A DNA stretch of 64,000 bases from Planctomycetaceae bacterium. GTDB lineage: Bacteria; Planctomycetota; Planctomycetia; Planctomycetales; Planctomycetaceae. The translations under genes and the position numbers were made by a program. The notes under the pieces were generated by a model. The model searched no databases. It had not been told where the DNA came from and worked only from the letters and a program-made list of their open reading frames with translations. Location: NCBI GenBank assembly GCA_019636285.1, contig JAHBXV010000004.1, positions 1 through 64,000 of the forward strand, in the 5' to 3' direction. Of the stretch, positions 1 to 64,000 are shown piece by piece (the first letter of the stretch is position 1; every line of letters begins with the position of its first letter).

Positions 1-1
1 G

Positions 2-457
2 CAAATCGATGCCGGCTGCCAGGCCGTGCAACTCTTCGACAGTTGGGCCGGTTGCCTGTGCCCGGCTGACTACCGCAAGTACGTCCTGCCCTACACCAAA
101 ATGGTGATCGACGGCGTGCGTCCCGGAACACCGGTCATCAACTTCCTGACCGGCAACCCCGCCCTGCTTCCGGCGTGTGCCGAAGCCGGCGGGCAAGTGA
201 TTGGCATCGACTGGCGCATCGAACTGGCCGATGCCTGGAAGTTGGTAGGGTACGACCGGGCCGTGCAGGGGAATCTCGACCCGGTGACTCTCTTTGCCGA
301 TCTCGACACGATCCGTCGCCGTACGACCGACATTCTGCAACAGGCGGGCAAGCGCCCGGGGCATATTTTCAACCTGGGGCATGGCGTCCTCCCGGACATG
401 CCGGCCGAGAACGTGAAGGCCCTCGTGAAAATGGTCCATGAACTCGGTGCCGCGTGA
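2..457 (+). CDS. hemE: Uroporphyrinogen decarboxylase, C-terminal part
   Basis: This frame is open from the left window edge, so only the last ~151 residues are present and the start lies outside. HemE decarboxylates the four acetate side chains of uroporphyrinogen III to give coproporphyrinogen III in the cytoplasm. Family features visible are LFDSWAG near the beginning, the IGIDWR stretch (strand carrying the DW pair), the QGNLDP motif and the closing NLGHGVLP. The stop is 18 bases before the protoporphyrinogen oxidase gene, so the two haem-synthesis genes probably form an operon. The assignment is firm; only completeness is unknown. Confidence 0.93.
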
Positions 458-475
458 GGTTTCGGGAAACAGGGA

Positions 476-1903
476 ATGTCTGAACCGCGGCGGATCGTGA
501 TCGTCGGGGCCGGTCTGTCCGGATTGGCGGCTGCTCATCGTTTCCAGGAACTGAGTGTCGAGCGACAGGTGCCGCTCGACATCGTGCTGGTGGAAAGTGG
601 TCCCCGCGCCGGCGGCGCGGTGGGAACGATTCGCGAGCAGGGTTACCTCGTCGATACCGGAGCCGATTCGTTCCTGACGAATAAGCCGGGAGCGGTCTCG
701 CTGTGCCGACGGCTGGGGATCGAAGATCGACTGATCCCGACGGATACAAAGTATCGGGGAGCGCTCGTGCTCTACGAGGGACGGCCGGTGCCGGTTCCCG
801 ATGGGTTTCAGCTCCTCAGCCCGACCGCGTTATGGCCGATGGTCACCACTCCCCTGCTCTCTCCGTGGGGCAAGCTGCGTCTGTTCGCGGAATACTTTGT
901 TCCACCGGCCAAAAATTTGATCGATGAGAGTCTCGCCTCGTTTGTTCGTCGACGGCTCGGGGCTGAAGCCCTGGATCGACTGGTTCAACCCCTCGTGGGC
1001 GGCATCTACACCTCCGATCCCGAAACCCTGAGTCTCGCCGCGACCATTCCTCGTTTCCTCGAGATGGAACAGCGGCATGGCAGCCTGATTCGTGCTGCGC
1101 TGGCCGATCGCAAGAAGCCCTCGGCGGAATCCTCGGATCGCACCTCAAGCGGAGCGCGATATGGTCTCTTCGCGGGGCTGAAGGGCGGGCTGCAAGACCT
1201 GGTCGATGCCCTGACAACGAGCGTTTCAGCGAATTGTGCGATTCGCCTCGAAACGCGGGTCACGTCACTCAAACCGACTGGCACTGGATGGCGACTGGGC
1301 CTGTCGACCGGCGAGTGGTGGGACGCCGACGGCGTTCTGCTGACGCTCCCCACGCATGCGGCCAGCGAACTCGTCGACGATTTCGACAAACCGCTGGCGG
1401 GGCTCCTTAGCGAGATCGACTATGCCTCGTCCGCGATCGTTGTCACGGGTCACAAATTGGCAAATGTCCGCCATCCGCTGAATGCCTTCGGATTGGTCAT
1501 TCCCGAGCGAGAACGACGAAAGATTCTCGCGGTCTCGTTTTCCAGCCGGAAGTTTCCGGACCGGGCGCCGGAAGGCTGCGTCCTGTTGCGAACATTCGTT
1601 GGCGGCGCTCTGCATCCCGAGGCGATGTTGCAGACTGATGAAGAAATGATCGCCACGGTCCGCGAAGAACTCGCGAAGACTCTTGGCGTCACTGGCGAAC
1701 CTGATTTTGCCAAGGTTTGCCGCTACGTGCGGGCGATGCCGCAATACACGCTGGGGCATCTCGACCGTGTGGCGGCCATCGAAGCGGGCGTGAAACCCTA
1801 TCGCGGCCTGGAACTGGCTGGAACCGGTTACCGCGGCGTCGGTGTCCCGGACGCCATCGAGCAGGCGGAGCGGGCTGCCGAGCGTGTTTTTGAAGGATCG
1901 TGA
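476..1903 (+). CDS. hemG: Protoporphyrinogen oxidase (oxygen-dependent, FAD)
   Basis: The 475-residue flavoprotein oxidises protoporphyrinogen IX to protoporphyrin IX, the penultimate step of protohaem synthesis. The N-terminus has the dinucleotide-binding motif VIVGAGLSGLAAA (residues ~7-19), then the E of LVESGPRAGG that contacts FAD ribose. The C-terminus carries the second FAD-contact stretch GVGVPDAIEQAERAAE, typical of the HemY/PPOX family. Length fits the family (450-480). The ATG follows hemE by 18 bases, and a strong hairpin lies just after the stop. Related amine oxidases share the fold, but the hemE neighbour and C-terminal motif favour this call. The bacterial naming varies (hemG or hemY). 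Confidence 0.9.
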   Translation: MSEPRRIVIVGAGLSGLAAAHRFQELSVERQVPLDIVLVESGPRAGGAVGTIREQGYLVDTGADSFLTNKPGAVSLCRRLGIEDRLIPTDTKYRGALVLYEGRPVPVPDGFQLLSPTALWPMVTTPLLSPWGKLRLFAEYFVPPAKNLIDESLASFVRRRLGAEALDRLVQPLVGGIYTSDPETLSLAATIPRFLEMEQRHGSLIRAALADRKKPSAESSDRTSSGARYGLFAGLKGGLQDLVDALTTSVSANCAIRLETRVTSLKPTGTGWRLGLSTGEWWDADGVLLTLPTHAASELVDDFDKPLAGLLSEIDYASSAIVVTGHKLANVRHPLNAFGLVIPERERRKILAVSFSSRKFPDRAPEGCVLLRTFVGGALHPEAMLQTDEEMIATVREELAKTLGVTGEPDFAKVCRYVRAMPQYTLGHLDRVAAIEAGVKPYRGLELAGTGYRGVGVPDAIEQAERAAERVFEGS

Positions 1904-1906
1904 AGA

Positions 1907-1930
1907 CCGCCAGTGGCACTGGCGGCTTTT
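1907..1930 (+). terminator. Rho-independent terminator of hemE-hemG
   Basis: Directly after the hemG stop, CCGCCAG and CTGGCGG form a perfect 7-bp stem around a 5-base loop, followed by CTTTTC. Position and T-run fit an intrinsic terminator closing the haem operon. Confidence 0.75.
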
Positions 1931-2177
1931 CATGGCGGGCCGAGCACCACCGCGCCGTCAGTTTCTCGCTAGACCCCGGTTTTTTGTATCCAAGTGTCCA
2001 TGGGGCATGACATCATGCACTCATGAAGCCGTGGTCTTACCGTCGGGACATTCGGCCCGACCTTAACGTTGCCGGGAGTGAAGAAACCCCGGCTGGCTTG
2101 TGACGGAGACCGGTCACATCTGAGACAACCCGTTCCTGTTCGTACGATCCGACTTCGTTCCGAGAGGGAGACGCACC

Positions 2178-3104
2178 ATGTTGGTCCGACAAACTGAGAA
2201 TTGGCTCTCGAGATGCTTCTTCGGTCTCTGCCTGACCGGACTTCTGCTTCCCACGGAACTCGACGCGCAGCCGCCGTGCGATCCCAAAGTGGTCTGGAAC
2301 AACAGGTATTCTCAGCGCGCGCAGAGAAGCGCCCAGATCGCCCTTGAAGTTCGGTTCATCACAGTCAGACAGCGAATTCTCAAGAACATCGGCGTCGACT
2401 TTGATTTCGATGTCAATGCCGCGCCCTGCGATCCTGAGTTCAACGGTACGGGCGACTCGTTTCCGTTCGGCGAGTTGCCGACACCGTCGCCCAATCCATT
2501 CGATCAACCGAATCTCCTGGGCCTTCCCGCTCACACCGGGATCGACTTCGCCTTGTTTCAACTCAACTCGCTCAACGAGAGGCAGCAACTTCTCGACGCG
2601 ATTTCGTCGTTCCAAGATTCGATGGTTTATCTCGTGGAAACGGAATTGGCGGACGGCGACGTCGTGACGCTCGGCGATCCGGCGAATCAGGCAGAATTCC
2701 AGGGCTGGAAACTCCCCAGCCTGGGAATGACACTTAAATCGGCCGTGACGACGGACCAGGCTCATGTCTGGGTCAGCATGCAGCCGTTTTACCACGGGCT
2801 GATTCCGACAACGACTTTTTCGCCGTTGGGTGGCGAAATGCAAGGCGGCACCGGCAACCCTGTTTCAAGTTTCCCCCAAGGCCCGCTGGCCAAAGCCCGA
2901 TCAGCGGCGTCGGTTGTGATGCTCGGCAATGACCAGACGCTCGTGCTGGGGGGACTGACTCGTCAGCCCGCCGACCGTGACCGAGCCGCGGGCGCGCTGG
3001 CGAATGTACCGTTCATCAATCGGCTCTTTCAAAATGTTGGTCTTGGGCGTGAGTCAACCAGCGTGATGCTGATGGTGACTCCAAGGATTATCATCGAGGA
3101 GTGA
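2178..3104 (+). CDS. Orphan secretin-domain protein, exported
   Basis: A 308-residue protein with a signal peptide (residues ~1-31, ending near ELDAQP). The mature part reads like the core of type II/III secretin homologues: IALEVRFITVRQ near residue 55, a strand block ending VWVSMQPFYHG, and the C-terminal secretin signature where VMLGNDQTLVLGGL is followed by VPFINRLFQNVG and ends in LMVTPRIIIEE. It lacks the N-terminal N0-N1 domains and is about half a normal secretin, with no pilus or secretion genes beside it. Planctomycetes carry many such stand-alone secretin-like proteins of unknown role, so outer-membrane location is an inference. The ATG follows a GAGAGGGAG ribosome site. Confidence 0.72.
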   Translation: MLVRQTENWLSRCFFGLCLTGLLLPTELDAQPPCDPKVVWNNRYSQRAQRSAQIALEVRFITVRQRILKNIGVDFDFDVNAAPCDPEFNGTGDSFPFGELPTPSPNPFDQPNLLGLPAHTGIDFALFQLNSLNERQQLLDAISSFQDSMVYLVETELADGDVVTLGDPANQAEFQGWKLPSLGMTLKSAVTTDQAHVWVSMQPFYHGLIPTTTFSPLGGEMQGGTGNPVSSFPQGPLAKARSAASVVMLGNDQTLVLGGLTRQPADRDRAAGALANVPFINRLFQNVGLGRESTSVMLMVTPRIIIEE

Positions 3105-3161
3105 CACTCTTGGCGGATGGTCACCTCGAAGGATGACTGGCGTCGTCAGCCGTGAAGTTGG

Positions 3162-4247
3162 CTATTGAGCAAGTCCGAGATCTTCGTAGATTGCGTCATT
3201 GATCGCCCGGACGCGGCGCTGGTGTTGACCCTCTCCGGGACGGCCGTTGAAGGCGTACGCCACCGCCAGTTCGTGGCCGGGATCGCAATAGCCCTGCGCG
3301 CATTGGGCGCCGCCATGTCCGAAGGTTTCGGCAGAGGCGTAGCGACCATATCCGTATGGAACCGTGTCGACGCCATACTTCGCGCCGTTGATGAGAAAGC
3401 CCAGACCGAAGTCGACGGCGTGTTGTAGCGTCAGATCGTGTTCACTAATGCGGTGGCGGGCGGTGAGCGCTTCGACGGTTGGCGGGCGGAGAATGCGTGC
3501 GAGGCCGTGGCGTCCCTGTTGACGCAGCATTTCGTAAAACACAGCCAGTTCACGAATTGGTCCTCGCAGGCTGCTGCCGGGCGATGGGCGATCACGTCGC
3601 GGCGGGGCGTTCCAGGGCAGCTCGACCAGTTCGCCCTGTTGCCGCTCGTACAGCGGGGAGTATGTCGCGCTCTCTTCATTGGCCGTCAGGCTGACCTGCG
3701 TCATGCCGCAAGGAGTGAGCAGCTCTGTCGTCAGAAACTCCTCGAACGATCTTCGTGAGACGCGACGGACCACTTCACCCAGCACGAACCAGCTCGACAT
3801 GGGGTGATAGGCGGGAGTGACTCCGGGGACGGCATCGTGATCGAGCCCCGCCGCGCAAATCCGTCGGACGGTTTCATCCCAGGTCACCTCCGGCCAGCCA
3901 TGGTCGACGTCGCGCAAACCAGCCGTGTGAACCAGCAAATGCTTGACGGTGATCGCTTCCTTGCCGCGGACGCCAAACTCGGGGAGATAGCGGGCGACGG
4001 GGGCGTGAATGTCGACGAGGCCCTCTTCCCACAATCGGGCCAGGAGGACCACAGTCAGCGGCTTTCCGGCCGACAGCCACATCATCCGATGTTGCGTCGT
4101 CAGCGGCTCGCCTGGACGTGCCTCGCCGATGGCTGTGTCCAGCACGACATTACCACGATGAAACACGCAAATCTGGCAGCCATGGTGCAGCCCGCGCGCC
4201 CGACCCGCTTCGACGACATCAGCCGTGCGTGTGAAGTTCTCGACCAT
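3162..4247 (-). CDS. Serine hydrolase, beta-lactamase (class C) fold
   Basis: The 361-residue protein has the serine beta-lactamase/esterase layout: the SxxK nucleophile motif is Ser59-Ala-Gly-Lys62 (in MWLSAGK), followed by LLVHTAGL (residue ~107), a Tyr-containing stretch AYHPMSSWFVLGEVV taking the YxN place, and an HGGA motif near residue 310. No signal peptide is apparent, so it is probably cytoplasmic. Such proteins act as esterases or D-aminopeptidases more often than as antibiotic-resistance enzymes; the substrate cannot be read from sequence. It lies 97 bases downstream of hisD on the same strand, separated by repetitive words, so co-transcription is possible but functional linkage is unlikely. 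Confidence 0.8.
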   Translation of the reverse strand: MVENFTRTADVVEAGRARGLHHGCQICVFHRGNVVLDTAIGEARPGEPLTTQHRMMWLSAGKPLTVVLLARLWEEGLVDIHAPVARYLPEFGVRGKEAITVKHLLVHTAGLRDVDHGWPEVTWDETVRRICAAGLDHDAVPGVTPAYHPMSSWFVLGEVVRRVSRRSFEEFLTTELLTPCGMTQVSLTANEESATYSPLYERQQGELVELPWNAPPRRDRPSPGSSLRGPIRELAVFYEMLRQQGRHGLARILRPPTVEALTARHRISEHDLTLQHAVDFGLGFLINGAKYGVDTVPYGYGRYASAETFGHGGAQCAQGYCDPGHELAVAYAFNGRPGEGQHQRRVRAINDAIYEDLGLAQ

Positions 4248-4261
4248 TGCTTCTCATTTTG

Positions 4262-4335
4262 GGATAGCTGCCAGCAGCCAGCTACCAGCAGCGAGCGGTC
4301 AGCTACTAACCACTAACTACTGACCACCGGCCACT
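4262..4335. repeat. Low-complexity intergenic words
   Basis: The gap between hisD and the serine hydrolase is built of near-repeats: GCCAGCAGCCAGC-type words followed by CTAACCACTAACTACTGACC-type words. A similar vocabulary recurs before tyrA (45098-45222). Function is unknown; it may be simple slippage-generated filler. Confidence 0.5.
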
Positions 4336-4344
4336 TCCGTAGCC

Positions 4345-5718
4345 TCAGTCGTCGGTGAGCCGGATTTCGACGCTCGCGCTGTGAGCCGTCAGTCCCTCGA
4401 CGGCCGCGAGACGGCAGATGTCTTCGGAGGCCTCGTCGAGGGCGGCGTGGTTGTACCAGATGACGCTGGATCGCTTCAGGAAGTCGTTCGAGCACAGGCC
4501 ATTGGCGAATCTCGCTGTTCCGCCCGTCGGAAGCACATGGGACGGCCCGGCGAAGTAATCGCCGACGGCGACAGGCGTGTCGTGCCCGAGGAAGATCGCT
4601 CCCGCATTCTGGATGTGTTCTAGCGTTTCGTCGGGATGCCGAGTCGAAATGTGCAGGTGCTCGGGGGCCAAGAGGTCGGTCAGTTCGCACGCCTGGGCTT
4701 CGTCGCGGGCCAGGATCAGCGCCCCGTACGCGTTCAGGCTAACGAGAGCGAGATCGCCGCGCGGCAGCTTTGCGAGTTGCGCAACCAGTGCTTCCCGAAC
4801 CTGCTCGATGAGCGGAGCATGCCAGGTGATGAGGACGCCGGAACCGGGGCTGTGCTCGGCTTGCGAGATCAGGTCGGCTGCGACGTAGTCTGGATGAGCC
4901 GAGTCATCGGCGAGAACAACGACTTCGCTGGGACCGGCGATGCTGTCGATATCGACGGTTCCGTAAACGTGCTGCTTGGCGAGCGCGACAAACAGGTTGC
5001 CGGGACCGACAATCTTGTCGACTCGCGGGATTCCTTCGACGCCATAGGCAAGCGCCGCCACCGCCTGGGCTCCACCGACGCGATAGACTTCGGTGATGCC
5101 GAGTTCAGCGCAGGTGGCCAGCAGATCGGGATGATAACCGCCGAATTCCGTGGGAGGGACGACAACCACAATCTCACGCACGCCGGCGACCTTGGCGGGG
5201 ACGGCAGTCATCAGCACGGTTGACGGATACGCGGCCGCTCCACCCGGCACACAGATGCCGACACGCCGAAGCGGGAGATACCGCTGCCGCAGTTCGACCC
5301 GCGACACTCCTTCCTGGCGAATCAGCCGGACGTCTTCGTGCAGAATCTTCGATTGGAACTCGATGATGTTTTCGCGGATGTTGCGGATGGTACGCAGGAA
5401 TTTCGGGTTGGCGGCCTCGTGAGCCGCTTTCAGTTCGTCTGCGGAAACGCGCATCGACTCTTGCGTGAGCTCCTTGCCATCGAGCTTCTTCGTGTAGTCG
5501 AGGAGCGCCGCCAAGCCCTGCTCGCGGACGTCGCCGCAGATCTTCGCGACGACCTGCCGGGGCGACAGAGATTCTCCGAAAACGGCGAGCGTTTTTTGAC
5601 GACCGGCCTCGGAAACAACGTCGCCCTGCGGGCTGAGTTTCTGCCGCAAGTCCTGCAAGAGGGGCAGCGGATCGGCCTGAGAACAGTCAATGATGGGAAT
5701 GGTGAGATCAGCCGACAC
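4345..5718 (-). CDS. hisD: Histidinol dehydrogenase
   Basis: HisD oxidises L-histidinol to L-histidine in two NAD-dependent steps. From the chosen GTG the product has 457 residues, close to the usual ~430. Zinc and catalytic residues are visible: [11 protein letters not shown] supplies Gln and His, [17 protein letters not shown] supplies Asp, and GLTAHSASV supplies the last His; IVGPGN and [12 protein letters not shown] are also family hallmarks. The frame stays open upstream to 5964, inside the divergent threonine aldolase gene, which would give an implausible N-terminal extension. GTG at 5718 has a GAGG five bases upstream and gives the expected start. No other his genes are in view. Confidence 0.92.
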
Positions 5719-5878
5719 AATTGCCTCAATGCACGGTTTGCGAAGTGAATCCAGCGTTCGGTAGAGTTTAGGCGTCCGACAAAAGGTTTCCCACCATTCA
5801 CGAATCGGGTTCGCGATCGGGTGCCACGGACGCGCCGATGGACGTTGCTCACCCAAATTCAAAGAGGTCTCCAGGGTT

Positions 5879-6973
5879 ATGATCGACCTTCGCAGCGATA
5901 CGGTGACGAAGCCGACAGCCGGCATGCGGGCGGCGATCGCGGCGGCGGAGGTGGGCGACGACATGTCGGCCGAGGATCCGACGGTTAACGCCCTGGAAGC
6001 CCGCGTCGCGGACCTGTTGGGGATGGAAGCGGCCGTTTACAACTGCTCCGGGACGCAGTCGAACCAGATGGCGGTTCGCGCCCACTGCCAGAGCGGCGAT
6101 GAGTTACTGATCGAGGAAACGGGCCACATCGCCAATTATGAGGCCGGCGGTCCTGCCATTTTGAGCGCGGTGACCTGTCGCACGATTCGTGGAAAAGACG
6201 GCCTGCTGGACGTTCCCGACCTGGAGGGGCGCATCCGGGCCGAGAATCAGCACTTTTGCACCACGCGAATCGTGTGTGTCGAAAACTCGACCAACATGGG
6301 CGGTGGGCGAGTCTACCCGCTCGCGCAGTTGCGGCGAGTTTGCGACTGGGCTCATGCGAATCGGTTACAGGTCCACATGGACGGCGCGCGGCTGTTCAAT
6401 GCCTGTCTGGCTGGAGGTTACTCGCTTCGCGACGTCGGCAGCCTGGTCGACAGCGTCTCCATCTGTTTTTCCAAGGGCCTGGGTTGCCCAATGGGCTCGA
6501 TCCTGGTGGGGCGAAAGGAATTGATTTATAAGGCGCGGCGGGCGCGGAAGGTCTTCGGCGGCGCGTTGCGCCAAGCCGGCATTGTCGCCGCTGCGGCGCA
6601 ATACGCGCTCGATCATCATGTCGAACGGCTGAAAGAAGATCATGCCAACGCCAGACGTCTGGCCGACCGATTGGCGAAGATCAAGGGAGTGACGATCGAT
6701 CCCGCTCGGGTGGAAACGAATCTTGTCTTCTTCGAGATCGACCCGGGGTGGGGAACGGCGGCACAGCTTTCCGCGGCGCTGCGCGAGCAGGGGGTCCGGA
6801 TCAATCCATCCAGTGGGCCGCAGCGTCTTCGGGCCTGCACGCATCTCGATGTGGACGCGGCAGCCATCGATGCTGCTGCCGAAACCGTGGCGCGGGTGCT
6901 GGCGAGTCCCCTCCGAACGGATTCCGCGTCTCGCCCGGCAAGCTCCGACAGCCCGTATGCGGCCTCTCGCTGA
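5879..6973 (+). CDS. ltaE: Low-specificity L-threonine aldolase (PLP)
   Basis: This fold-type I PLP enzyme cleaves L-threonine or allo-threonine to glycine and acetaldehyde. The N-terminal [13 protein letters not shown] is the hallmark of the family; MHMDGAR-type text appears as [11 protein letters not shown] (residue ~165), and the PLP lysine sits in [14 protein letters not shown] (residue ~200). Length of 364 is near the usual 340-350, with a short extra serine/alanine-rich tail. It diverges from hisD across about 160 bases that must hold both promoters. Confidence 0.9.
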
Positions 6974-7480
6974 CGAATCGCGGCAGGACGCATTTTGAAA
7001 TCTCGATGGGAAGTGAGTCACTTCCAAATCCACGAATTGAGCTCCGTCAAATCTTTCGCAGCACGATTTTGGCAGAAACCCGGCCAAGGAGTCGCATACC
7101 CGTCAGCGTCGGCAGGACGCGAGGCGATCCGGTCGCAAGCCCGCGATTTCGGAGGGGCGGGCTGATTGCCGCGAGTCGACAGGTCGATAACTTCTGTCAG
7201 CAACGGACGCGAGTAACGCCAGATTGGCTGCGATGATGCAGCTTCAATGGTTGTAACACGTTAGCAAAAGTCTCGGGAAAACGAGGTTCCCGATTTCGTC
7301 CGCCGGTAGCGGGAGGATCCCGCCGCTCGGACCAGATCGTGGAGCCTGTCCATGTGGATCGAAACGAACCCCCGGTTGTACCGAACGGCCTGCATCGGCT
7401 ATAACTGCCGAAGTGGGAAGTTCTTCGCCCAGCGTACGTTTGGCGAAGGCTTTCACCGTTCACCGAGAGGGGGCAGCGAC
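6974..7480. other. Intergenic region upstream of flgM-like gene
   Basis: About 500 bases with no credible gene: short frames lack ribosome sites and family resemblance. The right third has a possible sigma-70 promoter (7376-7405). An inverted pair around GCGGGAGGATCCCGC at 7309-7323 could form a short hairpin. Confidence 0.5.
7376..7405 (+). promoter_or_regulatory. Possible sigma-70 promoter for flgM-like/fur pair
   Basis: TTGTAC at 7376-7381 and TATAAC at 7400-7405 are separated by 18 bases and lie 75 bases before the chosen flgM-like start. This is a visual match only. Confidence 0.35.
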
Positions 7481-7786
7481 ATGGATGTTCGCGGACTCGG
7501 CGCGACTTCGGGAGCCTATCCGCTTCGGTCGGCGCAACCGTTGTCCAAGTCGGATGATGCGAAGTCGTCCACGAAGCCGACTTCTCCCCGCGATGAACTT
7601 GATCTGTCTGCGGCTGGTAAAATGCTTGAACAGATTCATTCCTCTTCGTCTCCCGGCGAACTGCGACAGCAGCGATTGGCCCGCATCAAGGCGGAAATCG
7701 ATGCCGGAACGTACGATACGGATGAAAAGCTGGAAGCCGCCTTGTCGCGCATGCTCGATACGCTCGGGTTCGGCGAGGACGATTGA
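7481..7786 (+). CDS. FlgM-like anti-sigma-28 factor
   Basis: FlgM binds sigma-28 (FliA) and keeps late flagellar genes off until the hook is complete. The 101-residue product from the ATG at 7481 has a disordered N-terminal half and the conserved C-terminal block: DELDLSAAGKMLEQI, then RQQRLARIKAEIDAGTYDT and the helix KLEAALSRMLDTLGF, matching the family pattern in which R-x-E-x-I-x-x-G-x-Y precedes the last helix. The frame extends upstream to 7352, but GAGAGGGGG just before ATG 7481 decides the start. It overlaps the Fur-family gene. No other flagellar gene is in the window. Confidence 0.72.
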   Translation: MDVRGLGATSGAYPLRSAQPLSKSDDAKSSTKPTSPRDELDLSAAGKMLEQIHSSSSPGELRQQRLARIKAEIDAGTYDTDEKLEAALSRMLDTLGFGEDD

Positions 7787-8307
7787 GATTGGGTTTCGTG
7801 GTGAGTGACGTGATTGAACTGTCGGCTGTCGATGTTGCGGTGACTCCGGTCGAAAAATTCCGGGAGTTCCTGCTCACTCGCGGCATGCGCCTGACGCCGG
7901 AACGCGAGGCCATTGTCACGGCCGTTTATTCCACGCACGACCATTTCGACGCCGAGCAGTGGATTACCGACCTGACGCGCCAAAAGGGAGCGTCGCGCGT
8001 CAGTCGTTCGACCATCTATCGGTCGTTGAACCTGCTGGTGGAAGCCGGGCTGATCCGAAAAGTGGCCCGGTCGAATGACCGCGAAGTCTACGAGCACGAC
8101 TATGGCTATCCCCAGCACGATCACCTCATTTGCCGCAAATGCGGCACGATGATCGAGTTCCTCAACACGGAAGTCTCGGAGCTTCTGGAGCGGATTGCCC
8201 AGGAGCGGGGATTCCGCATGGCGGGCCATCGCCTTGAAGTCGATGGCGTGTGTGCCGAGTGCTCGCGACCTCCGAAGCGGCAGCATCGCAAACTCGACAT
8301 GATCTGA
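7783..8307 (+). CDS. Fur-family metalloregulator
   Basis: A 174-residue repressor of the Fur/PerR/Zur family. The winged helix is residues ~25-95 (RGMRLTPEREAIV, then SRSTIYRSLNLLVEAGLI as recognition helix), followed by the metal-binding dimerisation domain with HDHLICRKCGTMIEF and GVCAECSRP, the two CxxC structural zinc pairs. Which metal it senses cannot be decided. The TTG start at 7783 overlaps the upstream stop (TTGA) with GGCGAGGAC in front, indicating translational coupling to the flgM-like gene; a GTG at 7801 is an alternative. The extra ~18 N-terminal residues are unusual. Confidence 0.85.
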   Translation: MRLGFVVSDVIELSAVDVAVTPVEKFREFLLTRGMRLTPEREAIVTAVYSTHDHFDAEQWITDLTRQKGASRVSRSTIYRSLNLLVEAGLIRKVARSNDREVYEHDYGYPQHDHLICRKCGTMIEFLNTEVSELLERIAQERGFRMAGHRLEVDGVCAECSRPPKRQHRKLDMI

Positions 8308-8336
8308 GCCGCGCAGGTTTCGGCGATCCGCCGCGT

Positions 8337-8699
8337 TCAGGCTCCGACGGCATGTGCCTCGAGGTCTTCCAGCGAGACGAACTCCAAGGTTGAGATGTGC
8401 GTGGCCTCGAGGACGACGGACGGCGCATAACCCGCCTCAAGGGCCTCTTTCCAGCGCTGGACGCACAGGCACCATTGGTCGCCGGGCTTGAGACCGGGAA
8501 AATCCCACTCCGGAACGGGAGTGATGAGGTCATTCCCCCGGGACTGGGAAAATTCCAGAAAGTCCTGGGTCATGCGGGCGCAGACAAGGTGCAGGCCGAC
8601 GTCATCGGCGCCGGTTCGGCAGCAGCCGTCGCGATAGAATCCTGTCAGAGGGTCAAATCCGCACGGCTGCAGATCGCTACCGAGAACATTTTTGGGCAC
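8337..8699 (-). CDS. DUF2237 family protein
   Basis: From a GTG at 8699 this is a 120-residue cytoplasmic protein almost wholly covered by the DUF2237 domain. Family landmarks are KNVLGSDLQPCGFDPLTGFY, then RDGCCRTGADDVGLHLVCA, FLEFSQSRGNDL, FPGLKPGDQWCLC and PSVVLEATH. The cluster of conserved cysteines suggests metal or redox chemistry, but no function is established. The frame is open upstream to 8873, but homology-like text begins at the GTG, so the upstream part is probably not translated. It is the last member of a leftward run. Confidence 0.85.
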   Translation of the reverse strand: MPKNVLGSDLQPCGFDPLTGFYRDGCCRTGADDVGLHLVCARMTQDFLEFSQSRGNDLITPVPEWDFPGLKPGDQWCLCVQRWKEALEAGYAPSVVLEATHISTLEFVSLEDLEAHAVGA

Positions 8700-8841
8700 G
8701 GTGATTTCATTTCGCGAAGGGTCGATCGGTTGCGGTCTATCGTGTTTGCACCGGAATCTATCGACCCGCCGGAGGGTGGAGAGATCGAGAAACCGACCAT
8801 GGCCCGTGGTCGTTTCTCGCAGTCCTGAGCGAACAATCCCG

Positions 8842-10287
8842 CTATGCCAGAATGTCGGCAATCGGGTCGCCATGGTCGAGCACTGGCATCGGTCGACCCG
8901 ACTGACTCATCACGCGCATATCGGGATCGATTCCCAGAACATTGTAGATGGTCGCGGCCACATCGGCGGGACCGTAGCCGCGGGTTACGGGAAAGGCAGC
9001 CTGGGCATCGCTTTGACCAACCACCTGCCCCGTCTTGATTCCGGCGCCCGCGAAGAAGATCGAGCCGCACATCCCCCAGTGATCGCGACCGCCATAGCCG
9101 TTGATTTTCGGCGTGCGACCGAACTCCGTGAGATAAACGACGAGCGTCGTATCCAAGAGCCCCCGCTGGTCGAGGTCGCGAATCAGGGCGGCGAATGCCC
9201 GGTCCATCCCCAGCACGTTGTAGCCGCGCATCGCCATTTCCGAGACGTGCGGGAACTTCTGCTCGGGAACATTGTGGATGTCCCACAGATTACCGTAATC
9301 GGGGTCGTAGCCGTAATCGACCATGACAAACCGGGCGCCGGCTTCAACAAGCCGCCGTGCCAGCAAACAGCGGCCGCCAATTTTCGTACGGCCATAATCC
9401 TCCCGCAGCGGTTCCGGTTCATCGGTCAGGTCGAAAGCCTGGCGCACCTTGGGAGACATGAGCAGGTTGAGCGCTCCCTGGAACTGCCCATCCGCGGCCC
9501 GTTCAGTCAGGGCTCCGTCGATCGAGGCCAATCCCCGTTCGAGGGTGTCCCGCAAACTGGCCCTTCGTTCCAGCCGTCCGAGGGGCAAGTCTTCGGGGAA
9601 GCGCATTTCGGGAGGATTGAGGTTCTCCTCCGCGAGGGGATGCGGGTTGTCGGATTTTTCGCCGACGGTGAAATCGGGCTGATCGGGCTGCCCGCCGACG
9701 CAGAAGGGGGCATTTTCGCGTCCCAGCCAGCCGCCCACGAACAGGTTGTGCGGCGGCGGTCCCGGACGGGTGATTCCCGGGACGGCGATATATCCAGGCA
9801 GCCCGTTGCGTGAACCCATCAGGTGCTGAACAATCGCGCCGATGTTGGGTTCCGAGAACAATTGCGCGGGAGTGACTTTGCGGCCCGAGAGCGTGTAGAC
9901 CTGGCTCATCAGGTGATCGTTGCTGTCGTGCGAAAAGGTTCGCAGAACTGCCAGTTTATCCGCGACTTCGGCGAGTTTTGGGCACGCCTCGCTGAAGGCC
10001 ACGCCGGGGAGTTTGGTGGGAATTGCCGACAGCGTGCCGCGAACTTCCTGGGGAGCATCGGGCTTGGGGTCGAACGACTCTAACTGAGTGACTCCCCCGC
10101 CCATCCACAGGAAGACGACGGATTTGGCACGAGCCGCCGCGAGGGCCAGCGATTCGGCTGCTGCTATCGACGGGCGAATCAGCCCCGGCAGCAGGTTGGC
10201 TGAGAGGGCAACCGTGCCGACTTTCAGGAGGTCGCGGCGGGCGACGATGGAATGGAGTTCGGCTCGTCGGCTGGCGGAAATTCGCAT
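8842..10287 (-). CDS. DUF1501 protein with Tat leader (copy 1)
   Basis: A 481-residue exported protein of the DUF1501 family, distantly related to alkaline phosphatase/sulfatase folds and strongly expanded in planctomycetes. The N-terminus has a twin-arginine signal, RRDLLKVGTVALSANLL (residues ~17-33). Family features are VVFLWMGGGVTQLESFDPKP near residue 57, LARRLVEAGARFVMVDYG, and VVYLTEFGRTPKINGYGGRDHW near residue 380, where the D, H and E/R groups would form the metal site. Substrate is unknown. It follows the enolase-superfamily gene by 150 bases on the same strand. Confidence 0.88.
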   Translation of the reverse strand: MRISASRRAELHSIVARRDLLKVGTVALSANLLPGLIRPSIAAAESLALAAARAKSVVFLWMGGGVTQLESFDPKPDAPQEVRGTLSAIPTKLPGVAFSEACPKLAEVADKLAVLRTFSHDSNDHLMSQVYTLSGRKVTPAQLFSEPNIGAIVQHLMGSRNGLPGYIAVPGITRPGPPPHNLFVGGWLGRENAPFCVGGQPDQPDFTVGEKSDNPHPLAEENLNPPEMRFPEDLPLGRLERRASLRDTLERGLASIDGALTERAADGQFQGALNLLMSPKVRQAFDLTDEPEPLREDYGRTKIGGRCLLARRLVEAGARFVMVDYGYDPDYGNLWDIHNVPEQKFPHVSEMAMRGYNVLGMDRAFAALIRDLDQRGLLDTTLVVYLTEFGRTPKINGYGGRDHWGMCGSIFFAGAGIKTGQVVGQSDAQAAFPVTRGYGPADVAATIYNVLGIDPDMRVMSQSGRPMPVLDHGDPIADILA

Positions 10288-10437
10288 CTGGCGGGTCTCG
10301 GCGGGCGATTGGCAGGATCAAAACATCACCACCTGAGTGCCCCGTTAGTATCGTCACACCGGCCGGGCCGATCAAGGCATGAATGCTTTTTGATGGACAA
10401 ATCCCCATCGAATTCGGGCGTCCTGCCCGTCTCGCGC

Positions 10438-11793
10438 TCAGAAGCCGAGACCATTTCCGGTCAGGAGGCCGGTCTCCACGGTGCCGTCCTTGATATCGAA
10501 CATGCCTGGGAACGACTTCACGAAGAGTTTGTTGCCGCTCGGGCAAAACTGACGACCGTTGCCTTCAATCGCGGCGATCGAGGGGATCCGCGCGGCGAGG
10601 CTGGCGGAGTGGAGGAAGCTGTAGCCAGGGCAGGTCAAATCCTGCACGCAGAGAAACATGCCGAATTTCTGCGCGGCGGCCCCCATCAGCAGGGCCTCGG
10701 TTTGCCCCTTGCAGGCTTTGAGAGCCACGCCCGAATAGCCCATTTCGCGGCAGAGGAGCAGCGCGTCGTAATCGACGAGCGATTCGTCGATGACCACGGG
10801 TTTGAGCTTGGCGGCCTCGTGCATGACCTGGTCGGGATGGCCCTTCAGGTCGCGATGCGTGGGCTGTTCAATGTACTGAATTCGATCGTAGGCGGACGGA
10901 CTGTCTGACTGAATCTTCTTGAGCAATTGAACAACGTACTGGGCGTTTTCGCACTTTTCGTTGAAATCGAGCGAATACCACCACTGCGGGCAGCCGCGCT
11001 TCGCCTGGGCGGCCGTCGTCACGCTCTCCACGGCGAGGACGCGCTGGGTATCCCATTCGAAATTGTCGCCCGCGAGCTTGATTTTGAAGTGAGTCAGGCC
11101 GTTGTAGGGGATCCACTGCTCGAGCGTCTCGGGGAGTCCATCGTTCGCTTTTTGAATGATGTCCGCATCGGTGAGAGCGTCGAGCGCACCCACGAGGTGG
11201 TAGAGCGGCATGCGCGGTTTGGGATCGCGCAGCGTGTACTGATCGAGGTACTCTCCCTTGAAGGAAGCGTCGAGGTACTCGGACAAGTCGAAGTTCATGA
11301 ACTTCGAGGACAGCGTGTTGTAGCTGTTGAGTTCGAGCGCGCGGCCGTAGGCGTCATGCACGGCGGCATCGAGCGGGCTTGCGGCAACGAGTTCGGCCAG
11401 CAGCGGCATCGTTTCCGGGAGCTTCAAGCGGCTGGCAATCTGCTTGCCAAGATGCTCGTACTCCGCCGACAGATGGTAGATGAGGTCGATGGGGTGACCG
11501 AATTCCGGGCAATCGTTCGCCAGTTCGACCGATTCCTCGACGAACAGCTTCATTGCCGCTTCGGTCTGATCGGGCGGAACGGTGGCGGATGGCCAGGCCC
11601 ACAAATGGCCCAGCGGCATGCTTCCCAGTCCCGATGCCCGCCGTTTTCCGTCGCGGCACTCGACCACGACGTCGACGTTGATCAGCAGGAACCGGTCCAT
11701 CACCCGCCCGCCGAACTTCAAGGGAACCCGAAAAGACACCGGCTCGAATGAGCACACGGCGCTTTTGATGCGGATGTCCGTCGCCTTCGGCAT
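10438..11793 (-). CDS. Mandelate racemase/muconate lactonizing-type enolase superfamily enzyme
   Basis: The 451-residue protein has the enolase-superfamily plan: N-terminal capping domain followed by a TIM barrel. Barrel residues are recognisable: KxK in HFKIKLAG (residue ~235), metal ligands in WYSLDFNE (Asp), YIEQPTHRD (Glu) and VVIDESLVDYD (Asp/Glu), and a late lysine in ALKACKGQ. These fit acid-sugar dehydratases, epimerases or cycloisomerases, and the exact reaction cannot be assigned. No signal peptide. It lies 85 bases after the ATP-grasp gene, which may make it part of that transcript. Confidence 0.82.
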   Translation of the reverse strand: MPKATDIRIKSAVCSFEPVSFRVPLKFGGRVMDRFLLINVDVVVECRDGKRRASGLGSMPLGHLWAWPSATVPPDQTEAAMKLFVEESVELANDCPEFGHPIDLIYHLSAEYEHLGKQIASRLKLPETMPLLAELVAASPLDAAVHDAYGRALELNSYNTLSSKFMNFDLSEYLDASFKGEYLDQYTLRDPKPRMPLYHLVGALDALTDADIIQKANDGLPETLEQWIPYNGLTHFKIKLAGDNFEWDTQRVLAVESVTTAAQAKRGCPQWWYSLDFNEKCENAQYVVQLLKKIQSDSPSAYDRIQYIEQPTHRDLKGHPDQVMHEAAKLKPVVIDESLVDYDALLLCREMGYSGVALKACKGQTEALLMGAAAQKFGMFLCVQDLTCPGYSFLHSASLAARIPSIAAIEGNGRQFCPSGNKLFVKSFPGMFDIKDGTVETGLLTGNGLGF

Positions 11794-11878
11794 GCTGATC
11801 GCCCGTCTTATCCCTGGAAGTTCTCGATGGAAGATTTTTTGAACGCGCGGGCGAGTCTAACTGTGACGGAAAAAACGA

Positions 11879-13156
11879 TCAAGAACGACCGGCCCGAAGT
11901 GGGGCTTCTCCCGGACAATTCGCGGCGTACCATTCCCAAATCGCAAGACTGCGGCGCTGAAGTTCTTCCCGGCAGGCGGCGACCGAGCGCGCCGCGGCAA
12001 AAACGGTGCACACGGGGTCACCGGTTTCCACAACGGTTCCGGCTGGCGAAATATCGGCGAGGGCCGGAAGTTCGTACCCAGTTGCGAAATCCGTGGGGAC
12101 GGGCTCAGCCGCGAGCCTGCATGCCTGCCGTGCATACACGACTTGCTTGCCCACGATCCGCGGCTTTTTGCCGAGATGCGGAAGTTGAGAATCAATTTCA
12201 CCGCGACCTTCGCACGCCGCTCGATGCCATCTCAGAAATGAAGACTGGTACGCCAACTCCACGACTTCCACGGAAGCCGTGTATCGCGGATTGATCTCAA
12301 GCGGCCAGACAGTCGCTCCGTCGAAAATGAAGTCGACGCCAATTAGCCCCGCCAGCCGACACGTATCGGCAACGACGCGCAGGGCCAGTTCGACGTGTTC
12401 GATCGCCGCGCTGGGAAGCTCGACGGGAGTGATGGCCCCGGCAAAGCGACAGGTTCCCGGTTCGAGGATTTGTTCCGAGACGGAAATGAACCGGATCCCA
12501 CACCCTCCCCCCACCTGAGCGGGCGACACCAGAAAGAGGGCCGATAGCGAATCCCCCGGAATCCGACGCTGAAAATAGACGTTTCTGGGAGAAAGTGGGC
12601 TGCTGTCGCAAGCATCGCGCGGAGTGCCGATCCATTTGCGGATTTGCCAGCCGCCCGAACCGCGAATGGGCTTGAGCAGCCAGTTTCCGTCGCGCGACGG
12701 GGGTCGATCCGCCGGAAGCATGTCGGGAACGGACAGGCCTTGGCCGCGCCAGAGTTCCGCGACTCGAAACGGGTCGCGACATCCCGGTAGCGCCTCGGCC
12801 CCGACGCCCCAGAGTGGCCCAAGCCGGCCAGCCTCGTCTTCGAGACGCGCGATGACTTCTGGTTCGTTTTCGAGACCGCCGGTGTAGCACCAGGCGTCGG
12901 CGCGCAGTTGGGCCAGGTCATTGATGAGGGAGGCCGGGTAGTCGCGGATCAGGACCGAGCCGCCAGGCGCGTATAAGTCGCGATCACCAAAGGGATCGGC
13001 ACAGAGGGGGATCCATCCCGCGCGCCGGGCGGAGGTCGCCATGGCCCGGCAACTCGCTCCGACGAGCAGCACGCAAGGCGCGCGTTCGGGCGTGTCCCGT
13101 TCAAGGGACGTGCGAGTGGAACAACCGGGGGAAGCGATTCTTGCGTCGTCGAACAT
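11879..13156 (-). CDS. ATP-grasp enzyme, probably H4MPT-pathway linked
   Basis: A 425-residue ATP-grasp protein resembling the COG2232-type ligases found in tetrahydromethanopterin C1 clusters of methylotrophs and planctomycetes (orf17-like). Visible are an N-terminal Rossmann-like stretch CVLLVGASCRAMATSARRAGW, the ATP-binding loop NWLLKPIRGSGGWQIRKW, and the metal/ATP block GLIGVDFIFDGATVWPLEINPRYTAS with the E-x-N pair. The family suggests an amide or thioester-forming ligase in cofactor synthesis; substrate unproven. ATG 13156 is chosen over a TTG 33 bases upstream. It diverges from fae, which supports the pathway link. Confidence 0.72.
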   Translation of the reverse strand: MFDDARIASPGCSTRTSLERDTPERAPCVLLVGASCRAMATSARRAGWIPLCADPFGDRDLYAPGGSVLIRDYPASLINDLAQLRADAWCYTGGLENEPEVIARLEDEAGRLGPLWGVGAEALPGCRDPFRVAELWRGQGLSVPDMLPADRPPSRDGNWLLKPIRGSGGWQIRKWIGTPRDACDSSPLSPRNVYFQRRIPGDSLSALFLVSPAQVGGGCGIRFISVSEQILEPGTCRFAGAITPVELPSAAIEHVELALRVVADTCRLAGLIGVDFIFDGATVWPLEINPRYTASVEVVELAYQSSFLRWHRAACEGRGEIDSQLPHLGKKPRIVGKQVVYARQACRLAAEPVPTDFATGYELPALADISPAGTVVETGDPVCTVFAAARSVAACREELQRRSLAIWEWYAANCPGEAPLRAGRS

Positions 13157-13212
13157 ACATGAAATCCATGTCGTGCCAGCCACTGGCAATCTCGACGGGA
13201 AGTTGCTATCAC

Positions 13213-13238
13213 GTCGACAAAGTTACCGTCCTGTCGAC
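13213..13238. promoter_or_regulatory. Paired GTCGAC palindromes in divergent promoter region
   Basis: Two identical palindromes GTCGAC lie at 13213-13218 and 13233-13238, exactly 20 bases apart (about two helical turns), in the 165-base gap between the ATP-grasp gene and fae. They could be a dimeric operator shared by both directions. Evidence is spacing and symmetry only. Confidence 0.25.
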
Positions 13239-13321
13239 CGGCCGGGAAATTCCTGTGGTCGGCAACGTCTTGGGTGGCCGGCACTGGGTTGGCCGTGGTT
13301 GCTCACAAGGAGAGTCTCAGC

Positions 13322-13822
13322 ATGTCGTTCTACGTTGGTGAAGCGCTGGTTGGCGAAGGCAACGAAGTCGCGCACATCGATCTGTTGATCGGCGACAAGA
13401 CCGGTCCGGTCGGGGCGGCATTCGCGAATGCCCTGGCCGATCAGAAGATGGGACACAGCAATCTGCTCGCCGTCCTCGAACCGAATCTAGCCGTCAAGCC
13501 CAGCACGGTGATGATCACGAAGGTGACGATCAAGGGTGCGAAGCAGGCCGTGCAGATGTTTGGCCCGGCGCAATTCGCGGTGGCGAAGGCCGTCGCTGAC
13601 TGCGTTGAACTGGGAATCATTCCCAAGGACCAGTGCGAGAAGCTGTGCATCGTCTGCGGAGTGTTCATTCACTGGGAAGCCGCCAGCGACAAGAAAATCT
13701 ACGAATACAACTACGAAGCGACCAAGCTGTCGATCATCCGCGCGATGAAGAACGAGCCGGGCGCTGACGAAATGCTGGCCAAGAAGGCGACCGCGAAGCA
13801 TCCCTTCTCGGGTCTCGACTAG
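13322..13822 (+). CDS. fae: Formaldehyde-activating enzyme
   Basis: Fae condenses formaldehyde with tetrahydromethanopterin to methylene-H4MPT, the entry of the H4MPT-linked oxidation/detoxification pathway. The 166-residue product starts MSFYVGEALVGEGNEVAHID and contains the conserved loop DKTGPVGAAFANALADQ, the NLLAVLEPNLAVKPSTV strand and the GPAQFAVAKAVADCVE helix. His in EVAHID matches the catalytic histidine of the family. Length fits (160-170). A strong AAGGAGAG precedes the ATG. The next gene is the methylene-H4MPT dehydrogenase, which uses its product. Confidence 0.95.
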   Translation: MSFYVGEALVGEGNEVAHIDLLIGDKTGPVGAAFANALADQKMGHSNLLAVLEPNLAVKPSTVMITKVTIKGAKQAVQMFGPAQFAVAKAVADCVELGIIPKDQCEKLCIVCGVFIHWEAASDKKIYEYNYEATKLSIIRAMKNEPGADEMLAKKATAKHPFSGLD

Positions 13823-13901
13823 GTCGTTGCTCGGTAACGCGAATCGAGCTGGAGTCGCTGACGCCGAACGCTTCGCGAAGGCCAGATGCATGTCCGAGAT
13901 T

Positions 13902-13935
13902 GAAGCCCGGGGGGCCAAGACACCCGGGCTTCGTT
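13902..13935 (+). terminator. Hairpin between fae and mtdC
   Basis: GAAGCCCGGG and CCCGGGCTTC form a perfect 10-bp stem with an 11-base loop, followed by GTTCAT. It has a weak T-run, so it could be a partial terminator or RNA-stability element that lowers mtdC expression relative to fae. Confidence 0.55.
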
Positions 13936-13956
13936 CATATCGGAAAGTGATAGACG

Positions 13957-14814
13957 ATGAAGAAGCTGCTCATCCAGTTGGATACGGATCCCCTGCCCAG
14001 CACGTTTGATCGAGTTGTCGCAAGCGACGCGGGGGCGGACGAGATTTTTGCCTACGGCGGCGTGACGCCGCAAGCCGTCACCGCGCTGGTTCATGGGGCA
14101 ATCTTCACCCGAAAAGCGAGCGAACTCCATAACACGGCGGTTTTCGTCGGTGGCAGTGAAGTCGAGGCGGGCGAAGCCATCTATCGCGCGGTTCGCAAAG
14201 CGTTCTTTGGTCCGCTGCGCGTTTCGGTCATGATGGACTCGAACGGATCGAACACGACCGCGGCCGCCGCTGTCGTGTCGGCCGCCAAGCATCTCGATCT
14301 GTCGCAAATCACCGCGACGGTTCTCGGAGGAACAGGTCCGGTCGGAAGTCGTGCCGCCCAGCTTCTGGCCTCGCTGGGCGCGCGTGTCAACGTGGTTTCG
14401 CGGTCGGAAGAAAAAGCAAAAGCCGTCTGCGAGCGATTGGGAAAAGAGGTCGATGCCTCGCTGTTGACGCCTGTTGGCGCGACAACGACCGAGGCGTATC
14501 TGGAATCCGCTCGTGACTCGAAACTGCTGGTTTCCGCCGGGGCGGCCGGGGTTGAGATGCTGCCTGCCGAAGGGTTGTTTTCGCTGAAGAGCCTGTCCGT
14601 CGCCATCGACGTCAACGCGGTTCCTCCCCTGGGACTCGGAGGGATTGAAGTGATGGACAAGGGTAAAGATCGTGGCGGGGTCATCTGCTATGGGGCCATT
14701 GGAGTCGGGGGCACGAAGATGAAGATTCATCACGCCTGTCTCCGTAAGCTGTTCGAGGCGAACACCCACGAATTCGACACGCAGGCTATTTTCGCCGTCG
14801 CACGTGAGAGCTAG
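13957..14814 (+). CDS. mtdC: Methylene-tetrahydromethanopterin dehydrogenase
   Basis: A 285-residue NAD(P)-dependent dehydrogenase converting methylene-H4MPT to methenyl-H4MPT. It starts with the family block KKLLIQLDTDPLPSTFD, continues with FAYGGVTPQAVTALVHGAIFTR, and has the dinucleotide-binding motif VLGGTGPVGSRAAQLLASLG near residue 115. The ending NAVPPLGLGGIEVMDKG is also typical of MtdA/MtdB/MtdC proteins. Planctomycete representatives form the MtdC class, hence the symbol, though MtdB cannot be excluded from reading alone. It lies 134 bases after fae, with a hairpin between. Confidence 0.85.
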   Translation: MKKLLIQLDTDPLPSTFDRVVASDAGADEIFAYGGVTPQAVTALVHGAIFTRKASELHNTAVFVGGSEVEAGEAIYRAVRKAFFGPLRVSVMMDSNGSNTTAAAAVVSAAKHLDLSQITATVLGGTGPVGSRAAQLLASLGARVNVVSRSEEKAKAVCERLGKEVDASLLTPVGATTTEAYLESARDSKLLVSAGAAGVEMLPAEGLFSLKSLSVAIDVNAVPPLGLGGIEVMDKGKDRGGVICYGAIGVGGTKMKIHHACLRKLFEANTHEFDTQAIFAVARES

Positions 14815-14820
14815 GATCAA

Positions 14821-14837
14821 GAGCGGCGGCGCCGCTC
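14821..14837. terminator. GC-rich hairpin after mtdC
   Basis: GAGCGGC and GCCGCTC form a perfect 7-bp stem with a 3-base loop seven bases after the mtdC stop. There is no T-run, so termination would need Rho or the structure may only protect the 3' end. Confidence 0.35.
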
Positions 14838-14894
14838 CGGCGAAGCGAGGCCGCAGAGCGGGCAAGCGTTGGTTAACACACGGCAAGTCTGGTC

Positions 14895-15452
14895 ATGGCG
14901 TTGACGGACGAAGAACTGATGCGTCGCGTTCAGGCGGGGGAGTCCGTCTGGTTCGAGGAAGTTGTCCGCCGCTATCGGACTGTCTTGACGCGTGTCGCCG
15001 CGAGCAAACTCGTCGATTCGGCGACGGCCGAGGATGTGGTCCAGGAGACCTTTCTGGCCGCATTCGCCTGCCGGCAATCGTTCAAGCCGAATCTGTCGCT
15101 ACGAGTCTGGCTCGTGGCAATCCTGTTCAATGCCTGCAAACGGGTTTGGCGACAACGGCAGCAACCGACCGGGCAGCCCTTACCGCTCGATCCAGCGCTG
15201 GCCGGCGAAACCGGCGAGCCGCACGAGGGAAACCTTCTGGCGGCGGAACGGGACCATATTCTGCGGGCGGCGTTGCGACAATTGCCGGAGCCTCAGGCCG
15301 ACACACTGAGGTTGAGATTCTTTGTCGGGCTATCGTTCGACGAAATCGCCGCTTCGATGAATTGCAGCGTCAGTGGAGCCAAGCGGAGGGCGAAGTTGGG
15401 GCTGGAGTCGCTGGCCGGCTTGCTCCGATCTTATCAGGAACCGACGCGATGA
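14895..15452 (+). CDS. ECF-type RNA polymerase sigma factor
   Basis: The 185-residue product has region 2 (FEEVVRRYRTVLTRVAASKLVDSATAEDVVQETFLAAF, residues ~20-56) and region 4 (LRQLPEPQADTLRLRFFVGLSFDEIAASMNC, residues ~130-162), the two domains of extracytoplasmic-function sigma factors. Region 3 is absent as expected. The last codons overlap the following anti-sigma gene (ATGA), so the pair is translationally coupled and probably autoregulated. The signal sensed is unknown. Confidence 0.9.
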   Translation: MALTDEELMRRVQAGESVWFEEVVRRYRTVLTRVAASKLVDSATAEDVVQETFLAAFACRQSFKPNLSLRVWLVAILFNACKRVWRQRQQPTGQPLPLDPALAGETGEPHEGNLLAAERDHILRAALRQLPEPQADTLRLRFFVGLSFDEIAASMNCSVSGAKRRAKLGLESLAGLLRSYQEPTR

Positions 15453-15979
15453 ATTGCGAAACCGCATTCGACTATCTCACGGACCCGGTCCTGAACAGCT
15501 CGCCTGAATTGCGGCGACACCTAGACGAGTGCCCCCGTTGCCGGGAGATGGAAGAGGTCCTTTCCCCGGCGCTGACTTGGATGACCGAGGCAGCGCTCGA
15601 CGACGAGGCCATTGATTCTCCGCGGCCGTCCGCTCCCTTTCTGACAGCGGAAACCCTGGCGGTTGCCGATCGTCTGGCCGCGCAACTGGCTCGAGACAGC
15701 GAGACTCGTCGCGAACTCGTGCCATCGACATTCCAACCGCAATTCGCGAGTCGCTCGTGGTCGCGCTGGCGGGCCGGTGGTGTTGTCGCGATGCTGCTGT
15801 TGGCGGGCTTCGGTGGCTGGTTCCTGGGTGCCGCCGCGAACCCGGACAATACGTCGACATCGGCCGTTTGCCTCTGGACGAATCGAGAGTGGAGTGCCGC
15901 GGCGGTCGATCAATCGGCAAAAGCGATTACGATGTCCTGTTTAGCATGCCATTTGGCGGCCTCGACATCCTCTCTGTAG
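15449..15979 (+). CDS. Membrane anti-sigma factor with zinc-finger (zf-HC2) domain
   Basis: A 176-residue protein whose N-terminal ~40 residues form a zinc-binding anti-sigma domain: Cys3 of MNCETAFDYL, then HLDECPRC gives His and two Cys in HxxxCxxC. A cytoplasmic linker is followed by one membrane segment, GGVVAMLLLAGFGGWFLGA (residues ~110-130). The short periplasmic tail ends with CLACHLAA, a CxxCH motif like a c-type haem site. Its start overlaps the sigma gene, marking it as the cognate regulator. The far C-terminus is uncertain: a neighbouring frame (to about 16005) also reads as protein-like, so a late frameshift is possible. Confidence 0.82.
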   Translation: MNCETAFDYLTDPVLNSSPELRRHLDECPRCREMEEVLSPALTWMTEAALDDEAIDSPRPSAPFLTAETLAVADRLAAQLARDSETRRELVPSTFQPQFASRSWSRWRAGGVVAMLLLAGFGGWFLGAAANPDNTSTSAVCLWTNREWSAAAVDQSAKAITMSCLACHLAASTSSL

Positions 15980-16338
15980 AAGTCGTCTCAAAACCCGCAG
16001 GATGACGGAGGCACTCCATGAATTTTTGAGACGCCAACCGGGATTTGAGACGTGCTGGGGAACCTGACCCGTTGAGTATCTTGCTGCCGCCATCGGGCCG
16101 GACTACAGTCATATTCGGAATAATTTGTGAGTTGATGGTTTCGCGAGTGAGCGGCGGCTTGCCAGCGAAAATCAAAAACGGAGAGCCAGAGATTCAAGAA
16201 TGGATGGGTTTGGCTTTGAGTCGATGGCTTCCTGCCCGGTGTTCGGTGCCTTTTGAAAGCAACCTCACCGTCGTTTACCTCACAGTGGTTTAATTGCCCT
16301 TTCTGGCAGCAACAGACGTCTTCGGAAGGAACCTGGCG
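15980..16338. repeat. Intergenic region with TTTGAGACG repeats
   Basis: No gene was recognised in this ~360-base gap. It holds CGTCTCAAAA (15984-15993) and its exact inverse TTTTGAGACG (16024-16033), 30 bases apart, plus a third copy TTTGAGACG at 16044-16052. The pair could fold as an RNA hairpin after the anti-sigma gene or act as a protein-binding repeat. Confidence 0.55.
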
Positions 16339-17805
16339 ATGCGGGTGTGCCGACAGCGAATTCAGTCCTGGGGAGTTCTCTCCGGAATAGTCGCCCTGTT
16401 TTTGGCCACTGTGCTGCCGGCCACCGCGCCGTCCGTGCAAGCCGCCCCGGAAGACGAATACCACGAACTCATGAAATTGTTCGTGGACGCGTTCGAGGAA
16501 ATCGACCGCAACTACGTGACGCAGGTCGACCGCCGGGAGCTGGTCGAAGCGGCGATGCGCGGAATGCTGATTAAGCTCGACCCGTATTCTTCGTATATCG
16601 ACCAGGAAGACTTCCGGGAATTCAACGAACAGGTCGAGCAGGAGTTTGGCGGGGTTGGCATTCAGGTCACTCTTGATCCGAAATCCCGGCAATTGATGGT
16701 GATGACGCCCCTGCCCGGCACGCCGGCTTACCAGGCCGGAATCAAAGCGGGAGACCGAATTCTGGAAATCGACGGTCAGAAGACCGCCGAGTTTCCGGAA
16801 GGTCAGGAAATGGAGAACGCCGTCAAGCTGATGCGCGGCAAGCCTGGCGATTCGGTCAAGGTGAAAGTGGGAAGACAAGGCACGGACGAGCCGATCGAAG
16901 TCGCGATCGTTCGGGCCGTCATCAAGACACCGACGGTTTTGGGAGACCACTACGAAGCGGGTGGAGCATGGTCCTATTTTCTGCCGGGCGACCAGAAGAT
17001 TGGATACATTCGCCTGACTCACTTCAGCCGCAACAGCGCGGAGGAATTGGAAGCAGCGCTTCAAAAGCTGACCAAGGATGGCATGAAGGGCCTGATTCTC
17101 GACTTGCGGTTCAATCCGGGCGGTCTGTTGACGGCCGCGACCGAGATTGCCGACCTGTTTGTCGAGGACGGCGTGATTGTCAGCACCAAGGGGCGCAACA
17201 CCGACGAACAGGTCATCAAGGCCCGGAAACCGGGTACCTATGTCGGTTTTCCCATGGTGGTGCTCGTCAATCGATACAGTGCTTCGGCGAGTGAAATTGT
17301 CAGCGCGTGCCTGCAAGACCACCAGCGCGCGATTGTTGTCGGCGAGCGAACCTGGGGCAAGGGTAGCGTTCAGAACGTCATCAATCTCGATGGCGGCAAG
17401 AGTGCCCTGAAGCTCACGACGGCCAGCTACCATCGTCCCAGCGGTAAGAACATTCACCGCTTCCCCACCAGCAAGGAAGAAGACGAATGGGGCGTGGTGC
17501 CTAATGACGGGTACCTGTTGAAGTACTCGCCTTCGGAAATGGAACAGTATCTCGACTATCGCCGCGATCGGGATGTGATTCGCGAAGGGGACGAGAAGCC
17601 GAAGGTGGAGTTCGAGGACAAGCAGCTCGGCAAGGCGGTCGGGTATCTGACCGAGCAGTTGGCCGCGCCGCCGACCCAGAAGCCGGCCGATGTCGATGCC
17701 AACAAAGGCGAGAAGAAGGACGAAAAGGCGGGCGAGGCTCCCAAGGGAGGCGCCAGCATCGAGTTTTATCGGCGGATTCCCTGGCGACCGGGTCGTTCAG
17801 GATGA
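16339..17805 (+). CDS. S41 C-terminal processing peptidase with PDZ domain
   Basis: A 488-residue exported serine protease of the CtpA/Prc family. The signal sequence is residues ~1-36 (hydrophobic GVLSGIVALFLATVLPATA, cleavage near VQAAPE). A PDZ domain (GGVGIQVTLDPKSRQ to LEIDGQ, ~90-165) precedes the S41 core, where GLILDLRFNPGG, the serine in VNRYSASASEIVSA and the lysine in ERTWGKGSVQ form the Ser-Lys dyad. The C-terminal ~60 residues are charged. ATG 16339 has GGAAGGA eight bases upstream; an earlier TTG at 16294 is unlikely. tsaD follows after 76 bases. Confidence 0.92.
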   Translation: MRVCRQRIQSWGVLSGIVALFLATVLPATAPSVQAAPEDEYHELMKLFVDAFEEIDRNYVTQVDRRELVEAAMRGMLIKLDPYSSYIDQEDFREFNEQVEQEFGGVGIQVTLDPKSRQLMVMTPLPGTPAYQAGIKAGDRILEIDGQKTAEFPEGQEMENAVKLMRGKPGDSVKVKVGRQGTDEPIEVAIVRAVIKTPTVLGDHYEAGGAWSYFLPGDQKIGYIRLTHFSRNSAEELEAALQKLTKDGMKGLILDLRFNPGGLLTAATEIADLFVEDGVIVSTKGRNTDEQVIKARKPGTYVGFPMVVLVNRYSASASEIVSACLQDHQRAIVVGERTWGKGSVQNVINLDGGKSALKLTTASYHRPSGKNIHRFPTSKEEDEWGVVPNDGYLLKYSPSEMEQYLDYRRDRDVIREGDEKPKVEFEDKQLGKAVGYLTEQLAAPPTQKPADVDANKGEKKDEKAGEAPKGGASIEFYRRIPWRPGRSG

Positions 17806-17881
17806 TTCGCCAGGATTCGAGTCGGTTCGACGGCACATCGCCTGTTTTCACCTCGCAGCTTTTCGCGTGCAAGGGGGCTCC

Positions 17882-18919
17882 GTGAAGGACGTCCTCCTCG
17901 CGATCGAGTCGTCATGCGATGAAACAGCAGCGGCCGTCATCGATCGGAATCGCAACATTCTGTCGAACGTCGTGGCGACGCAGACCGAGTTGCACGAACC
18001 GTTTGGCGGAGTCGTTCCGGAAATCGCTTCCCGCGCTCATCTGGAACGGCTGGTGCCGGTCGTCGATCGGGCGCTGCGCGAGTCCGGAGCCGAACTCGGC
18101 GATCTTTCGGCGATCGTGGTCGCAACCGAACCGGGATTGGTGGGGTCACTGCTGGTGGGCCTGTCGGCGGCGAAGGCGTTGTCACTCGCGCTCGATGTAC
18201 CGCTAGTCACGATCAATCATGTCGAAGCCCACCTGTATGCCTGCGGTCTGGAAACAGGCCGCGAGCCGTTTCCAGCCATCGGGCTGGTCGTCAGTGGCGG
18301 GCATACGAATCTGTACGATTGCCGGAGCCCCGTGGAGTTTGAGCTGCTCGGCAGCACGATCGACGACGCGGCGGGCGAGGCGTTCGACAAGGTCGCGCAA
18401 ATTCTGGAATTGGGATTTCCCGGCGGACCGGTGATCGAAGCCGCCGCGCGAAACGGTGACCCGCGAGCCTTTGCGTTTCCGCGTTCCATGCTGAACGATC
18501 CGCGCCCCCTGTTGAGTTTTAGCGGCCTGAAGACGGCAGTGCTCTACACGGTTCGTGGAACCCCCGGATCGTCGGCCGAGGTTCCGCCGCTGACCGACCA
18601 GCGCAGGGCCGACATCGCGGCCAGCTTCCAGGCCGCCGTGGTCGATGTGCTTGTCCGGAAATGCGAACAGGCTCTGCGCCAAGGGAATCGCCAGCGGCTG
18701 CTCGTGGGTGGCGGCGTGGCGGCCAATGGAGTCTTCCGGTCGGCGCTTGCCGACCTGTCCGCGAGATCCGGCTGCGAAGTTCTGATTTCGCCCAAAGAGT
18801 ACTGCACGGACAATGCGGCCATGGGGGCGCTGGGTTGGGCGCGCCTGGAACGGGGACTTTTCGCGGGTCTCGATGCGGACGTAGTTCCCGGACTTGTCCG
18901 CAAGAAATCAACGGAATAA
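17882..18919 (+). CDS. tsaD: tRNA N6-threonylcarbamoyladenosine transferase
   Basis: TsaD transfers the threonylcarbamoyl group onto A37 of ANN-decoding tRNAs, an essential modification. The 345-residue product starts VKDVLLAIESSCDETAAAV, the family N-terminus. Metal-binding residues are in INHVEAHLYA (two His), the ATP loop is LVVSGGHTNL, and the C-terminal motif is VGGGVAANGVFR followed by CTDNAAMGA. The GTG at 17882 follows AAGGGGG and matches the usual family start, although the frame is open further upstream. No other tsa gene is nearby. Confidence 0.95.
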   Translation: MKDVLLAIESSCDETAAAVIDRNRNILSNVVATQTELHEPFGGVVPEIASRAHLERLVPVVDRALRESGAELGDLSAIVVATEPGLVGSLLVGLSAAKALSLALDVPLVTINHVEAHLYACGLETGREPFPAIGLVVSGGHTNLYDCRSPVEFELLGSTIDDAAGEAFDKVAQILELGFPGGPVIEAAARNGDPRAFAFPRSMLNDPRPLLSFSGLKTAVLYTVRGTPGSSAEVPPLTDQRRADIAASFQAAVVDVLVRKCEQALRQGNRQRLLVGGGVAANGVFRSALADLSARSGCEVLISPKEYCTDNAAMGALGWARLERGLFAGLDADVVPGLVRKKSTE

Positions 18920-19122
18920 CCGGTCAGCGTTTCGCCGAATGGCGCGCCATTGGTCCTGAAACGGACGAGTCGGCCTTGCAAATCCCCTTTTGGTGCGGGA
19001 CGATTTTTGGTCGAGCGATGGGTTCTTCCGGCGCGGAATCCCTTTCGACGGATTCCACGCCGGTGAATGCCACGGCGTGAAGAAGCACGGGGCCTGTCAC
19101 ACTTAAGATTCGGGACGAGAAC

Positions 19123-19608
19123 ATGTCGCGCGGGCGGATTGCTGGCGGTCTGGGGTTATTGCTGGCGGGTTACGTGGTTGGCTCGGTGATGCCGCTGATT
19201 GCCACGACGGCGGCAGCTCAGCAGCCCGCCGCTCCGCAGCTTCCCGATGCCACGGTTTCTCGGATTCGCGAGGCCAACGACGCCCTGAAGGTGGCCATGG
19301 AAGCGCTCAAGACCGATTCCCTGTACGTCCCGGCGACCAAGAGCATGAATTCGCTCGCCGTTCTGGGGGGCGGCGTGAACGCGATCGACGATCTGGAAGC
19401 GGGACGCGGGGTCGATCCGGTGACCTTTGCCGGGTTGTACGCCGGCGACGCCATCGATGATGTCAAGGATCACCTGGGATTCGACGCGGAAGGGCGCGTG
19501 ACCTACAAAAACAAGGTCGTCCGTCTGTACCCGATTTCGCGGTTGAAGAAGTTCTACGCTCAGCGAATGGTGGTGCTGGGCGAGATTGATGCCGACGGGG
19601 CTCCGTAA
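19123..19608 (+). CDS. Hypothetical exported protein
   Basis: The 161-residue product has a clear signal peptide (residues ~1-32: GGLGLLLAGYVVGSVMPLIA then ATTAAAQQ). The mature part is mostly helical with no motif I recognise; it reads like small secreted planctomycete proteins of unknown function. The ATG follows GGGACGAGAAC. Its last 49 bases overlap the converging gene at 19560. Codon use looks like that of its neighbours, so it is likely a real gene. Confidence 0.6.
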   Translation: MSRGRIAGGLGLLLAGYVVGSVMPLIATTAAAQQPAAPQLPDATVSRIREANDALKVAMEALKTDSLYVPATKSMNSLAVLGGGVNAIDDLEAGRGVDPVTFAGLYAGDAIDDVKDHLGFDAEGRVTYKNKVVRLYPISRLKKFYAQRMVVLGEIDADGAP

Positions 19609-20669
19609 AGGGACTCCGCCCTATCGATCGCCCTTCGCCGAAACATGGCGAGTGGCTCTTCTTTCGACGGAGGCGACCACCGCGCGGTGACTTCGCTCCA
19701 GGTTTTGAAGATCTCCTCCTCGTTTCGGCCGAGCGCGGATTTCAAGTTCTCAAGACCGGTCGCGCGGCTCTCGATCAGTCGCCGGGCGAGCGCCAGCGGC
19801 TGACCGTCGCTCAGTGAGTGCAGAAACAAAAATGCCGCGCCGCGGTCGGCCCCCGAGCGCCACCGCTTGCCGGCGGCCGCGTGTTCGACCATCCAGCCGT
19901 CGACATCGGGACTGTCGAGGAACTGACGGACGCGATCTTCCAGCACGGGGGTCAGCCCGGCGATTTCCTGCTCGACGAGGTGGGCCAGTCCTTCGTTCAG
20001 CCAATCCGCCTCGACGAGCGATCCGCCCGCCTGCCGTAAACTTTCCGCCCGCAGCAGATGCGTCCCCTCATGGGCCAGCAGTGCCGCAAGGTCGTTCGAT
20101 TCGTACGATCGCACGACGAGATAGACAAGATCCGCCTCATTCGACGCCGGATGAACTTCGCGGGGAAGCAAATCGTTCGCGAGAACGAAACCGCGCAGCG
20201 GATCGCCGGGAATTTCGGGGACCAGTTTGTCTGGAAGCAGAACGAACGCGGTTTGACCGTCTCCATCAGGATCGGGCAACGAGCCCAAGGCCGCCAAACG
20301 TGGTCGCACCACGGTTTCCCAGGTGTGGATCACCTGTCGCGCGAGGTTGGGGGGAAGTCCGGACTCGGACAATTCGCCGTAAACCGTGGAATTCATGCCG
20401 CTTGCGATCTCGCGGCTTTCCAGGGCGTGGCGTGCGACAATTTGCCCGCCTGCATCAATGAGGGGAACCTGCCAGATCCGGGTATGAGGCCGGACGCCTG
20501 ACCTCTGAAACCCGCTGACCGCTCGACCATCGTTCCAACTTGGCGATGACCGAGATGCTTCGTTCACGGCCGGAAATTGAATAACCGGCAGAATCGCCAG
20601 ACTGGCTGACGCGACGATCAGCCCGGAAACCGCGGCGATTTGCATCAGGAAATGGGTGCGGCCCATCAC
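19560..20669 (-). CDS. Putative secreted zinc metallopeptidase (HExxH)
   Basis: A 369-residue protein with an N-terminal hydrophobic segment, AAVSGLIVASASLAILPV (residues ~11-28), as signal or anchor. Near residue 200 is ALLAHEGTHLLR, an HExxH zinc motif, followed after ~20 residues by DWLNEGLAHLVEQE, whose glutamate would be the third ligand. This layout resembles gluzincins such as hyicolysin-type (M30) peptidases. No further domain is recognised. Substrate unknown. The C-terminal codons overlap the opposite gene at 19560-19608. Confidence 0.6.
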   Translation of the reverse strand: MMGRTHFLMQIAAVSGLIVASASLAILPVIQFPAVNEASRSSPSWNDGRAVSGFQRSGVRPHTRIWQVPLIDAGGQIVARHALESREIASGMNSTVYGELSESGLPPNLARQVIHTWETVVRPRLAALGSLPDPDGDGQTAFVLLPDKLVPEIPGDPLRGFVLANDLLPREVHPASNEADLVYLVVRSYESNDLAALLAHEGTHLLRAESLRQAGGSLVEADWLNEGLAHLVEQEIAGLTPVLEDRVRQFLDSPDVDGWMVEHAAAGKRWRSGADRGAAFLFLHSLSDGQPLALARRLIESRATGLENLKSALGRNEEEIFKTWSEVTARWSPPSKEEPLAMFRRRAIDRAESLYGAPSASISPSTTIR

Positions 20670-21080
20670 TCAAGTCCCCCCAATCGTCAAGATCGACCAA
20701 TCCGGCTGGATCGGGCCAGCAAATCCGTTGCGGTGCCGCAACTCGGGCGGACCAATCGGGGTTGGGAAACACCGGTCGTACCGACTGCACTTCGGGCAAC
20801 CAATGGATCGCCCTCACGAAAACCATGGTGGCCGAATCCGCTCGAGGGACGATGGAGACGAGGCGAAAGCGTGCGGAAACCGGCGTTTCAGGGTGAGAGA
20901 CGTCGTGAACCGGTGCGAGCCTTGGAAGTTGAGGGAATTCAGGGAAGCAAGCCGAGAATTTGCTTCAAACACGATTCCTGGAGCTTATAGAATCACGTGA
21001 AATCGCCGCGCGAGGGATCTCCGGGCATTCGCTCCGGCTTTCCATGGGTGGCAGGTCTGCCGATCTTCTGGAGTGACAAT
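20670..21080. other. Divergent intergenic region
   Basis: About 410 bases between the metallopeptidase-like gene and the VWA gene. Frames here lack a convincing start or family resemblance. The 5' untranslated regions of both genes must lie here; no clear -35/-10 pair was identified. Confidence 0.45.
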
Positions 21081-23567
21081 ATGTTAACTCGCCTGGTCCG
21101 CCGCTGGAGTTGTTGCTCGGCCGTGGCCACAGCCGTCATCGCTTCAAGCGTCGTCCATGCAGGGTCCGAGGGCCAATCGGCCAGAGTGCTGGTTCCGCAG
21201 GCTGGAAGTTCGGATGATGTGTTCGCCGTCCTGATGCGGGCGGATGCGTCCACCCTGCCCGATCGCGGCCCGTCCGACCACATCGTGATTGTTGATACGT
21301 CGGCCAGCCAGGTCGCCGGATATCGTCGAACCACGCTGCAGTTCGTGAAGACGCTGCTGGAATCGCTTCCGGCGACCGACCGCGTGCTGCTGATGGCTTC
21401 CGACGTTCAACTGGTGGCGCTCCAGGACGGTTTTTCGGCTCCCGGAAGTGAATCATCGAAGAAGGCTTTTGCCGCACTCGAAAAGCGAGTCCCGATGGGG
21501 ACTTCGAAGCTGCTGACAGCCTTGCGCGAAGCGGTGAAGCAACTGCCGGCCGATCGCCCGGCGGACATTCTTTACCTGGGCGACGGACAGAGTACCGGCG
21601 AACCGATCTCCGCTTCCGACCTGCGTCCGTTGATCGCCGAACTGCGAAGCCGCGAGGTTCCGGTTCACGGATTCGCGGTGGGACCGAGCCAGAACCTGCA
21701 CCTGTTTGGCACGCTGGCTCATCAGACCGGCGGCTATGTCGGCATGGACCGCGTTCGCGACAGCGAGGCGGCATCGGGCGAAGCCACCGCGCGGGAAGTC
21801 GCCGCGGCAATGTCCCACGGAGTCTTCTATCCCGAAAAGCTGGAAGCGCCCGGACACCTTTCCGACATCCTGCCCGGACCGTTGCCGATTCGCAGTGACC
21901 GCGAAACAATTCTTCTGGGACGAGGTCGTGCGACCGATGCGGACCAGTTGCAGTTGATCGACCAGGAAACAGGCGCCCGGCTGACGTGGACTCTGACTGG
22001 AAGTGAACAGCATCCGGCGGCCTCGTTCCTGGGCCGGTTCCGCGAACAGGCCGCGATGGACGGCGGATTGAGCAACTCGCTGGCGGGATGGCAGCTCTTC
22101 TGCTCCGCCGACGAGGAATTCCAGGTGCGATTGTCGCAGATGGTGGCGTTCGCCCAGGAGCAACTGATCGCCGCCAACCCGAAGGAAGCCCTGCGGGTTG
22201 CCAACGCCGTGTTGCAGTTGGACGGCAACCATCGTGACGCCCGCGTGATTGCCGGTCAGGCTCAGCGCCTGGCGGTTCGCGACACGAGCTTTCAGCCGGA
22301 CGCCGCGCCGCCGGAACCCGCCGCCGATCTGGATGGTCGGGCCGCGCCGAATCTGTCGCGGAATCTGCTCGACGAACGTCGCCAGTTGCAACAAGTTCGC
22401 ACCGAACAGCTTCGGGTCGTGGTGAACAACGCAATTAAAGAGGCCCGTTCGCTGGATGATACGACCATTGCCATCGATCAGTTGCGTCAGGTTCTGAACG
22501 CGGTGAAGTCAGCCGCCGATCTGGCTCCGGAAGATCGCAACGCGCTGATCAAGACGCTGGATAGTGAAGTTCAGGCGACGATGAATCGCCGCGACCAGGT
22601 CGACCAGGCCCGTATTCGCCGTCAGCAGTTGCAAGCTCAGGAAGAGGCGCGAACCCGGTTGGCCGACGAGATGGTCGTGGATGAACAGCGACTGGAAAAT
22701 CTGATCGACCGCGTGCGCTCGCTGATGATCGAAGGTCGACACGGCGACGACAACGCGTTCGCGGAAGCCGAGGCAGTGGCCAGAGTGGCAGTCGACCTGC
22801 GTCCGCAGGCTGGGGCTCCGGCCGCGGCCCGATTCAACGCGGAAGCCGCTTTGCAGTTGCGTCGGGCGTTCCGCTTGCGGGAGCGTCGAGCCGACCAGTT
22901 TCTCGAAACCCTGCATCAGGTCGAGCTTTCGCATATTCCGTTCCCGGACGAACCTCCCATTCGTTTCCCGTCCGCGGAAGTCTGGAAGGCTCTCACCGAG
23001 CGTCGCCGCAAGTACAAGTCGGTCGACTTGAAGCGAAACAGCCCGAACGAAGAGCGCATCATGCAGGAGTTGTCGGAGCCAACCGACCTCCAGTTTACTG
23101 GTCAGACTCTACAAGATGCCGTGACCTTCATCGAAGACTTGCATGACATCAATATCATCATCGATGAAACGGCCCTGAACGACGAAGGGATCGCTCCCGA
23201 CACCCCGGTCGACTTGCAGATCAGCGGAATTTCGCTGCGAAGCGCGCTGCGGCTGATGCTTGAGCCGTTGCAGTTGACTTACGTGATTCAGGACGAGGTG
23301 ATGAAGATCACCACGCAGACCGCGGCTGAAGACATTCTGTCGACCCGCGTCTATCCGGTGGCCGACCTGGTTGTTCCGATCAGCAGCGGATCGCAGGGCG
23401 GCCTGGGCGGTGGAATTGGCGGCGGCCAGGGTGGAATTGGCGGCGGTGGCGGATTTGGTGGCGGCGGCGGTGGATTTGGCGGCGGCGGCATGGGTGGTGG
23501 CGGTGGGTTCTTTAGCGTTCCCGCTCAAGCCGTTCCGGTCGATGCCGGCAAAAAAAAACCGCAGTAA
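21081..23567 (+). CDS. Exported VWA protein with secretin N0-like domain and Gly-rich tail
   Basis: From ATG 21081 (GGAG seven bases upstream) the product is 828 residues with a signal peptide (~1-33). A von Willebrand A domain follows, with the MIDAS motif DTSAS in HIVIVDTSASQ (~residue 70) and LYLGDGQSTGE. A long charged helical region spans ~400-640. Near 670-765 is a secretin N0/STN-like domain (LTYVIQDEVMKITTQT). The tail is almost pure glycine with Phe and Met (~770-810), then KKKPQ. A planctomycete-type cell-surface protein is likely. The final codons sit on an A9 run after which the -1 frame stays open into the next gene. Confidence 0.75.
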   Translation: MLTRLVRRWSCCSAVATAVIASSVVHAGSEGQSARVLVPQAGSSDDVFAVLMRADASTLPDRGPSDHIVIVDTSASQVAGYRRTTLQFVKTLLESLPATDRVLLMASDVQLVALQDGFSAPGSESSKKAFAALEKRVPMGTSKLLTALREAVKQLPADRPADILYLGDGQSTGEPISASDLRPLIAELRSREVPVHGFAVGPSQNLHLFGTLAHQTGGYVGMDRVRDSEAASGEATAREVAAAMSHGVFYPEKLEAPGHLSDILPGPLPIRSDRETILLGRGRATDADQLQLIDQETGARLTWTLTGSEQHPAASFLGRFREQAAMDGGLSNSLAGWQLFCSADEEFQVRLSQMVAFAQEQLIAANPKEALRVANAVLQLDGNHRDARVIAGQAQRLAVRDTSFQPDAAPPEPAADLDGRAAPNLSRNLLDERRQLQQVRTEQLRVVVNNAIKEARSLDDTTIAIDQLRQVLNAVKSAADLAPEDRNALIKTLDSEVQATMNRRDQVDQARIRRQQLQAQEEARTRLADEMVVDEQRLENLIDRVRSLMIEGRHGDDNAFAEAEAVARVAVDLRPQAGAPAAARFNAEAALQLRRAFRLRERRADQFLETLHQVELSHIPFPDEPPIRFPSAEVWKALTERRRKYKSVDLKRNSPNEERIMQELSEPTDLQFTGQTLQDAVTFIEDLHDINIIIDETALNDEGIAPDTPVDLQISGISLRSALRLMLEPLQLTYVIQDEVMKITTQTAAEDILSTRVYPVADLVVPISSGSQGGLGGGIGGGQGGIGGGGGFGGGGGGFGGGGMGGGGGFFSVPAQAVPVDAGKKKPQ
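23550..23558 (+). other. A9 homopolymer, possible frameshift/slippage site
   Basis: Nine consecutive A residues lie three codons before the VWA stop, read as three lysine codons. In the -1 frame no stop occurs from here through the next gene (24958). Such runs support -1 ribosomal frameshifting or transcriptional slippage, but they are also common sites of sequencing error. Confidence 0.4.
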
Positions 23568-23633
23568 CACCAAACGATCAGCCGACCCAGTCTATCCGGG
23601 TTTCGCAGACTTCCTCGGATAACAAGCCGACCA

Positions 23634-23680
23634 AGAACCGTGACCGTTCCTCCGGGAGCAGTCACGGTTCTGTTGTTGTC
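23634..23680 (+). terminator. Strong hairpin with TGTTGTTGT tail
   Basis: AGAACCGTGAC (23634-23644) and GTCACGGTTCT (23661-23671) form a perfect 11-bp stem with a 16-base loop, followed by a T-rich tail. It looks like an intrinsic terminator after the VWA gene, 67 bases past its stop, yet it lies inside the open -1 frame leading to the next coding region. Confidence 0.65.
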
Positions 23681-23698
23681 GATGGCTCCTCGGCATCC

Positions 23699-24958
23699 GT
23701 GACGGTGCCCGGCGAACCGGCGACAGACTGGGATCGCTTCTTCTCCGGTCGAACGATCCCGGCGGACGAAGTTCGATCGCTTGTCAGAGACCTGAGCGAG
23801 AAGCGTCGCCACGAGGATGTGATTGCCTGTCTCGAGGCCGCTGTTCGGGCGGGTCAAATCCAGCCCTGGATGTATGAAGTTCTCGCGCTGTCCATGCAGA
23901 TTGTCGGACGTCCCCCGGCGGACGTCGAGCGCGTCCTGCTTTCGAGTCAGGATGTTGTCGCGCAGGATGTCGACTCGCTGTTATTCCTGGGAAGCCACCT
24001 TGTTCGCCTGGGGCGCGACGAGCAGGCGGTGGCCGTGTATCGGCAGGCATCGCGGCTCCAGCCGACCCGGTACGAGCCGTATGAACTCGCCCTCCAGCCG
24101 TCCGCGCGCACTCAAAAGCCGGATCTCCTGGCGTGGTCCGCCGCCGGCCTGGCCCGTTACGACTGGAGTTCCCGCCGTGACGAACGACTGAAAACGACCC
24201 AGTTGCTGGTGACCGCGATGGTGGGCCGGCTCGCGGCCATGGGCGACCCGCTCAACGCGACACGGCTGGAACAGACCTTTCGCCAGGCGCTCGCGCGCGA
24301 TGTCGCCGTCCGGTTGGAGTGGAGCGGCCATGGCGATCTTGATCTGGAGATTCACGAACCGGGCGGAACGGTTTGCAGCGTCGACGAACCACACACTCTG
24401 GGTGGCGGGGTCTTCCTGCACGACGGATTTGGACCCCGGCCGGAAAACTGTTTCGAGCACTATGTCTGCCCGCTCGCGTTTCCGGGTGAGTACCGCGTTG
24501 TCATTCGTCATGCCTACGGGGAAATTGTCGGCAATCGGGCGCGGCTGGTGATTACGCGGGACGCGGGAACGCCTCAAGAGCGGAAGACGCAGTTCCAGAT
24601 TCGCCTGGGGCCTGAACCCTCTGAAGTTCGCTTCGCCCTGCCGGGAGGACGCCGCGAGCAACCGGGTGAAGCTGGCGGGCGGGAAACGAGTGATCGTGCT
24701 CAGCGGGGGTCGGCGGCAATGGTCTCGCGTCAACTCCATGCCGCGGCCCGTGTCCAGAGCCAGACGAGTGCAGGCGGCGTGACTCCCGCGGTGGGAGGGG
24801 GGGCGGTCGGCTATCAGCCAGTCATTCAATTTTTGACCGACGGAATCACGCTCACGGCGACAGCGACCGTGAGTGCGGATCGAAGGTACGTCCGAATTAA
24901 CGCGCGCCCCGTCTTCTCGGCCGTGACGGACTTATTCACGTTCAGCTTCGTGCAGTGA
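23699..24958 (+). CDS. TPR-like protein with C-terminal DUF2135-like beta domain
   Basis: A 419-residue frame with helical repeats at ~20-190 (EDVIACLEAAVRAGQ, EQAVAVYRQASRLQPTRYEPY), then a beta-rich region where VRLEWSGHGDLDLEIHEPGG, then the glycine-rich VFLHDGFG and GEYRVVIRHAYGE, resemble the DUF2135-type module seen after VIT/VWA domains. The tail is Gly/Ala-rich and ends in beta strands. The first possible start is GTG 23699, with no ribosome site, and the frame is open back to the A9 run of the VWA gene. It may be a separate gene or the C-terminal half of a frameshift product. No signal peptide of its own. Confidence 0.6.
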   Translation: MTVPGEPATDWDRFFSGRTIPADEVRSLVRDLSEKRRHEDVIACLEAAVRAGQIQPWMYEVLALSMQIVGRPPADVERVLLSSQDVVAQDVDSLLFLGSHLVRLGRDEQAVAVYRQASRLQPTRYEPYELALQPSARTQKPDLLAWSAAGLARYDWSSRRDERLKTTQLLVTAMVGRLAAMGDPLNATRLEQTFRQALARDVAVRLEWSGHGDLDLEIHEPGGTVCSVDEPHTLGGGVFLHDGFGPRPENCFEHYVCPLAFPGEYRVVIRHAYGEIVGNRARLVITRDAGTPQERKTQFQIRLGPEPSEVRFALPGGRREQPGEAGGRETSDRAQRGSAAMVSRQLHAAARVQSQTSAGGVTPAVGGGAVGYQPVIQFLTDGITLTATATVSADRRYVRINARPVFSAVTDLFTFSFVQ

Positions 24959-25013
24959 TTTTTTATGGGCGCGGCGGTCATTGACCGCGAGGCCGTTAGC
25001 CTGAGCGCGTCGC

Positions 25014-25319
25014 TCAAACGCGTATCCGCCGGGCGAACGCAATCAGCTCGGCCGCGTCGGTCACGATGCGTTCGATGGCGGCCTCATTGCAGGCCTCCTC
25101 CAGGGAGCGCGCCTTTTCAGACAATTCCGGGAATCCAAACCCCCCCCCTGCCCCTTTTAACTGGTGAGCCATGCGGGAGAGCTCTTTCCAGTCCGCCGCC
25201 GCGAGCAGCGTCTCGACTGTCTGCAATCGATCGGGAATGGCGACGGCGAATTCCTCGAGCAACTCTCGAAAGTCTTCGTCGTCCTGGAATTCCGAAAAAA
25301 CAGGGGTGGCTTGGGGCAT
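25014..25319 (-). CDS. Stand-alone histidine phosphotransfer (Hpt) protein
   Basis: A 101-residue four-helix Hpt domain. The phospho-accepting histidine is in RMAHQLKGAGGGFGFPELSE (about residue 52), matching the H-x-L-K-G-x-(A/S) consensus. It would relay phosphate between a hybrid kinase receiver and a response regulator. No two-component gene is adjacent; the nearest hybrid kinase is at 34976-37330. The gene converges with the TPR-like gene. Confidence 0.85.
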   Translation of the reverse strand: MPQATPVFSEFQDDEDFRELLEEFAVAIPDRLQTVETLLAAADWKELSRMAHQLKGAGGGFGFPELSEKARSLEEACNEAAIERIVTDAAELIAFARRIRV

Positions 25320-25607
25320 GAGAGGTCTACCTGGCGGCCATCGCGGCCAATCAAACTGTCAAGATTCCTTCAGATCTTGAAGGATGCCGATAACCTGACC
25401 AATTCGTCGGCAACGCCGCCGCGCGCACGGCAACGGTCGATCCGAGTTTGGTGACGAAGCGCATGATCCAATCAAATCGTCGCGGCCGCCATCTGGAGTC
25501 GGTGACAACCAAAGTTCGTGACAACCTGAGTCGACTGTGCCCGAGCGGGGAACCCCACCCGATGTGGAAATCCGGGGGACGAGTAGCACATGTGGACGGT
25601 TTCGTGT

Positions 25608-25790
25608 TCAGGCCGCGCGTTGGTGGTCAACATTGCCTGGGATTGATGAGGAGATTTGCCCTCGTGGAACCGGGGAAGTGGCCGATCGACCAATGAAATT
25701 CAGAATCCAATGACTCAGCGCGATCATGAGCCCGCAGCCCAGAAGAATGACCAACTCGCTGATTGCGGAGAGCCAGGGTGCCAAGTTCAT
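25608..25790 (-). CDS. Small single-pass membrane protein
   Basis: A 60-residue product from ATG 25790, which has AAAGGGAG five bases upstream, an excellent ribosome site. Residues ~8-32 are hydrophobic (ISELVILLGCGLMIALSHWIL), predicting one transmembrane helix, followed by a basic then polar tail. No family recognised. The frame is open upstream, but the ribosome site decides this start. Whether it is expressed is unknown. Confidence 0.45.
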   Translation of the reverse strand: MNLAPWLSAISELVILLGCGLMIALSHWILNFIGRSATSPVPRGQISSSIPGNVDHQRAA

Positions 25791-26281
25791 CAGACTCCCT
25801 TTTGGGCTTTCGGCCACGCCGCGTACCCGTCGAGCATCGATTTGAGCGAAATTCGTGAAATGCGATCGCTCAAACGATGGCCGAACGCCGACTGGCTCTG
25901 AGAGTGACTTTCGGCCACGGACAATCGGGTTATTGAATCGAATCTGATCGAGCGGCGGCAAATCGCATCGGCGTCCGTCGATGGTTTCGGTCGTGACTGC
26001 TATCTCGTCTTAAGCATCCATGAGGAATAAGGCCGGGACGCCCTGCCGCGTTCTGGGGCGGCGGGATGTCCCGTCGTCACTGATTTCACTGAACCTTTTG
26101 CCAGGAATGAACTTGACACGTTTGCCGCAATTCCTCTAAACGATCGGCGGTTCAAAATGGGGGGGCGGCTTGTCCGCGCGCGGTTCGCGGAGATCACTCA
26201 ACGGATCGTGACAAGGTGACGAGCCCGCTGGATGCCTGTCCCCCGATAGGGACGGCCTTCGGTCACCGCAGAATACTTCGC
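25791..26281. other. Intergenic region upstream of the Lpt permease gene
   Basis: About 490 bases without a credible gene. It includes a good promoter match at 26113-26140. The remainder shows no structure I can name. Confidence 0.45.
26113..26140 (+). promoter_or_regulatory. Sigma-70-like promoter for LptF/G-type gene
   Basis: A perfect TTGACA (26113-26118) is followed after 16 bases by TCTAAA (26135-26140), which matches four of six -10 positions. It lies about 140 bases before the permease start. Confidence 0.45.
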
Positions 26282-27460
26282 ATGCGCCTGCTCGAACGCT
26301 ATGTCCTGGCGGAATTGCTCCGGGTCTTCCTGACCCTGGTGGTCGTCTCGACGTCGCTCCTCGTGTTCGCGGGGGTCTACAGCGAAGCGAAAGAGCATGG
26401 GCTGGGCCCGGCTCAGATCTTCCAGATTCTGCCGTTCGTGGCCCCTAGTCTGCTGCCGTACACGATTCCCTCGATGATGTTGCTCGCCGTGTGCGTGGTG
26501 TATGGACGAATGTCCGGTGACCGGGAAGTGATTGCCGCCCGAGCGGCCGGCATTCACGTGTTTCATCTCATTCGTCCGGCTGTGTTTCTGGGCGGGCTCT
26601 TCAGCCTGATCTCGCTGTTGATTACCGATCAGGTCATTCCCTGGTCGTTCGCGAACATCGAGCGCGTCGTCACGCTGGCGATGGAGGACATCTTTCTGGA
26701 CCAGTTGCGCACGCAGAATCACATGAATATTCGGGAGCAGCGCGTTTCGGTCCGCGTGACCGACGTGAAAGACCGAACGCTCGTCATGCCGACCATCTGT
26801 TACACCACGAAAGGGGGACAGACCGTCACGATTCAGGCCCAGCGGGCTCGCATTGAGTTCGACCTGGCACGTCAGCAGGTGACGCTGCACCTGGTCGAGG
26901 GTTACCTCGCGATGCCCGGTAAGGCCCAGACCTGGTTCGAGGAAATTCGTCGCGCCTTTCCCCTGCCCTCGGGACGGCAGCGACTGAAGGCCCGCAGTCT
27001 CAGGCTGCAGGATGTTCAGGAAGCAATTGCCGATGCCGAGCAGTCCGCGATTGATGCCCGGCAGAAGCAGTCGCTGGAAGCGGCGTTTGCGATGGTGACG
27101 GGAAATCTGGCGCAACTGGGAGTCGGCGGCATGCAGCCGCACCAGTATGAGCAAACTCTCGCCACGAAACAGATGCTGCAGATGCGGACGGAACTCAATA
27201 ACCGGTTCGCGATGTCGAGCAGTTGCTTTTTCTTCGTGCTGGTCGGCGGACCGTTCGCGATTTTTCTCGGGAAGAACCAGTTCCTGACAAGTTTTCTGTT
27301 CTGCTTCATTCCCATCCTCGTCGTGTACTACCCGGTCTCGATGATGACGCAGAACATGAGTAAGACGGGCACGCTCGACCCGACTTGGGCTGTCTGGTGC
27401 GCCAACTGTCTGATGCTGGCGGCTGCCGCCTATTTCCTCCGCCGCGTCACGCAAAATTGA
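26282..27460 (+). CDS. LptF/LptG (YjgP/YjgQ) family permease
   Basis: A 392-residue inner-membrane protein of the LPS-export permease family, which with LptB moves lipopolysaccharide to the LptC-A-D bridge. It begins with the family start MRLLERYVLAELLRVFL, has three hydrophobic segments in the first ~110 residues, a large periplasmic beta domain (~130-290), then three more C-terminal membrane helices (CFFFVLVGGPFAIFL, FLFCFIPILVVYYPV, CLMLAAAAYFL). The motif EVIAARAAGIHVF is typical. Start chosen at ATG 26282. F or G cannot be decided; no partner gene is in view. Confidence 0.85.
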   Translation: MRLLERYVLAELLRVFLTLVVVSTSLLVFAGVYSEAKEHGLGPAQIFQILPFVAPSLLPYTIPSMMLLAVCVVYGRMSGDREVIAARAAGIHVFHLIRPAVFLGGLFSLISLLITDQVIPWSFANIERVVTLAMEDIFLDQLRTQNHMNIREQRVSVRVTDVKDRTLVMPTICYTTKGGQTVTIQAQRARIEFDLARQQVTLHLVEGYLAMPGKAQTWFEEIRRAFPLPSGRQRLKARSLRLQDVQEAIADAEQSAIDARQKQSLEAAFAMVTGNLAQLGVGGMQPHQYEQTLATKQMLQMRTELNNRFAMSSSCFFFVLVGGPFAIFLGKNQFLTSFLFCFIPILVVYYPVSMMTQNMSKTGTLDPTWAVWCANCLMLAAAAYFLRRVTQN

Positions 27461-27757
27461 CCGTCCGGACTGAGCCGAGATCGGCAGTTCCATCGCCCCC
27501 GGCGACGTGAATGGCAGAGGCCGGCGTCGGGCCTCGTTGCGTTCGCCGCGGCGACAAATCGGTCGTGATACCCGCACATGCTTCAGAACCGAACGCCACA
27601 TCGCTACTCTGAAATGGAGTGCGAAATGGCTGCGAAATGCGATTTCGCCGGGAACAGGTCTTACAGACAGACGCCGCGGGACCGGTTCTGATCGCGCCGA
27701 CAGAAAGTCCGGAGCGCGGTATCGGCGGGCACGAGAAATATCAACAAGGGATGAAGC
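27461..27757. other. Intergenic region before cyclophilin gene
   Basis: About 300 bases with no gene recognised and no convincing promoter; an AAGGGATG just before 27758 serves as the cyclophilin ribosome site. Confidence 0.4.
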
Positions 27758-28900
27758 ATGCGCTGGGCGAGTATCTACGTGACAGGAATTGTGGCAATTG
27801 CGGGGCTTTTAGGAGGTTTTGCGTTTGCTGCCGAGAAAGCGACAGCCGAAGAACTCGCCGAATGGAAGACCCTGGCGGCGCGAAAGGCCGAACTCATCGA
27901 CCAGTTGACGAAGCTCCAGATGAGTTTCCCGAAGGCAGAAACGGACGAAGAACGAGAAAAGATTCGGCTCGCCTTCACCGCCGCGCGTGAAGAGTTTCAG
28001 ACCAAGGTCTATCCCCGGCTGACTGACTTGGCCGAGAGCGTTTACGCTGCGGAACCGGAAAATCTCGATGCCGCCGAAACGGTTCTTGAGAATGCATTCT
28101 CGTCGAATCGCTACGACGAGGCGGTGAAAGTTGGTGACCAGTTGCTGGCAGCCGGACGAAAGTCGGTTGTCACGCAGAACGTGACCGGCGTTTCTCACTT
28201 CGCCGTGCATGACTTCGCCGGGGCCAAGAAAATTCTGACCGAAGCCGAAGAGGCTGGCAGCCTGCATCCGCAATTGGGCGCGCGCTACCTGGCCGAGTGC
28301 GAACCGTACGAAGAGTTCTGGAAGACGGAACAGGCGATTCGTGCCAAAGAGGAGAAGGCCACCGGCGACGAAGCACTTCCCCGCGTCGAGTTTGACACCA
28401 CCAAGGGGAAAATTGTCATTGAGCTGTTTGAAAACGAAGCGCCGAACACGGTGGCCAACTTCATCAGCCTGGTTGAAGGAAAGAAGTACGACAAGACGAA
28501 GTTTCATCGCGTCATCCCGAACTTCATGGCCCAGGGTGGAGATCCCAACAGCGTGGACGACGACCCCAGCGATGACGGAACGGGCGGACCCGGATATGTC
28601 ATCCCCTGTGAGTGCTATGAGAAGAACGCCCGCAAGCACTTTCGGGGAAGTTTGAGCATGGCTCACGCCGGCAAAGACACCGGCGGCTCGCAGTTTTTCA
28701 TCACCCACCTGCCGACCTCGCACTTGAACGCGGACAAAGAGGCTGGTCGTGGGCACACGGTCTTCGGTCGCGTGGTGAGCGGGCTCGACGTCGCGGCCGC
28801 TCTGGAAGTGGGCGACGTCATCAATTCCGCCAGCGTCACCCGCAAGCGGAATCACCCCTACAAGCCGATGACGCAGCCGGATGAACGGGTGAAGTTCTGA
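27758..28900 (+). CDS. Exported cyclophilin-type peptidyl-prolyl isomerase with helical N-domain
   Basis: A 380-residue protein. Residues 1-24 form a signal peptide ([19 protein letters not shown]). Residues ~28-195 are helical and charged, with TPR-like repeats. The cyclophilin domain (~208-375) has [15 protein letters not shown] (catalytic Arg), [19 protein letters not shown], and [14 protein letters not shown]. It would catalyse prolyl cis-trans isomerisation of exported proteins. The N-terminal extension is larger than in minimal cyclophilins and may hold clients. Intergenic sequence and ssrA follow. Confidence 0.92.
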
Positions 28901-29016
28901 GGAAGTCGCGAGAGGGTGATGGGGCGAGGGGGAGATAGGGAGACAGGAAGAATTGACGTGAGTCCGGCTCTCCGCGTCTCTCAGTCCCCCGTCTCCGATT
29001 CTTCCCGAACGGCCCC

Positions 29017-29044
29017 TTGACCGTTCGCGGTCTTCCGTTACCAT
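29017..29044 (+). promoter_or_regulatory. Promoter candidate for ssrA
   Basis: TTGACC (29017-29022) and TACCAT (29039-29044) are 16 bases apart. The expected start point near 29051 lies about 45 bases before the mature tmRNA 5' end, allowing RNase P processing. Confidence 0.4.
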
Positions 29045-29095
29045 TCCCTCTGCGGCGACCGTTTTCTCGTGAGGGAATCGGGCGACGCGAAGTCC

Positions 29096-29456
<361 letters not shown>

Positions 29457-29459
29457 CTG

Positions 29460-29495
29460 AAGCCGACTTGCGAGCAATCGCAAGTCGGCTTTTTT
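29460..29495 (+). terminator. Terminator of ssrA
   Basis: AAGCCGACTTGCGA and TCGCAAGTCGGCTT form a perfect 14-bp stem around GCAA, followed by TTTTTT-rich sequence; it starts four bases after the mature tmRNA end. Confidence 0.92.
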
Positions 29496-29620
29496 GTTGG
29501 ATGTGCGTCATTGTCGGAAAGCAACTTCGGAGAACGTCGCCTGCCAAGTTCGCGGTGGAAGGCCGTGGTCAGCGAAGCTATTGGAGATGGACAATTGCGG
29601 AATTCGCATCAACGTGAGCG

Positions 29621-30949
29621 TTATTCCGCGACTCGAACCTGCGAGAAAAATGTCCAACCCTTCTCGACCGGCAAGTCGTTGGCAAAGCGAATGGCGGGCC
29701 GGTCCTTCCACGGGTCGCGGATCCCGAGTCCCAGGCGGTATCTGCCTGGCGGAACGTCAAAGGCAAGTTCCGTGCGTTCCGCGAATTCGCCGGGGAGCCA
29801 CTTGCGGATGTCCCACTCGGCTTTGGCGATGGAGACCGCCTTGCCGTCGGAATCCAGAAGCGCCCATTCCACCGACCAGGGGTAGTAGAATGGGGCGACG
29901 CCGTTGTTTTTCCCCTTCAATGACAATCGAGCAGTTTGCTTCCGGCCTATAGTCGCGGGGTGGGTGACCTCCGTGATCTGGAACTCATAGCCCATCTTGC
30001 GGACGAGTTGTTCGCTGTGCTCGCGAAACGTCTCGTCCTTTGTGCTTTCCAATGCCGGGCAATAGGGGCCGACCCAGGAGAAGTGAGAGCGCGCCAGCAT
30101 TTTCCGTGTTGTCTCGAAGTCTTTGCCGAGCCACTGTTCGGCCTTGCCGGGCACCATTTCGCCGCCGATGACGGCGACCTTCCAATTGTCGGCTCGCCTC
30201 GCTTTTCGGATCCCCGCGAGAAAGCTCCAGTCCTGGCCGTTGTCCGTGTCTTCGGGGAACATGTCATCGTGAAACCCGATCCATTCCTGCTGGCCGGCAT
30301 GTCCTCGGGCGTAGCGAACCATCAGCGACTTGTCGGGAAACGCCTTGCGGTAGGCGTCGATCACCCGGCGTTCTGTTTCAGGCGAAGCGTAGAGTTCCGT
30401 TCGGGGATAGGTGTGCCACTCGCCCCAGAAGCCCAGCAAGCCCAGTTGGATAAACGCGATGCGCGAGTTTTTGTTGTAGCGTTTTCCAAGGGCGGCAATC
30501 AGCCGTTCCATTCCGTCGATCATGCGTGGGTCGTTGTAATCGGGCGACTGGCCACTTCCATAGTCCTCGTAGGCAGACTCTTTGACACCAGCCTTGCGTA
30601 GCCATTCGGGAAGTCCCGATGGCATGCTCGGGTAGTCCACGTACACCCGGAAAATGACGTGTTTGTCCTTCGCCCCCTCGCTGTTCCAGGACGCTTCCCA
30701 TTCGTCAAAGCGGAATTGGCCCGCGACGGGTTCGAGTTCCCGCCACGAGATGTATTGAAACACCATCGAATAGGGCTGGTGAATCGTCCCTGCATTGGTA
30801 TACGGGCACCAGCCCTTCAGCGGATTGTCCAGCGGGCCGTCGGCTGGCCGTGGCCGAACGACGACGTCTTCGGCCGGGAGGCAAGCGGCTGGGATGACGA
30901 CAAGGGCAATGCTCAACACGGTTCGGAGCAATGGCATGAGGGATTGCAT
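29621..30949 (-). CDS. Exported DUF4832-type glycoside-hydrolase-like protein
   Basis: About 442 residues with a signal peptide (LLRTVLSIALVVIPAACLPAED). The body matches the DUF4832/DUF4874 type: NPLKGWCPYTN, FQYISWRELEPVAGQFRFDEWE, and LGFWGEWHTYPRTELY, which look like a TIM-barrel with catalytic-type Glu residues after strands. The C-terminal ~110 residues form a beta sandwich (LSLKGKNNGVAPFYYPW). Polysaccharide binding or hydrolysis outside the cytoplasm is plausible but unproven. ATG 30949 is chosen because it begins the signal peptide; ATG 30979 is also in frame. Confidence 0.75.
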   Translation of the reverse strand: MQSLMPLLRTVLSIALVVIPAACLPAEDVVVRPRPADGPLDNPLKGWCPYTNAGTIHQPYSMVFQYISWRELEPVAGQFRFDEWEASWNSEGAKDKHVIFRVYVDYPSMPSGLPEWLRKAGVKESAYEDYGSGQSPDYNDPRMIDGMERLIAALGKRYNKNSRIAFIQLGLLGFWGEWHTYPRTELYASPETERRVIDAYRKAFPDKSLMVRYARGHAGQQEWIGFHDDMFPEDTDNGQDWSFLAGIRKARRADNWKVAVIGGEMVPGKAEQWLGKDFETTRKMLARSHFSWVGPYCPALESTKDETFREHSEQLVRKMGYEFQITEVTHPATIGRKQTARLSLKGKNNGVAPFYYPWSVEWALLDSDGKAVSIAKAEWDIRKWLPGEFAERTELAFDVPPGRYRLGLGIRDPWKDRPAIRFANDLPVEKGWTFFSQVRVAE

Positions 30950-30975
30950 TGTTGATTCAGACACGAGGCACTTCG

Positions 30976-31119
30976 TCATGATTGAGTACGAATCATTGAA
31001 AAACTGGGGGCTGACAAAACCTTCCGGATCCCAGACAGCCGAGTGGAGTAGGTGATCCAGGTGAGAAGCCAGGCACGGGCAATATCTTCGAAGTCGTAAT
31101 GCAGAGGGAGCGACAACAT
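30976..31119 (-). pseudogene. 5' fragment of Y1-type (REP-associated) transposase, copy A2
   Basis: The reverse strand encodes HYDFEDIARAWLLTWITYST, matching the N-terminal block of the fuller copy at 38350-38912 (YYFEDFHRVWFLTWTTYAT). After that the frame slips: the alternative frame continues DPEGFVSPQFF, equivalent to DARGFVSPKF in the other copy. Homology ends near 31004, so this is a decayed fragment. It follows a REP palindrome at 31155-31185, the same arrangement as the other copy. Confidence 0.65.
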
Positions 31120-31154
31120 CGTTTCATGATGAAAGTTGTGAAAGGGGAGAAGCA

Positions 31155-31185
31155 ACTGGGACAGGGAGCTTACGCTCCCCGCTCG
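31155..31185. repeat. REP-like palindrome, copy 1
   Basis: A 31-base unit containing the hairpin GGGAGC-TTAC-GCTCCC, identical to 38947-38977. It lies just after the 31204-32397 gene and just before a transposase fragment. Confidence 0.75.
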
Positions 31186-31203
31186 CCTTGGGGGATGTGG
31201 AGG

Positions 31204-32397
31204 TCAGTTTTTCTCATCCTCGCGGAAATCAAACTCCGGTTGAGGATTCCCCTCCAGAATCTGATCGAGAATCGTCAAGCTCGCGGCGTCCTGCTCGGTG
31301 GGAGTCCATTCGGTTTCCTCCTTTCTCAGGCTATTGGCTCGTTGGGCCAGTCCTCCGAGAAAGAAGGCGCAGAATTGAAGGCGACCTTGCGGCGAAGTGA
31401 TTTGAGAAAAGACTTTCGCTGCGACATCAAACTTTTCCGCCTCGCCCAAGCCGCCGGCAAATGATGATAAATAGTCGTCGCCATACGGAGAGTTCCGCAT
31501 CCGCTCAGCCAGGTCGATCAGGTCGTCGGACGTGAAAGCCATCGCGATGGCCCGCCATTGGGGTTCTCGGCCGAGACCAACTCCTGGTGGTAAGATCAGT
31601 GGCTGTCCGTCTTCGTCTCGGGCTGCAAAGATCAAGTCAAACATGTCCGCAAAGAACGTGCGGGCTGTCTCGGTTTCATTGAATTCCGTGCAGACCGTTC
31701 CGAGGCCGAAGAGCAGAGAGCATCGGTCGTTGAATTCAAGTTCTCCTAATTCTTGCTTCGCTTCTTTGAGAATCGAGTCGAATTCCGGTCGATTCTTTGC
31801 GTTGAGAGCAACCTTCGCCCGAAGCGTGAGGCGAACGATGCCCTCTTCATGTTCGGACAGGTGAACGAGAAAGAAGGGGCGGGAGCGTCTCGCGAGTTCT
31901 ACCGAGCGTTCGACGAAATTCGGGTGACTGACTGGCAATTTCTGTCGTTCGAAGTGCATCAGAACGCGCGCATCGCGTCGATCCGAATCGGCGGTAATTC
32001 CAGCATAGTGGTGCAGGCAGTCGTGGTAGCGTTTTCGTTTCAGCAACTCGAGAGCGAGGTAAACTCTCGCGCCGTCACGAAACTGGGAAGTCGGTAATTC
32101 TTCAATCACTTTGGCAGCACGAGTGAAATTGCCGCGCTGCGCGAGACGGATGGCGATCAGCCTTCGGGCATTGTCGGCCGCAGAATCCTCTTCAAGTAAG
32201 GCGGCTGTGCGTAGTGCATCGGCGGGGTCGCCGCTATAAGCCTGTGCTGCTGAGATCATCGTGAGTGCGCCGGATTGCGTCTTTCCTTCGAGATGCGTCC
32301 GGGCGAATGATATCGCAAGATCCGGTCGATTTGATGATGCCAGAGTGACGGCGCACATCAGGCCCGATGTTGCCTTTTCACCCGACGTGACTTTCAT
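31204..32397 (-). CDS. Helical-repeat (TPR-like) protein, possibly frame-split
   Basis: A 397-residue protein of repeated alpha-helical pairs (RPDLAISFARTHL, DPADALRTAALLEE, NFTRAAKVIEELP, YHDCLHHYAGI), reminiscent of TPR/Sel1-like solenoids; no catalytic motif. The ATG at 32397 lies inside a 53-residue frame (32378-32539) that carries a signal peptide, suggesting the original protein was exported and that a frameshift separates the leader. It is flanked by REP-like palindromes and transposase fragments, so it belongs to accessory DNA. Function unknown. Confidence 0.55.
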   Translation of the reverse strand: MKVTSGEKATSGLMCAVTLASSNRPDLAISFARTHLEGKTQSGALTMISAAQAYSGDPADALRTAALLEEDSAADNARRLIAIRLAQRGNFTRAAKVIEELPTSQFRDGARVYLALELLKRKRYHDCLHHYAGITADSDRRDARVLMHFERQKLPVSHPNFVERSVELARRSRPFFLVHLSEHEEGIVRLTLRAKVALNAKNRPEFDSILKEAKQELGELEFNDRCSLLFGLGTVCTEFNETETARTFFADMFDLIFAARDEDGQPLILPPGVGLGREPQWRAIAMAFTSDDLIDLAERMRNSPYGDDYLSSFAGGLGEAEKFDVAAKVFSQITSPQGRLQFCAFFLGGLAQRANSLRKEETEWTPTEQDAASLTILDQILEGNPQPEFDFREDEKN

Positions 32398-32539
32398 CGG
32401 CCCGGACTTCAGCTTCCGCCTTCAGAAGGCGGTCGATCCAGACTTCGACGTTGCGTGATGCCGTGTCGGGCGCAGTGGCAGGAGAATCACCGTCGGCGCC
32501 GAGGCAGAGGAGCAGAATCCAAGACGCGAGAAGCGACAT
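32378..32539 (-). CDS. Short frame with signal peptide, likely detached leader
   Basis: Encodes 53 residues beginning MSLLASWILLLCLGADGDSP, a typical signal peptide, then a charged helix NVEVWIDRLLKAEAEVR. It overlaps the next gene's start by 20 bases in another frame. The most economical reading is that leader and helical protein were once one gene separated by a single indel near 32395. A genuine separate small gene is possible. Confidence 0.4.
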   Translation of the reverse strand: MSLLASWILLLCLGADGDSPATAPDTASRNVEVWIDRLLKAEAEVRADESHVG

Positions 32540-32624
32540 GTGAGGAGCCTTACTGCAAAGGCGTCAATCGGTCGTACTCTCGCTCGTGCCTGGAGTGGTC
32601 TTGAACAGTCGCGCATTCTCCCAG

Positions 32625-32650
32625 GCGAGCGGGGGGCATCAGTTCCCTGT
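32625..32650. repeat. Degenerate inverted REP copy
   Basis: Resembles the REP unit in opposite orientation (GCGAGCGGGG, then a variable centre, then TTCCCTGT), with about five mismatches. It lies at the 3' end of the transposase fragment at 32655-32935. Confidence 0.5.
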
Positions 32651-32654
32651 GTTC

Positions 32655-32935
32655 CTTCGCTTTCCCAGACGACGAGGGGGGGGCGCTTGTCGCAGGATGT
32701 AACGCCGCACATTCTCGAAATGACTCGTGTCTTTGATTTTCCATTTTGACCCCTGCTCTGTCCACCATGTCCCACTGGCGGGTCTGCCGGACAGGTGGTT
32801 GAGACAGCGGCTGGCATAACTTTTGAAGTCTCGCAGCAGGATCGACGGATTGAGATCGCCCATCGCGCCGACGAGCAGGCGGAGATGACTCGTCAGAATC
32901 GCCCCCACGCAAATCTGCCAGAATCGTGTCGTACC
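32655..32935 (-). pseudogene. 3' fragment of Y1-type transposase, copy A1
   Basis: The reverse strand encodes QICVGAILTSHLRLLVGA, then LLRDFKSYASRCLN and GTWWTEQGSKWKIKD, nearly the same as the copy at 38350-38912. The HUH metal motif HLHLL of that copy is HLRLL here, so one catalytic His is lost, and the N-terminal third is missing. It is a dead remnant. Confidence 0.65.
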
Positions 32936-33220
32936 GTCCGACATCCAAGGGGGTGGACTTGCTGCCCGTTCTGGTCGAAATCGTGCTCTGGTCCGCACGC
33001 TACGAAAAAACCGCCGCGCCGCCCACGTTCATCGATCGGATGAGCAAAAACCGAGACCCAATCACTTGGGAAATCCGGCTGCGCCTTGCCGAACCACCGG
33101 GTGCGCACCCAAGCGGGTATCTTCTCATCGGGCCCGGCACCTTCCTGTCCTGTTCGTCCGTTGGCCGGTTCAATAAAATGCGTCGGAAGCAGCGGTCACT
33201 CAGTACACACGAGGAACAGC
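32936..33220. other. Intergenic region before SGNH-like gene
   Basis: About 285 bases, no gene recognised. GAGGAACAGC at the right end is the ribosome site for the next gene. Confidence 0.4.
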
Positions 33221-34162
33221 ATGATGAAATCCCGCAGAGTGGCCCTGGTAATCGCCGCCGCTGTCATCATTGTCTCGACGGCCGCGGTAAATGGCACGGC
33301 GGAGGCACAGGCAGAGGGTGGCAATCGAGCCACCACGCCAGCCAAGGAATCTACGGCCCCGAAAGGTGTGCGAGTGTTCTACGCTTCGCACAGCCTCATG
33401 TGGTACGTTCCAACACCTCTTGGCGAGATGGCAGAAGCCGCCGGGATCGAAGGCCACGCTCTTGTCGGCCTTCAGCCGATTGGTGCGTCGAAAACAATCC
33501 AGCACTGGAACCTCGCCGACGACAAAAATGACGCCAAGAAGGCTCTGAAGACAGGCGAAGTCGATGTCTTCGTGATGTCGCCGATTACGTTCCCCGATGA
33601 AGGCGTCGAGAATTTCGTCAAGCTGGGCTTGGAGCATAATCCCGACATGCGATTTATCGTCCAGCTTTCATGGGGCGGCGGCGACATCGACAATCAAGAC
33701 TTTCCCAATGGGGCCTTTGACAACGTCGACAAAGAGAAGACGCCGGAACAACTCAAAACCTACAACCAGAGAAACATCAAGGCCGGAGAAGCTCAGGCCG
33801 ACGAGATCAACAAAAAGTATGGCAACGGCAGGAAGATTCTTGCCCTCGTCCCCAGTGTTCAGGGGATGGTGGCGCTCCGGACGAAGATTGCCCAGAACGA
33901 GTGGCCCGGCCTGACGAAACAAGGCGAACTGTTCGTGGATGCGGTCCACCCGTCCGCCCCGATGGAAGCCCTGAATACCTACATGCACTTCGCCGTGCTT
34001 TATGGAAAAAGCCCCGTGGGATTGCCAATGCCCTCGCTGCTAAAGAACGCCAAGCGGGAAGCATGGAACGAACAGTTCAATCGCTCTTTGCAGGAACTGG
34101 CTTGGGAAACCGTCACGACTTATCCCAAAAGCAACACGGGCCGGATGAAATGCGTGAACTGA
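33221..34162 (+). CDS. Exported SGNH-hydrolase-like protein
   Basis: A 313-residue protein with a signal peptide (VALVIAAAVIIVSTAAVNGTAEAQA). The mature part starts VRVFYASHSLMWYVPTPL, where the SHSL step resembles block I of SGNH/GDSL-type hydrolases (GxSL), followed by DVFVMSPITFPDEG and a C-terminal DAVHPS, equivalent to the D-x-x-H catalytic block. It is probably an esterase or lipase-like enzyme outside the cytoplasm; the first-block Gly is replaced by Ser, so activity is not certain. ATG 33221 has GAGGAACAGC upstream. It begins a tightly packed cluster with tspO. Confidence 0.62.
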   Translation: MMKSRRVALVIAAAVIIVSTAAVNGTAEAQAEGGNRATTPAKESTAPKGVRVFYASHSLMWYVPTPLGEMAEAAGIEGHALVGLQPIGASKTIQHWNLADDKNDAKKALKTGEVDVFVMSPITFPDEGVENFVKLGLEHNPDMRFIVQLSWGGGDIDNQDFPNGAFDNVDKEKTPEQLKTYNQRNIKAGEAQADEINKKYGNGRKILALVPSVQGMVALRTKIAQNEWPGLTKQGELFVDAVHPSAPMEALNTYMHFAVLYGKSPVGLPMPSLLKNAKREAWNEQFNRSLQELAWETVTTYPKSNTGRMKCVN

Positions 34163-34227
34163 AAGACGAGATCCAGCGGCTGCGTGCCGAGGTCCGGGAA
34201 CTCCGCCAGAAGGTTGAGCAGCAATAA
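34150..34227 (+). CDS. Tiny coiled-coil frame between SGNH-like gene and tspO
   Basis: A 25-residue frame MRELKDEIQRLRAEVRELRQ with a heptad pattern of Leu/Ile/Val. It overlaps the end of the upstream gene and its TAA shares bases with the tspO start (TAATG), so translation could pass from one to the next. Alternatively it is the lost C-terminus of the SGNH-like protein after an indel. The ribosome site is weak. Confidence 0.3.
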   Translation: MRELKDEIQRLRAEVRELRQKVEQQ

Positions 34228-34631
34228 TGGACTGGCTGACTTGGTACAACAGCCTCGTGAAACCCTCGTGGACGCCTGCCCCGGCGACCATCGGACTCAT
34301 CTGGCAGATCCTCTACCCGATCATCCTCGTGACGTTCGGATTCGTCTTCGTACAGATGTGGCGTGGCAAGATCGGGTGGAAGACTGCCCTGCCGTTCGCC
34401 CTCAACCTCGTGGCGAATCTGATCTTCACGCCGATCCAGTTCGGGATGCGAAATCTCCCCCTCGCTGCCGTGGATATTTTGATCGTCTGGGGAACGATCA
34501 TCTGGATGTCGGTGGCGATCTGGAAGCATTACCGCTGGGTGAGTCTGGCCCAGATTCCGTACTTCGCGTGGGTGTCCATTGCCACGGTGCTGCAATTGTC
34601 GATCACGGCGATGAATTGGGGGCGATCATGA
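34227..34631 (+). CDS. tspO: TspO/MBR family membrane protein
   Basis: A 134-residue protein with five hydrophobic helices, the plan of the TspO/peripheral benzodiazepine receptor family, which binds porphyrins and cholesterol-like ligands. Hallmarks are WYNSLVKPSWTPAPATIG at the start, IFTPIQFGMRNLPLAAVDI in the middle and a WVSIATVLQLSITAMN ending. The length is slightly shorter than typical (150-160). Start and stop overlap neighbours (TAATG and ATGA), so it is in an operon with the adjacent small frames. Confidence 0.82.
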   Translation: MDWLTWYNSLVKPSWTPAPATIGLIWQILYPIILVTFGFVFVQMWRGKIGWKTALPFALNLVANLIFTPIQFGMRNLPLAAVDILIVWGTIIWMSVAIWKHYRWVSLAQIPYFAWVSIATVLQLSITAMNWGRS

Positions 34632-34873
34632 ACCATAAGTTGCCGACGCTGCCCTTGTTGATCCTGATGGGGGCGTTCGTCATGGCCGAGGACAAGCCTC
34701 AATCCCTGTTTGAATTCACCGGAGCCGACGCTGCGAAGGATTGGCAGCCGGTCAACGATGGCGTGGTGGGCGACGTTTCCGAAGGGAAATTCCAGATCAC
34801 CGACATGCAGACGGTGCCTAACCGCATGTATTCGCGCGAACCCCGGCTGCCTATAAACTCCGCGGGAATCTAA
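34628..34873 (+). pseudogene. Truncated CIA30-like exported protein
   Basis: A frame of 81 residues starting MNHKLPTLPLLILMGAFVMA (signal peptide), then SLFEFTGADAAKDWQPVNDG and SEGKFQITD, which match the start of CIA30/NDUFAF1-type domains (F-D-F, W-x-x-V-N-D-G-V, S-E-G-x-F). The family domain is ~160 residues, but here it ends after ~45 and continues with unrelated sequence to a stop. It overlaps the tspO stop (ATGA), so it is a truncated operon member. Confidence 0.55.
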
Positions 34874-34975
34874 CGATGCGCGCGGAGGGCTTCGGGGTTG
34901 GCGACCGTGCCGCGTGTTGGAAAATGAAGTTCGGATGAGTGTGTCCGCGAGGGAATCAGGTTGGAACCCAATGGC

Positions 34976-37330
34976 TCACCGAACTGGACTCCCGGCTGCT
35001 TCCGCGAGCTGCGTCTTCAAATCGGTGGTTTCCACGGGCTTGATCAGGTGTGCGTCGAATCCCGCCTCTTTGGATCGCTGGAGATCTTCTTCCTGGCCAT
35101 AGCCTGTGATCGCCACCAGCCGAGCGGTACCAATGTGCGGGTCTTGCCGAAAGTGCCGGGCGACTTCGTAGCCGTCCATATTGGGGAGTCCAATATCAAG
35201 AAGGACGATATGGGGCTGAAATCCGGCTGCTCGATGAAGGGCATCCGGCCCATTGTGGGCGATGCGCACTTCGTGTCCCCAGGCGCGCAACAACATCGAC
35301 GAAATCTTGGCCGCATCCACGTTGTCGTCGACGACGAGAACGCGCAGCGTATCGGTCTTGATTTCCGAAGAATCCGGGCGCGGGAGTTCATGAGTGACTT
35401 CCGACGTCGATGCATTCGGCAGACAAACAACAAATTCGCTCCCCTTCCCCATGCCTTCGCTCTGAACTGTGACGGTGCCCTGGTGCAATTCGACAAGGTT
35501 TTTGACTAGCGCCAGCCCAAGGCCCAATCCGCCTTCGCTCCTGTCGAGGGACTTATCGGCCTGGGTGAACAAATCGAAAATGTAGGGCTGTAGTTCCGCG
35601 TCGATACCGAGGCCATCGTCTCGAACACGAACGATGGCTTTATCGTTTTCGCGAGCGACGGTCACCCAAATGTGGCCGCCGACCCGGTTGTACTTGGAGG
35701 CGTTGCTGAGCAGATTTCCGAACACCTGTTCGAGTCTCGCTGCATCGGCCTGAGCCCAAATGAGCTCGTTCGGGGTGACGAGCGACAGGTTTTGCTGGTA
35801 CTGCTCAACGATGGGTCGTATTCGTTCGACCGCCCGTTCGACAACCTCGTTCAGTGCAACCCTCCCCGTTTGCAGCCGAACTTTTCCGGTGGTGATCCTG
35901 GAAACCTCGAGCAAGTCATCGACCAGCCTTTTGAGGTGTCGCACCTGGCGCTCGATGACACTGCGGGCCGTTTGCAGTTCTTCGCTTTCGTCCCCGTCCT
36001 GTCGGATCAAATGGACGGCGTTCAGGATCGGAGCCAACGGATTTCGGAGCTCGTGGGACAACATTGCCAGGAACTCGTCCTTGCGACGGTCGGCGTCCTT
36101 GAGCGATTCCTCCATCCGCTTACGTTCGGTGATGTCCCGCAAAATTTTGGAGAAGCCGCTGAGAGTTCCAGCTGGATCGTACGTCGGCGTCACGATGCCC
36201 AATGCCCAGAAGAGTTCTCCGCTCTTGCGCTTATGCCAGCGTTCATCCTCGGCCCTTCCGTCTTTCCGGGCCAATCGAAGCTCTTCCTCGGGGATGCCAT
36301 GCTCAATGTCCTCGTCGGTAAAGATCAGCCGGAAGTGCTTGCCGACCGCCTCTTCCTCGGAATAGCCCAAAATGCGTTCGGCTTCGACGTTCCAGCTCGT
36401 GATGTGGCCGCCGTTGTCGAGCGTGAAAATGGCGTGATCCCGCACATTCTTCACCAGGCAGGTGAAGCGGGTTTCGAGTTCTCGCCGCTCTTCCTCGAGA
36501 CGACGGCGCTCAGTGATGTCCTCGATTCCCAGCAGGATCAGATCGACTTTCTCATCGGCCCGGTGTATGCGGCGAGCGTGGAGAAGCATGTATCGTCGAC
36601 CGATGGTCGGGAAGCTGTGTTCGACCTCGAAATCCTCGAAAGACGAATTTCGCGGAAGGATTTCTTCGAGCAGGGTCCGCAGGTGCGGGATGTTCCATTG
36701 GCCGTGGCCGAGTTCATAGACCTTCTGTCCGTGTGTCTCTTCCGGGGAAACGTCGAACGTGCGGAAGAAAGCATGGTTGGCTGACTTCACTCGCAGCGAG
36801 TCATCGAGCACGAGGAAAGGATGCCGCAACGTGGCAATGATGTTTTCGGCATAGTCGAGAGCAGCCTGCTTTTCTCGCTCCGCCTGCCGCTGATTGGTGA
36901 TGTCTCGAAAGACCACCACGGCTCCCGCGACTGCTCCATTCTCATCTCGGATGGGGGCTGCCGAATCGCTGATGGGCCGTTCAGTCCCGTCTTTGGCGAT
37001 GAGAATCGCGTGGCTCGCGAGTCCAACGATCGCTCCGTCCCGCAGCGCTCGATCGACCGGGCTGTTCACGGCCTGACGGGTTTCTTCGTTCACAATCGTG
37101 AAGATTCGAGCCAGAGGTAGTCCATCCGCCTCGGTCGCTGTCCACCCCGTGAGCGATTCGGCGACCGGATTCATGAACGTGACGATGCCATCGGCGTTTG
37201 TGGCGATGACGGCATCGCCGATACTGTGGAGGGTGACTCCCAGCCACTCGGATGCCAGATGCGGGGGCAGAATCGGCGGCTTCATCCCGTCGTGTTGGTC
37301 GCCTCCGTTCGGTTGATGCACGTCGCCCAT
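34976..37330 (-). CDS. Soluble hybrid sensor histidine kinase/response regulator, three PAS domains
   Basis: A 784-residue multidomain kinase. In order: PAS (~25-150, with SIGDAVIATNADGIVTFMNP), PAS (~155-275), PAS (~285-410, with SWNVEAERILGYSEEEAVG), HisKA with the phospho-His in LSHELRNPLAP (~425), HATPase (VFGNLLSNASKYN N-box, DDGLGID G1 box, GGLGLGLAL G2), and a receiver (~660-780) with VVDDN, phospho-Asp in LLDIGLPNMDGYE, and Lys in LIKP. No membrane segment, so it is cytoplasmic and may sense redox, ligand or oxygen through PAS. No adjacent regulator; the Hpt protein at 25014-25319 is a possible partner by type only. Confidence 0.92.
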   Translation of the reverse strand: MGDVHQPNGGDQHDGMKPPILPPHLASEWLGVTLHSIGDAVIATNADGIVTFMNPVAESLTGWTATEADGLPLARIFTIVNEETRQAVNSPVDRALRDGAIVGLASHAILIAKDGTERPISDSAAPIRDENGAVAGAVVVFRDITNQRQAEREKQAALDYAENIIATLRHPFLVLDDSLRVKSANHAFFRTFDVSPEETHGQKVYELGHGQWNIPHLRTLLEEILPRNSSFEDFEVEHSFPTIGRRYMLLHARRIHRADEKVDLILLGIEDITERRRLEEERRELETRFTCLVKNVRDHAIFTLDNGGHITSWNVEAERILGYSEEEAVGKHFRLIFTDEDIEHGIPEEELRLARKDGRAEDERWHKRKSGELFWALGIVTPTYDPAGTLSGFSKILRDITERKRMEESLKDADRRKDEFLAMLSHELRNPLAPILNAVHLIRQDGDESEELQTARSVIERQVRHLKRLVDDLLEVSRITTGKVRLQTGRVALNEVVERAVERIRPIVEQYQQNLSLVTPNELIWAQADAARLEQVFGNLLSNASKYNRVGGHIWVTVARENDKAIVRVRDDGLGIDAELQPYIFDLFTQADKSLDRSEGGLGLGLALVKNLVELHQGTVTVQSEGMGKGSEFVVCLPNASTSEVTHELPRPDSSEIKTDTLRVLVVDDNVDAAKISSMLLRAWGHEVRIAHNGPDALHRAAGFQPHIVLLDIGLPNMDGYEVARHFRQDPHIGTARLVAITGYGQEEDLQRSKEAGFDAHLIKPVETTDLKTQLAEAAGSPVR

Positions 37331-37696
37331 CGCCAGAGTTCTCGCTGCCAGGTTTGGCGTTCACGGGGTTTGACTGGACACACTATCGCGAACACTAATG
37401 CTATCGACTGCTCGGCGGCTTTGCGACGACGCATGTAGCTGCCGGACAGTCGGCATGGGAAGCGGGAAGGTTTGATCGCACCGAGCATGGGAAGGCGAGC
37501 GGTGAACAAACAGGAATGTGTTCGTGTGTTCAGTATTTTCCGGGCGAGCGTGCGACACCCAGACGGACGTCTGTCTTAACGAGGCGAGTGATCCCGCGCG
37601 AAAGATGTCTCGCTGAAGGTGCGCTGTTCGGAACGCCTGTGCTTCGTAGCGGACGGGCGCCCGATAAGAACGACAGAGGAGTCTGGTGTTCCTCAG
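37331..37696. other. Intergenic region between kinase and nucleotidyltransferase
   Basis: About 365 bases; no gene recognised. A GAGCGTGCGACACC-type stretch and a GACGGACGTCTGTC palindrome (37562-37575) are the only structures seen. Confidence 0.4.
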
Positions 37697-38269
37697 TCAG
37701 CCGGCCTCAGTCACGCTCTGCACCAGTTCACGAAATGTCTTACGCAAGGATTTGTGAAGGAATCTTGCAAAAGAGCTGTTGAGCTTGCGAGCGACAATCA
37801 GTTCGACAACATCGGCGAGATCCTTATGCGTTCGACGAAGATTCCCCGTCGCACATGCAATTTTGATTTCAATCAATCGCGACAATCGAAGGACCGAGAG
37901 CCCTTCGATCTCTTCGACATTGATGTCTCCGAGTGGTTCCGGCAGGTGGACTTCGGATCCCGTGCCCGCCCGGTCGCCAGTCAAGAGAAACTGAATCGGA
38001 ATGCCGCTGGGTGTACGAAACTCGTGCTGAGTCTCATCCCATGTCATGCCGGCGGCAAGCAGTGCCTGTTTCACAAGTACTGAGTCATTACGGCGGATGA
38101 TGAGATCGAGATCCACCGTATTTCGCTGGTATCCGTGCAAGCAGACTGCCACCCCGCCACAGACGGCGTAGGGAATATTCTGTTCACGAAAAATGCCGTC
38201 GCACGCCTTCGCCGTTTCCCAAAGGTTTTCGCTGCCCAGCATTTTGTACGTCTTCTCGGCAGAGAACAT
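37697..38269 (-). CDS. Nucleotidyltransferase-fold protein (MNT/AbiEii-like)
   Basis: A 190-residue protein from ATG 38269, preceded by GGGGGA. It has the nucleotidyltransferase signature: YAVCGGVAVCLHGYQRNTVDLDLIIRR (GG step, then D-x-D), followed by a helical domain with RLIEIKIACATG and KDLADVVELI, typical of stand-alone nucleotidyltransferases of AbiEii or DUF6036-like families. Such proteins act in toxin-antitoxin or phage-defence systems, but no partner gene is next to it. The frame is also open in register with the transposase remnant upstream. Confidence 0.72.
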   Translation of the reverse strand: MFSAEKTYKMLGSENLWETAKACDGIFREQNIPYAVCGGVAVCLHGYQRNTVDLDLIIRRNDSVLVKQALLAAGMTWDETQHEFRTPSGIPIQFLLTGDRAGTGSEVHLPEPLGDINVEEIEGLSVLRLSRLIEIKIACATGNLRRTHKDLADVVELIVARKLNSSFARFLHKSLRKTFRELVQSVTEAG

Positions 38270-38325
38270 GAGGATCCCCCTTGACCTTTCAACTCTAACG
38301 AAGTCAAAGGCGAACGAGCAAATTC

Positions 38326-38348
38326 GCAAGCGAGGAACGTCCGTCTCC
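38326..38348. repeat. Degenerate inverted REP copy near nucleotidyltransferase
   Basis: GCAAGCGAGGAACGT followed by CCGTCTCC aligns with the inverted REP unit with several mismatches, at the 3' end of the transposase remnant. Confidence 0.4.
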
Positions 38349-38349
38349 G

Positions 38350-38912
38350 GGGCTTTCGCTTTCCCAGACGACGAGGGGGGGGCTTGTCGCAGGATATACC
38401 GCCGAACGTTCTCAAAATGGCGCGAGTCCTTCACTTTCCGTTTCGATCCCTGCTCGGTCCACCATGTCCCGCTGGCGGGCTTGCCAGACAGGCGGTTGAG
38501 ACACCGGCTTGCATAACTTTTGAAGTCTCGCAGCAAGGTCGACGGATCGGGATCGTCCATGACTCCAACTAGCAGGTGGAGATGATTCGACAGAATCGCC
38601 CCGACGCAGATCTGCCCGTTTCGATGACATGCCGTCTCTGTGAGCTGTTGCTTAATCGCGTCCGCTTGCTCCTGGTTCAGGAAGATGGTTCACCCCGAAC
38701 CTTTGATGCGGCGAACTCCTGAAGATCGGGGCGATTGGCGTCGTAGTGTGTTTGAGGAAGATTGTTTCGGGGCTCCGCCGGCGAGCGATCAAACTTCGGG
38801 CTGACGAAGCCTCGCGCATCGCCCGGGAGCCAGGTGGCGTAGGTGGTCCAGGTGAGAAACCAGACGCGGTGAAAGTCTTCGAAATAGTAGCGTGAGGGGG
38901 GGCGACAAGGTT
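38350..38912 (-). pseudogene. Y1-type (REP-associated tyrosine) transposase, copy B, frameshifted
   Basis: The reverse strand reads FLTWTTYATWLPGDARGFVS, then HYDANRPDLQEFAA, KVRGEPS and a stop; a second frame resumes IFLNQEQADAIKQQLTETAC, NHLHLLVGVMDDPDPSTLLR, DFKSYASRCLN, GTWWTEQGSKRK and NVRRYILRQ. Together these cover a whole Y1 transposase with the HUH motif HLHLL. The break is near 38690; a run of seven C near 38900 may add another indel. It is the fullest of three copies in the window. The second frame runs on into the nucleotidyltransferase. Confidence 0.75.
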
Positions 38913-38946
38913 GTTGCGCTTCGACAGTGAAGTGTTAGTAGGAGCG

Positions 38947-38977
38947 ACTGGGACAGGGAGCTTACGCTCCCCGCTCG
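38947..38977. repeat. REP-like palindrome, copy 2
   Basis: The same 31 bases as at 31155-31185, with hairpin GGGAGC-TTAC-GCTCCC, located 5' of transposase copy B and just past the SDR stop. Confidence 0.75.
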
Positions 38978-39001
38978 CTTTGGGGAATGATGATTTTCAG
39001 T

Positions 39002-39778
39002 TCAGTTCGTGCTCAGGCCGCCGTCGACGATGAAGACGGATCCTGTTGTCCATTTCGCTTCTGGCGAGGCGAGGTAGACCGCGAGGTGGGCGACTTCTTC
39101 GGGTTCGCCGAGCCGTCCCAGGGCGAAGGATTGCTTTACGAATTGTTCATAAGCCGCTTTGCGCTCGTCCGAGAAGGCGGCGATCATGTTTCGGGTGAGA
39201 GATGTTCGGACGGTGCCCGGCGCGATGGCGTTCACACGCACTCCTTGCGGGCCGAGTTCGAGGGCAAGGGCCTTTGTCAGCGAGTTGATGCCTCCCTTGG
39301 TCATGGCGTAGATGGAAGCGGGGCGGCCAGGGATCAGGCGATGGGCTGATGTCGACGAGATGTTGATGACGCTTCCCTGTGCTGTCAGCAGTCGTGGAAG
39401 CAGTCGTTGAGTCAGGAGGTACGGCGCGAGCAGGTTGAGCTGAACCTGAAGCTCGATCTCCTCGGTGGTTACGTCGGCGAAGTTCGTGTAGCGGGCCGTT
39501 CCGGCGTTGTTGACCAGCACGTCGAGCCGATCCCATGCCTGGGCGATTTCTTCGCCGACTCGCTCGATGTCAGCAGTGTTCGTCAGATCGGCCGCCGTGA
39601 ACCGAACTGTGGCCCCGGTGGCTTTCAGGGACTCCGCCGCCTTGGCGAGTTTGTCGGCGCTTCTCGCGATGAGCCACACTTCGGCTCCCTGGGCTGCGAA
39701 GGCACTTGCGATGGCGAGTCCCAGGCCGTCGCTGCCGCCGGTGATGACGGCTTTGAGATTCTGAAGTCTTTCGGACAT
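39002..39778 (-). CDS. Short-chain dehydrogenase/reductase
   Basis: A 258-residue classical SDR. The cofactor motif is ITGGSDGLGLAIA (TGxxxGxG), followed by NNAG in VLVNNAGTARY, the Ser in VINISSTSA and catalytic YxxxK in IYAMTKGG; the PG motif is AIAPGTVRTS. The C-terminus (WTTGSVFIVDGGLSTN) is typical. An NAD(P)-dependent 3-ketoacyl or sugar-like reductase activity is plausible, but the substrate is unknown. It diverges from the DinB-like gene. Confidence 0.92.
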   Translation of the reverse strand: MSERLQNLKAVITGGSDGLGLAIASAFAAQGAEVWLIARSADKLAKAAESLKATGATVRFTAADLTNTADIERVGEEIAQAWDRLDVLVNNAGTARYTNFADVTTEEIELQVQLNLLAPYLLTQRLLPRLLTAQGSVINISSTSAHRLIPGRPASIYAMTKGGINSLTKALALELGPQGVRVNAIAPGTVRTSLTRNMIAAFSDERKAAYEQFVKQSFALGRLGEPEEVAHLAVYLASPEAKWTTGSVFIVDGGLSTN

Positions 39779-39951
39779 GGTGGCTCCTGTGGGTGTTCAC
39801 GATTCGACGGATTCTGAGTGTCTAACGAATCCTGCCGAACCTTGGCTTGGTGAGATTGTCTGGGAGCGAGCGGAGGCGTTTGCGAGACACGAGAGGAGTC
39901 CAAAGGTTCATGGAACCTCATTGGCTTGTCAAAAGTTAAGGAGTCATTGCC

Positions 39952-40503
39952 TTGAACGGAGCGAAGCTGATTCAGCGTCTCCACCAGCACCGCATGTGGG
40001 TGAACCACAGGTTGTTGATAGCTGTGCGGACATTGGATGACGGTCAAATGCGTCAATCATTCGCGATCGGCCAAGGCTCTGTGTGGCAGACGCTGACGCA
40101 TCTGCTTGCGGCCGAGTACGTCTGGCTGGAGACGTTACTGGGACGGGAGTCCGCGGTTCTGCCGGGAGATGTCGCCGGAAAGCTGCCTGGAAACCAGGAA
40201 GGTGAGGGGGCTTTCCGGTCTCTCGATCAACTGACCGATGCTTGGGAGCAACTCGATCGGCAATGGAATGATTACCTCTCCGGCCTGACCGATGAAGGGC
40301 TCGAAGAAATTGTGTATCGCGTCAGCACCAGTTCCGGAGCCGGGAAACGCTTCGGGACCAAGCGGGCGGATATTCTTCTGCATGTTTGCACGCATGCGCA
40401 ATACACCACGGCGCAGCTTATGAACATGTTGCGACAACTTGGGGTTACACCGTTGCCCGAAGTGATGCTGATCTCACTGGCACGGCAGGAAGCGCGCGGT
40501 TGA
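39952..40503 (+). CDS. DinB-like four-helix metalloprotein
   Basis: A 183-residue DinB/YfiT-superfamily protein. The start is a TTG preceded by TAAGGAG at good spacing. Family features are WQTLTHLLAAEYVWLE (first His ligand) and LLHVCTHAQYTTAQLMNMLRQLG (two further His) of the conserved metal triad. Members include thiol transferases and stress proteins, and the precise role is unknown. It ends two genes away from the accessory block and converges with the membrane protein. Confidence 0.8.
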   Translation: MNGAKLIQRLHQHRMWVNHRLLIAVRTLDDGQMRQSFAIGQGSVWQTLTHLLAAEYVWLETLLGRESAVLPGDVAGKLPGNQEGEGAFRSLDQLTDAWEQLDRQWNDYLSGLTDEGLEEIVYRVSTSSGAGKRFGTKRADILLHVCTHAQYTTAQLMNMLRQLGVTPLPEVMLISLARQEARG

Positions 40504-40538
40504 GGATGCTCCCGGTTGCTGCAACCGGGGGCGAAATG
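40504..40538. repeat. CCCGGTTG/CAACCGGG hairpin repeat, copy 1
   Basis: CCCGGTTG (40511-40518), CTG, CAACCGGG (40522-40529), flanked by GGATGCT on the left and GGCGAAATG on the right. The same framework occurs at 43799-43834. It sits after the DinB stop and could serve as a bidirectional terminator for the converging genes. Confidence 0.55.
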
Positions 40539-40548
40539 GGGGCGTCGG

Positions 40549-41778
40549 CTAGAACGGCGCGGGGAGCAGGAGCGCCGGGTGTTCGAAGAGGACGCGGCGG
40601 CCGTAGGCGCTGATTGCGGGGGTCAGGAACAGGAGGAAAATGTAGATCGCGAGAAGTGGCAGCAGAACCAGCCGCCAGGTCCACCGCCAGATCAGCCAGG
40701 TGCGGTGCTCGCGGCGAATGGCCCGGCTATAGACCCAGGCGATGAAAATCTTCGCCGGGTACAGCAAGGTGAGAAAGACCGGGGTCATCAAAAAGACGGC
40801 GTCACGGGGCGGGACTGCCACTTTGAAGAAAAAGAGCGGCAGCGTGACCGCGTAGAGAATCACCACGGCCAGCGTGAACAGGAATGGGCAGCGGCGGTAC
40901 TCTTCTCGAATGGTCCGCAGTTGCAGGAAGGCTGACATCCGCTGCTCCATCGCGAACCGGCATTGCAGCCAGGGGACCCAGGCGAGCGTGGGGATCAGCA
41001 GGACTCCGCCGGCGAGGGTCACTAGAATTTGCCCCGGCTTCTCGACGTCCCGCAGAGCCACGAACAGGGCCGTCGGGATCGCGATCCAGGCGAACGTGCC
41101 GAGATAGCCTCGCAATCCCAGCCAGAAGTGATGCCGCAGCCGCAGCGCGGCGATGAAATCGCGAATGGCGAAATCGGCCGTCTGGAAATAGGTTCCTTCG
41201 CGCAATTGTCCGATCAACCAGCGCACGTTTTTGATCGGGCGGACAAACGTTCCCAGCGTGCCGCCGCGCGCGAGGGCCAGCAGCAGGTGAATGCCGATCC
41301 CGACTGAGATCGTGACCTTGGCAACTTGCCAGCCGAAGGCGACCGGGGAGGCGGGAGCGATGAGGGCAGCGTCGGCGGCTGCGTCAGAAATCAAAACGAT
41401 CGGCAACAGCCACAGCGAGACGCCCAGGGCGATCGATCCCAGCCGGGGCGCGAGCGGCAACAGGGGCACGCAATAGGTTAGGCGCCCGGTCCGTGCGACC
41501 CGCCCCTGGGCCTCGAGGAGGTAGCCAATGACGAGCAAATTGAGCACCGGAATGGCTGCCAGGATGCTGAGCAGCGCGACAAGGCTGACGAGACCAAACG
41601 AAAGCCGGGCGATCCAGGCGATTGAGGCGAACGGGCGCTGCCAGGGACGCGGAAACGAGGGCCATTGGTCAAACGAGAAGAGTCGTTCATCCGGCGAAAA
41701 ATCATCAAGAATGAGCGGATCAGGCAGAAACTCCTCGAGTTCCGCAGTTTCGCGATCGTGGGCGAGTGCCGTTGACAT
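40549..41778 (-). CDS. Multipass membrane protein of unknown function
   Basis: A 409-residue protein with an acidic N-terminus (~55 residues) then about seven or eight hydrophobic segments: SFGLVSLVALLSILAAIPVLN, SLWLLPIVLISDAA, VAKVTISVGIGIHLLLAL, GTFAWIAIPTALFVAL, ILVTLAGGVLLIPTLAWVPW, LAVVILYAVTLPLFFF and LLPLLAIYIFLLFL. It resembles DUF4013-like planctomycete membrane proteins; no catalytic motif. The function is unknown. Confidence 0.7.
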   Translation of the reverse strand: MSTALAHDRETAELEEFLPDPLILDDFSPDERLFSFDQWPSFPRPWQRPFASIAWIARLSFGLVSLVALLSILAAIPVLNLLVIGYLLEAQGRVARTGRLTYCVPLLPLAPRLGSIALGVSLWLLPIVLISDAAADAALIAPASPVAFGWQVAKVTISVGIGIHLLLALARGGTLGTFVRPIKNVRWLIGQLREGTYFQTADFAIRDFIAALRLRHHFWLGLRGYLGTFAWIAIPTALFVALRDVEKPGQILVTLAGGVLLIPTLAWVPWLQCRFAMEQRMSAFLQLRTIREEYRRCPFLFTLAVVILYAVTLPLFFFKVAVPPRDAVFLMTPVFLTLLYPAKIFIAWVYSRAIRREHRTWLIWRWTWRLVLLPLLAIYIFLLFLTPAISAYGRRVLFEHPALLLPAPF

Positions 41779-41971
41779 GGACGAATTCCAAACACGAGCT
41801 GCCGTCGGAGCCGATCGGCTTCGACAAAAGATACCCTACCCCGATCCAGTTCGTTGCAGAGAAATCCCGAAACGAATCGAACTCGGGTGAGGTAGAATCG
41901 GCTGATGACCGGAAATCGGGATTTGCTTCAACCGATTGAGCCGGTTCGGGTTCAGCGATCAGGATTTCGCC

Positions 41972-43594
41972 ATGCCTGCCCGATTTCTTGCTGTTCCGCT
42001 ACTGGTTGTCGTGGGCGTCTCCGGCTTGATCGCCTGGGCGGCCCGCAGCCCGGTGGAGCCGGTCCGTCCCGCGCGGAATCCTGAAAGCGTGGCTTCGGGC
42101 CTGCCCGACTCGATTGTGAAAGTTGATGACTATTTCGCGAGCCGCTGGCAGGATGCAGGGATCGACCCAGCCAATCCGGCCTCTGATCTACTGGTGCTGC
42201 GACGCCTGACGCTGGCCTTGATGGGGACCGTCCCCTCGCTGGAAGAGATTCGCGAGTTCGAAGCCGATGCGGGGTCCGACCGACTTGCACGCTGGACCGA
42301 CCGCATCCTGAACGACAGCCGGTTTCACGATTATTTCGGAGTTCGGCTGTCTCGAGCCCTGGTGGGTGCCGAACAAGGGCAGTTCATCGTCTTTCGCCGG
42401 GATCGCTTCAACACCTGGCTGGCTGAGCAACTGAAAGCGGACCGTCCCTACAACGAGATGGTGCGCGACATGATTGCCGCGCGGGGCCTGTGGACATCGG
42501 ATCCCGCGTCGAATTTCATCACGGCCGGCGTTGTTGATGAAGTGGTAAGTCCGAACAAACTCGCTGGGCGCACCGTGCGGGTGTTCCTGGGACAGCGAAT
42601 CGATTGTGCCGAATGTCACGACCATCCGAACGGAGTCTGGAAGCAGGCGGAGTTCGAAGGGTTGGCGGCCTGTTTCGGACAGACGGCGACATCGCTGGTC
42701 GGCCTGCGAAATATGTCGAATAAGAAATTTGAAGTTCAGGACCGGTCGACGCTCGAGAATCGAGTCGTCGAACCCGCTGTGCCTTTTGTTGAGGAAGCCT
42801 GGACCGATGAGGGGGCGCTGCGCGAGCGGCTGGCGACCTGGGTCATCGATCCGGCGAATCGGCGGTTCGAGCGGGCGATCGCGAACCGGGTCTGGGGACT
42901 GATGTTTGGCAAACCGTGGATCGCCCCGGTCGATGATCTCCCCGATCCGCCTCAGGAGGGAGAGCCGCAAGACCTGCTTGATCTTCTGGGGCAGGACTTG
43001 CGTGAGCACGGCTATAGCCTGCGACGGATGATCGCGGTGATTGCCGGTTCGCGACTATTTCGGATGGAGTCGCGTCACCCGCTGGTGGACGAGGGGGGCG
43101 ACGCCGAGGTGGTCGATCAGGCTTGGGCCATGTTTCCGATGGTCCGCCTGCGGCCGGAGCAGATCATTGGCGGCATGTTGCAGGCGAGTTCCGTGAAGAC
43201 GATCGACCAGAACTCGCATCTGGTCTCGCGGTTTTTGCGATTGGTGCGGGAAGTCGACTTCGTGCGGGAGTATGGCGACTACGGCGAAGACGAACTGGGC
43301 GACCATAGCGGGACAATTCCGCAGGCGCTCTTGCGGATGAATGGGGAGTTCGTACGGGAAACGAGCGCGGCGACCCCCTTCACCGCGTCAGGACGGATTT
43401 CGGGGATGGCTCCGTCGAACGAAGCCTGCCTGGAGACCGCTTATCTGTGCGTCGTGACTCGTCGCCCCACCGCCGCGGAGGCTGCGTACTTTTTGCCGCT
43501 GTTGGAAGCAAGCTCCAAAAACGAGCGATCGGGCGTGGTGGAAGACATTTTCTGGTCCCTCTTGAACTCTCCGGAGTTCTGTTGGGGGCACTGA
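41972..43594 (+). CDS. DUF1549/DUF1553 exported protein with CxxCH
   Basis: A 540-residue planctomycete protein family member. Signal/anchor at ~4-22 (FLAVPLLVVVGVSGLIAW). The DUF1549 part begins with VDDYFASRWQDAG and contains LTLALMGTVPSLEEIREF and the cysteine motif DCAECHDHP (~215), a CxxCH that could bind haem c. The DUF1553 part covers ~270-540 with ANRVWGLMFGKPWI. Its usual partner, a DUF1501 protein, is the next gene. Start chosen at ATG 41972 rather than an upstream TTG. The role is thought to be in cell-surface or polymer metabolism; unproven. Confidence 0.88.
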   Translation: MPARFLAVPLLVVVGVSGLIAWAARSPVEPVRPARNPESVASGLPDSIVKVDDYFASRWQDAGIDPANPASDLLVLRRLTLALMGTVPSLEEIREFEADAGSDRLARWTDRILNDSRFHDYFGVRLSRALVGAEQGQFIVFRRDRFNTWLAEQLKADRPYNEMVRDMIAARGLWTSDPASNFITAGVVDEVVSPNKLAGRTVRVFLGQRIDCAECHDHPNGVWKQAEFEGLAACFGQTATSLVGLRNMSNKKFEVQDRSTLENRVVEPAVPFVEEAWTDEGALRERLATWVIDPANRRFERAIANRVWGLMFGKPWIAPVDDLPDPPQEGEPQDLLDLLGQDLREHGYSLRRMIAVIAGSRLFRMESRHPLVDEGGDAEVVDQAWAMFPMVRLRPEQIIGGMLQASSVKTIDQNSHLVSRFLRLVREVDFVREYGDYGEDELGDHSGTIPQALLRMNGEFVRETSAATPFTASGRISGMAPSNEACLETAYLCVVTRRPTAAEAAYFLPLLEASSKNERSGVVEDIFWSLLNSPEFCWGH

Positions 43595-43603
43595 GCAAGA
43601 ATT

Positions 43604-43681
43604 CCTAACACAACCTCTGTGCAGTGAGACGTTTGCTCGGATTTTCGCAGGTTTCTGACAAGCACAACCGGTTGTGTTAGG
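43604..43681. repeat. Fold-back unit 1 (78 bp)
   Basis: Bounded by CCTAACACAACC and its exact inverse GGTTGTGTTAGG; an inner TGTGC/GCACA extends the stem. The right arm contains the palindrome CACAACCGGTTGTG. A related unit follows 90 bases later. It looks like a miniature inverted-repeat element or a structured RNA. Confidence 0.7.
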
Positions 43682-43693
43682 GGTTCTTAATAT

Positions 43694-43769
43694 CCAACAC
43701 AACCTCTGTGCGATGGGGCGTTTACGTGATGCTCACGAGGTTGTCGACAGGCACAACCGGTTGTGTTGG
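43694..43769. repeat. Fold-back unit 2 (76 bp)
   Basis: Bounded by CCAACACAACC and GGTTGTGTTGG. Arms match unit 1, while the loop shares only a few words (CGTTT, GACA). Arm conservation with loop divergence argues for selection on or mobility of the stem. Confidence 0.7.
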
Positions 43770-43798
43770 GTGGGCATTGAGGGCTGTTTGAGGCTTTG

Positions 43799-43834
43799 GA
43801 ATGCTTCCGGTTGAGGACAACCGGGAGCGAAATG
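43799..43834. repeat. CCGGTTG/CAACCGG hairpin repeat, copy 2
   Basis: CCGGTTG (43807-43813) and CAACCGG (43818-43824) with flanks GGAATGCT and GAGCGAAATG, as at 40504-40538. It lies in the leader of the DUF1501 gene, about 20 bases before its start, where a hairpin could affect translation. Confidence 0.5.
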
Positions 43835-43852
43835 AAGGCGGGGAGGCGGGTG

Positions 43853-45094
43853 ATGTTCGATCGACGGACTTTCTTGCAAGCGGCGGGTGCGATGGGTTTG
43901 ACGTTCAGCCTGCCGCCGCTCATTGGGCGAGCGGCCGAGCAGCGCGGACCCGAACGGGCCAAATCGCTGCTGACCATCTGGCTGCAAGGGGGACAGAGCC
44001 AGCTCGAAAGCTGGGATCCTCACCCCGGCACGAAGATCGGCGGGCCGACCAAGGCGATTGCCACCACGATTCCGGGCGTCCAGATCGCCGACCTTTATCC
44101 GCGCACGGCGGAACAACTTCATCACGTCTCAGTGATCCGATCGCTGATCTCGAAGGAAGGCGATCATGAGCGCGGATCGTACCTGGTGAAGACGGGTTAC
44201 CGGCCGGAACCGACGCTGCTCTACCCCGCCGTAGGCGCGATCGTGGCCCATGAGCGGCCGAATCCCGATTTGCAGATTCCCCAGTATGTCACCGTCGGGC
44301 CGATCGGGATTCCTTCGCGGGCGGGCTACCTGGGGACGCAGTTCGATCCATTTCGCGTCTTCGCGCCCGGCAATGCTGGTGGCAATCTGCGGGCGGGTGT
44401 CGAGGAAACGCGACAGCAGCGGCGGTTGGGCGGGTTGGACGTTGTCTCCCAACAGTTTGCCCGCGGACGAACGATGAAGGTGGAAGAGACGCTGCATCAG
44501 CACACCGTGGATGCTGCCTTGCGGATGATGACGTCGCCGCAGCTCAAGGCGTTTGAACTCGATGACGAAACCGCGGAGGTCAAGGCAGCCTATGGGGACC
44601 ACCAGTTCGGGCGCGGCTGCCTCGTCGCGCGCAGGCTCTTAGAAACTGGAGTCCGGTCCATCGAGGTCGCGCTGGAGGGATGGGACACGCACGCGGAGAA
44701 CTTCGAGGGACAAGGCAGTCAGGCCAAGTTGCTGGACGGCCCGCTGGCGACGCTTCTGAAGGACCTGGCCGATCGCGATCTGCTACAGTCGACAATTGTG
44801 CTGGTCATCAGCGAGTTTGGCAGGACGCCGAACATCAATCCGCTGGAAGGCCGCGACCATTGGCCGACGGGGTTCTCCTGCCTCATTGGTGGCGGCGGCC
44901 TCCCGGCGGGACGCGTCCTTGGTTCCACCGACCCTGAAGGCGTCCAGAAGAACCCGACCGATCCCGTCGAAATCGCCGACCTCTATGCGACTGTTTTCCA
45001 TCGCCTCGGCGTCGACTACGAACGAGAACTGATTACCCCGATCGGCCGACCGATGAAGTTGTGTGCCGGGAAGCCGATTGAAGCGCTTGGCTGA
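43853..45094 (+). CDS. DUF1501 protein with Tat leader (copy 2)
   Basis: A 413-residue exported protein starting MFDRRTFLQAAGAMGLTFSL, a twin-arginine leader. Family motifs are LLTIWLQGGQSQLESWDPHPG, GCLVARRLLETGVRSIEVALEGWDTH and VLVISEFGRTPNINPLEGRDHW. It is 258 bases after the DUF1549/1553 gene, the common planctomycete pairing. ATG 43853 is chosen because the leader begins there; an ATG at 43832 is a weaker option. Function unknown. Confidence 0.88.
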   Translation: MFDRRTFLQAAGAMGLTFSLPPLIGRAAEQRGPERAKSLLTIWLQGGQSQLESWDPHPGTKIGGPTKAIATTIPGVQIADLYPRTAEQLHHVSVIRSLISKEGDHERGSYLVKTGYRPEPTLLYPAVGAIVAHERPNPDLQIPQYVTVGPIGIPSRAGYLGTQFDPFRVFAPGNAGGNLRAGVEETRQQRRLGGLDVVSQQFARGRTMKVEETLHQHTVDAALRMMTSPQLKAFELDDETAEVKAAYGDHQFGRGCLVARRLLETGVRSIEVALEGWDTHAENFEGQGSQAKLLDGPLATLLKDLADRDLLQSTIVLVISEFGRTPNINPLEGRDHWPTGFSCLIGGGGLPAGRVLGSTDPEGVQKNPTDPVEIADLYATVFHRLGVDYERELITPIGRPMKLCAGKPIEALG

Positions 45095-45097
45095 GCA

Positions 45098-45222
45098 GCC
45101 AGCGGCCAGCAGCGAGCCGCCAGCGAAGAGGGAGGAATCAGCCATCAGGAATCAGCTATCAGTGGGATTTCCTGATTCCTTGATACTCGCTGGCCGCTGG
45201 AAGCTGGCGGCTGGCCGCTCAT
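45098..45222. repeat. Large imperfect palindrome before tyrA
   Basis: ATCAGGAATCAG (45144-45155) and CTGATTCCTTGAT (45172-45184) pair with one bulge. Outer flanks are built of AGCGGCCAGC-type words on the left and their inverse on the right, giving an imperfect palindrome of ~120 bases. It could terminate the DUF1501 transcript. Confidence 0.55.
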
Positions 45223-45256
45223 GCATGACGAGCCGACACTCGCTACAATCCTGGCC

Positions 45257-46105
45257 ATGAACCGGATTCTGGAATCGACGGTCGTTATTGTCGGCGTGGG
45301 CTTGATGGGCGGGAGCCTTGGGCTGGCCCTCAAGGCGCGAGGACTGGCGCGCCGGGTGGTTGGCGTGGGCCGCGATGCTGCCCGGCTGGAAGCCGCCCGT
45401 TCCGCCGGAGTGATTGACGAAGGGGTGACCGATCTCGCCGCGGCTGCTCGCGAGGCCGATTTGGTGGTGTGTTGCACGCCAGTCGACCGGATCGCCGCCG
45501 ACGTGCAAGTGGTACTGACTCACGGGCGTCCGAGATTGCTGGTAACGGATGCCGGCAGCACGAAGCGTACCATCTGCCAATCGGTGCCGAGCGGTGCGTT
45601 GCCAGGGGGGGAGTTTATCGGCTCGCATCCGCTGGCGGGTTCGCATAAGCAGGGATTTGAATCTGCCGATGCGAACCTGTTTCAGGATCGTGTCTGCATT
45701 CTGACGCCGTTGGAAAACGCGACTGCCTCCCAGGTCGAACGGTTGGAGCGGTTCTGGGCGGCGGTGGGAATGCGAACGCTGCGGATGACTCCCGAGGCGC
45801 ACGACCGGGGTCTGGCACGGACGAGTCATTTGCCACACGTGGCGGCTTGTGCCGTGGCGAACACACTGCCAGCCGAGTTAGCAGAGTTGACGGCCACCGG
45901 TTTTCGAGACACCACGCGAATCGCGGCGGGGGATGTCAATTTGTGGGCGGCGATTCTGTTGGCGAATGGTCCCGAAGTCGTCGCGGCGATTGCCGAGCTG
46001 GAGGAATGTCTGGCCCGGTATCGGCAGGCGATTCAGGAGGAATCTCGCGAGTCCTTGAAAATGCTGCTGCAACAGGCGAAAACCACGCGCGAGTCGCTGG
46101 GCTGA
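45257..46105 (+). CDS. tyrA: Prephenate dehydrogenase
   Basis: A 282-residue NAD(P)-dependent enzyme of tyrosine synthesis, converting prephenate (or arogenate) to 4-hydroxyphenylpyruvate (or tyrosine). The N-terminus has VVIVGVGLMGGSLGLALK (GxGxxG), followed by DAGSTKR, the substrate motif IGSHPLAGSHKQGFE and the conserved RTSHLPH helix. The C-terminal domain is helical, with TGFRDTTRIAAGDV. ATG 45257 is preferred over 45221 because it leaves the usual short lead before the dinucleotide fold. A TACAAT box eight bases before it may be a -10 element of a leaderless transcript. Confidence 0.88.
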   Translation: MNRILESTVVIVGVGLMGGSLGLALKARGLARRVVGVGRDAARLEAARSAGVIDEGVTDLAAAAREADLVVCCTPVDRIAADVQVVLTHGRPRLLVTDAGSTKRTICQSVPSGALPGGEFIGSHPLAGSHKQGFESADANLFQDRVCILTPLENATASQVERLERFWAAVGMRTLRMTPEAHDRGLARTSHLPHVAACAVANTLPAELAELTATGFRDTTRIAAGDVNLWAAILLANGPEVVAAIAELEECLARYRQAIQEESRESLKMLLQQAKTTRESLG

Positions 46106-46216
46106 ACCGGAGGTCGCCGTGGACTTTAGCGGCGGATCCGGGCACGAGATTTTGAGTCGAGAAAGAGCAATCGGGAGGATGTGATCGTCCTTCCGGCCTA
46201 GAGAGTGGAACCGAGC

Positions 46217-49150
46217 ATGCTGTGGGAAGTCGAAATCCGGTGTCTGGCCAGCGAAGTCGACCGGGAGGGGGAGCGGGTTGTCCACGAATCGGCTGGCCTG
46301 GGCGTGCATGGCATTCACGATGTCACTTCAGCCCGTCTGTTTCTGATTGAAGCCGACTGGCCGCTGGAGACGGTGGAAGAAGCCGCCCGCAGGCTGCTCG
46401 TCGATCCCGTGACCGAGTCGTGTTCCATTCAGCGGATTGATGACAAGACCGAACGAGCGGCGGCCCCGACGACCGAATCTCGAAAAATCGTGCTCAACGT
46501 GCTGCTCAAGCCGGGCGTGACGGACAACGTGGCACAGAGTGCAGCGCAGGCGCTGGCTGATGCGGGATTTGATGCGAAGGCCGTGGCCACGGGGCGACGG
46601 TACTGGCTGCCGGTTGATGTCAGCGACGATGACATCGCGAAGCTGACGCGGCGGCTGCTGGCGAACGATGCCATCGAACGGGTTTCGTCCGGTCAGCTTT
46701 CGATGTCGACGCTGCTGATGGGCGAGACATACCTGCCCAAGCTGGTCACGGTCCCGCTGCGAAACATGTCCGATGACGAGTTGATGGTGCTCAGCAAGAC
46801 GGGGCAGCTTTACCTGAGCCTCGTTGAAATGCAGACCATCCAGAAGCATTTCGCGGACATGGACCGCGATCCCACGGATATCGAACTGGAATCGATCGCC
46901 CAGACGTGGAGTGAACACTGCTCCCATAAGACCTTGAAAGGCCGGATTCGTTACCGCGATGAAAATGGCGAGCAGGTCTTTGAGAACATGCTGAAGGAGA
47001 CCGTCTTCGCGGCGACGCAGACGATCCGCCAGCAGTTGGGTGAAAACGACTGGTGCGTGAGCGTCTTCGCGGATAACGCGGGGGTCGTGACGTTCAGCGA
47101 TCGCGAGCATGTCTGCTTCAAGGTCGAAACGCATAATCACCCCAGCGCGATTGAGCCTTACGGCGGCGCGAACACGGGCCTGGGGGGAGTGATTCGCGAT
47201 CCGCTGGGAACAGGACTGGGGGCTCGCCCGGTCTGCAATACCGACGTCTTCTGCTTTGCCCCGCCGACGACTCAGGCGGACGATCTGCCACCGGGAACCC
47301 TGCACCCGCGGGTGGTGATGAAGGGAGTCGTTTCCGGGGTGCGGGATTATGGCAACCGGATGGGGATTCCGACCGTCAACGGTGCCGTCTTTTTTGACGA
47401 GCGGTATCTCGGCAATCCGCTGGTCTACTGCGGAACGGTGGCGATGCTGCCGGTCGACCGGACCGAAAAGCAGGTTCATCCAGGTGACCTGATTGTCGCG
47501 GTGGGTGGAAGAACGGGGCGCGACGGGATTCACGGCGCGACGTTCTCGTCGGCTGAGCTGACGGAAGAGAGCGAAACAATCTCGGGTGGTGCGGTGCAGA
47601 TCGGCAATGCCGTTATGGAGAAAATGGTTCATGACGTGGTGCTGGAAGCCCGCGACCGGAACCTGTACCACGCGATCACCGATTGCGGAGCCGGTGGGTT
47701 CAGCAGTGCCGTCGGCGAAATGGGCGAACACTCCGGAGCGGAAGTCTGGCTCGAGAAGTGTCCGCTCAAGTACCAGGGGCTGACCTACACCGAAATCTGG
47801 ATCAGCGAAGCCCAGGAACGCATGGTGCTCGCCGTTCCCCCCGCAAACTGGGACGCGTTTCGTGCGTTGTGCGAAGCCGAAGGGGTTGAGGCGACTGCCT
47901 TCGGCACTTTCACCGGCGACGGACGTTTGCGGCTGAAGTATGGCGACCTGCTCGTCGGCGACATCCCGATGGCCCTCCTGCACGATGGCCGGCCCCCGGT
48001 CATTCGCGATGCCGTCTTCCAGCCGGCTCCGGCCGAGGCGGTCAAACCGCCGTCGAAGAGCCATTACGATGAGGACGTGCGGGCGATTCTCGGGTCGCTG
48101 AATGTTTGCAGCAAAGAGTGGATCATTCGCCAGTACGATCACGAGGTGCAGGCCGGAAGCGTCGTGAAGCCGTTGGTCGGAGTTGCCAGCGATGGTCCCT
48201 CGGACGCCGCCGTCATGCGACCGGACCTGACGCTGCAGCGCGGTGTCGTCGTTTCAAACGGAATGAACCCGCGGCTGGGCGATCTGGACCCGTACTGGAT
48301 GGCGGCGAACGCCATCGACGAAGCGGTGCGAAATGCGGTTGCCGTGGGAGCAGATCCCGATCGGATCGCCATTCTGGACAACTTCTGCTGGGGGAACACC
48401 GAGCGTCCCGAGACGTTGGGATCGCTCGTCCGCGCGGCGCTCGCGTGCCGGGATGTGGCGATTGCGTATGGGACGCCGTTCATCAGCGGCAAGGACAGCC
48501 TCAACAACGAGTTCTCATTCACCGACGAAGCATCGGGGGAACGCCGGACCGTCGCCATTCCCTCGTCGCTGCTGATCTCCGCGATCGGCCAGATCGACGA
48601 TGTGCGGCAGGCGGTGACGATGGACGTGAAAGAAGCGGGGCACCGACTGTACCTCGTCGGGCGCACAACGGGTGAACTGGGGGGCAGCCATTGGCTGATG
48701 GTCAATGGGCTCTCGGGCGGCGATGTGCCGAAGGTGGATGTCGAACTCGCTCCAAAGCTGTTCCGGGCGTTGCACACGGCGATCGTCAAGGGAACCGTCC
48801 GTGGCTGCCACGACTTGAGCGAAGGGGGGCTGGCGGTTGCCGCGGCCGAGATGGCATTCGCCGGGGGACTCGGCGCTCGGCTCGATCTGGAACCTCTTTC
48901 GCGGACTAACCCTGCCCTGCCCGATGCCGTATTGCTGTTCGCGGAGTCGCCAACCCGTTTCCTCGTTGAAGTGCCGGCCGCGCGCTCAACCGACTTTGAG
49001 GCGTGTTTCCAGGGGCTCCCGGTAACCGGCGTGGGCGTAATCACTCCCGATCAGCAACTCACGATCCTGGGGCGCGACGGTGTGCCGATTGTCGACAGCG
49101 AGTTGTCGACTCTAAAAGCCGCCTGGCAGAAGCCGCTGGACTGGGAATGA
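46217..49150 (+). CDS. purL: Phosphoribosylformylglycinamidine synthase, PurS-like/PurL fusion
   Basis: A 977-residue cytoplasmic enzyme for the fourth step of purine synthesis (FGAR to FGAM, ATP- and glutamine-dependent). Residues ~1-80 and ~90-165 look like two PurS-like alpha/beta modules ([20 protein letters not shown]), then the PurL core: [31 protein letters not shown], and [16 protein letters not shown] in the first half and [39 protein letters not shown] in the second. No glutaminase domain, so a separate PurQ is expected elsewhere. ATG 46217 is chosen over a GTG 12 bases upstream. Confidence 0.9.
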
Positions 49151-49174
49151 CCGCAAGAGCGACGAGGCGATTAG

Positions 49175-50275
49175 TCAAGGACCACTCGAACCGGGTTCAT
49201 GCACGTAGTCCCAGGAAACCGGCGCTTGCGTCTTGATGGTCAGCGGCGCGAGGTGAACGGCGCGCGTGCCGAGCAGCTCGACGGGGTCGGTGAAATAGCC
49301 GGTCAGAGATTTGGTGGCGTCGTTCGTTGCCGTGGGGGAATTGGACTGGGCGATTGCCGATAGGGCGACAGCCTGATAACGGCCCGGTTTTGCGAGTGAC
49401 CCCTGATACGCACCCGCTGCGTCGGTCTGGGTTGCGAAACCACCCCACGACTCGATGACGGCGGCCGCTGCCGCGAAATCGACGTCGTCATCCCCCGGGC
49501 GCAGGCCGATCGTGGGCAGGCGGAATTTTCCCGGCGGTTGTTCCGGCAGAACCACCACGATCGCGCCGGCATCCGCTTGAGTCGATCCGTCCGCGCTGCG
49601 GACGCTGATCTTGCCGCGCACGGGTATGCCAACACTCGTCTCGACCACTGGTTGAGAACTGGGTTCTACGGGAGCAGGCGGGCGTCCCAGACCTGCCGCG
49701 AGTCCGACGACGGCAGCGAGGAGCAACGTGGTAATTCCGCCCAGCAGAAACATGCGGGCATCGCGCGATCGCACGATCGAATTGCGGGTAACGGGTCGAT
49801 CTGCCGGGGCCGCGCCTACGGGGGCCAGCAGGCCGATGAGATCGCGAAACTGGTCATCGCGCATCGTCACCTGATAGGCGACCGGTTGGGAGTCGCCCGG
49901 TTGTTCGCGATCCAACTCCTCCAGCGAGTTCCATTCCGATTCGGCGGAAAGCACGATGGGTTCGACTTCGCCGGCAATCTCGAGCGGAATGGGCTCGGGA
50001 GGTGCGAGTGACGTGCCCTCTTCCGGTTCGCCTGCGTGGGAACCATTCGAGTTCGGCTCGGGTTGCAGCAAAACGGCCAGTTCCTGCAGGGCGGTGGCGT
50101 ACCCTTCTCCGCCGGGTGGCGTCTCTGCCGCGGGCGCTTCATGGGACGTCGGGCTGCCGTCGCCGGGAATCTGGATGGTTCGCCCGCAGGTTGGACAAAC
50201 GGTCAACTCCCCGGCGCGACTGCGGGCGATGCCCAGAAACTGGTGGCAGTAGTGACAGCGGAACTTGATCAGCAA
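49175..50275 (-). CDS. Zinc-ribbon membrane protein of planctomycete type
   Basis: From a TTG at 50275 the product has ~366 residues and begins LLIKFRCHYCHQFLGIARSR with a zinc ribbon (CHYC and CPTC). A long acidic region follows. One membrane segment lies near residue 175-200 (FLLGGITTLLLAAVVGLAAGLG), and the rest is a beta-rich outer domain ending VSWDYVHEPG, similar to carboxypeptidase-regulatory-like modules. The frame is open upstream through the neighbouring gene, but the zinc-ribbon start is characteristic. Function unknown. Confidence 0.65.
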   Translation of the reverse strand: MLIKFRCHYCHQFLGIARSRAGELTVCPTCGRTIQIPGDGSPTSHEAPAAETPPGGEGYATALQELAVLLQPEPNSNGSHAGEPEEGTSLAPPEPIPLEIAGEVEPIVLSAESEWNSLEELDREQPGDSQPVAYQVTMRDDQFRDLIGLLAPVGAAPADRPVTRNSIVRSRDARMFLLGGITTLLLAAVVGLAAGLGRPPAPVEPSSQPVVETSVGIPVRGKISVRSADGSTQADAGAIVVVLPEQPPGKFRLPTIGLRPGDDDVDFAAAAAVIESWGGFATQTDAAGAYQGSLAKPGRYQAVALSAIAQSNSPTATNDATKSLTGYFTDPVELLGTRAVHLAPLTIKTQAPVSWDYVHEPGSSGP

Positions 50276-50333
50276 GGTGGTGCCAGGAGTCGGGGTGTGC
50301 TGAAGTTCTCGTGAGTCGACAAATCTCGGCCGA

Positions 50334-50648
50334 TCAGCCGTCTGATCGTTGCTGAGTCTGGCCGACGAATTCCGTATCCTGCAAGTCATCGGTGGCGCGA
50401 ATCCATTCCCGTAGGGACAGGAGGGTCACAAGGGCGATCAGTGACAACAGCGTTACCGCAGTGGCAATCCAGGCAACTGCTCGCGCCGCCGCCGCGCCGG
50501 AAAGATCCCCCGCCGCGAAGAGAATCGCTCCGATGGCCGCCGCCAGGATCACGAGGGCAAACGATCCCCACATCGCGGCGACGAGGCCCAGGAAGGCACG
50601 CGGTGCCACCCGTCGCAGGAGGTCCGTCAGTGTGCGGTCGTCGTCCAT
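50334..50648 (-). CDS. Small two-helix membrane protein
   Basis: A 104-residue product starting MDDDRTLTDLLRR, with ATG 50648 preceded by GGAAGG. Two hydrophobic segments (AFLGLVAAMWGSFALVILAAAIGAIL and VAWIATAVTLLSLIALVTLLSL) suggest a helical hairpin. The C-terminus is polar. It lies between the isomerase-like gene and the zinc-ribbon gene on the same strand; likely co-transcribed. No family recognised. Confidence 0.6.
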   Translation of the reverse strand: MDDDRTLTDLLRRVAPRAFLGLVAAMWGSFALVILAAAIGAILFAAGDLSGAAAARAVAWIATAVTLLSLIALVTLLSLREWIRATDDLQDTEFVGQTQQRSDG

Positions 50649-50674
50649 GAAGCCTTCCGGGGTTTGATTTGGTA

Positions 50675-51493
50675 CTACCGAAGCTGATGGCGCTTGAGCA
50701 ATTCGGCCGAGGCGACGTAGGCTTCGCGGACCCACGCTTCGATCTGGTCGGGTTCGGGGGAGAATTCCAGCTCGACGGAAATGGTTCCCGTGAGATCGAG
50801 TGTCTGGAGAACCGAAAAATAGTCGTCAAACGGAACGACGCCTCGACCGGGTGGCAGATCACCGTGAACTTTGCCATCGCAGTCCGAGAGATGGACATGG
50901 GCGATCCGGCCCGAGAGTTTGCGAATCTCCTCGGGTTGCACCCCCGCGAGCAACAGGTGCGAAATGTCGAGATTGGCGCGGACGGCCGGGTGATTCACGT
51001 CGTCGAGAAACGCGGCCATTGCATCGACCGAGTTCAGCAGCGACAGGGGAAATGGTTCAAGCTCAAGGGCGATTTCCAGGCCGAGTTCGGCGGCATGATC
51101 GCCGAGGGCGAGGCATTGCTCGACAGCCCAGGCCCATTGTTGGCGCGGCGGAATGACTTCGCGATTCCAGATGTACTCGCCCAGGACCAAGAGGAGATTC
51201 CGGGCGTTGTATTCGTACGCCAGGTCGAGATGCTTCCGCACTCGATCGGCATGAAAGCGGCGGCAGCTCGGGCCCAGGTCGATGAGTCCCGTCGCCACGC
51301 AGCACAGCGAAACGATCGGCAGGTCCAGTCGTTCGCACTCCCTGGCGATCAGCCGTCGTTCGCGGATGTCGATCTCCAGCGGATCAACCAGCAGATCGAC
51401 CGAGTCGAAGCCAATCTCCTTCGTCTTCTGTAAGCCCCAGGCCGTTTCCCGACCGGACTGCATCCATGCGGAATTGATGAGCCCCAGTTGCAC
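50675..51493 (-). CDS. Sugar phosphate isomerase/epimerase-like TIM barrel
   Basis: From GTG 51493 the product has 272 residues, normal for the xylose-isomerase-like/AP endonuclease 2 superfamily. Metal-site residues are recognisable: EIALELEPFP (Glu), VRANLDISHLLL (Asp and His), AHVHLSDCDGK (His, Asp) and ISVELEFSPEP (Glu). Substrate is probably a keto sugar or polyol but is not determinable. The frame is open upstream to 52192, overlapping the HEAT gene; this is spurious. Confidence 0.8.
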   Translation of the reverse strand: MQLGLINSAWMQSGRETAWGLQKTKEIGFDSVDLLVDPLEIDIRERRLIARECERLDLPIVSLCCVATGLIDLGPSCRRFHADRVRKHLDLAYEYNARNLLLVLGEYIWNREVIPPRQQWAWAVEQCLALGDHAAELGLEIALELEPFPLSLLNSVDAMAAFLDDVNHPAVRANLDISHLLLAGVQPEEIRKLSGRIAHVHLSDCDGKVHGDLPPGRGVVPFDDYFSVLQTLDLTGTISVELEFSPEPDQIEAWVREAYVASAELLKRHQLR

Positions 51494-51670
51494 GGCGATT
51501 CCTTGTCGGTGTCTCAGGGTGGGATGTTGGCCGCGGCATTTTGAGCAGCAAGGCTGGCTGGAGTGTAACGGCATGGCCAAGGGGCGACAAAGCGACCGCG
51601 TCGCGATAACTTCGAGGCCACGACCTTGGCGGTTTCTGGACTTGGTTTCTTTCGCTCGCGGTGATCTTCG

Positions 51671-52459
51671 ATGACATTTCGGCCTCAGCGATATTTGCCC
51701 ACTCCCGAGCATCCCTATACGGCGATGGAACTGGACGATTGGAAGACGGAACTCGCGGGGGCCGTGCAGCCGGAGCACCGATATCGCGCGCTGATGGCGG
51801 TTGCTTACCTGGCCGCGCCGCAGGATGCCTGGCCGCTGCAATGCCGGGCACTCGGCGATGCCGACGGCATGGTCCGTTCGCTGGCGGCAAAGCAGATCGG
51901 ACAATTGCGGCGTGCGGAAGCCGGCGCGCAGATTTCTGATGAAGATTGGCGGTCGGTAGTTCCGCAACTGGAGTCGCGTCTGGCGGACAATGATCCCGAC
52001 GTTCGATTCGAGTCGGCCCGGGCGCTGTTGCGGATCGCGAATGACCACGCCGGGGCAGCCGCAATTATTTTTGAAGCCCTCGCGGAAGAGGGGACGACGC
52101 CGCTGATGCTGGCCGCGCTGGCCGATGTGCTGGGTGATGTCGCCGTCGACACCGGGCGAGTCGTCGATCGGCTGACGGCGTTGTTGTCTCATTCCCAGGC
52201 GGAAGTGCGGGAAAACGCGACCAGTTCTCTGCTGAAGTTGGGATCGGTCGCTCAGCCAGCGCTACCGGCAATACTCCGGCTCGTGGATGACGAGGAACCT
52301 TGGGTCCGGGAAAACGCGGTGAAATTCCTCGCGCAACATGGCAAGGCGACGCCGGAGGTGCTGGCGGCGCTGGACATCGCCGCGTCGGACGAAGACACAC
52401 AGATTGCCGAACTGGCAAAGTCGGCACGGGCGGAGGTTTCGGCTCGCGGGGCTGAGTGA
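51671..52459 (+). CDS. HEAT-repeat protein
   Basis: A 262-residue soluble protein of about six HEAT repeats: HRYRALMAVAYLA, DGMVRSLAAKQIGQL, DPDVRFESARALLRIA, QAEVRENATSSLLKLG and EPWVRENAVKFLAQHG. The pattern resembles other planctomycete HEAT-repeat scaffold proteins; no catalytic domain. It diverges from the isomerase-like gene. Confidence 0.8.
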   Translation: MTFRPQRYLPTPEHPYTAMELDDWKTELAGAVQPEHRYRALMAVAYLAAPQDAWPLQCRALGDADGMVRSLAAKQIGQLRRAEAGAQISDEDWRSVVPQLESRLADNDPDVRFESARALLRIANDHAGAAAIIFEALAEEGTTPLMLAALADVLGDVAVDTGRVVDRLTALLSHSQAEVRENATSSLLKLGSVAQPALPAILRLVDDEEPWVRENAVKFLAQHGKATPEVLAALDIAASDEDTQIAELAKSARAEVSARGAE

Positions 52460-52684
52460 TCTTCGGAATTCCCAGCCGATTCTGGAAACTTTGTCCGTTT
52501 GATCGGTCTCTTGAGGCAGCGGCGGTTTCGTCCCGAGAAACCGGCTGGCGTGATTTCAGGACTGCTCTCGCGGGAACTGGTCGATAGAATCGGGAGTGTC
52601 GATCTGAAATTCGTGATCCGTTAATCTGCTCATCTGCACAGTGTGTGACGATTCCACGGGATCTCCCGGCTTCTGGAGGACGGA

Positions 52685-55600
52685 ATGTCCGCCACGGTAC
52701 CTTCGGCCAATCGCTCGGGCGACTTGGGGCAGTACATCGATCAGCAACTGTCGCGGGCGCGGCAATCGCTGAAGACGACCGACGTGCTGACAGCCGGCGC
52801 GCTCCTGGGAGCGGCAATCGTTGGCTATGTGCTGCTGTTCATTGTCCTTGACCAGATGATTCCCGGCGGGTTGCCATCGGGCCTGCGGTGGGCGCTGCTT
52901 ATTGCTTGGATTGGGGGCGTGCTGGCGTGGACCTGGTGGACGCTGGTTCTGCCCGCGTGGAGAGCGCTCAATCGGTTGTATGTGGCCCGCGAACTCGAAC
53001 GGGCGGAACCGGGGCTGAAGAGCAATCTTCTGAATCTGGTTGATCTCCAGCAGGCCGGTCGTGCGGTCGATCCAGCCGTGCTGCGAGCCATCGAGCGGCA
53101 GGCAGCGATCAAGCTGTCAACGCTCGACTTGCAGCAGGCGATCGACCATCGACCGTTCATTCGGTCCGCCTATCTGCTCGTGGGACTGCTGGCCGTTCTC
53201 GCGTTTTATGCGATGCTGTCCCCCAAGCGGCTGGGACCGACGCTGCTGCGGATGATTCCGTTCGCGGACGTGCAGGCGTCGACACGGACTCAGATCCTGC
53301 GAGTTGATCCGGGCGATACCCAGACAATTTCCGGTCGTCCACTGGAAGTGCTCGTCGACCTCGCGGGAGAGATGCCCAAATCGGCTACGTTGCTGTTCAC
53401 GACCGATGACCTGCAATACCGCGACGAAGCGCTCGAACTCCGGCCGGAGTCGGAACAGGGACAGCGCTATCGCGGCATGTTGCCAGCCGAAGCGGTGCGA
53501 CAATCGCTGAGCTATACGATCGAGGCAGGTGACAGCCGGTCGCGTGTCTATCGCGTGACCGTTCATCAGCCGCCGTCGGCGACCATCGAACAGGTAGTGA
53601 TTACACCTCCGGCTTACACGAAGCTGGAACCGGTGACGGTCACCGGCGGCGCCATTACCGCCTGGGAGGGGAGCGATGTTGCCCTGCATGGCGGCGTGAA
53701 TCGGGAAGTCGCGCGGGCGAAGATTGAACTGCTGGACGAGGAACGGAAAGCGACCGGTGAAGAACTGCCGCTGACCGTTGCCGAGGGGAGAAAGCTTAAT
53801 GCCAATTGGGCAATGAAGTTACGCGGCGACGGCAGCCATGCCCCGAATTACCGACTGCAGGTCGAGACCGAGCAGGGCGAAACCGATCCGGCACCCACCG
53901 TTTATCCGCTCACCATTCGCGCCGACAAGCCTCCTGAAGTGGCGCTGCTCGATCCGACGGAGCCGCAGGTGGTTCCCGCGAACGCCGTCATCCCGTTGAT
54001 GATTGCCGCCCGCGATGTCGACTTCGCGCTGACATCAGTGCAGATTCGCGTGGAGAAATCGGGCGAGACGATCTACCTCGAAAACCTCTTCACCGGCGAG
54101 CAGCGGGAGTTTTCGAAGCAGCACGACTTCGCTCTTGAGCGACTGGGGCTGAAGGCCGGAGACCAGATTCACTTGTGGATCGAAGCGGTCGACAACCGGC
54201 AGCCACGGGCGAACCGGACCAACTCCCCTCGATTGGCGATTACCGTTCAGGAACCGGTCAGCCGACAGGAAGCCCGCGAACAATTGGCATCCGCGAAGGC
54301 TGAGCAGCAGAAGCGACTGGACGAAGCACGCCAGGAACAGAATGAGCCGGGTGAAGAGCGACAGCCGATGGACGCCGGGATGCCCGAGTCCCCCCCCCCG
54401 GCGAATGCGGGAGACGACACAACACCCACGGAAAGCCCGGCGGAGAAGCCGGACGAGGCTCCGGAAGGCACGGGCGAGAAAGAGGGAAAGAACGGCGACC
54501 CTGGCGCGAGTAAAGATCCAGGTGCGAATGGGAAAGACGGGAATCGGAACGACGGCGGAATGGAAGGTGACAAGGGAGAACGCCCCTTGAGCCCGGCCGG
54601 TGAAGATGATGCCGACGTGCTGAAGTTCTTGAATGAGCAGTTGAATCCCGAGAAAGAACCAACGTCATCGCCAGATCGGCCGTCATCGTCCGAGCCAGGT
54701 GCCGAAGGGACTAAGCCGAAAGGCGATGGCGAGAAGAATTCGTCGCCGTCTGGTTCGGACGACATGCCTGCGGACAAGCCCGAGGGGGATAAGCCCCAAG
54801 GCGATAAAACCGAGGATGGCAAGACCAGTCCAATGCCGGGCGAGCGGTCCGATTCACCGAAATCGAAGCCGAACGACAGCACTTCTAAACCGCCTGCCGA
54901 GCGCCCGATGCCGTCGGAAGAGCCGACCGGCGACAAGCCACCCATGCCTGGTGAAAAGGGCGACACGCCCCCTGCACCACCGAAGGACGAACAGAGACCC
55001 GGGGAAAAGACGCCTGAGCCGAACGCAAGCAAGCCACCGGAACCGGGTGCCGGCAAGAAGCCGATGCCGGAATCTGGCGATATGCCGCCCGGCGAAAAGC
55101 CGGAGGGAACGCCCGATGGCATGCCGCAGGCCGACAAGCCCAATTCCCCTCCTGAACCGGGAGGGAAGCCCGATCCCAACGCGAATGGCGGAAAGCCGGA
55201 TGACGCCACGAAGCCCGACGGCATGACCGGGACGGGTGAGAAAGGGATGGGTGCCAAGGGAAATCCGTCGGACGATCCGAACGCGAAGTCGCCGGAACAA
55301 CCGGGTGCCAACGGTGAGAAGACTCCGGCCGGTCCGAAGGAGAACGGAGCCGATCCGATGCCCGGTTCCAAAACCGATAAGCCGGGCACACCGGACGGTC
55401 GCGAGCCGCCGATGAATGATCAGCAGCCTACCAAAAGCCAGCAACCTCCGCAGGACGGAGCCGAACCAACCGGCACGAAGACGTCACGTCAGGAGGCGAT
55501 GGACGACCAGAAGCCGACGGAGAACCCAACTGACAAGGGCTCCAACAAATCAAAGCCCTCGGAACGGCCGAACAGCGAAGCTCCGTCGGGGGCCGACGAG

Positions 55601-56605
55601 GCGAACCCAGGCGAGGGGAAGGCGAATCAGAAGTCGCGAAAGCCGAATAGTGGCGAGACGGGTCGTTCTCAATCCGCCAGCGAAGGCGAAACGGGAAGCC
55701 AGGAACGGGGCCCAGGCGACGATTCCGGCAAGGGCTCGATGAAGTCGAGCAACGAGAAGACGGGGTCGGAGTCCAAGGGCGGTAAGGACGCCGGCAAAGA
55801 CGGGACTGGTGAACCTTCGAGCAACACCGAAAAAGGCGCCGACAAAGGCTCGGACAAGCCGTCATCGAATAGCGATGACTCGCCCGGGAAGAGTGAGGAT
55901 GGTGCCAAGGGTGAAGAGGGTAAAGGCGGCGACAAGCCGAAGGACGGTTCCGCTTCCAAGCCAACCGATGGTGGGAAGAAGGGCGAGGCCGACGGCGAGG
56001 GAGGCGAAAAGGGAGAAGGCGGTAAGGAAGGTGGGGAGAAGGGGAACGGCGGAAAGCCTATGCCGGGAGAAGCGGGAGGCGATAGTCCTGCGAACGAGCC
56101 GGCCAAGGGCGAAGGGACTTCTGGCGGAACCCAATCGGCGGCGCCGAAATCGGGCGGACAACCGGGGGCGTCGAGCAGTGGCCACGGATCGGGAGCCGGT
56201 CCCGCGGTGCCGGAAGAAGCGCGCCTCGAACACAATCGCGAAGCGGCCAACCTGGTGCTGAAGAAGTTGCAGGACCAATTGGAACGGGGCGAGGTCGATC
56301 AATCGCTGCTCGATAAGCTGGGTTGGACGGCTGATGACATGCGAAAGTTCGCCGACCGTCTGCGAAACCAGTTGAATGAACCACTCGAAGAGACGCCGAT
56401 CGACGCTGCACGACGGCTGCAATTCGAGGAGATGCTCAAGCGTCTGGACCTCGATCGCCGTTCTTCTGTCCGGCGTTCGGAAGAGGGCCCCAGCCGCAAT
56501 GTGCGACAGATCGAGAGCCGCCGGTTGCCGGTCCCGGGAGCGTACCGCGACCAGTACGAGGCGTTTTCTCGCGAATTGTCGCGACAGGCGCCGCCCGCGA
56601 AGTGA
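52685..56605 (+). CDS. Large membrane protein with 600-residue disordered region (DUF4175-like)
   Basis: A 1306-residue protein. Three membrane segments occur at ~38-60, ~68-92 and ~160-180. Residues ~190-520 hold a beta-rich extracytoplasmic-type region (EQVVITPPAYTKLEPVTVTG, PLTIRADKPPEVALLDP) like DUF4175 proteins. Residues ~525-1150 are low-complexity, rich in Pro, Gly, Lys, Asp, Glu and Ser (repeats of KPEG, GEKP, EGDK), clearly disordered. The last ~130 residues are helical (NLVLKKLQDQLERGEVD, LGWTADDMRKFADRLR). Codon usage there leaves long false frames on the other strand. Role unknown. Confidence 0.75.
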   Translation: MSATVPSANRSGDLGQYIDQQLSRARQSLKTTDVLTAGALLGAAIVGYVLLFIVLDQMIPGGLPSGLRWALLIAWIGGVLAWTWWTLVLPAWRALNRLYVARELERAEPGLKSNLLNLVDLQQAGRAVDPAVLRAIERQAAIKLSTLDLQQAIDHRPFIRSAYLLVGLLAVLAFYAMLSPKRLGPTLLRMIPFADVQASTRTQILRVDPGDTQTISGRPLEVLVDLAGEMPKSATLLFTTDDLQYRDEALELRPESEQGQRYRGMLPAEAVRQSLSYTIEAGDSRSRVYRVTVHQPPSATIEQVVITPPAYTKLEPVTVTGGAITAWEGSDVALHGGVNREVARAKIELLDEERKATGEELPLTVAEGRKLNANWAMKLRGDGSHAPNYRLQVETEQGETDPAPTVYPLTIRADKPPEVALLDPTEPQVVPANAVIPLMIAARDVDFALTSVQIRVEKSGETIYLENLFTGEQREFSKQHDFALERLGLKAGDQIHLWIEAVDNRQPRANRTNSPRLAITVQEPVSRQEAREQLASAKAEQQKRLDEARQEQNEPGEERQPMDAGMPESPPPANAGDDTTPTESPAEKPDEAPEGTGEKEGKNGDPGASKDPGANGKDGNRNDGGMEGDKGERPLSPAGEDDADVLKFLNEQLNPEKEPTSSPDRPSSSEPGAEGTKPKGDGEKNSSPSGSDDMPADKPEGDKPQGDKTEDGKTSPMPGERSDSPKSKPNDSTSKPPAERPMPSEEPTGDKPPMPGEKGDTPPAPPKDEQRPGEKTPEPNASKPPEPGAGKKPMPESGDMPPGEKPEGTPDGMPQADKPNSPPEPGGKPDPNANGGKPDDATKPDGMTGTGEKGMGAKGNPSDDPNAKSPEQPGANGEKTPAGPKENGADPMPGSKTDKPGTPDGREPPMNDQQPTKSQQPPQDGAEPTGTKTSRQEAMDDQKPTENPTDKGSNKSKPSERPNSEAPSGADEANPGEGKANQKSRKPNSGETGRSQSASEGETGSQERGPGDDSGKGSMKSSNEKTGSESKGGKDAGKDGTGEPSSNTEKGADKGSDKPSSNSDDSPGKSEDGAKGEEGKGGDKPKDGSASKPTDGGKKGEADGEGGEKGEGGKEGGEKGNGGKPMPGEAGGDSPANEPAKGEGTSGGTQSAAPKSGGQPGASSSGHGSGAGPAVPEEARLEHNREAANLVLKKLQDQLERGEVDQSLLDKLGWTADDMRKFADRLRNQLNEPLEETPIDAARRLQFEEMLKRLDLDRRSSVRRSEEGPSRNVRQIESRRLPVPGAYRDQYEAFSRELSRQAPPAK

Positions 56606-56785
56606 GTGCGTGTCTGACCCGGTTCAGGGCTCGCTCACTCCCCGTTTTGTGGCGTTTTGGCAACCTTCGTTCGCCCTGGTCGGCGGATTTGGAACTAGGT
56701 TCCCTACGGGAAGCGTCCTGCGCGGCGATGTGAGCCGTTACACATGGCAGAATCCGCATTCCCGGACTCTGGGGAACCTGTGGCC

Positions 56786-58840
56786 ATGTCTGCGTACGTT
56801 CGGCGCGGTGAAGTTCTGGTCTTCGGATTGGCCACGTTCCTGAGTGCGTTTCTGCTCTTTCAGGTGCAGCCGCTGCTGGCCAAGTGCATTCTTCCCTGGT
56901 TCGGCGGAACGCCCGCGGTCTGGACGACCTGCATGCTGGTGTTTCAGGTGCTGTTGTTCGCGGGTTACGCCTATGCGCATCTCTTGTCGAGCCGTTTGAC
57001 GCCGGGGTGGCAACTCGCCGTTCATCTGGGGCTCCTGGTCGCGGCTCTGTCGCTGCTACCCATTCTGCCGGGTGATGACTGGAAGCCGACCGGCGACGGC
57101 AACCCGGTTTCGCAAATCGTCCTGCTGCTGCTCGCGTCCGTGGGACTGCCTTATTTTCTGCTGTCGGCGACCGGTCCCCTGTTACAGAGCTGGTTTCGCG
57201 GGGCGACGGGCGGAGCCGCTCCATACCGGCTGTATGCCGTGTCAAACTGCGGTTCGCTGCTTGCGCTCGTGAGCTACCCGTTTGTTGTCGAGCCGAACTG
57301 GTCGGTCGGGCGGCAGGCGATCGTCTGGTCGGCTGGTTTCGTTGGCTTCGCGATCTTGTGCGCGGTCAGCGGCTGGCTGGGACGACGCATGGTCAACCTG
57401 CCCGTGCAGGAAGTCGCCAGCGAAGAGGCAGTTATCCCTCCCTCGACGAATACCATCCTCTTGTGGTTTGGCCTCGCGGCCGTGCCGTCGTTGTTTCTGC
57501 TGGCCGTGACCAATCAGGTCTGCCTGGACGTCGCCGTCATCCCGTTTCTGTGGATCGTCCCGCTCACGCTGTATCTCATCACGTTCATTCTCTGTTTCGA
57601 TGGCGAGCACTGGTATCGGCGGCGTTCGTTTGTCCTGGCGACGGCGGTGACGCTCGCCTGCGTCTGCGTGATGATGATGCAGGGAGCCGGAGGATCGATG
57701 ATTGCCCAGGCGATCGTCTACTTCTCGGGACTATTCTTCGCGGGCATGGTCTGCCACGGCGAACTTGTCGGGCTGAAGCCTCATCCCCGGTATTTGACAT
57801 TGTTCTATCTCACCATTTCGGCCGGAGGCGCGGCTGGTGGATTGTTCGCGGGACTGGCAGCGCCCGCGTTGTTCCACGGTTACTTTGAACTGCACGTCGG
57901 CATTCTGGCATGTGGGCTGTTGTGCCTGGGGCTCTTCCTGCGAGAAGACGGGGCTGTTTGGGACCGCCTGCCGAGATGGCTGCCCGGAACTGCGGGCTGC
58001 GTCATTCTACTGGGGGCGATTTTCGGCCTCTCGCGGATTGGCGGAACGACTGAATCGATGCTCACCGTGACTCGTAATTTTTATGGCGTGCTGCGCGTTG
58101 AAGATCAGGCTGCGGACGGGCAACTTCCCGCACGGCGGGCTCTGTTACACGGGCGGATTATTCACGGCGTGCAGTTGACCGGCGACAATTCCCAGACTCC
58201 GACGGCTTACTACGGCGAAAACTCTGGCATCGGGCGGATTCTGCGAGCCCTGGAAAAGAGTGGCCCTCGTAAGATTGGCATGGTGGGCCTGGGAATCGGG
58301 ACGCTCGCGACCTACGGGCAACCGGGAGATGACTTCACGTTCTACGAGATCAATCCCGATGTGATTCGCCTCGCGAATGATCACTTCACGTTCCTCAAAG
58401 ACTCAGCCGCCCGCGTCGCGACCGTTGAAGGAGACGCGCGGCTGGTTCTGGAGCGAGAATCACCGCGCGATTTTGACGTGCTGGTCCTTGATGCGTTCTC
58501 GGGCGATGCGATTCCCGTCCACCTGCTGACGGTCGAAGCGATGGACGTGTACCGCAAGCATCTTGCCGAGGATGGCATTCTGGCGATTCACATTTCGAAT
58601 CTTCACTTCGACCTGCATCCGGTCCTGGCGGGACTCGCCGAAGCCGCGGGCTGGGAACTGCGCACCATCGTTTCGCCGGGCGATCCGCGCCTGGCGACCC
58701 AGACCTGTTTCTGGGGCATTCTGGGACCGAACGGAGCCGCGCTCGATGAACTGCTGGGAGACGCCCGACGACTTCCGACTCCCGAGCGGCAGATTCGCTG
58801 GACGGACGACTTCAGCAACCTGTTTGAGGTTCTCCGCTGA
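56786..58840 (+). CDS. Membrane-fused spermidine synthase-like protein
   Basis: A 684-residue protein. The first ~430 residues contain ten or more hydrophobic helices beginning VFGLATFLSAFLLFQVQPLLA and IVLLLLASVGLPYFLLSATG. The C-terminal ~230 residues are a class I methyltransferase-like fold with GMVGLGIGTLATYGQPGDDF (nucleotide-binding glycine loop), YEINPDVIRLA and LVLDAFSGDAIPVHLLT, similar to polyamine aminopropyltransferases. Fusions of this kind are common in bacteria, and aminopropyl transfer has not been shown for this protein. ATG 56786 matches the usual family start better than ATG 56744. Confidence 0.82.
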   Translation: MSAYVRRGEVLVFGLATFLSAFLLFQVQPLLAKCILPWFGGTPAVWTTCMLVFQVLLFAGYAYAHLLSSRLTPGWQLAVHLGLLVAALSLLPILPGDDWKPTGDGNPVSQIVLLLLASVGLPYFLLSATGPLLQSWFRGATGGAAPYRLYAVSNCGSLLALVSYPFVVEPNWSVGRQAIVWSAGFVGFAILCAVSGWLGRRMVNLPVQEVASEEAVIPPSTNTILLWFGLAAVPSLFLLAVTNQVCLDVAVIPFLWIVPLTLYLITFILCFDGEHWYRRRSFVLATAVTLACVCVMMMQGAGGSMIAQAIVYFSGLFFAGMVCHGELVGLKPHPRYLTLFYLTISAGGAAGGLFAGLAAPALFHGYFELHVGILACGLLCLGLFLREDGAVWDRLPRWLPGTAGCVILLGAIFGLSRIGGTTESMLTVTRNFYGVLRVEDQAADGQLPARRALLHGRIIHGVQLTGDNSQTPTAYYGENSGIGRILRALEKSGPRKIGMVGLGIGTLATYGQPGDDFTFYEINPDVIRLANDHFTFLKDSAARVATVEGDARLVLERESPRDFDVLVLDAFSGDAIPVHLLTVEAMDVYRKHLAEDGILAIHISNLHFDLHPVLAGLAEAAGWELRTIVSPGDPRLATQTCFWGILGPNGAALDELLGDARRLPTPERQIRWTDDFSNLFEVLR

Positions 58841-58925
58841 GGAATCAATCGATCAGTGTTGCTTGATGGGTGGCGACGCGCTATTCTGTTCAGGTGTTTC
58901 GATCGACGCCCGGACGGAGACTCGC

Positions 58926-60323
58926 ATGCACCCGGCGATTGTCGAATTGTCTCGCCGCCGGCTCATTCAACTGGGTGCCGGCGGATTCGGATCGCTGAGC
59001 TTCGGGAGTCTGCTGCGCGCCGAATCGGCTGCGGGAGCGTTCAAGTCGCCATCAGCCATCCGATCGTGCATTCTCGTCTTCTACTACGGCGGCCCCAGCC
59101 AACTCGAGACGTACGACCCCAAGCCGGAGGGCCCCAGCGAGGTCCGCGGCGAGTTCTCCCCCATCGCGACGAGCGCGCCAGGGATCTTTATTGGCGAGCA
59201 TCTGCCACACATGGCGAAGGTGATGCATCATGCGTGCATCATTCGGACGATGACGCACCAGGCCCGCTTACATGATTCCGCCTCCATTCACGCATTGACC
59301 GGCCGTCCGTTGGCGGGGCCCGATCGCGAACTGTTCGAGCCCCTGCCGCAGGAGACGCCGAGTTACGGCAGCGTGGTGGCTCATCTGCGGGGCTCGTCCA
59401 AACATTCGGTTCCGTTTGCCGCTCTTCCGTATCGGTTCCGGAACGTCCACGAGGTCCCCTGTCAGGGGGGCGGCTTTCTCGGGCGAACATACGATCCGTT
59501 GGAGATCTCGCAGGTTTTCAAACAGTATCGCTACTCGGCCGAGATGATTGTTCCCGCAGAAGGTGTGGGACCGGGACGTTCATCGGCCCGCAGAGAACTG
59601 TTGTCGCTGCTCGATAGTTCGCACCTCCCCGGCGGCGATCTGCCGGGGCTTTACCGCCGGGCGTACGAACTGCTGGATTCGAGAGAGATCGCGGCGGCGA
59701 TTGATATTCGGCAGGAGTCCGAAATCACCCGAGATCACTACGGATACGATCGCGAACCGGTTGCTCCCGCAACGCCCGAAGATCGGCCCGGGGCGGGACT
59801 GGGCCGCGAGATGCGCGGTCAGAATCTGCTCCTGGCGAGGCGTCTGGTGGAGGCGGGGGTTCCCTTTGTCAATGTGTACGACTTCCAGCAGCAGGGAACG
59901 AACTGGGACGCTCACTTCGGGTGTTGTCGGCAGCATCGGGAGTATCTGCTCCCGGCCGCCGATCGCGGACTTGCCGCGCTGGTGACGGATCTCGAGGAAC
60001 GGGGACTGCTTGATTCGACCCTGATTGTCGCGATGGGTGAATTCGGGCGCACTCCGCACTTCAACGGGTCGGCTGGTCGCGACCACTGGCCCGATTGCTA
60101 TTCGGCGCTGCTGATCGGCGGTGGCGTCAAAGGAGGAACCGTTCACGGCAAGAGCGACAATCTGGCCGCGTACCCCGATCGCGATCCCGTCACGCCGGGT
60201 GATCTGGCGGCCACCATCTTCTGGCGATTCGGGATCGACCCGGCGACCGAGATTTTCGATTCGCTGGGGCGTCCCCATCGCGTCGCGAGCGGTGAGCCGT
60301 TGCGGCATTTGTTTCGGGTTTGA
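58926..60323 (+). CDS. DUF1501 protein with Tat leader (copy 3)
   Basis: A 465-residue exported protein. The leader is SRRRLIQLGAGGFGSLSFGSLL, and the family motifs are CILVFYYGGPSQLETYDPKP, LLLARRLVEAGVPFVNVYDF and LIVAMGEFGRTPHFNGSAGRDHWPDCYS. The ATG is preceded by GGAGA. It lacks an adjacent DUF1549 partner, unlike copy 2. Upstream frame continuation overlaps the spermidine synthase-like gene and is spurious. Confidence 0.88.
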   Translation: MHPAIVELSRRRLIQLGAGGFGSLSFGSLLRAESAAGAFKSPSAIRSCILVFYYGGPSQLETYDPKPEGPSEVRGEFSPIATSAPGIFIGEHLPHMAKVMHHACIIRTMTHQARLHDSASIHALTGRPLAGPDRELFEPLPQETPSYGSVVAHLRGSSKHSVPFAALPYRFRNVHEVPCQGGGFLGRTYDPLEISQVFKQYRYSAEMIVPAEGVGPGRSSARRELLSLLDSSHLPGGDLPGLYRRAYELLDSREIAAAIDIRQESEITRDHYGYDREPVAPATPEDRPGAGLGREMRGQNLLLARRLVEAGVPFVNVYDFQQQGTNWDAHFGCCRQHREYLLPAADRGLAALVTDLEERGLLDSTLIVAMGEFGRTPHFNGSAGRDHWPDCYSALLIGGGVKGGTVHGKSDNLAAYPDRDPVTPGDLAATIFWRFGIDPATEIFDSLGRPHRVASGEPLRHLFRV

Positions 60324-60486
60324 GTGAGACGGGGAAATTCTCCCCGTTGGATCGCGGCTATGCTTGAGGAAATTCTCGCGGGAATAAAAATTTCCGAGAG
60401 TCGCGGGAACGGCCGGTCGACGTAGAATGAACAGGTGTCTCGATTCGCCGAATTGATTGACGTTCCCGGCTGAAGCGGCCCTCGCC

Positions 60487-60918
60487 ATGAAGACATTGAC
60501 CTTTCTCGCGGGCTGGTTGCTGGTAGGAATCGGGTTTCTGGGAATTTTTCTCCCGCTACTGCCCACGACGCCGCTGCTGCTGTTGGCGAGCGCGTGCTTC
60601 ATGCGGTCGTCGCCCCGCTGCCGGCAGTGGCTCTTGGAGAATCGCTGGTGCGGTCCCTATCTACGGGATTGGGAAGAACATCGCGGGGTACGGCGAAGCG
60701 TGAAAGTGGTGGCTGTGGCCACCGTTCTGGTGGCCGTCAGTTTTCTCTGGCTGCGTTCTGGCCCGGTGTGGATTCCCGCGGTTGCCAGTAGTCTGGCTGC
60801 CGTGGGCCTGTACGTGGTCTGGAGATTGCCGGTCATTTCGGAGCCGGCCGTCGTCGCTCGCCCAGCGGCGGGAACGGCCCGAACGATGCAACTCGACGGC
60901 GAATCGACGGCAGCGTGA
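60487..60918 (+). CDS. DUF454 (YbaN-like) membrane protein
   Basis: A 143-residue protein with three hydrophobic segments and the family start GWLLVGIGFLGIFLPLLPTTPLLLLASACF, followed by RSSPRCRQWLLENRWCGPYLRDW. Members are small inner-membrane proteins of unknown function. ATG 60487 is preferred over an upstream start at 60457. Confidence 0.85.
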   Translation: MKTLTFLAGWLLVGIGFLGIFLPLLPTTPLLLLASACFMRSSPRCRQWLLENRWCGPYLRDWEEHRGVRRSVKVVAVATVLVAVSFLWLRSGPVWIPAVASSLAAVGLYVVWRLPVISEPAVVARPAAGTARTMQLDGESTAA

Positions 60919-61138
60919 GGGGAATCAGCCCCCGGCGCGGACCGCATGCGACCGCCGACGGATCGGCCGATTTCGATGGTTTCCCGCCTGCCGGAAATCT
61001 GGGCAAATGTCAATCGTGGGGATGACTGGTCCCTGCCCCCTTGGCTAGACTGGCCGCTTCCTGACGGTTGCGCGGTTCTCCGGGGGTGTCGACGTCAGCG
61101 ACAGGCCCCTCTCCATTCAGACAAGGTATTAGGATTCC

Positions 61139-62401
61139 ATGGCCGACCTGATTGCTCCGCATGGCGGGCTGACTGAACCCGTGTGCCGGACCGTTCCCGC
61201 CGCCGAGATTGAAGCGTTCAAAGCGGAAGCCGCCTCGCTGCCGCAAGTTCCAGTTTCGGCTGCCGACCTGTCGAGCGTCTACCGCCTGGGCGATGGAACC
61301 CTCAGCCCGCTGATTGGGCCGATGGACAGCGAAGTTTATCATCGCGTCCTCGACGAAAGCGTGATTATTCATCACGGCAAGAAGTATGCCTGGACCATTC
61401 CGATCGCCTTCCCGGTCACGGCGGAAATGGCCAAGACCATCAAGGAAGGTCAAAAGGTCGCCCTCGTCGGTCCGGACGGCCAACTCGCCGCGACGGTCGA
61501 TGTGAAGGACGTCTACCCCTGGTCGAAGCTGAAGTATCTTCAGTCGGTCTATCTGACCGACCGCATCGACCACCCCGGCGCCGCGATGGTGCTGCAAGGG
61601 GATGCCGCGAATTCGCACCTGATTGGCGGCGAGATTCGTGTTCTACCGCAGCCGAAGAATCCGGCATTCGGCAAGTACGTGCTGACGCCGCGCGAAGTGC
61701 GGAAATTCCTGGGTGAAAAGGGCTGGGATGCGGTCGTGGCGTTCCAGACTCGTAATCCCCTGCACCGCGCCCACGAGTACGCGCTGGTCCACGGGCTTGA
61801 GACGCTGCTTCGCGAAGGCAAGAACGCCGGCGCGGTGCTCAACCCGCTGATCGGTGAAACGAAGGGCGACGACGTCAACGCCGTCATCCGCATGCAGACC
61901 TACGAAGCGCTGATCGACCAGCGGCAACTTGGCGACGGCGACAGCGATGCCTCGCTGTGGGGACCGCGCAAGGAGTCGGTGCCCGATCGCGTGTCGCTGC
62001 TGGGCCTCGATATCAAGATGTTCTACGGCGGCCCGAAGGAAGCCGTGATGCACGCGATCTACCGCCAGAACATGGGGTACACGCATATCATCATTGGCCG
62101 CAAGCATGCTGATGCCCCCTATGCCAACGGCGAAGCGATCTGGGGCGACTTCGATGCGCACCAGATCTTCGACAACCTGGGTGGTGAGCTGCTCATCCAG
62201 CCGCTGAAGGTCGGTTTCGCGGCTTATTACGACTCGATCGGCCGCGTCGACCTGACCGAGCGTCATCCGAATGAGAAGCCGGTGTCGATCTCCGGCAAAG
62301 ACATTCGCTCCACGCTGCAGAAGGGTGAGCAAGTCGATCAGCGCGTCATGCGACCGAGCACGTCGACCATTCTTGGTGCCGCGATGAAGCAGGGTGCGTA
62401 A
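61139..62401 (+). CDS. sat: Sulfate adenylyltransferase (ATP sulfurylase, Sat type)
   Basis: A 420-residue enzyme forming APS from ATP and sulfate (or the reverse). The active-site motif [13 protein letters not shown] (QxRNPxHxxH) is clear, with the second motif [10 protein letters not shown] and [14 protein letters not shown]; the N-terminal PUA-like domain covers ~1-180. The C-terminal kinase domain of fungal types is absent. The ATG is preceded by ATTAGGA. No other sulfur genes are in the window. Confidence 0.92.
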
Positions 62402-62433
62402 CGCTCCTTCGGTCGGTATCAGGGAAAAATGAA

Positions 62434-62470
62434 ACACCCGCCGGATTCGCCTGGCGGGTGTTTTCGTTTT
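62434..62470 (+). terminator. Terminator of sat
   Basis: ACACCCGCC and GGCGGGTGT form a 9-bp stem with a 10-base loop, followed by TTTCGTTTTC, 33 bases after the stop. Confidence 0.88.
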
Positions 62471-62524
62471 CAAAGGGTGCAAAGCCCGAGATGGAACGAC
62501 GCCGGAAAAATCTTGATGAATGGA

Positions 62525-62552
62525 TTGACGATAAATAGTTGATGTATAAAAT
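62525..62552 (+). promoter_or_regulatory. Promoter candidate for MarR gene
   Basis: TTGACG (62525-62530), a 16-base spacer and TAAAAT (62547-62552). It stands in an unusually AT-rich block with two TTGATG direct repeats (62539-62544 and 62554-62559) that might bind the regulator itself. Confidence 0.45.
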
Positions 62553-62626
62553 ATTGATGTCGAGACAAGATGATATGCGGGGTCGGTTACTGATGTGCCG
62601 TCGCCGCTCGCTGGAAACTCTCTGCC

Positions 62627-63097
62627 ATGAACAAGTTGCAAGCAGAACTCAAGAAACGGCAACCATTTGCCCGCGTCGAGGAAGAGGCGGTTCTGAACCT
62701 CGCGCGGACCAGCGATCAGGTGCAGCACCGTTTTGAACAGCTCTTTCGAGCTCACGGCCTCACCGGGCCGCAATACAACATCCTGCGGATCCTTCGCGGC
62801 GAGGGAAAGCCCCTCCCCATCCTGGAAATTGCGAGTCGGATGATCACGGTCGTCCCGGCGATCACGGGCATTGTTGATCGCCTGGAACGGGCGGAACTGG
62901 TGGTGAGGCGGCGTTGCGAGAAGGATCGGCGCGTCGTCTTCGTCGAACTGACCCCGGCGGGCGCGACGCGATTGGGAGAAATCGATGCCCCGCTCGAAGC
63001 CCTGCACCGCTCTGTCATGTCGGGACTTTCCGAAAGCGAACAGCGTCAATTGATCGGCCTCTTGGAGCGAGTTCGCGAAACGCTGCCGACGAATTGA
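62627..63097 (+). CDS. MarR-family transcriptional regulator
   Basis: A 156-residue winged-helix regulator. The DNA-binding core is GLTGPQYNILRILRGEGKPLPILEIASRMITVVPAITGIVDRLERAELVVRR (~42-95), with the wing CEKDRRVVFVELTPAG. The C-terminal helices form the dimer interface. The effector is unknown. The SDR gene follows after 75 bases, a common arrangement where the regulator controls its neighbour. Confidence 0.88.
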   Translation: MNKLQAELKKRQPFARVEEEAVLNLARTSDQVQHRFEQLFRAHGLTGPQYNILRILRGEGKPLPILEIASRMITVVPAITGIVDRLERAELVVRRRCEKDRRVVFVELTPAGATRLGEIDAPLEALHRSVMSGLSESEQRQLIGLLERVRETLPTN

Positions 63098-63172
63098 CCG
63101 AGGGCGAGGTGCTCTTAAGAAGACGCTCGAAAGTTGGTGGTTCCATTTCTCATCTCAAAGAAGGACTCAATC

Positions 63173-63919
63173 ATGAGTTTGAAGGATCGCGTGGCATTGG
63201 TGACGGGTGGCGGTTCGGGCATTGGACTGGCCACGGTACGGCTGCTGGCCGAGAACGGCGTGCATCTGGCGATTGGCAATCGGAATGTCGAACTGGGTGA
63301 AGCGGCCGCGGCCGAAGCGAAAAAGCTGGGCGTCGAAGCCGTTTTTCAGAAGACGGATGTCACGCAGCCGGCCGATGTCGAAGCGTTGGTGCAACTGGCC
63401 GTCAAGAAATTCGGCAGGCTCGGACTCGCGGTGAATAACGCGGGTGTCGAAGGTCCGTCGGTTCCGCTGCACGAGCATCCGATCGACGTAGCGCGGCATA
63501 TCATGGATGTGAATGTCCATGGCGTGTTTTTGGCGATGAAGTACGAGATTCCGCTGATGCAGCGAGCGGGCGGCGGCTCGATCGTCAACACTTCGTCGAT
63601 TCTGGGCGTGAAAGCCGTTCCCAATTTTTCGATCTACAACGCCAGCAAGCACGCGGTGATCGGGCTGACCCGTTCAGCGGCGCTGGAGTACGCAGCAGAC
63701 AAGATCCGCATCAATGCGGTCGCGCCGGGGCCGATCGAGACTCCCATGTTGAACAACATCACCGGTGGAAATCCGCATGAGTTCGGCAACCTGACGCCCA
63801 TGCGGCGGATTGGGACGCCCGAGGAAATCGCGGCGGGCATTGTGTGGCTGCTATCCGATGCGTCGTCGTTCATGACCGGCGGGATTCTCAACATTGATGG
63901 CGGAATGGTGGCGGGCTGA
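63173..63919 (+). CDS. Short-chain dehydrogenase/reductase
   Basis: A 248-residue classical SDR. The cofactor motif is VTGGGSGIGLATVRLL, followed by NNAG in AVNNAGVEG, the catalytic Ser in VNTSSILGV, YxxxK in IYNASKHAV, and AVAPGPIETPM. ATG 63173 follows AAAGAAGGA; an earlier in-frame ATG would add an implausible extension. Substrate unknown. Likely regulated by the upstream MarR protein. Confidence 0.92.
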   Translation: MSLKDRVALVTGGGSGIGLATVRLLAENGVHLAIGNRNVELGEAAAAEAKKLGVEAVFQKTDVTQPADVEALVQLAVKKFGRLGLAVNNAGVEGPSVPLHEHPIDVARHIMDVNVHGVFLAMKYEIPLMQRAGGGSIVNTSSILGVKAVPNFSIYNASKHAVIGLTRSAALEYAADKIRINAVAPGPIETPMLNNITGGNPHEFGNLTPMRRIGTPEEIAAGIVWLLSDASSFMTGGILNIDGGMVAG

Positions 63920-63969
63920 TTCGTGGCGAGGTCACGAATTGAGTCTCGTCGAACAAAGACCGGGATGAG

Positions 63970-64000
63970 CGGGCCGAGCCTGATCGTGAGGTTCGGCCCG
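63970..64000 (+). terminator. Terminator hairpin at right edge, cut by window end
   Basis: CGGGCCGA (63970-63977) and TCGGCCCG (63993-64000) form a perfect 8-bp stem around a 15-base loop that can pair further (CCT/AGG). Any T-run would lie beyond the window. Confidence 0.55.

Follow-up and report, generated by a model that had tools for sequence, protein, structure and literature searches.

Known Slippage Systems and the Studied Locus

Functional transcriptional slippage in bacteria is known from a few genes and from insertion sequences. In the tssM1 gene of Citrobacter rodentium (A11; PMC4256274), slippage at a poly-A run just ahead of a stop codon restores the missing C-terminal half, so that an envelope protein is made in a short and a long version. 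The dnaX gene of Thermus thermophilus (A9; PMC5009743, PMC3711429) gives products of two lengths, the long one being encoded in frame and shortened by slippage, and in IS630-type transposases an A run joins two reading frames in a direction that varies among relatives (PMC3711429). The dnaX gene of Escherichia coli is instead subject to -1 ribosomal frameshifting on an A_AAA_AAG / A_AAA_AAA heptamer. In a survey of bacterial frame transitions, ribosomal sites held their direction among orthologues, whereas slippage sites need not do so; variable direction predicts transcriptional realignment, and fixed direction predicts ribosomal frameshifting (PMC3711429). Many genomes show signs of selection against slippage once a run approaches a length of nine (PMC1088944).

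We analyzed a 64-kb stretch of DNA from a Planctomycetaceae bacterium (hereafter, the window), in which an A9 run lies at the end of a gene for a von Willebrand factor A (VWA) protein, where a downstream frame continues. As in tssM1, the run just precedes a stop codon, and slippage would restore a missing C-terminal half and give short and long forms of a putative envelope protein. The genes are however unrelated, the tssM1 case is confined to one species (plus Yersinia tssM3, which has the inverse arrangement) whereas the present one extends over a whole family, and slippage, both forms and the required ratio were demonstrated experimentally there but are inferred here. With Thermus dnaX the locus shares nine A's within the gene and two predicted product lengths; in contrast to that system, the short product is the one encoded here and slippage would lengthen it, and only one of the compared loci (G137) has the Thermus-like arrangement. 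The IS630-type transposases show the same joining of frames in variable directions, but they belong to a mobile element, while the studied locus is a single-copy chromosomal gene. The likeness to E. coli dnaX rests on the heptamer and on the prevalence of the -1 relation; it does not extend to a conserved direction, which is missing here, and neither a Shine-Dalgarno stimulator nor a strong conserved structure is evident.

In the present case, one slippage site appears to be maintained throughout a bacterial family, and no such case for this phylum was found in the literature searched. For recoding in Planctomycetes that search returned only the 2013 survey, which covers two planctomycete genomes and does not mention this gene in its main text, and nothing was returned for Planctopirus with VWA. 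The locus would offer a clean natural comparison: the outgroups are fused, the split has one origin, the direction has switched repeatedly, and one outgroup family has arrived at a solution with a second signal peptide.

Reading Frames at the A9 Junction

The upstream ORF in the window runs on the forward strand from the ATG at 21081 to the TAA ending at 23567 and encodes a protein of 828 aa with a Pfam VWA_3 domain and orthologues throughout the family. The A9 run occupies positions 23550-23558 of the same strand in the zero-frame phase AAA AAA AAA and is followed by CCG CAG and the stop codon TAA (23565-23567). The -1 frame has no stop codon from before the run to position 24958; its continuation beyond the run (23558-24958, forward strand) comprises 466 codons plus a stop, and the upstream ORF together with this continuation would encode a long form of about 1292 aa. 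The earliest start-like codon in the -1 frame is GTG at 23699, with no ATG before it. An open stretch of 44 codons is weak evidence alone, as 43.5% of dinucleotide shuffles are open over an equal length; for the 460-codon open stretch the corresponding number is 0 of 2000. Apart from A9, the window contains no homopolymer of A or T that reaches 8 nucleotides, and the 6.37-Mb genome contains 11 distinct A runs of 9 or more with both strands counted.

A preliminary description, prepared without database searches, had proposed that the A9 run joins the VWA frame to a downstream -1 frame, a claim that held and is now stronger than its author could know. Its reading of the open -1 frame up to 24958, the absence of ATG before GTG 23699 and its caution about the 44-codon stretch were likewise confirmed; the stop that it placed three codons after the run follows two sense codons.

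Domain Architecture of the Short and Long Forms

The short form begins with a signal-peptide-like N-terminus, followed by the VWA domain, a helical middle region, an STN-like domain and a Gly-rich tail ending in GKKKPQ. The putative Sec signal peptide, MLTRLVRRWSCCSAVATAVIASSVVHA (21081-21161, forward strand as for all features below), was predicted by eye, without a predictor. The VWA domain with its MIDAS-like DTSAS motif (residues 68-219; 21282-21737) is confirmed by a Pfam VWA_3 match with an E-value of 3.5e-12 and a score of 47.1 bits against a curated cut-off of 27, whereas the STN-like domain (secretin/TonB N-terminus; 23175-23294) rests on Pfam STN matches at E-values of 0.0011-0.005, which are below the cut-off of that model.

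The long form would add a 52-residue disordered linker in the -1 frame (23558-23713; pLDDT below 50), a TPR-like alpha solenoid (23729-24292), a beta-sandwich (24296-24640) and a small C-terminal module (24803-24955). The TPR fold is supported by the AlphaFold model and by structure searches (Foldseek/VIA matches to TPR proteins), although all Pfam TPR models remained weak and below their cut-offs. The beta-sandwich, which carries the pattern WxGxGDLDLxxxEPxG ... GG ... DGxGP ... GxY, was modeled by AlphaFold with a mean pLDDT of 94; it received no name from Pfam or NCBIfam profiles, and the domain alone gave nothing in Foldseek at E below 0.001, the best rows being DUF4425 (E 1.4e-3, TM-score about 0.35) and immunoglobulin folds. 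The preliminary description had expected a TPR/DUF2135-like frame, of which the TPR part held. The supposed resemblance of the beta domain to DUF2135 motifs found no support in Pfam: DUF2135 (PF09906) had no match to the domain at E-values up to 10 and none at the locus, and this assignment was rejected. The C-terminal module (VGYQPV ... VSADRRYVRI ...) has a second match at G000:C45 with 59% identity and recurs at the ends of other large planctomycete proteins (many matches, profile positions 345-414). In the family of the window, the second half lacks a separate signal peptide. Judged by position only, the protein could be an exported scaffold, some copies of which bear an interaction arm; this function is inferred.

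Conservation of the Run and the Split

A search for the second half in 170 genomes of the GTDB family, representing 58 genera, identified homologues in 169 genomes and in all 58 genera at 30-50% identity. At 123 loci in 122 genomes, drawn from most of the genera, a single contig covered both halves. Every one of these junctions contains the run, as A9 in 116 cases, A8 in four and A10 in three, with no other state observed, and the zero-frame stop lies 3-17 codons (median 7) past the first A of the run. The conservation of the run and of the split is thus shown, and the presence of A9 is far beyond chance because the run is kept at the junction in each of the 123 loci that we compared. In the remainder of these upstream ORFs, only 45% of Lys codons are AAA, and therefore lysine alone cannot explain an unbroken A run. 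All three codon phases of the run are in use (104/14/4). The genomes with both the run and the split include many finished single contigs (for example G005, G088, G089, G090, G148, G150, and G157), which excludes a homopolymer error.

Outgroups and Ancestral State

Outside the family but within the class, the homologue is normally a continuous ORF, about 1100-1600 codons long, in which the two halves share a frame. Such fused outgroups are shown, and their junctions are free of A runs that reach 8. The seemingly shorter outgroup ORFs are mostly located at contig ends. On the tree of the second half, the distinction between the split state with a run and the fused state requires one change, albeit with a branch support of only 54. 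Given the fused outgroups and the single change, the gene was probably ancestrally fused, as one continuous ORF. In the outgroup family f16, the gene is truly split without a run, and its second half starts with a new signal-peptide-like sequence. This family serves as a natural control: a truly separate second half needs its own export signal, and the second half in the family of the window has none.

Translation of the Linker

From the zero-frame stop up to the earliest ATG, GTG or TTG of the second frame, the linker evolves with a dN/dS of about 0.31 (41 pairs of close relatives), with 136, 114, and 297 substitutions at codon positions 1, 2, and 3, respectively. These pairs share species, and their count is not one of independent events; tested singly, each of ten genera gave a dN/dS of 0.15-0.37. 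The linker has no ATG, GTG or TTG at all in 28 of the 123 loci and no ATG in 105. Selected linker codons and start-less linkers together imply that ribosomes must enter the second frame from upstream. We count linker translation, before any possible start, among the results shown by sequence comparison. The conserved run, the fused outgroups, the linker under protein-level selection and the linkers without starts make it very likely that the A9 junction is a conserved recoding site and neither an error, a pseudogene nor a pair of genes, a conclusion that rests on sequence evidence with no RNA or protein data.

Direction of the Frame Relation and Proposed Mechanism

The two frames are in a -1 relation at 117 of the 123 loci, in a +1 relation at five (G007, G043, G052, G053, and G070, spread over four genera) and in frame at one (G137, with A10). 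An additional +1 case, G051, was read from a shorter contig and is a third member of one of the +1 genera. One genus contains both directions (+1 in G007, -1 in G008 and G009). In G169, an N gap upstream produced a false in-frame state, and reading by eye gave -1. At least five changes of the frame relation are required on the tree, and the run is maintained while the relation varies among orthologues. The +1 lineages are few and are mostly represented by draft genomes.

A slippage site is expected to have an A/T tract some 8-9 nucleotides or longer where the frame changes, to be conserved over many genera despite coding divergence and, according to PMC3711429, to show no conservation of direction among orthologues; the locus fulfills each of these, the first by A8-A10 in 123/123 loci. 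Stimulatory RNA elements, whether sought as Shine-Dalgarno cores or as folding on either side of the run, gave no clear signal: such cores show no excess upstream of the run (13 vs. 10 of 122), and downstream folding exceeds that of a control stretch only slightly (mean z of -0.81 vs. -0.39). RNA polymerase slippage is preferred over -1 ribosomal frameshifting because the direction varies while the run is kept, because the run is never shorter than 8 and almost always 9 where 7 would suffice for the ribosome, and because neither a Shine-Dalgarno stimulator nor a strong structure stands out. The counterpoint to slippage is that 95% of the loci are in the -1 relation, for which ribosomal shifting on A_AAA_AAA or A_AAA_AAG would suffice; in the A8 loci displayed, the sequence is always A8G, which retains the ribosomal heptamer.

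Thus, we propose that one promoter gives rise to two exported proteins, short and long, through RNA polymerase slippage on the A9 run, a likely mechanism that is inferred from sequence in the absence of RNA or protein data. Transcripts with nine A's would be translated into the 828-residue VWA-STN protein, ending at the stop just past the run, while those that gained one A, or lost two, would lead into the -1 frame and yield the fusion of about 1292 residues that bears the TPR and beta-sandwich half on the disordered linker. The downstream half would rely on this fusion for both synthesis and export. The run and the frame break would have a single origin, in the ancestor of the family, and would have persisted from then on. 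The transcriptional rather than ribosomal nature of the slippage, the production of and need for both forms, and the setting of their ratio by the site are inferred as the more probable reading; slippage and ribosomal shifting may also act together.

Alternative Explanations

The main competing mechanism is programmed -1 ribosomal frameshifting on an A_AAA_AAA / A_AAA_AAG heptamer within the run, comparable to E. coli dnaX. It is favored by the predominance of the -1 relation, by the presence of the heptamer inside every run (any phase of A9 contains it, and the A8G variants retain it) and by the weak additional folding downstream. However, the same run occurs in +1 and in-frame orthologues, and the direction is not conserved; the run is held at 9 and not at 7; and no Shine-Dalgarno stimulator or strong conserved structure is evident. 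We consider this explanation unlikely. The preliminary description, which spoke of a -1 shift, needs correction in that the relation is not always -1, which makes RNA polymerase slippage more probable than ribosomal -1 frameshifting. Two separate genes, the second starting at GTG 23699 or later or by re-initiation, would be compatible with the presence of that GTG in the window and with the separate second half of f16 and its own signal-peptide-like start. Against this stand the linkers without a start codon, which lack the start near the first stop that coupling would require, the protein-level selection on linker codons that precede any start and the lack of a signal peptide on the second half in the family of the window; in addition, the conserved run would be left without a reason. 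This possibility therefore appears very remote, and a second half that always has its own start, named in the preliminary description as a refuting outcome, was not observed.

A sequencing error, a recent mutation or a pseudogene could be suspected since homopolymers are prone to errors and the relative G137 (A10) is in frame. But the run and the split are shared by 122 genomes, among which are many finished single-contig assemblies, and purifying selection acts on either side of the junction, so this explanation is practically excluded for the locus and refuted at the level of the family. Of the two alternatives in the preliminary description, the splitting of one gene by an error or mutation thus failed, while slippage producing a fusion of ~1290 residues beside the 828-residue form is supported by the conserved run and split and by the selection on the linker; the relatives with both halves in one protein that it suggested seeking were found, outside the family. 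Phase variation, in which the run would mutate in the DNA between in-frame (on) and off lengths, is conceivable because a run of A9 may be hypermutable, because such variation typically targets surface proteins and because G137 has an in-frame A10. At a contingency locus, however, the run length should vary widely and in-frame alleles should be frequent, whereas 116 of 123 loci have exactly nine A's and one is in frame, and we regard phase variation as highly improbable.

Other Genes Split at A Runs

Automatic annotation of these genomes cuts such proteins in two or labels them broken, and other A-run genes in them merit re-examination. Two more of the 11 A runs of 9 or more in the genome of the window share the split anatomy. 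One is found in a polyketide synthase, split between its ACP and KR domains at an A10 run; the same split occurs at A9/A10 with a -1 relation in G007, G008, and G067, and the protein is continuous in G162 and G001. The other separates what we take to be, by eye, an ABC-type ATPase and a GNAT-like half, with A8/A9 runs and a -1 relation in 15 family genomes and in G277 from another family; A9 is in frame in G006, and the halves are fused without a run in other genomes. A-run slippage may be used repeatedly in these bacteria, although this impression does not come from a systematic scan. A bolder reading, which we find slightly easier to doubt than to accept, is that A9/A10 slippage is a standing expression mode in Planctomycetaceae and near relatives that sets protein stoichiometry genome-wide; under this reading, several unrelated chromosomal gene families (VWA-TPR, ABC ATPase-GNAT and PKS ACP-KR) would have been independently split by A8-A10 runs and would be expressed as short and slippage-fused forms. 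In G003, an A10 run joins two frames of an apparent IS630-type transposase, which belongs to a class with slippage already known.

Other A-run junctions in the compared genomes

The ACP and KR domains of a polyketide synthase are parted by an A10 run in the genome holding the window, G000 (contig C24, 75188-75197; loci L118 and L327), with the KR frame at -1. Three relatives (loci L328, L329, and L330) carry A9 or A10 with the same -1 relation, and the synthase is continuous across ACP/KR in genomes G162 and G001. Another A-run of G000 (contig C25, 64207-64215; loci L120 and L364, relatives L366-L388) lies between an ABC-type ATPase ORF and a GNAT-like ORF, for which a -1 shift at A8/A9 is the only connection in 15 family genomes and in G277, from another family; the two halves are in frame in G006, with A9 present, and form a single ORF without the run in G162, G149, G089, and G086. 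In genome G003, two frames of an apparent IS630-type transposase are connected (-1) at an A10 run (contig C1, 3601235; locus L342); slippage is already known in transposases of this type.

Additional features of the VWA-TPR gene and the window

In outgroup family f16 (genomes G320 and G274; loci L300 and L303), the VWA-TPR gene is divided in two with no A run present, and its second half opens with its own signal-peptide-like sequence. The C-terminal module of the inferred long form, with the motif VSADRRYVRI (window 24803-24955), has a second copy in G000 (contig C45, 61101-61277) that is 59% identical and lies within an ORF of 1635 codons, and many large planctomycete proteins also bear it. 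The longest non-A/T runs in the window are C10 (54390-54399) and C9 (25140-25148), the latter inside a possible HPt-like reading frame at 25014-25319 of the minus strand.
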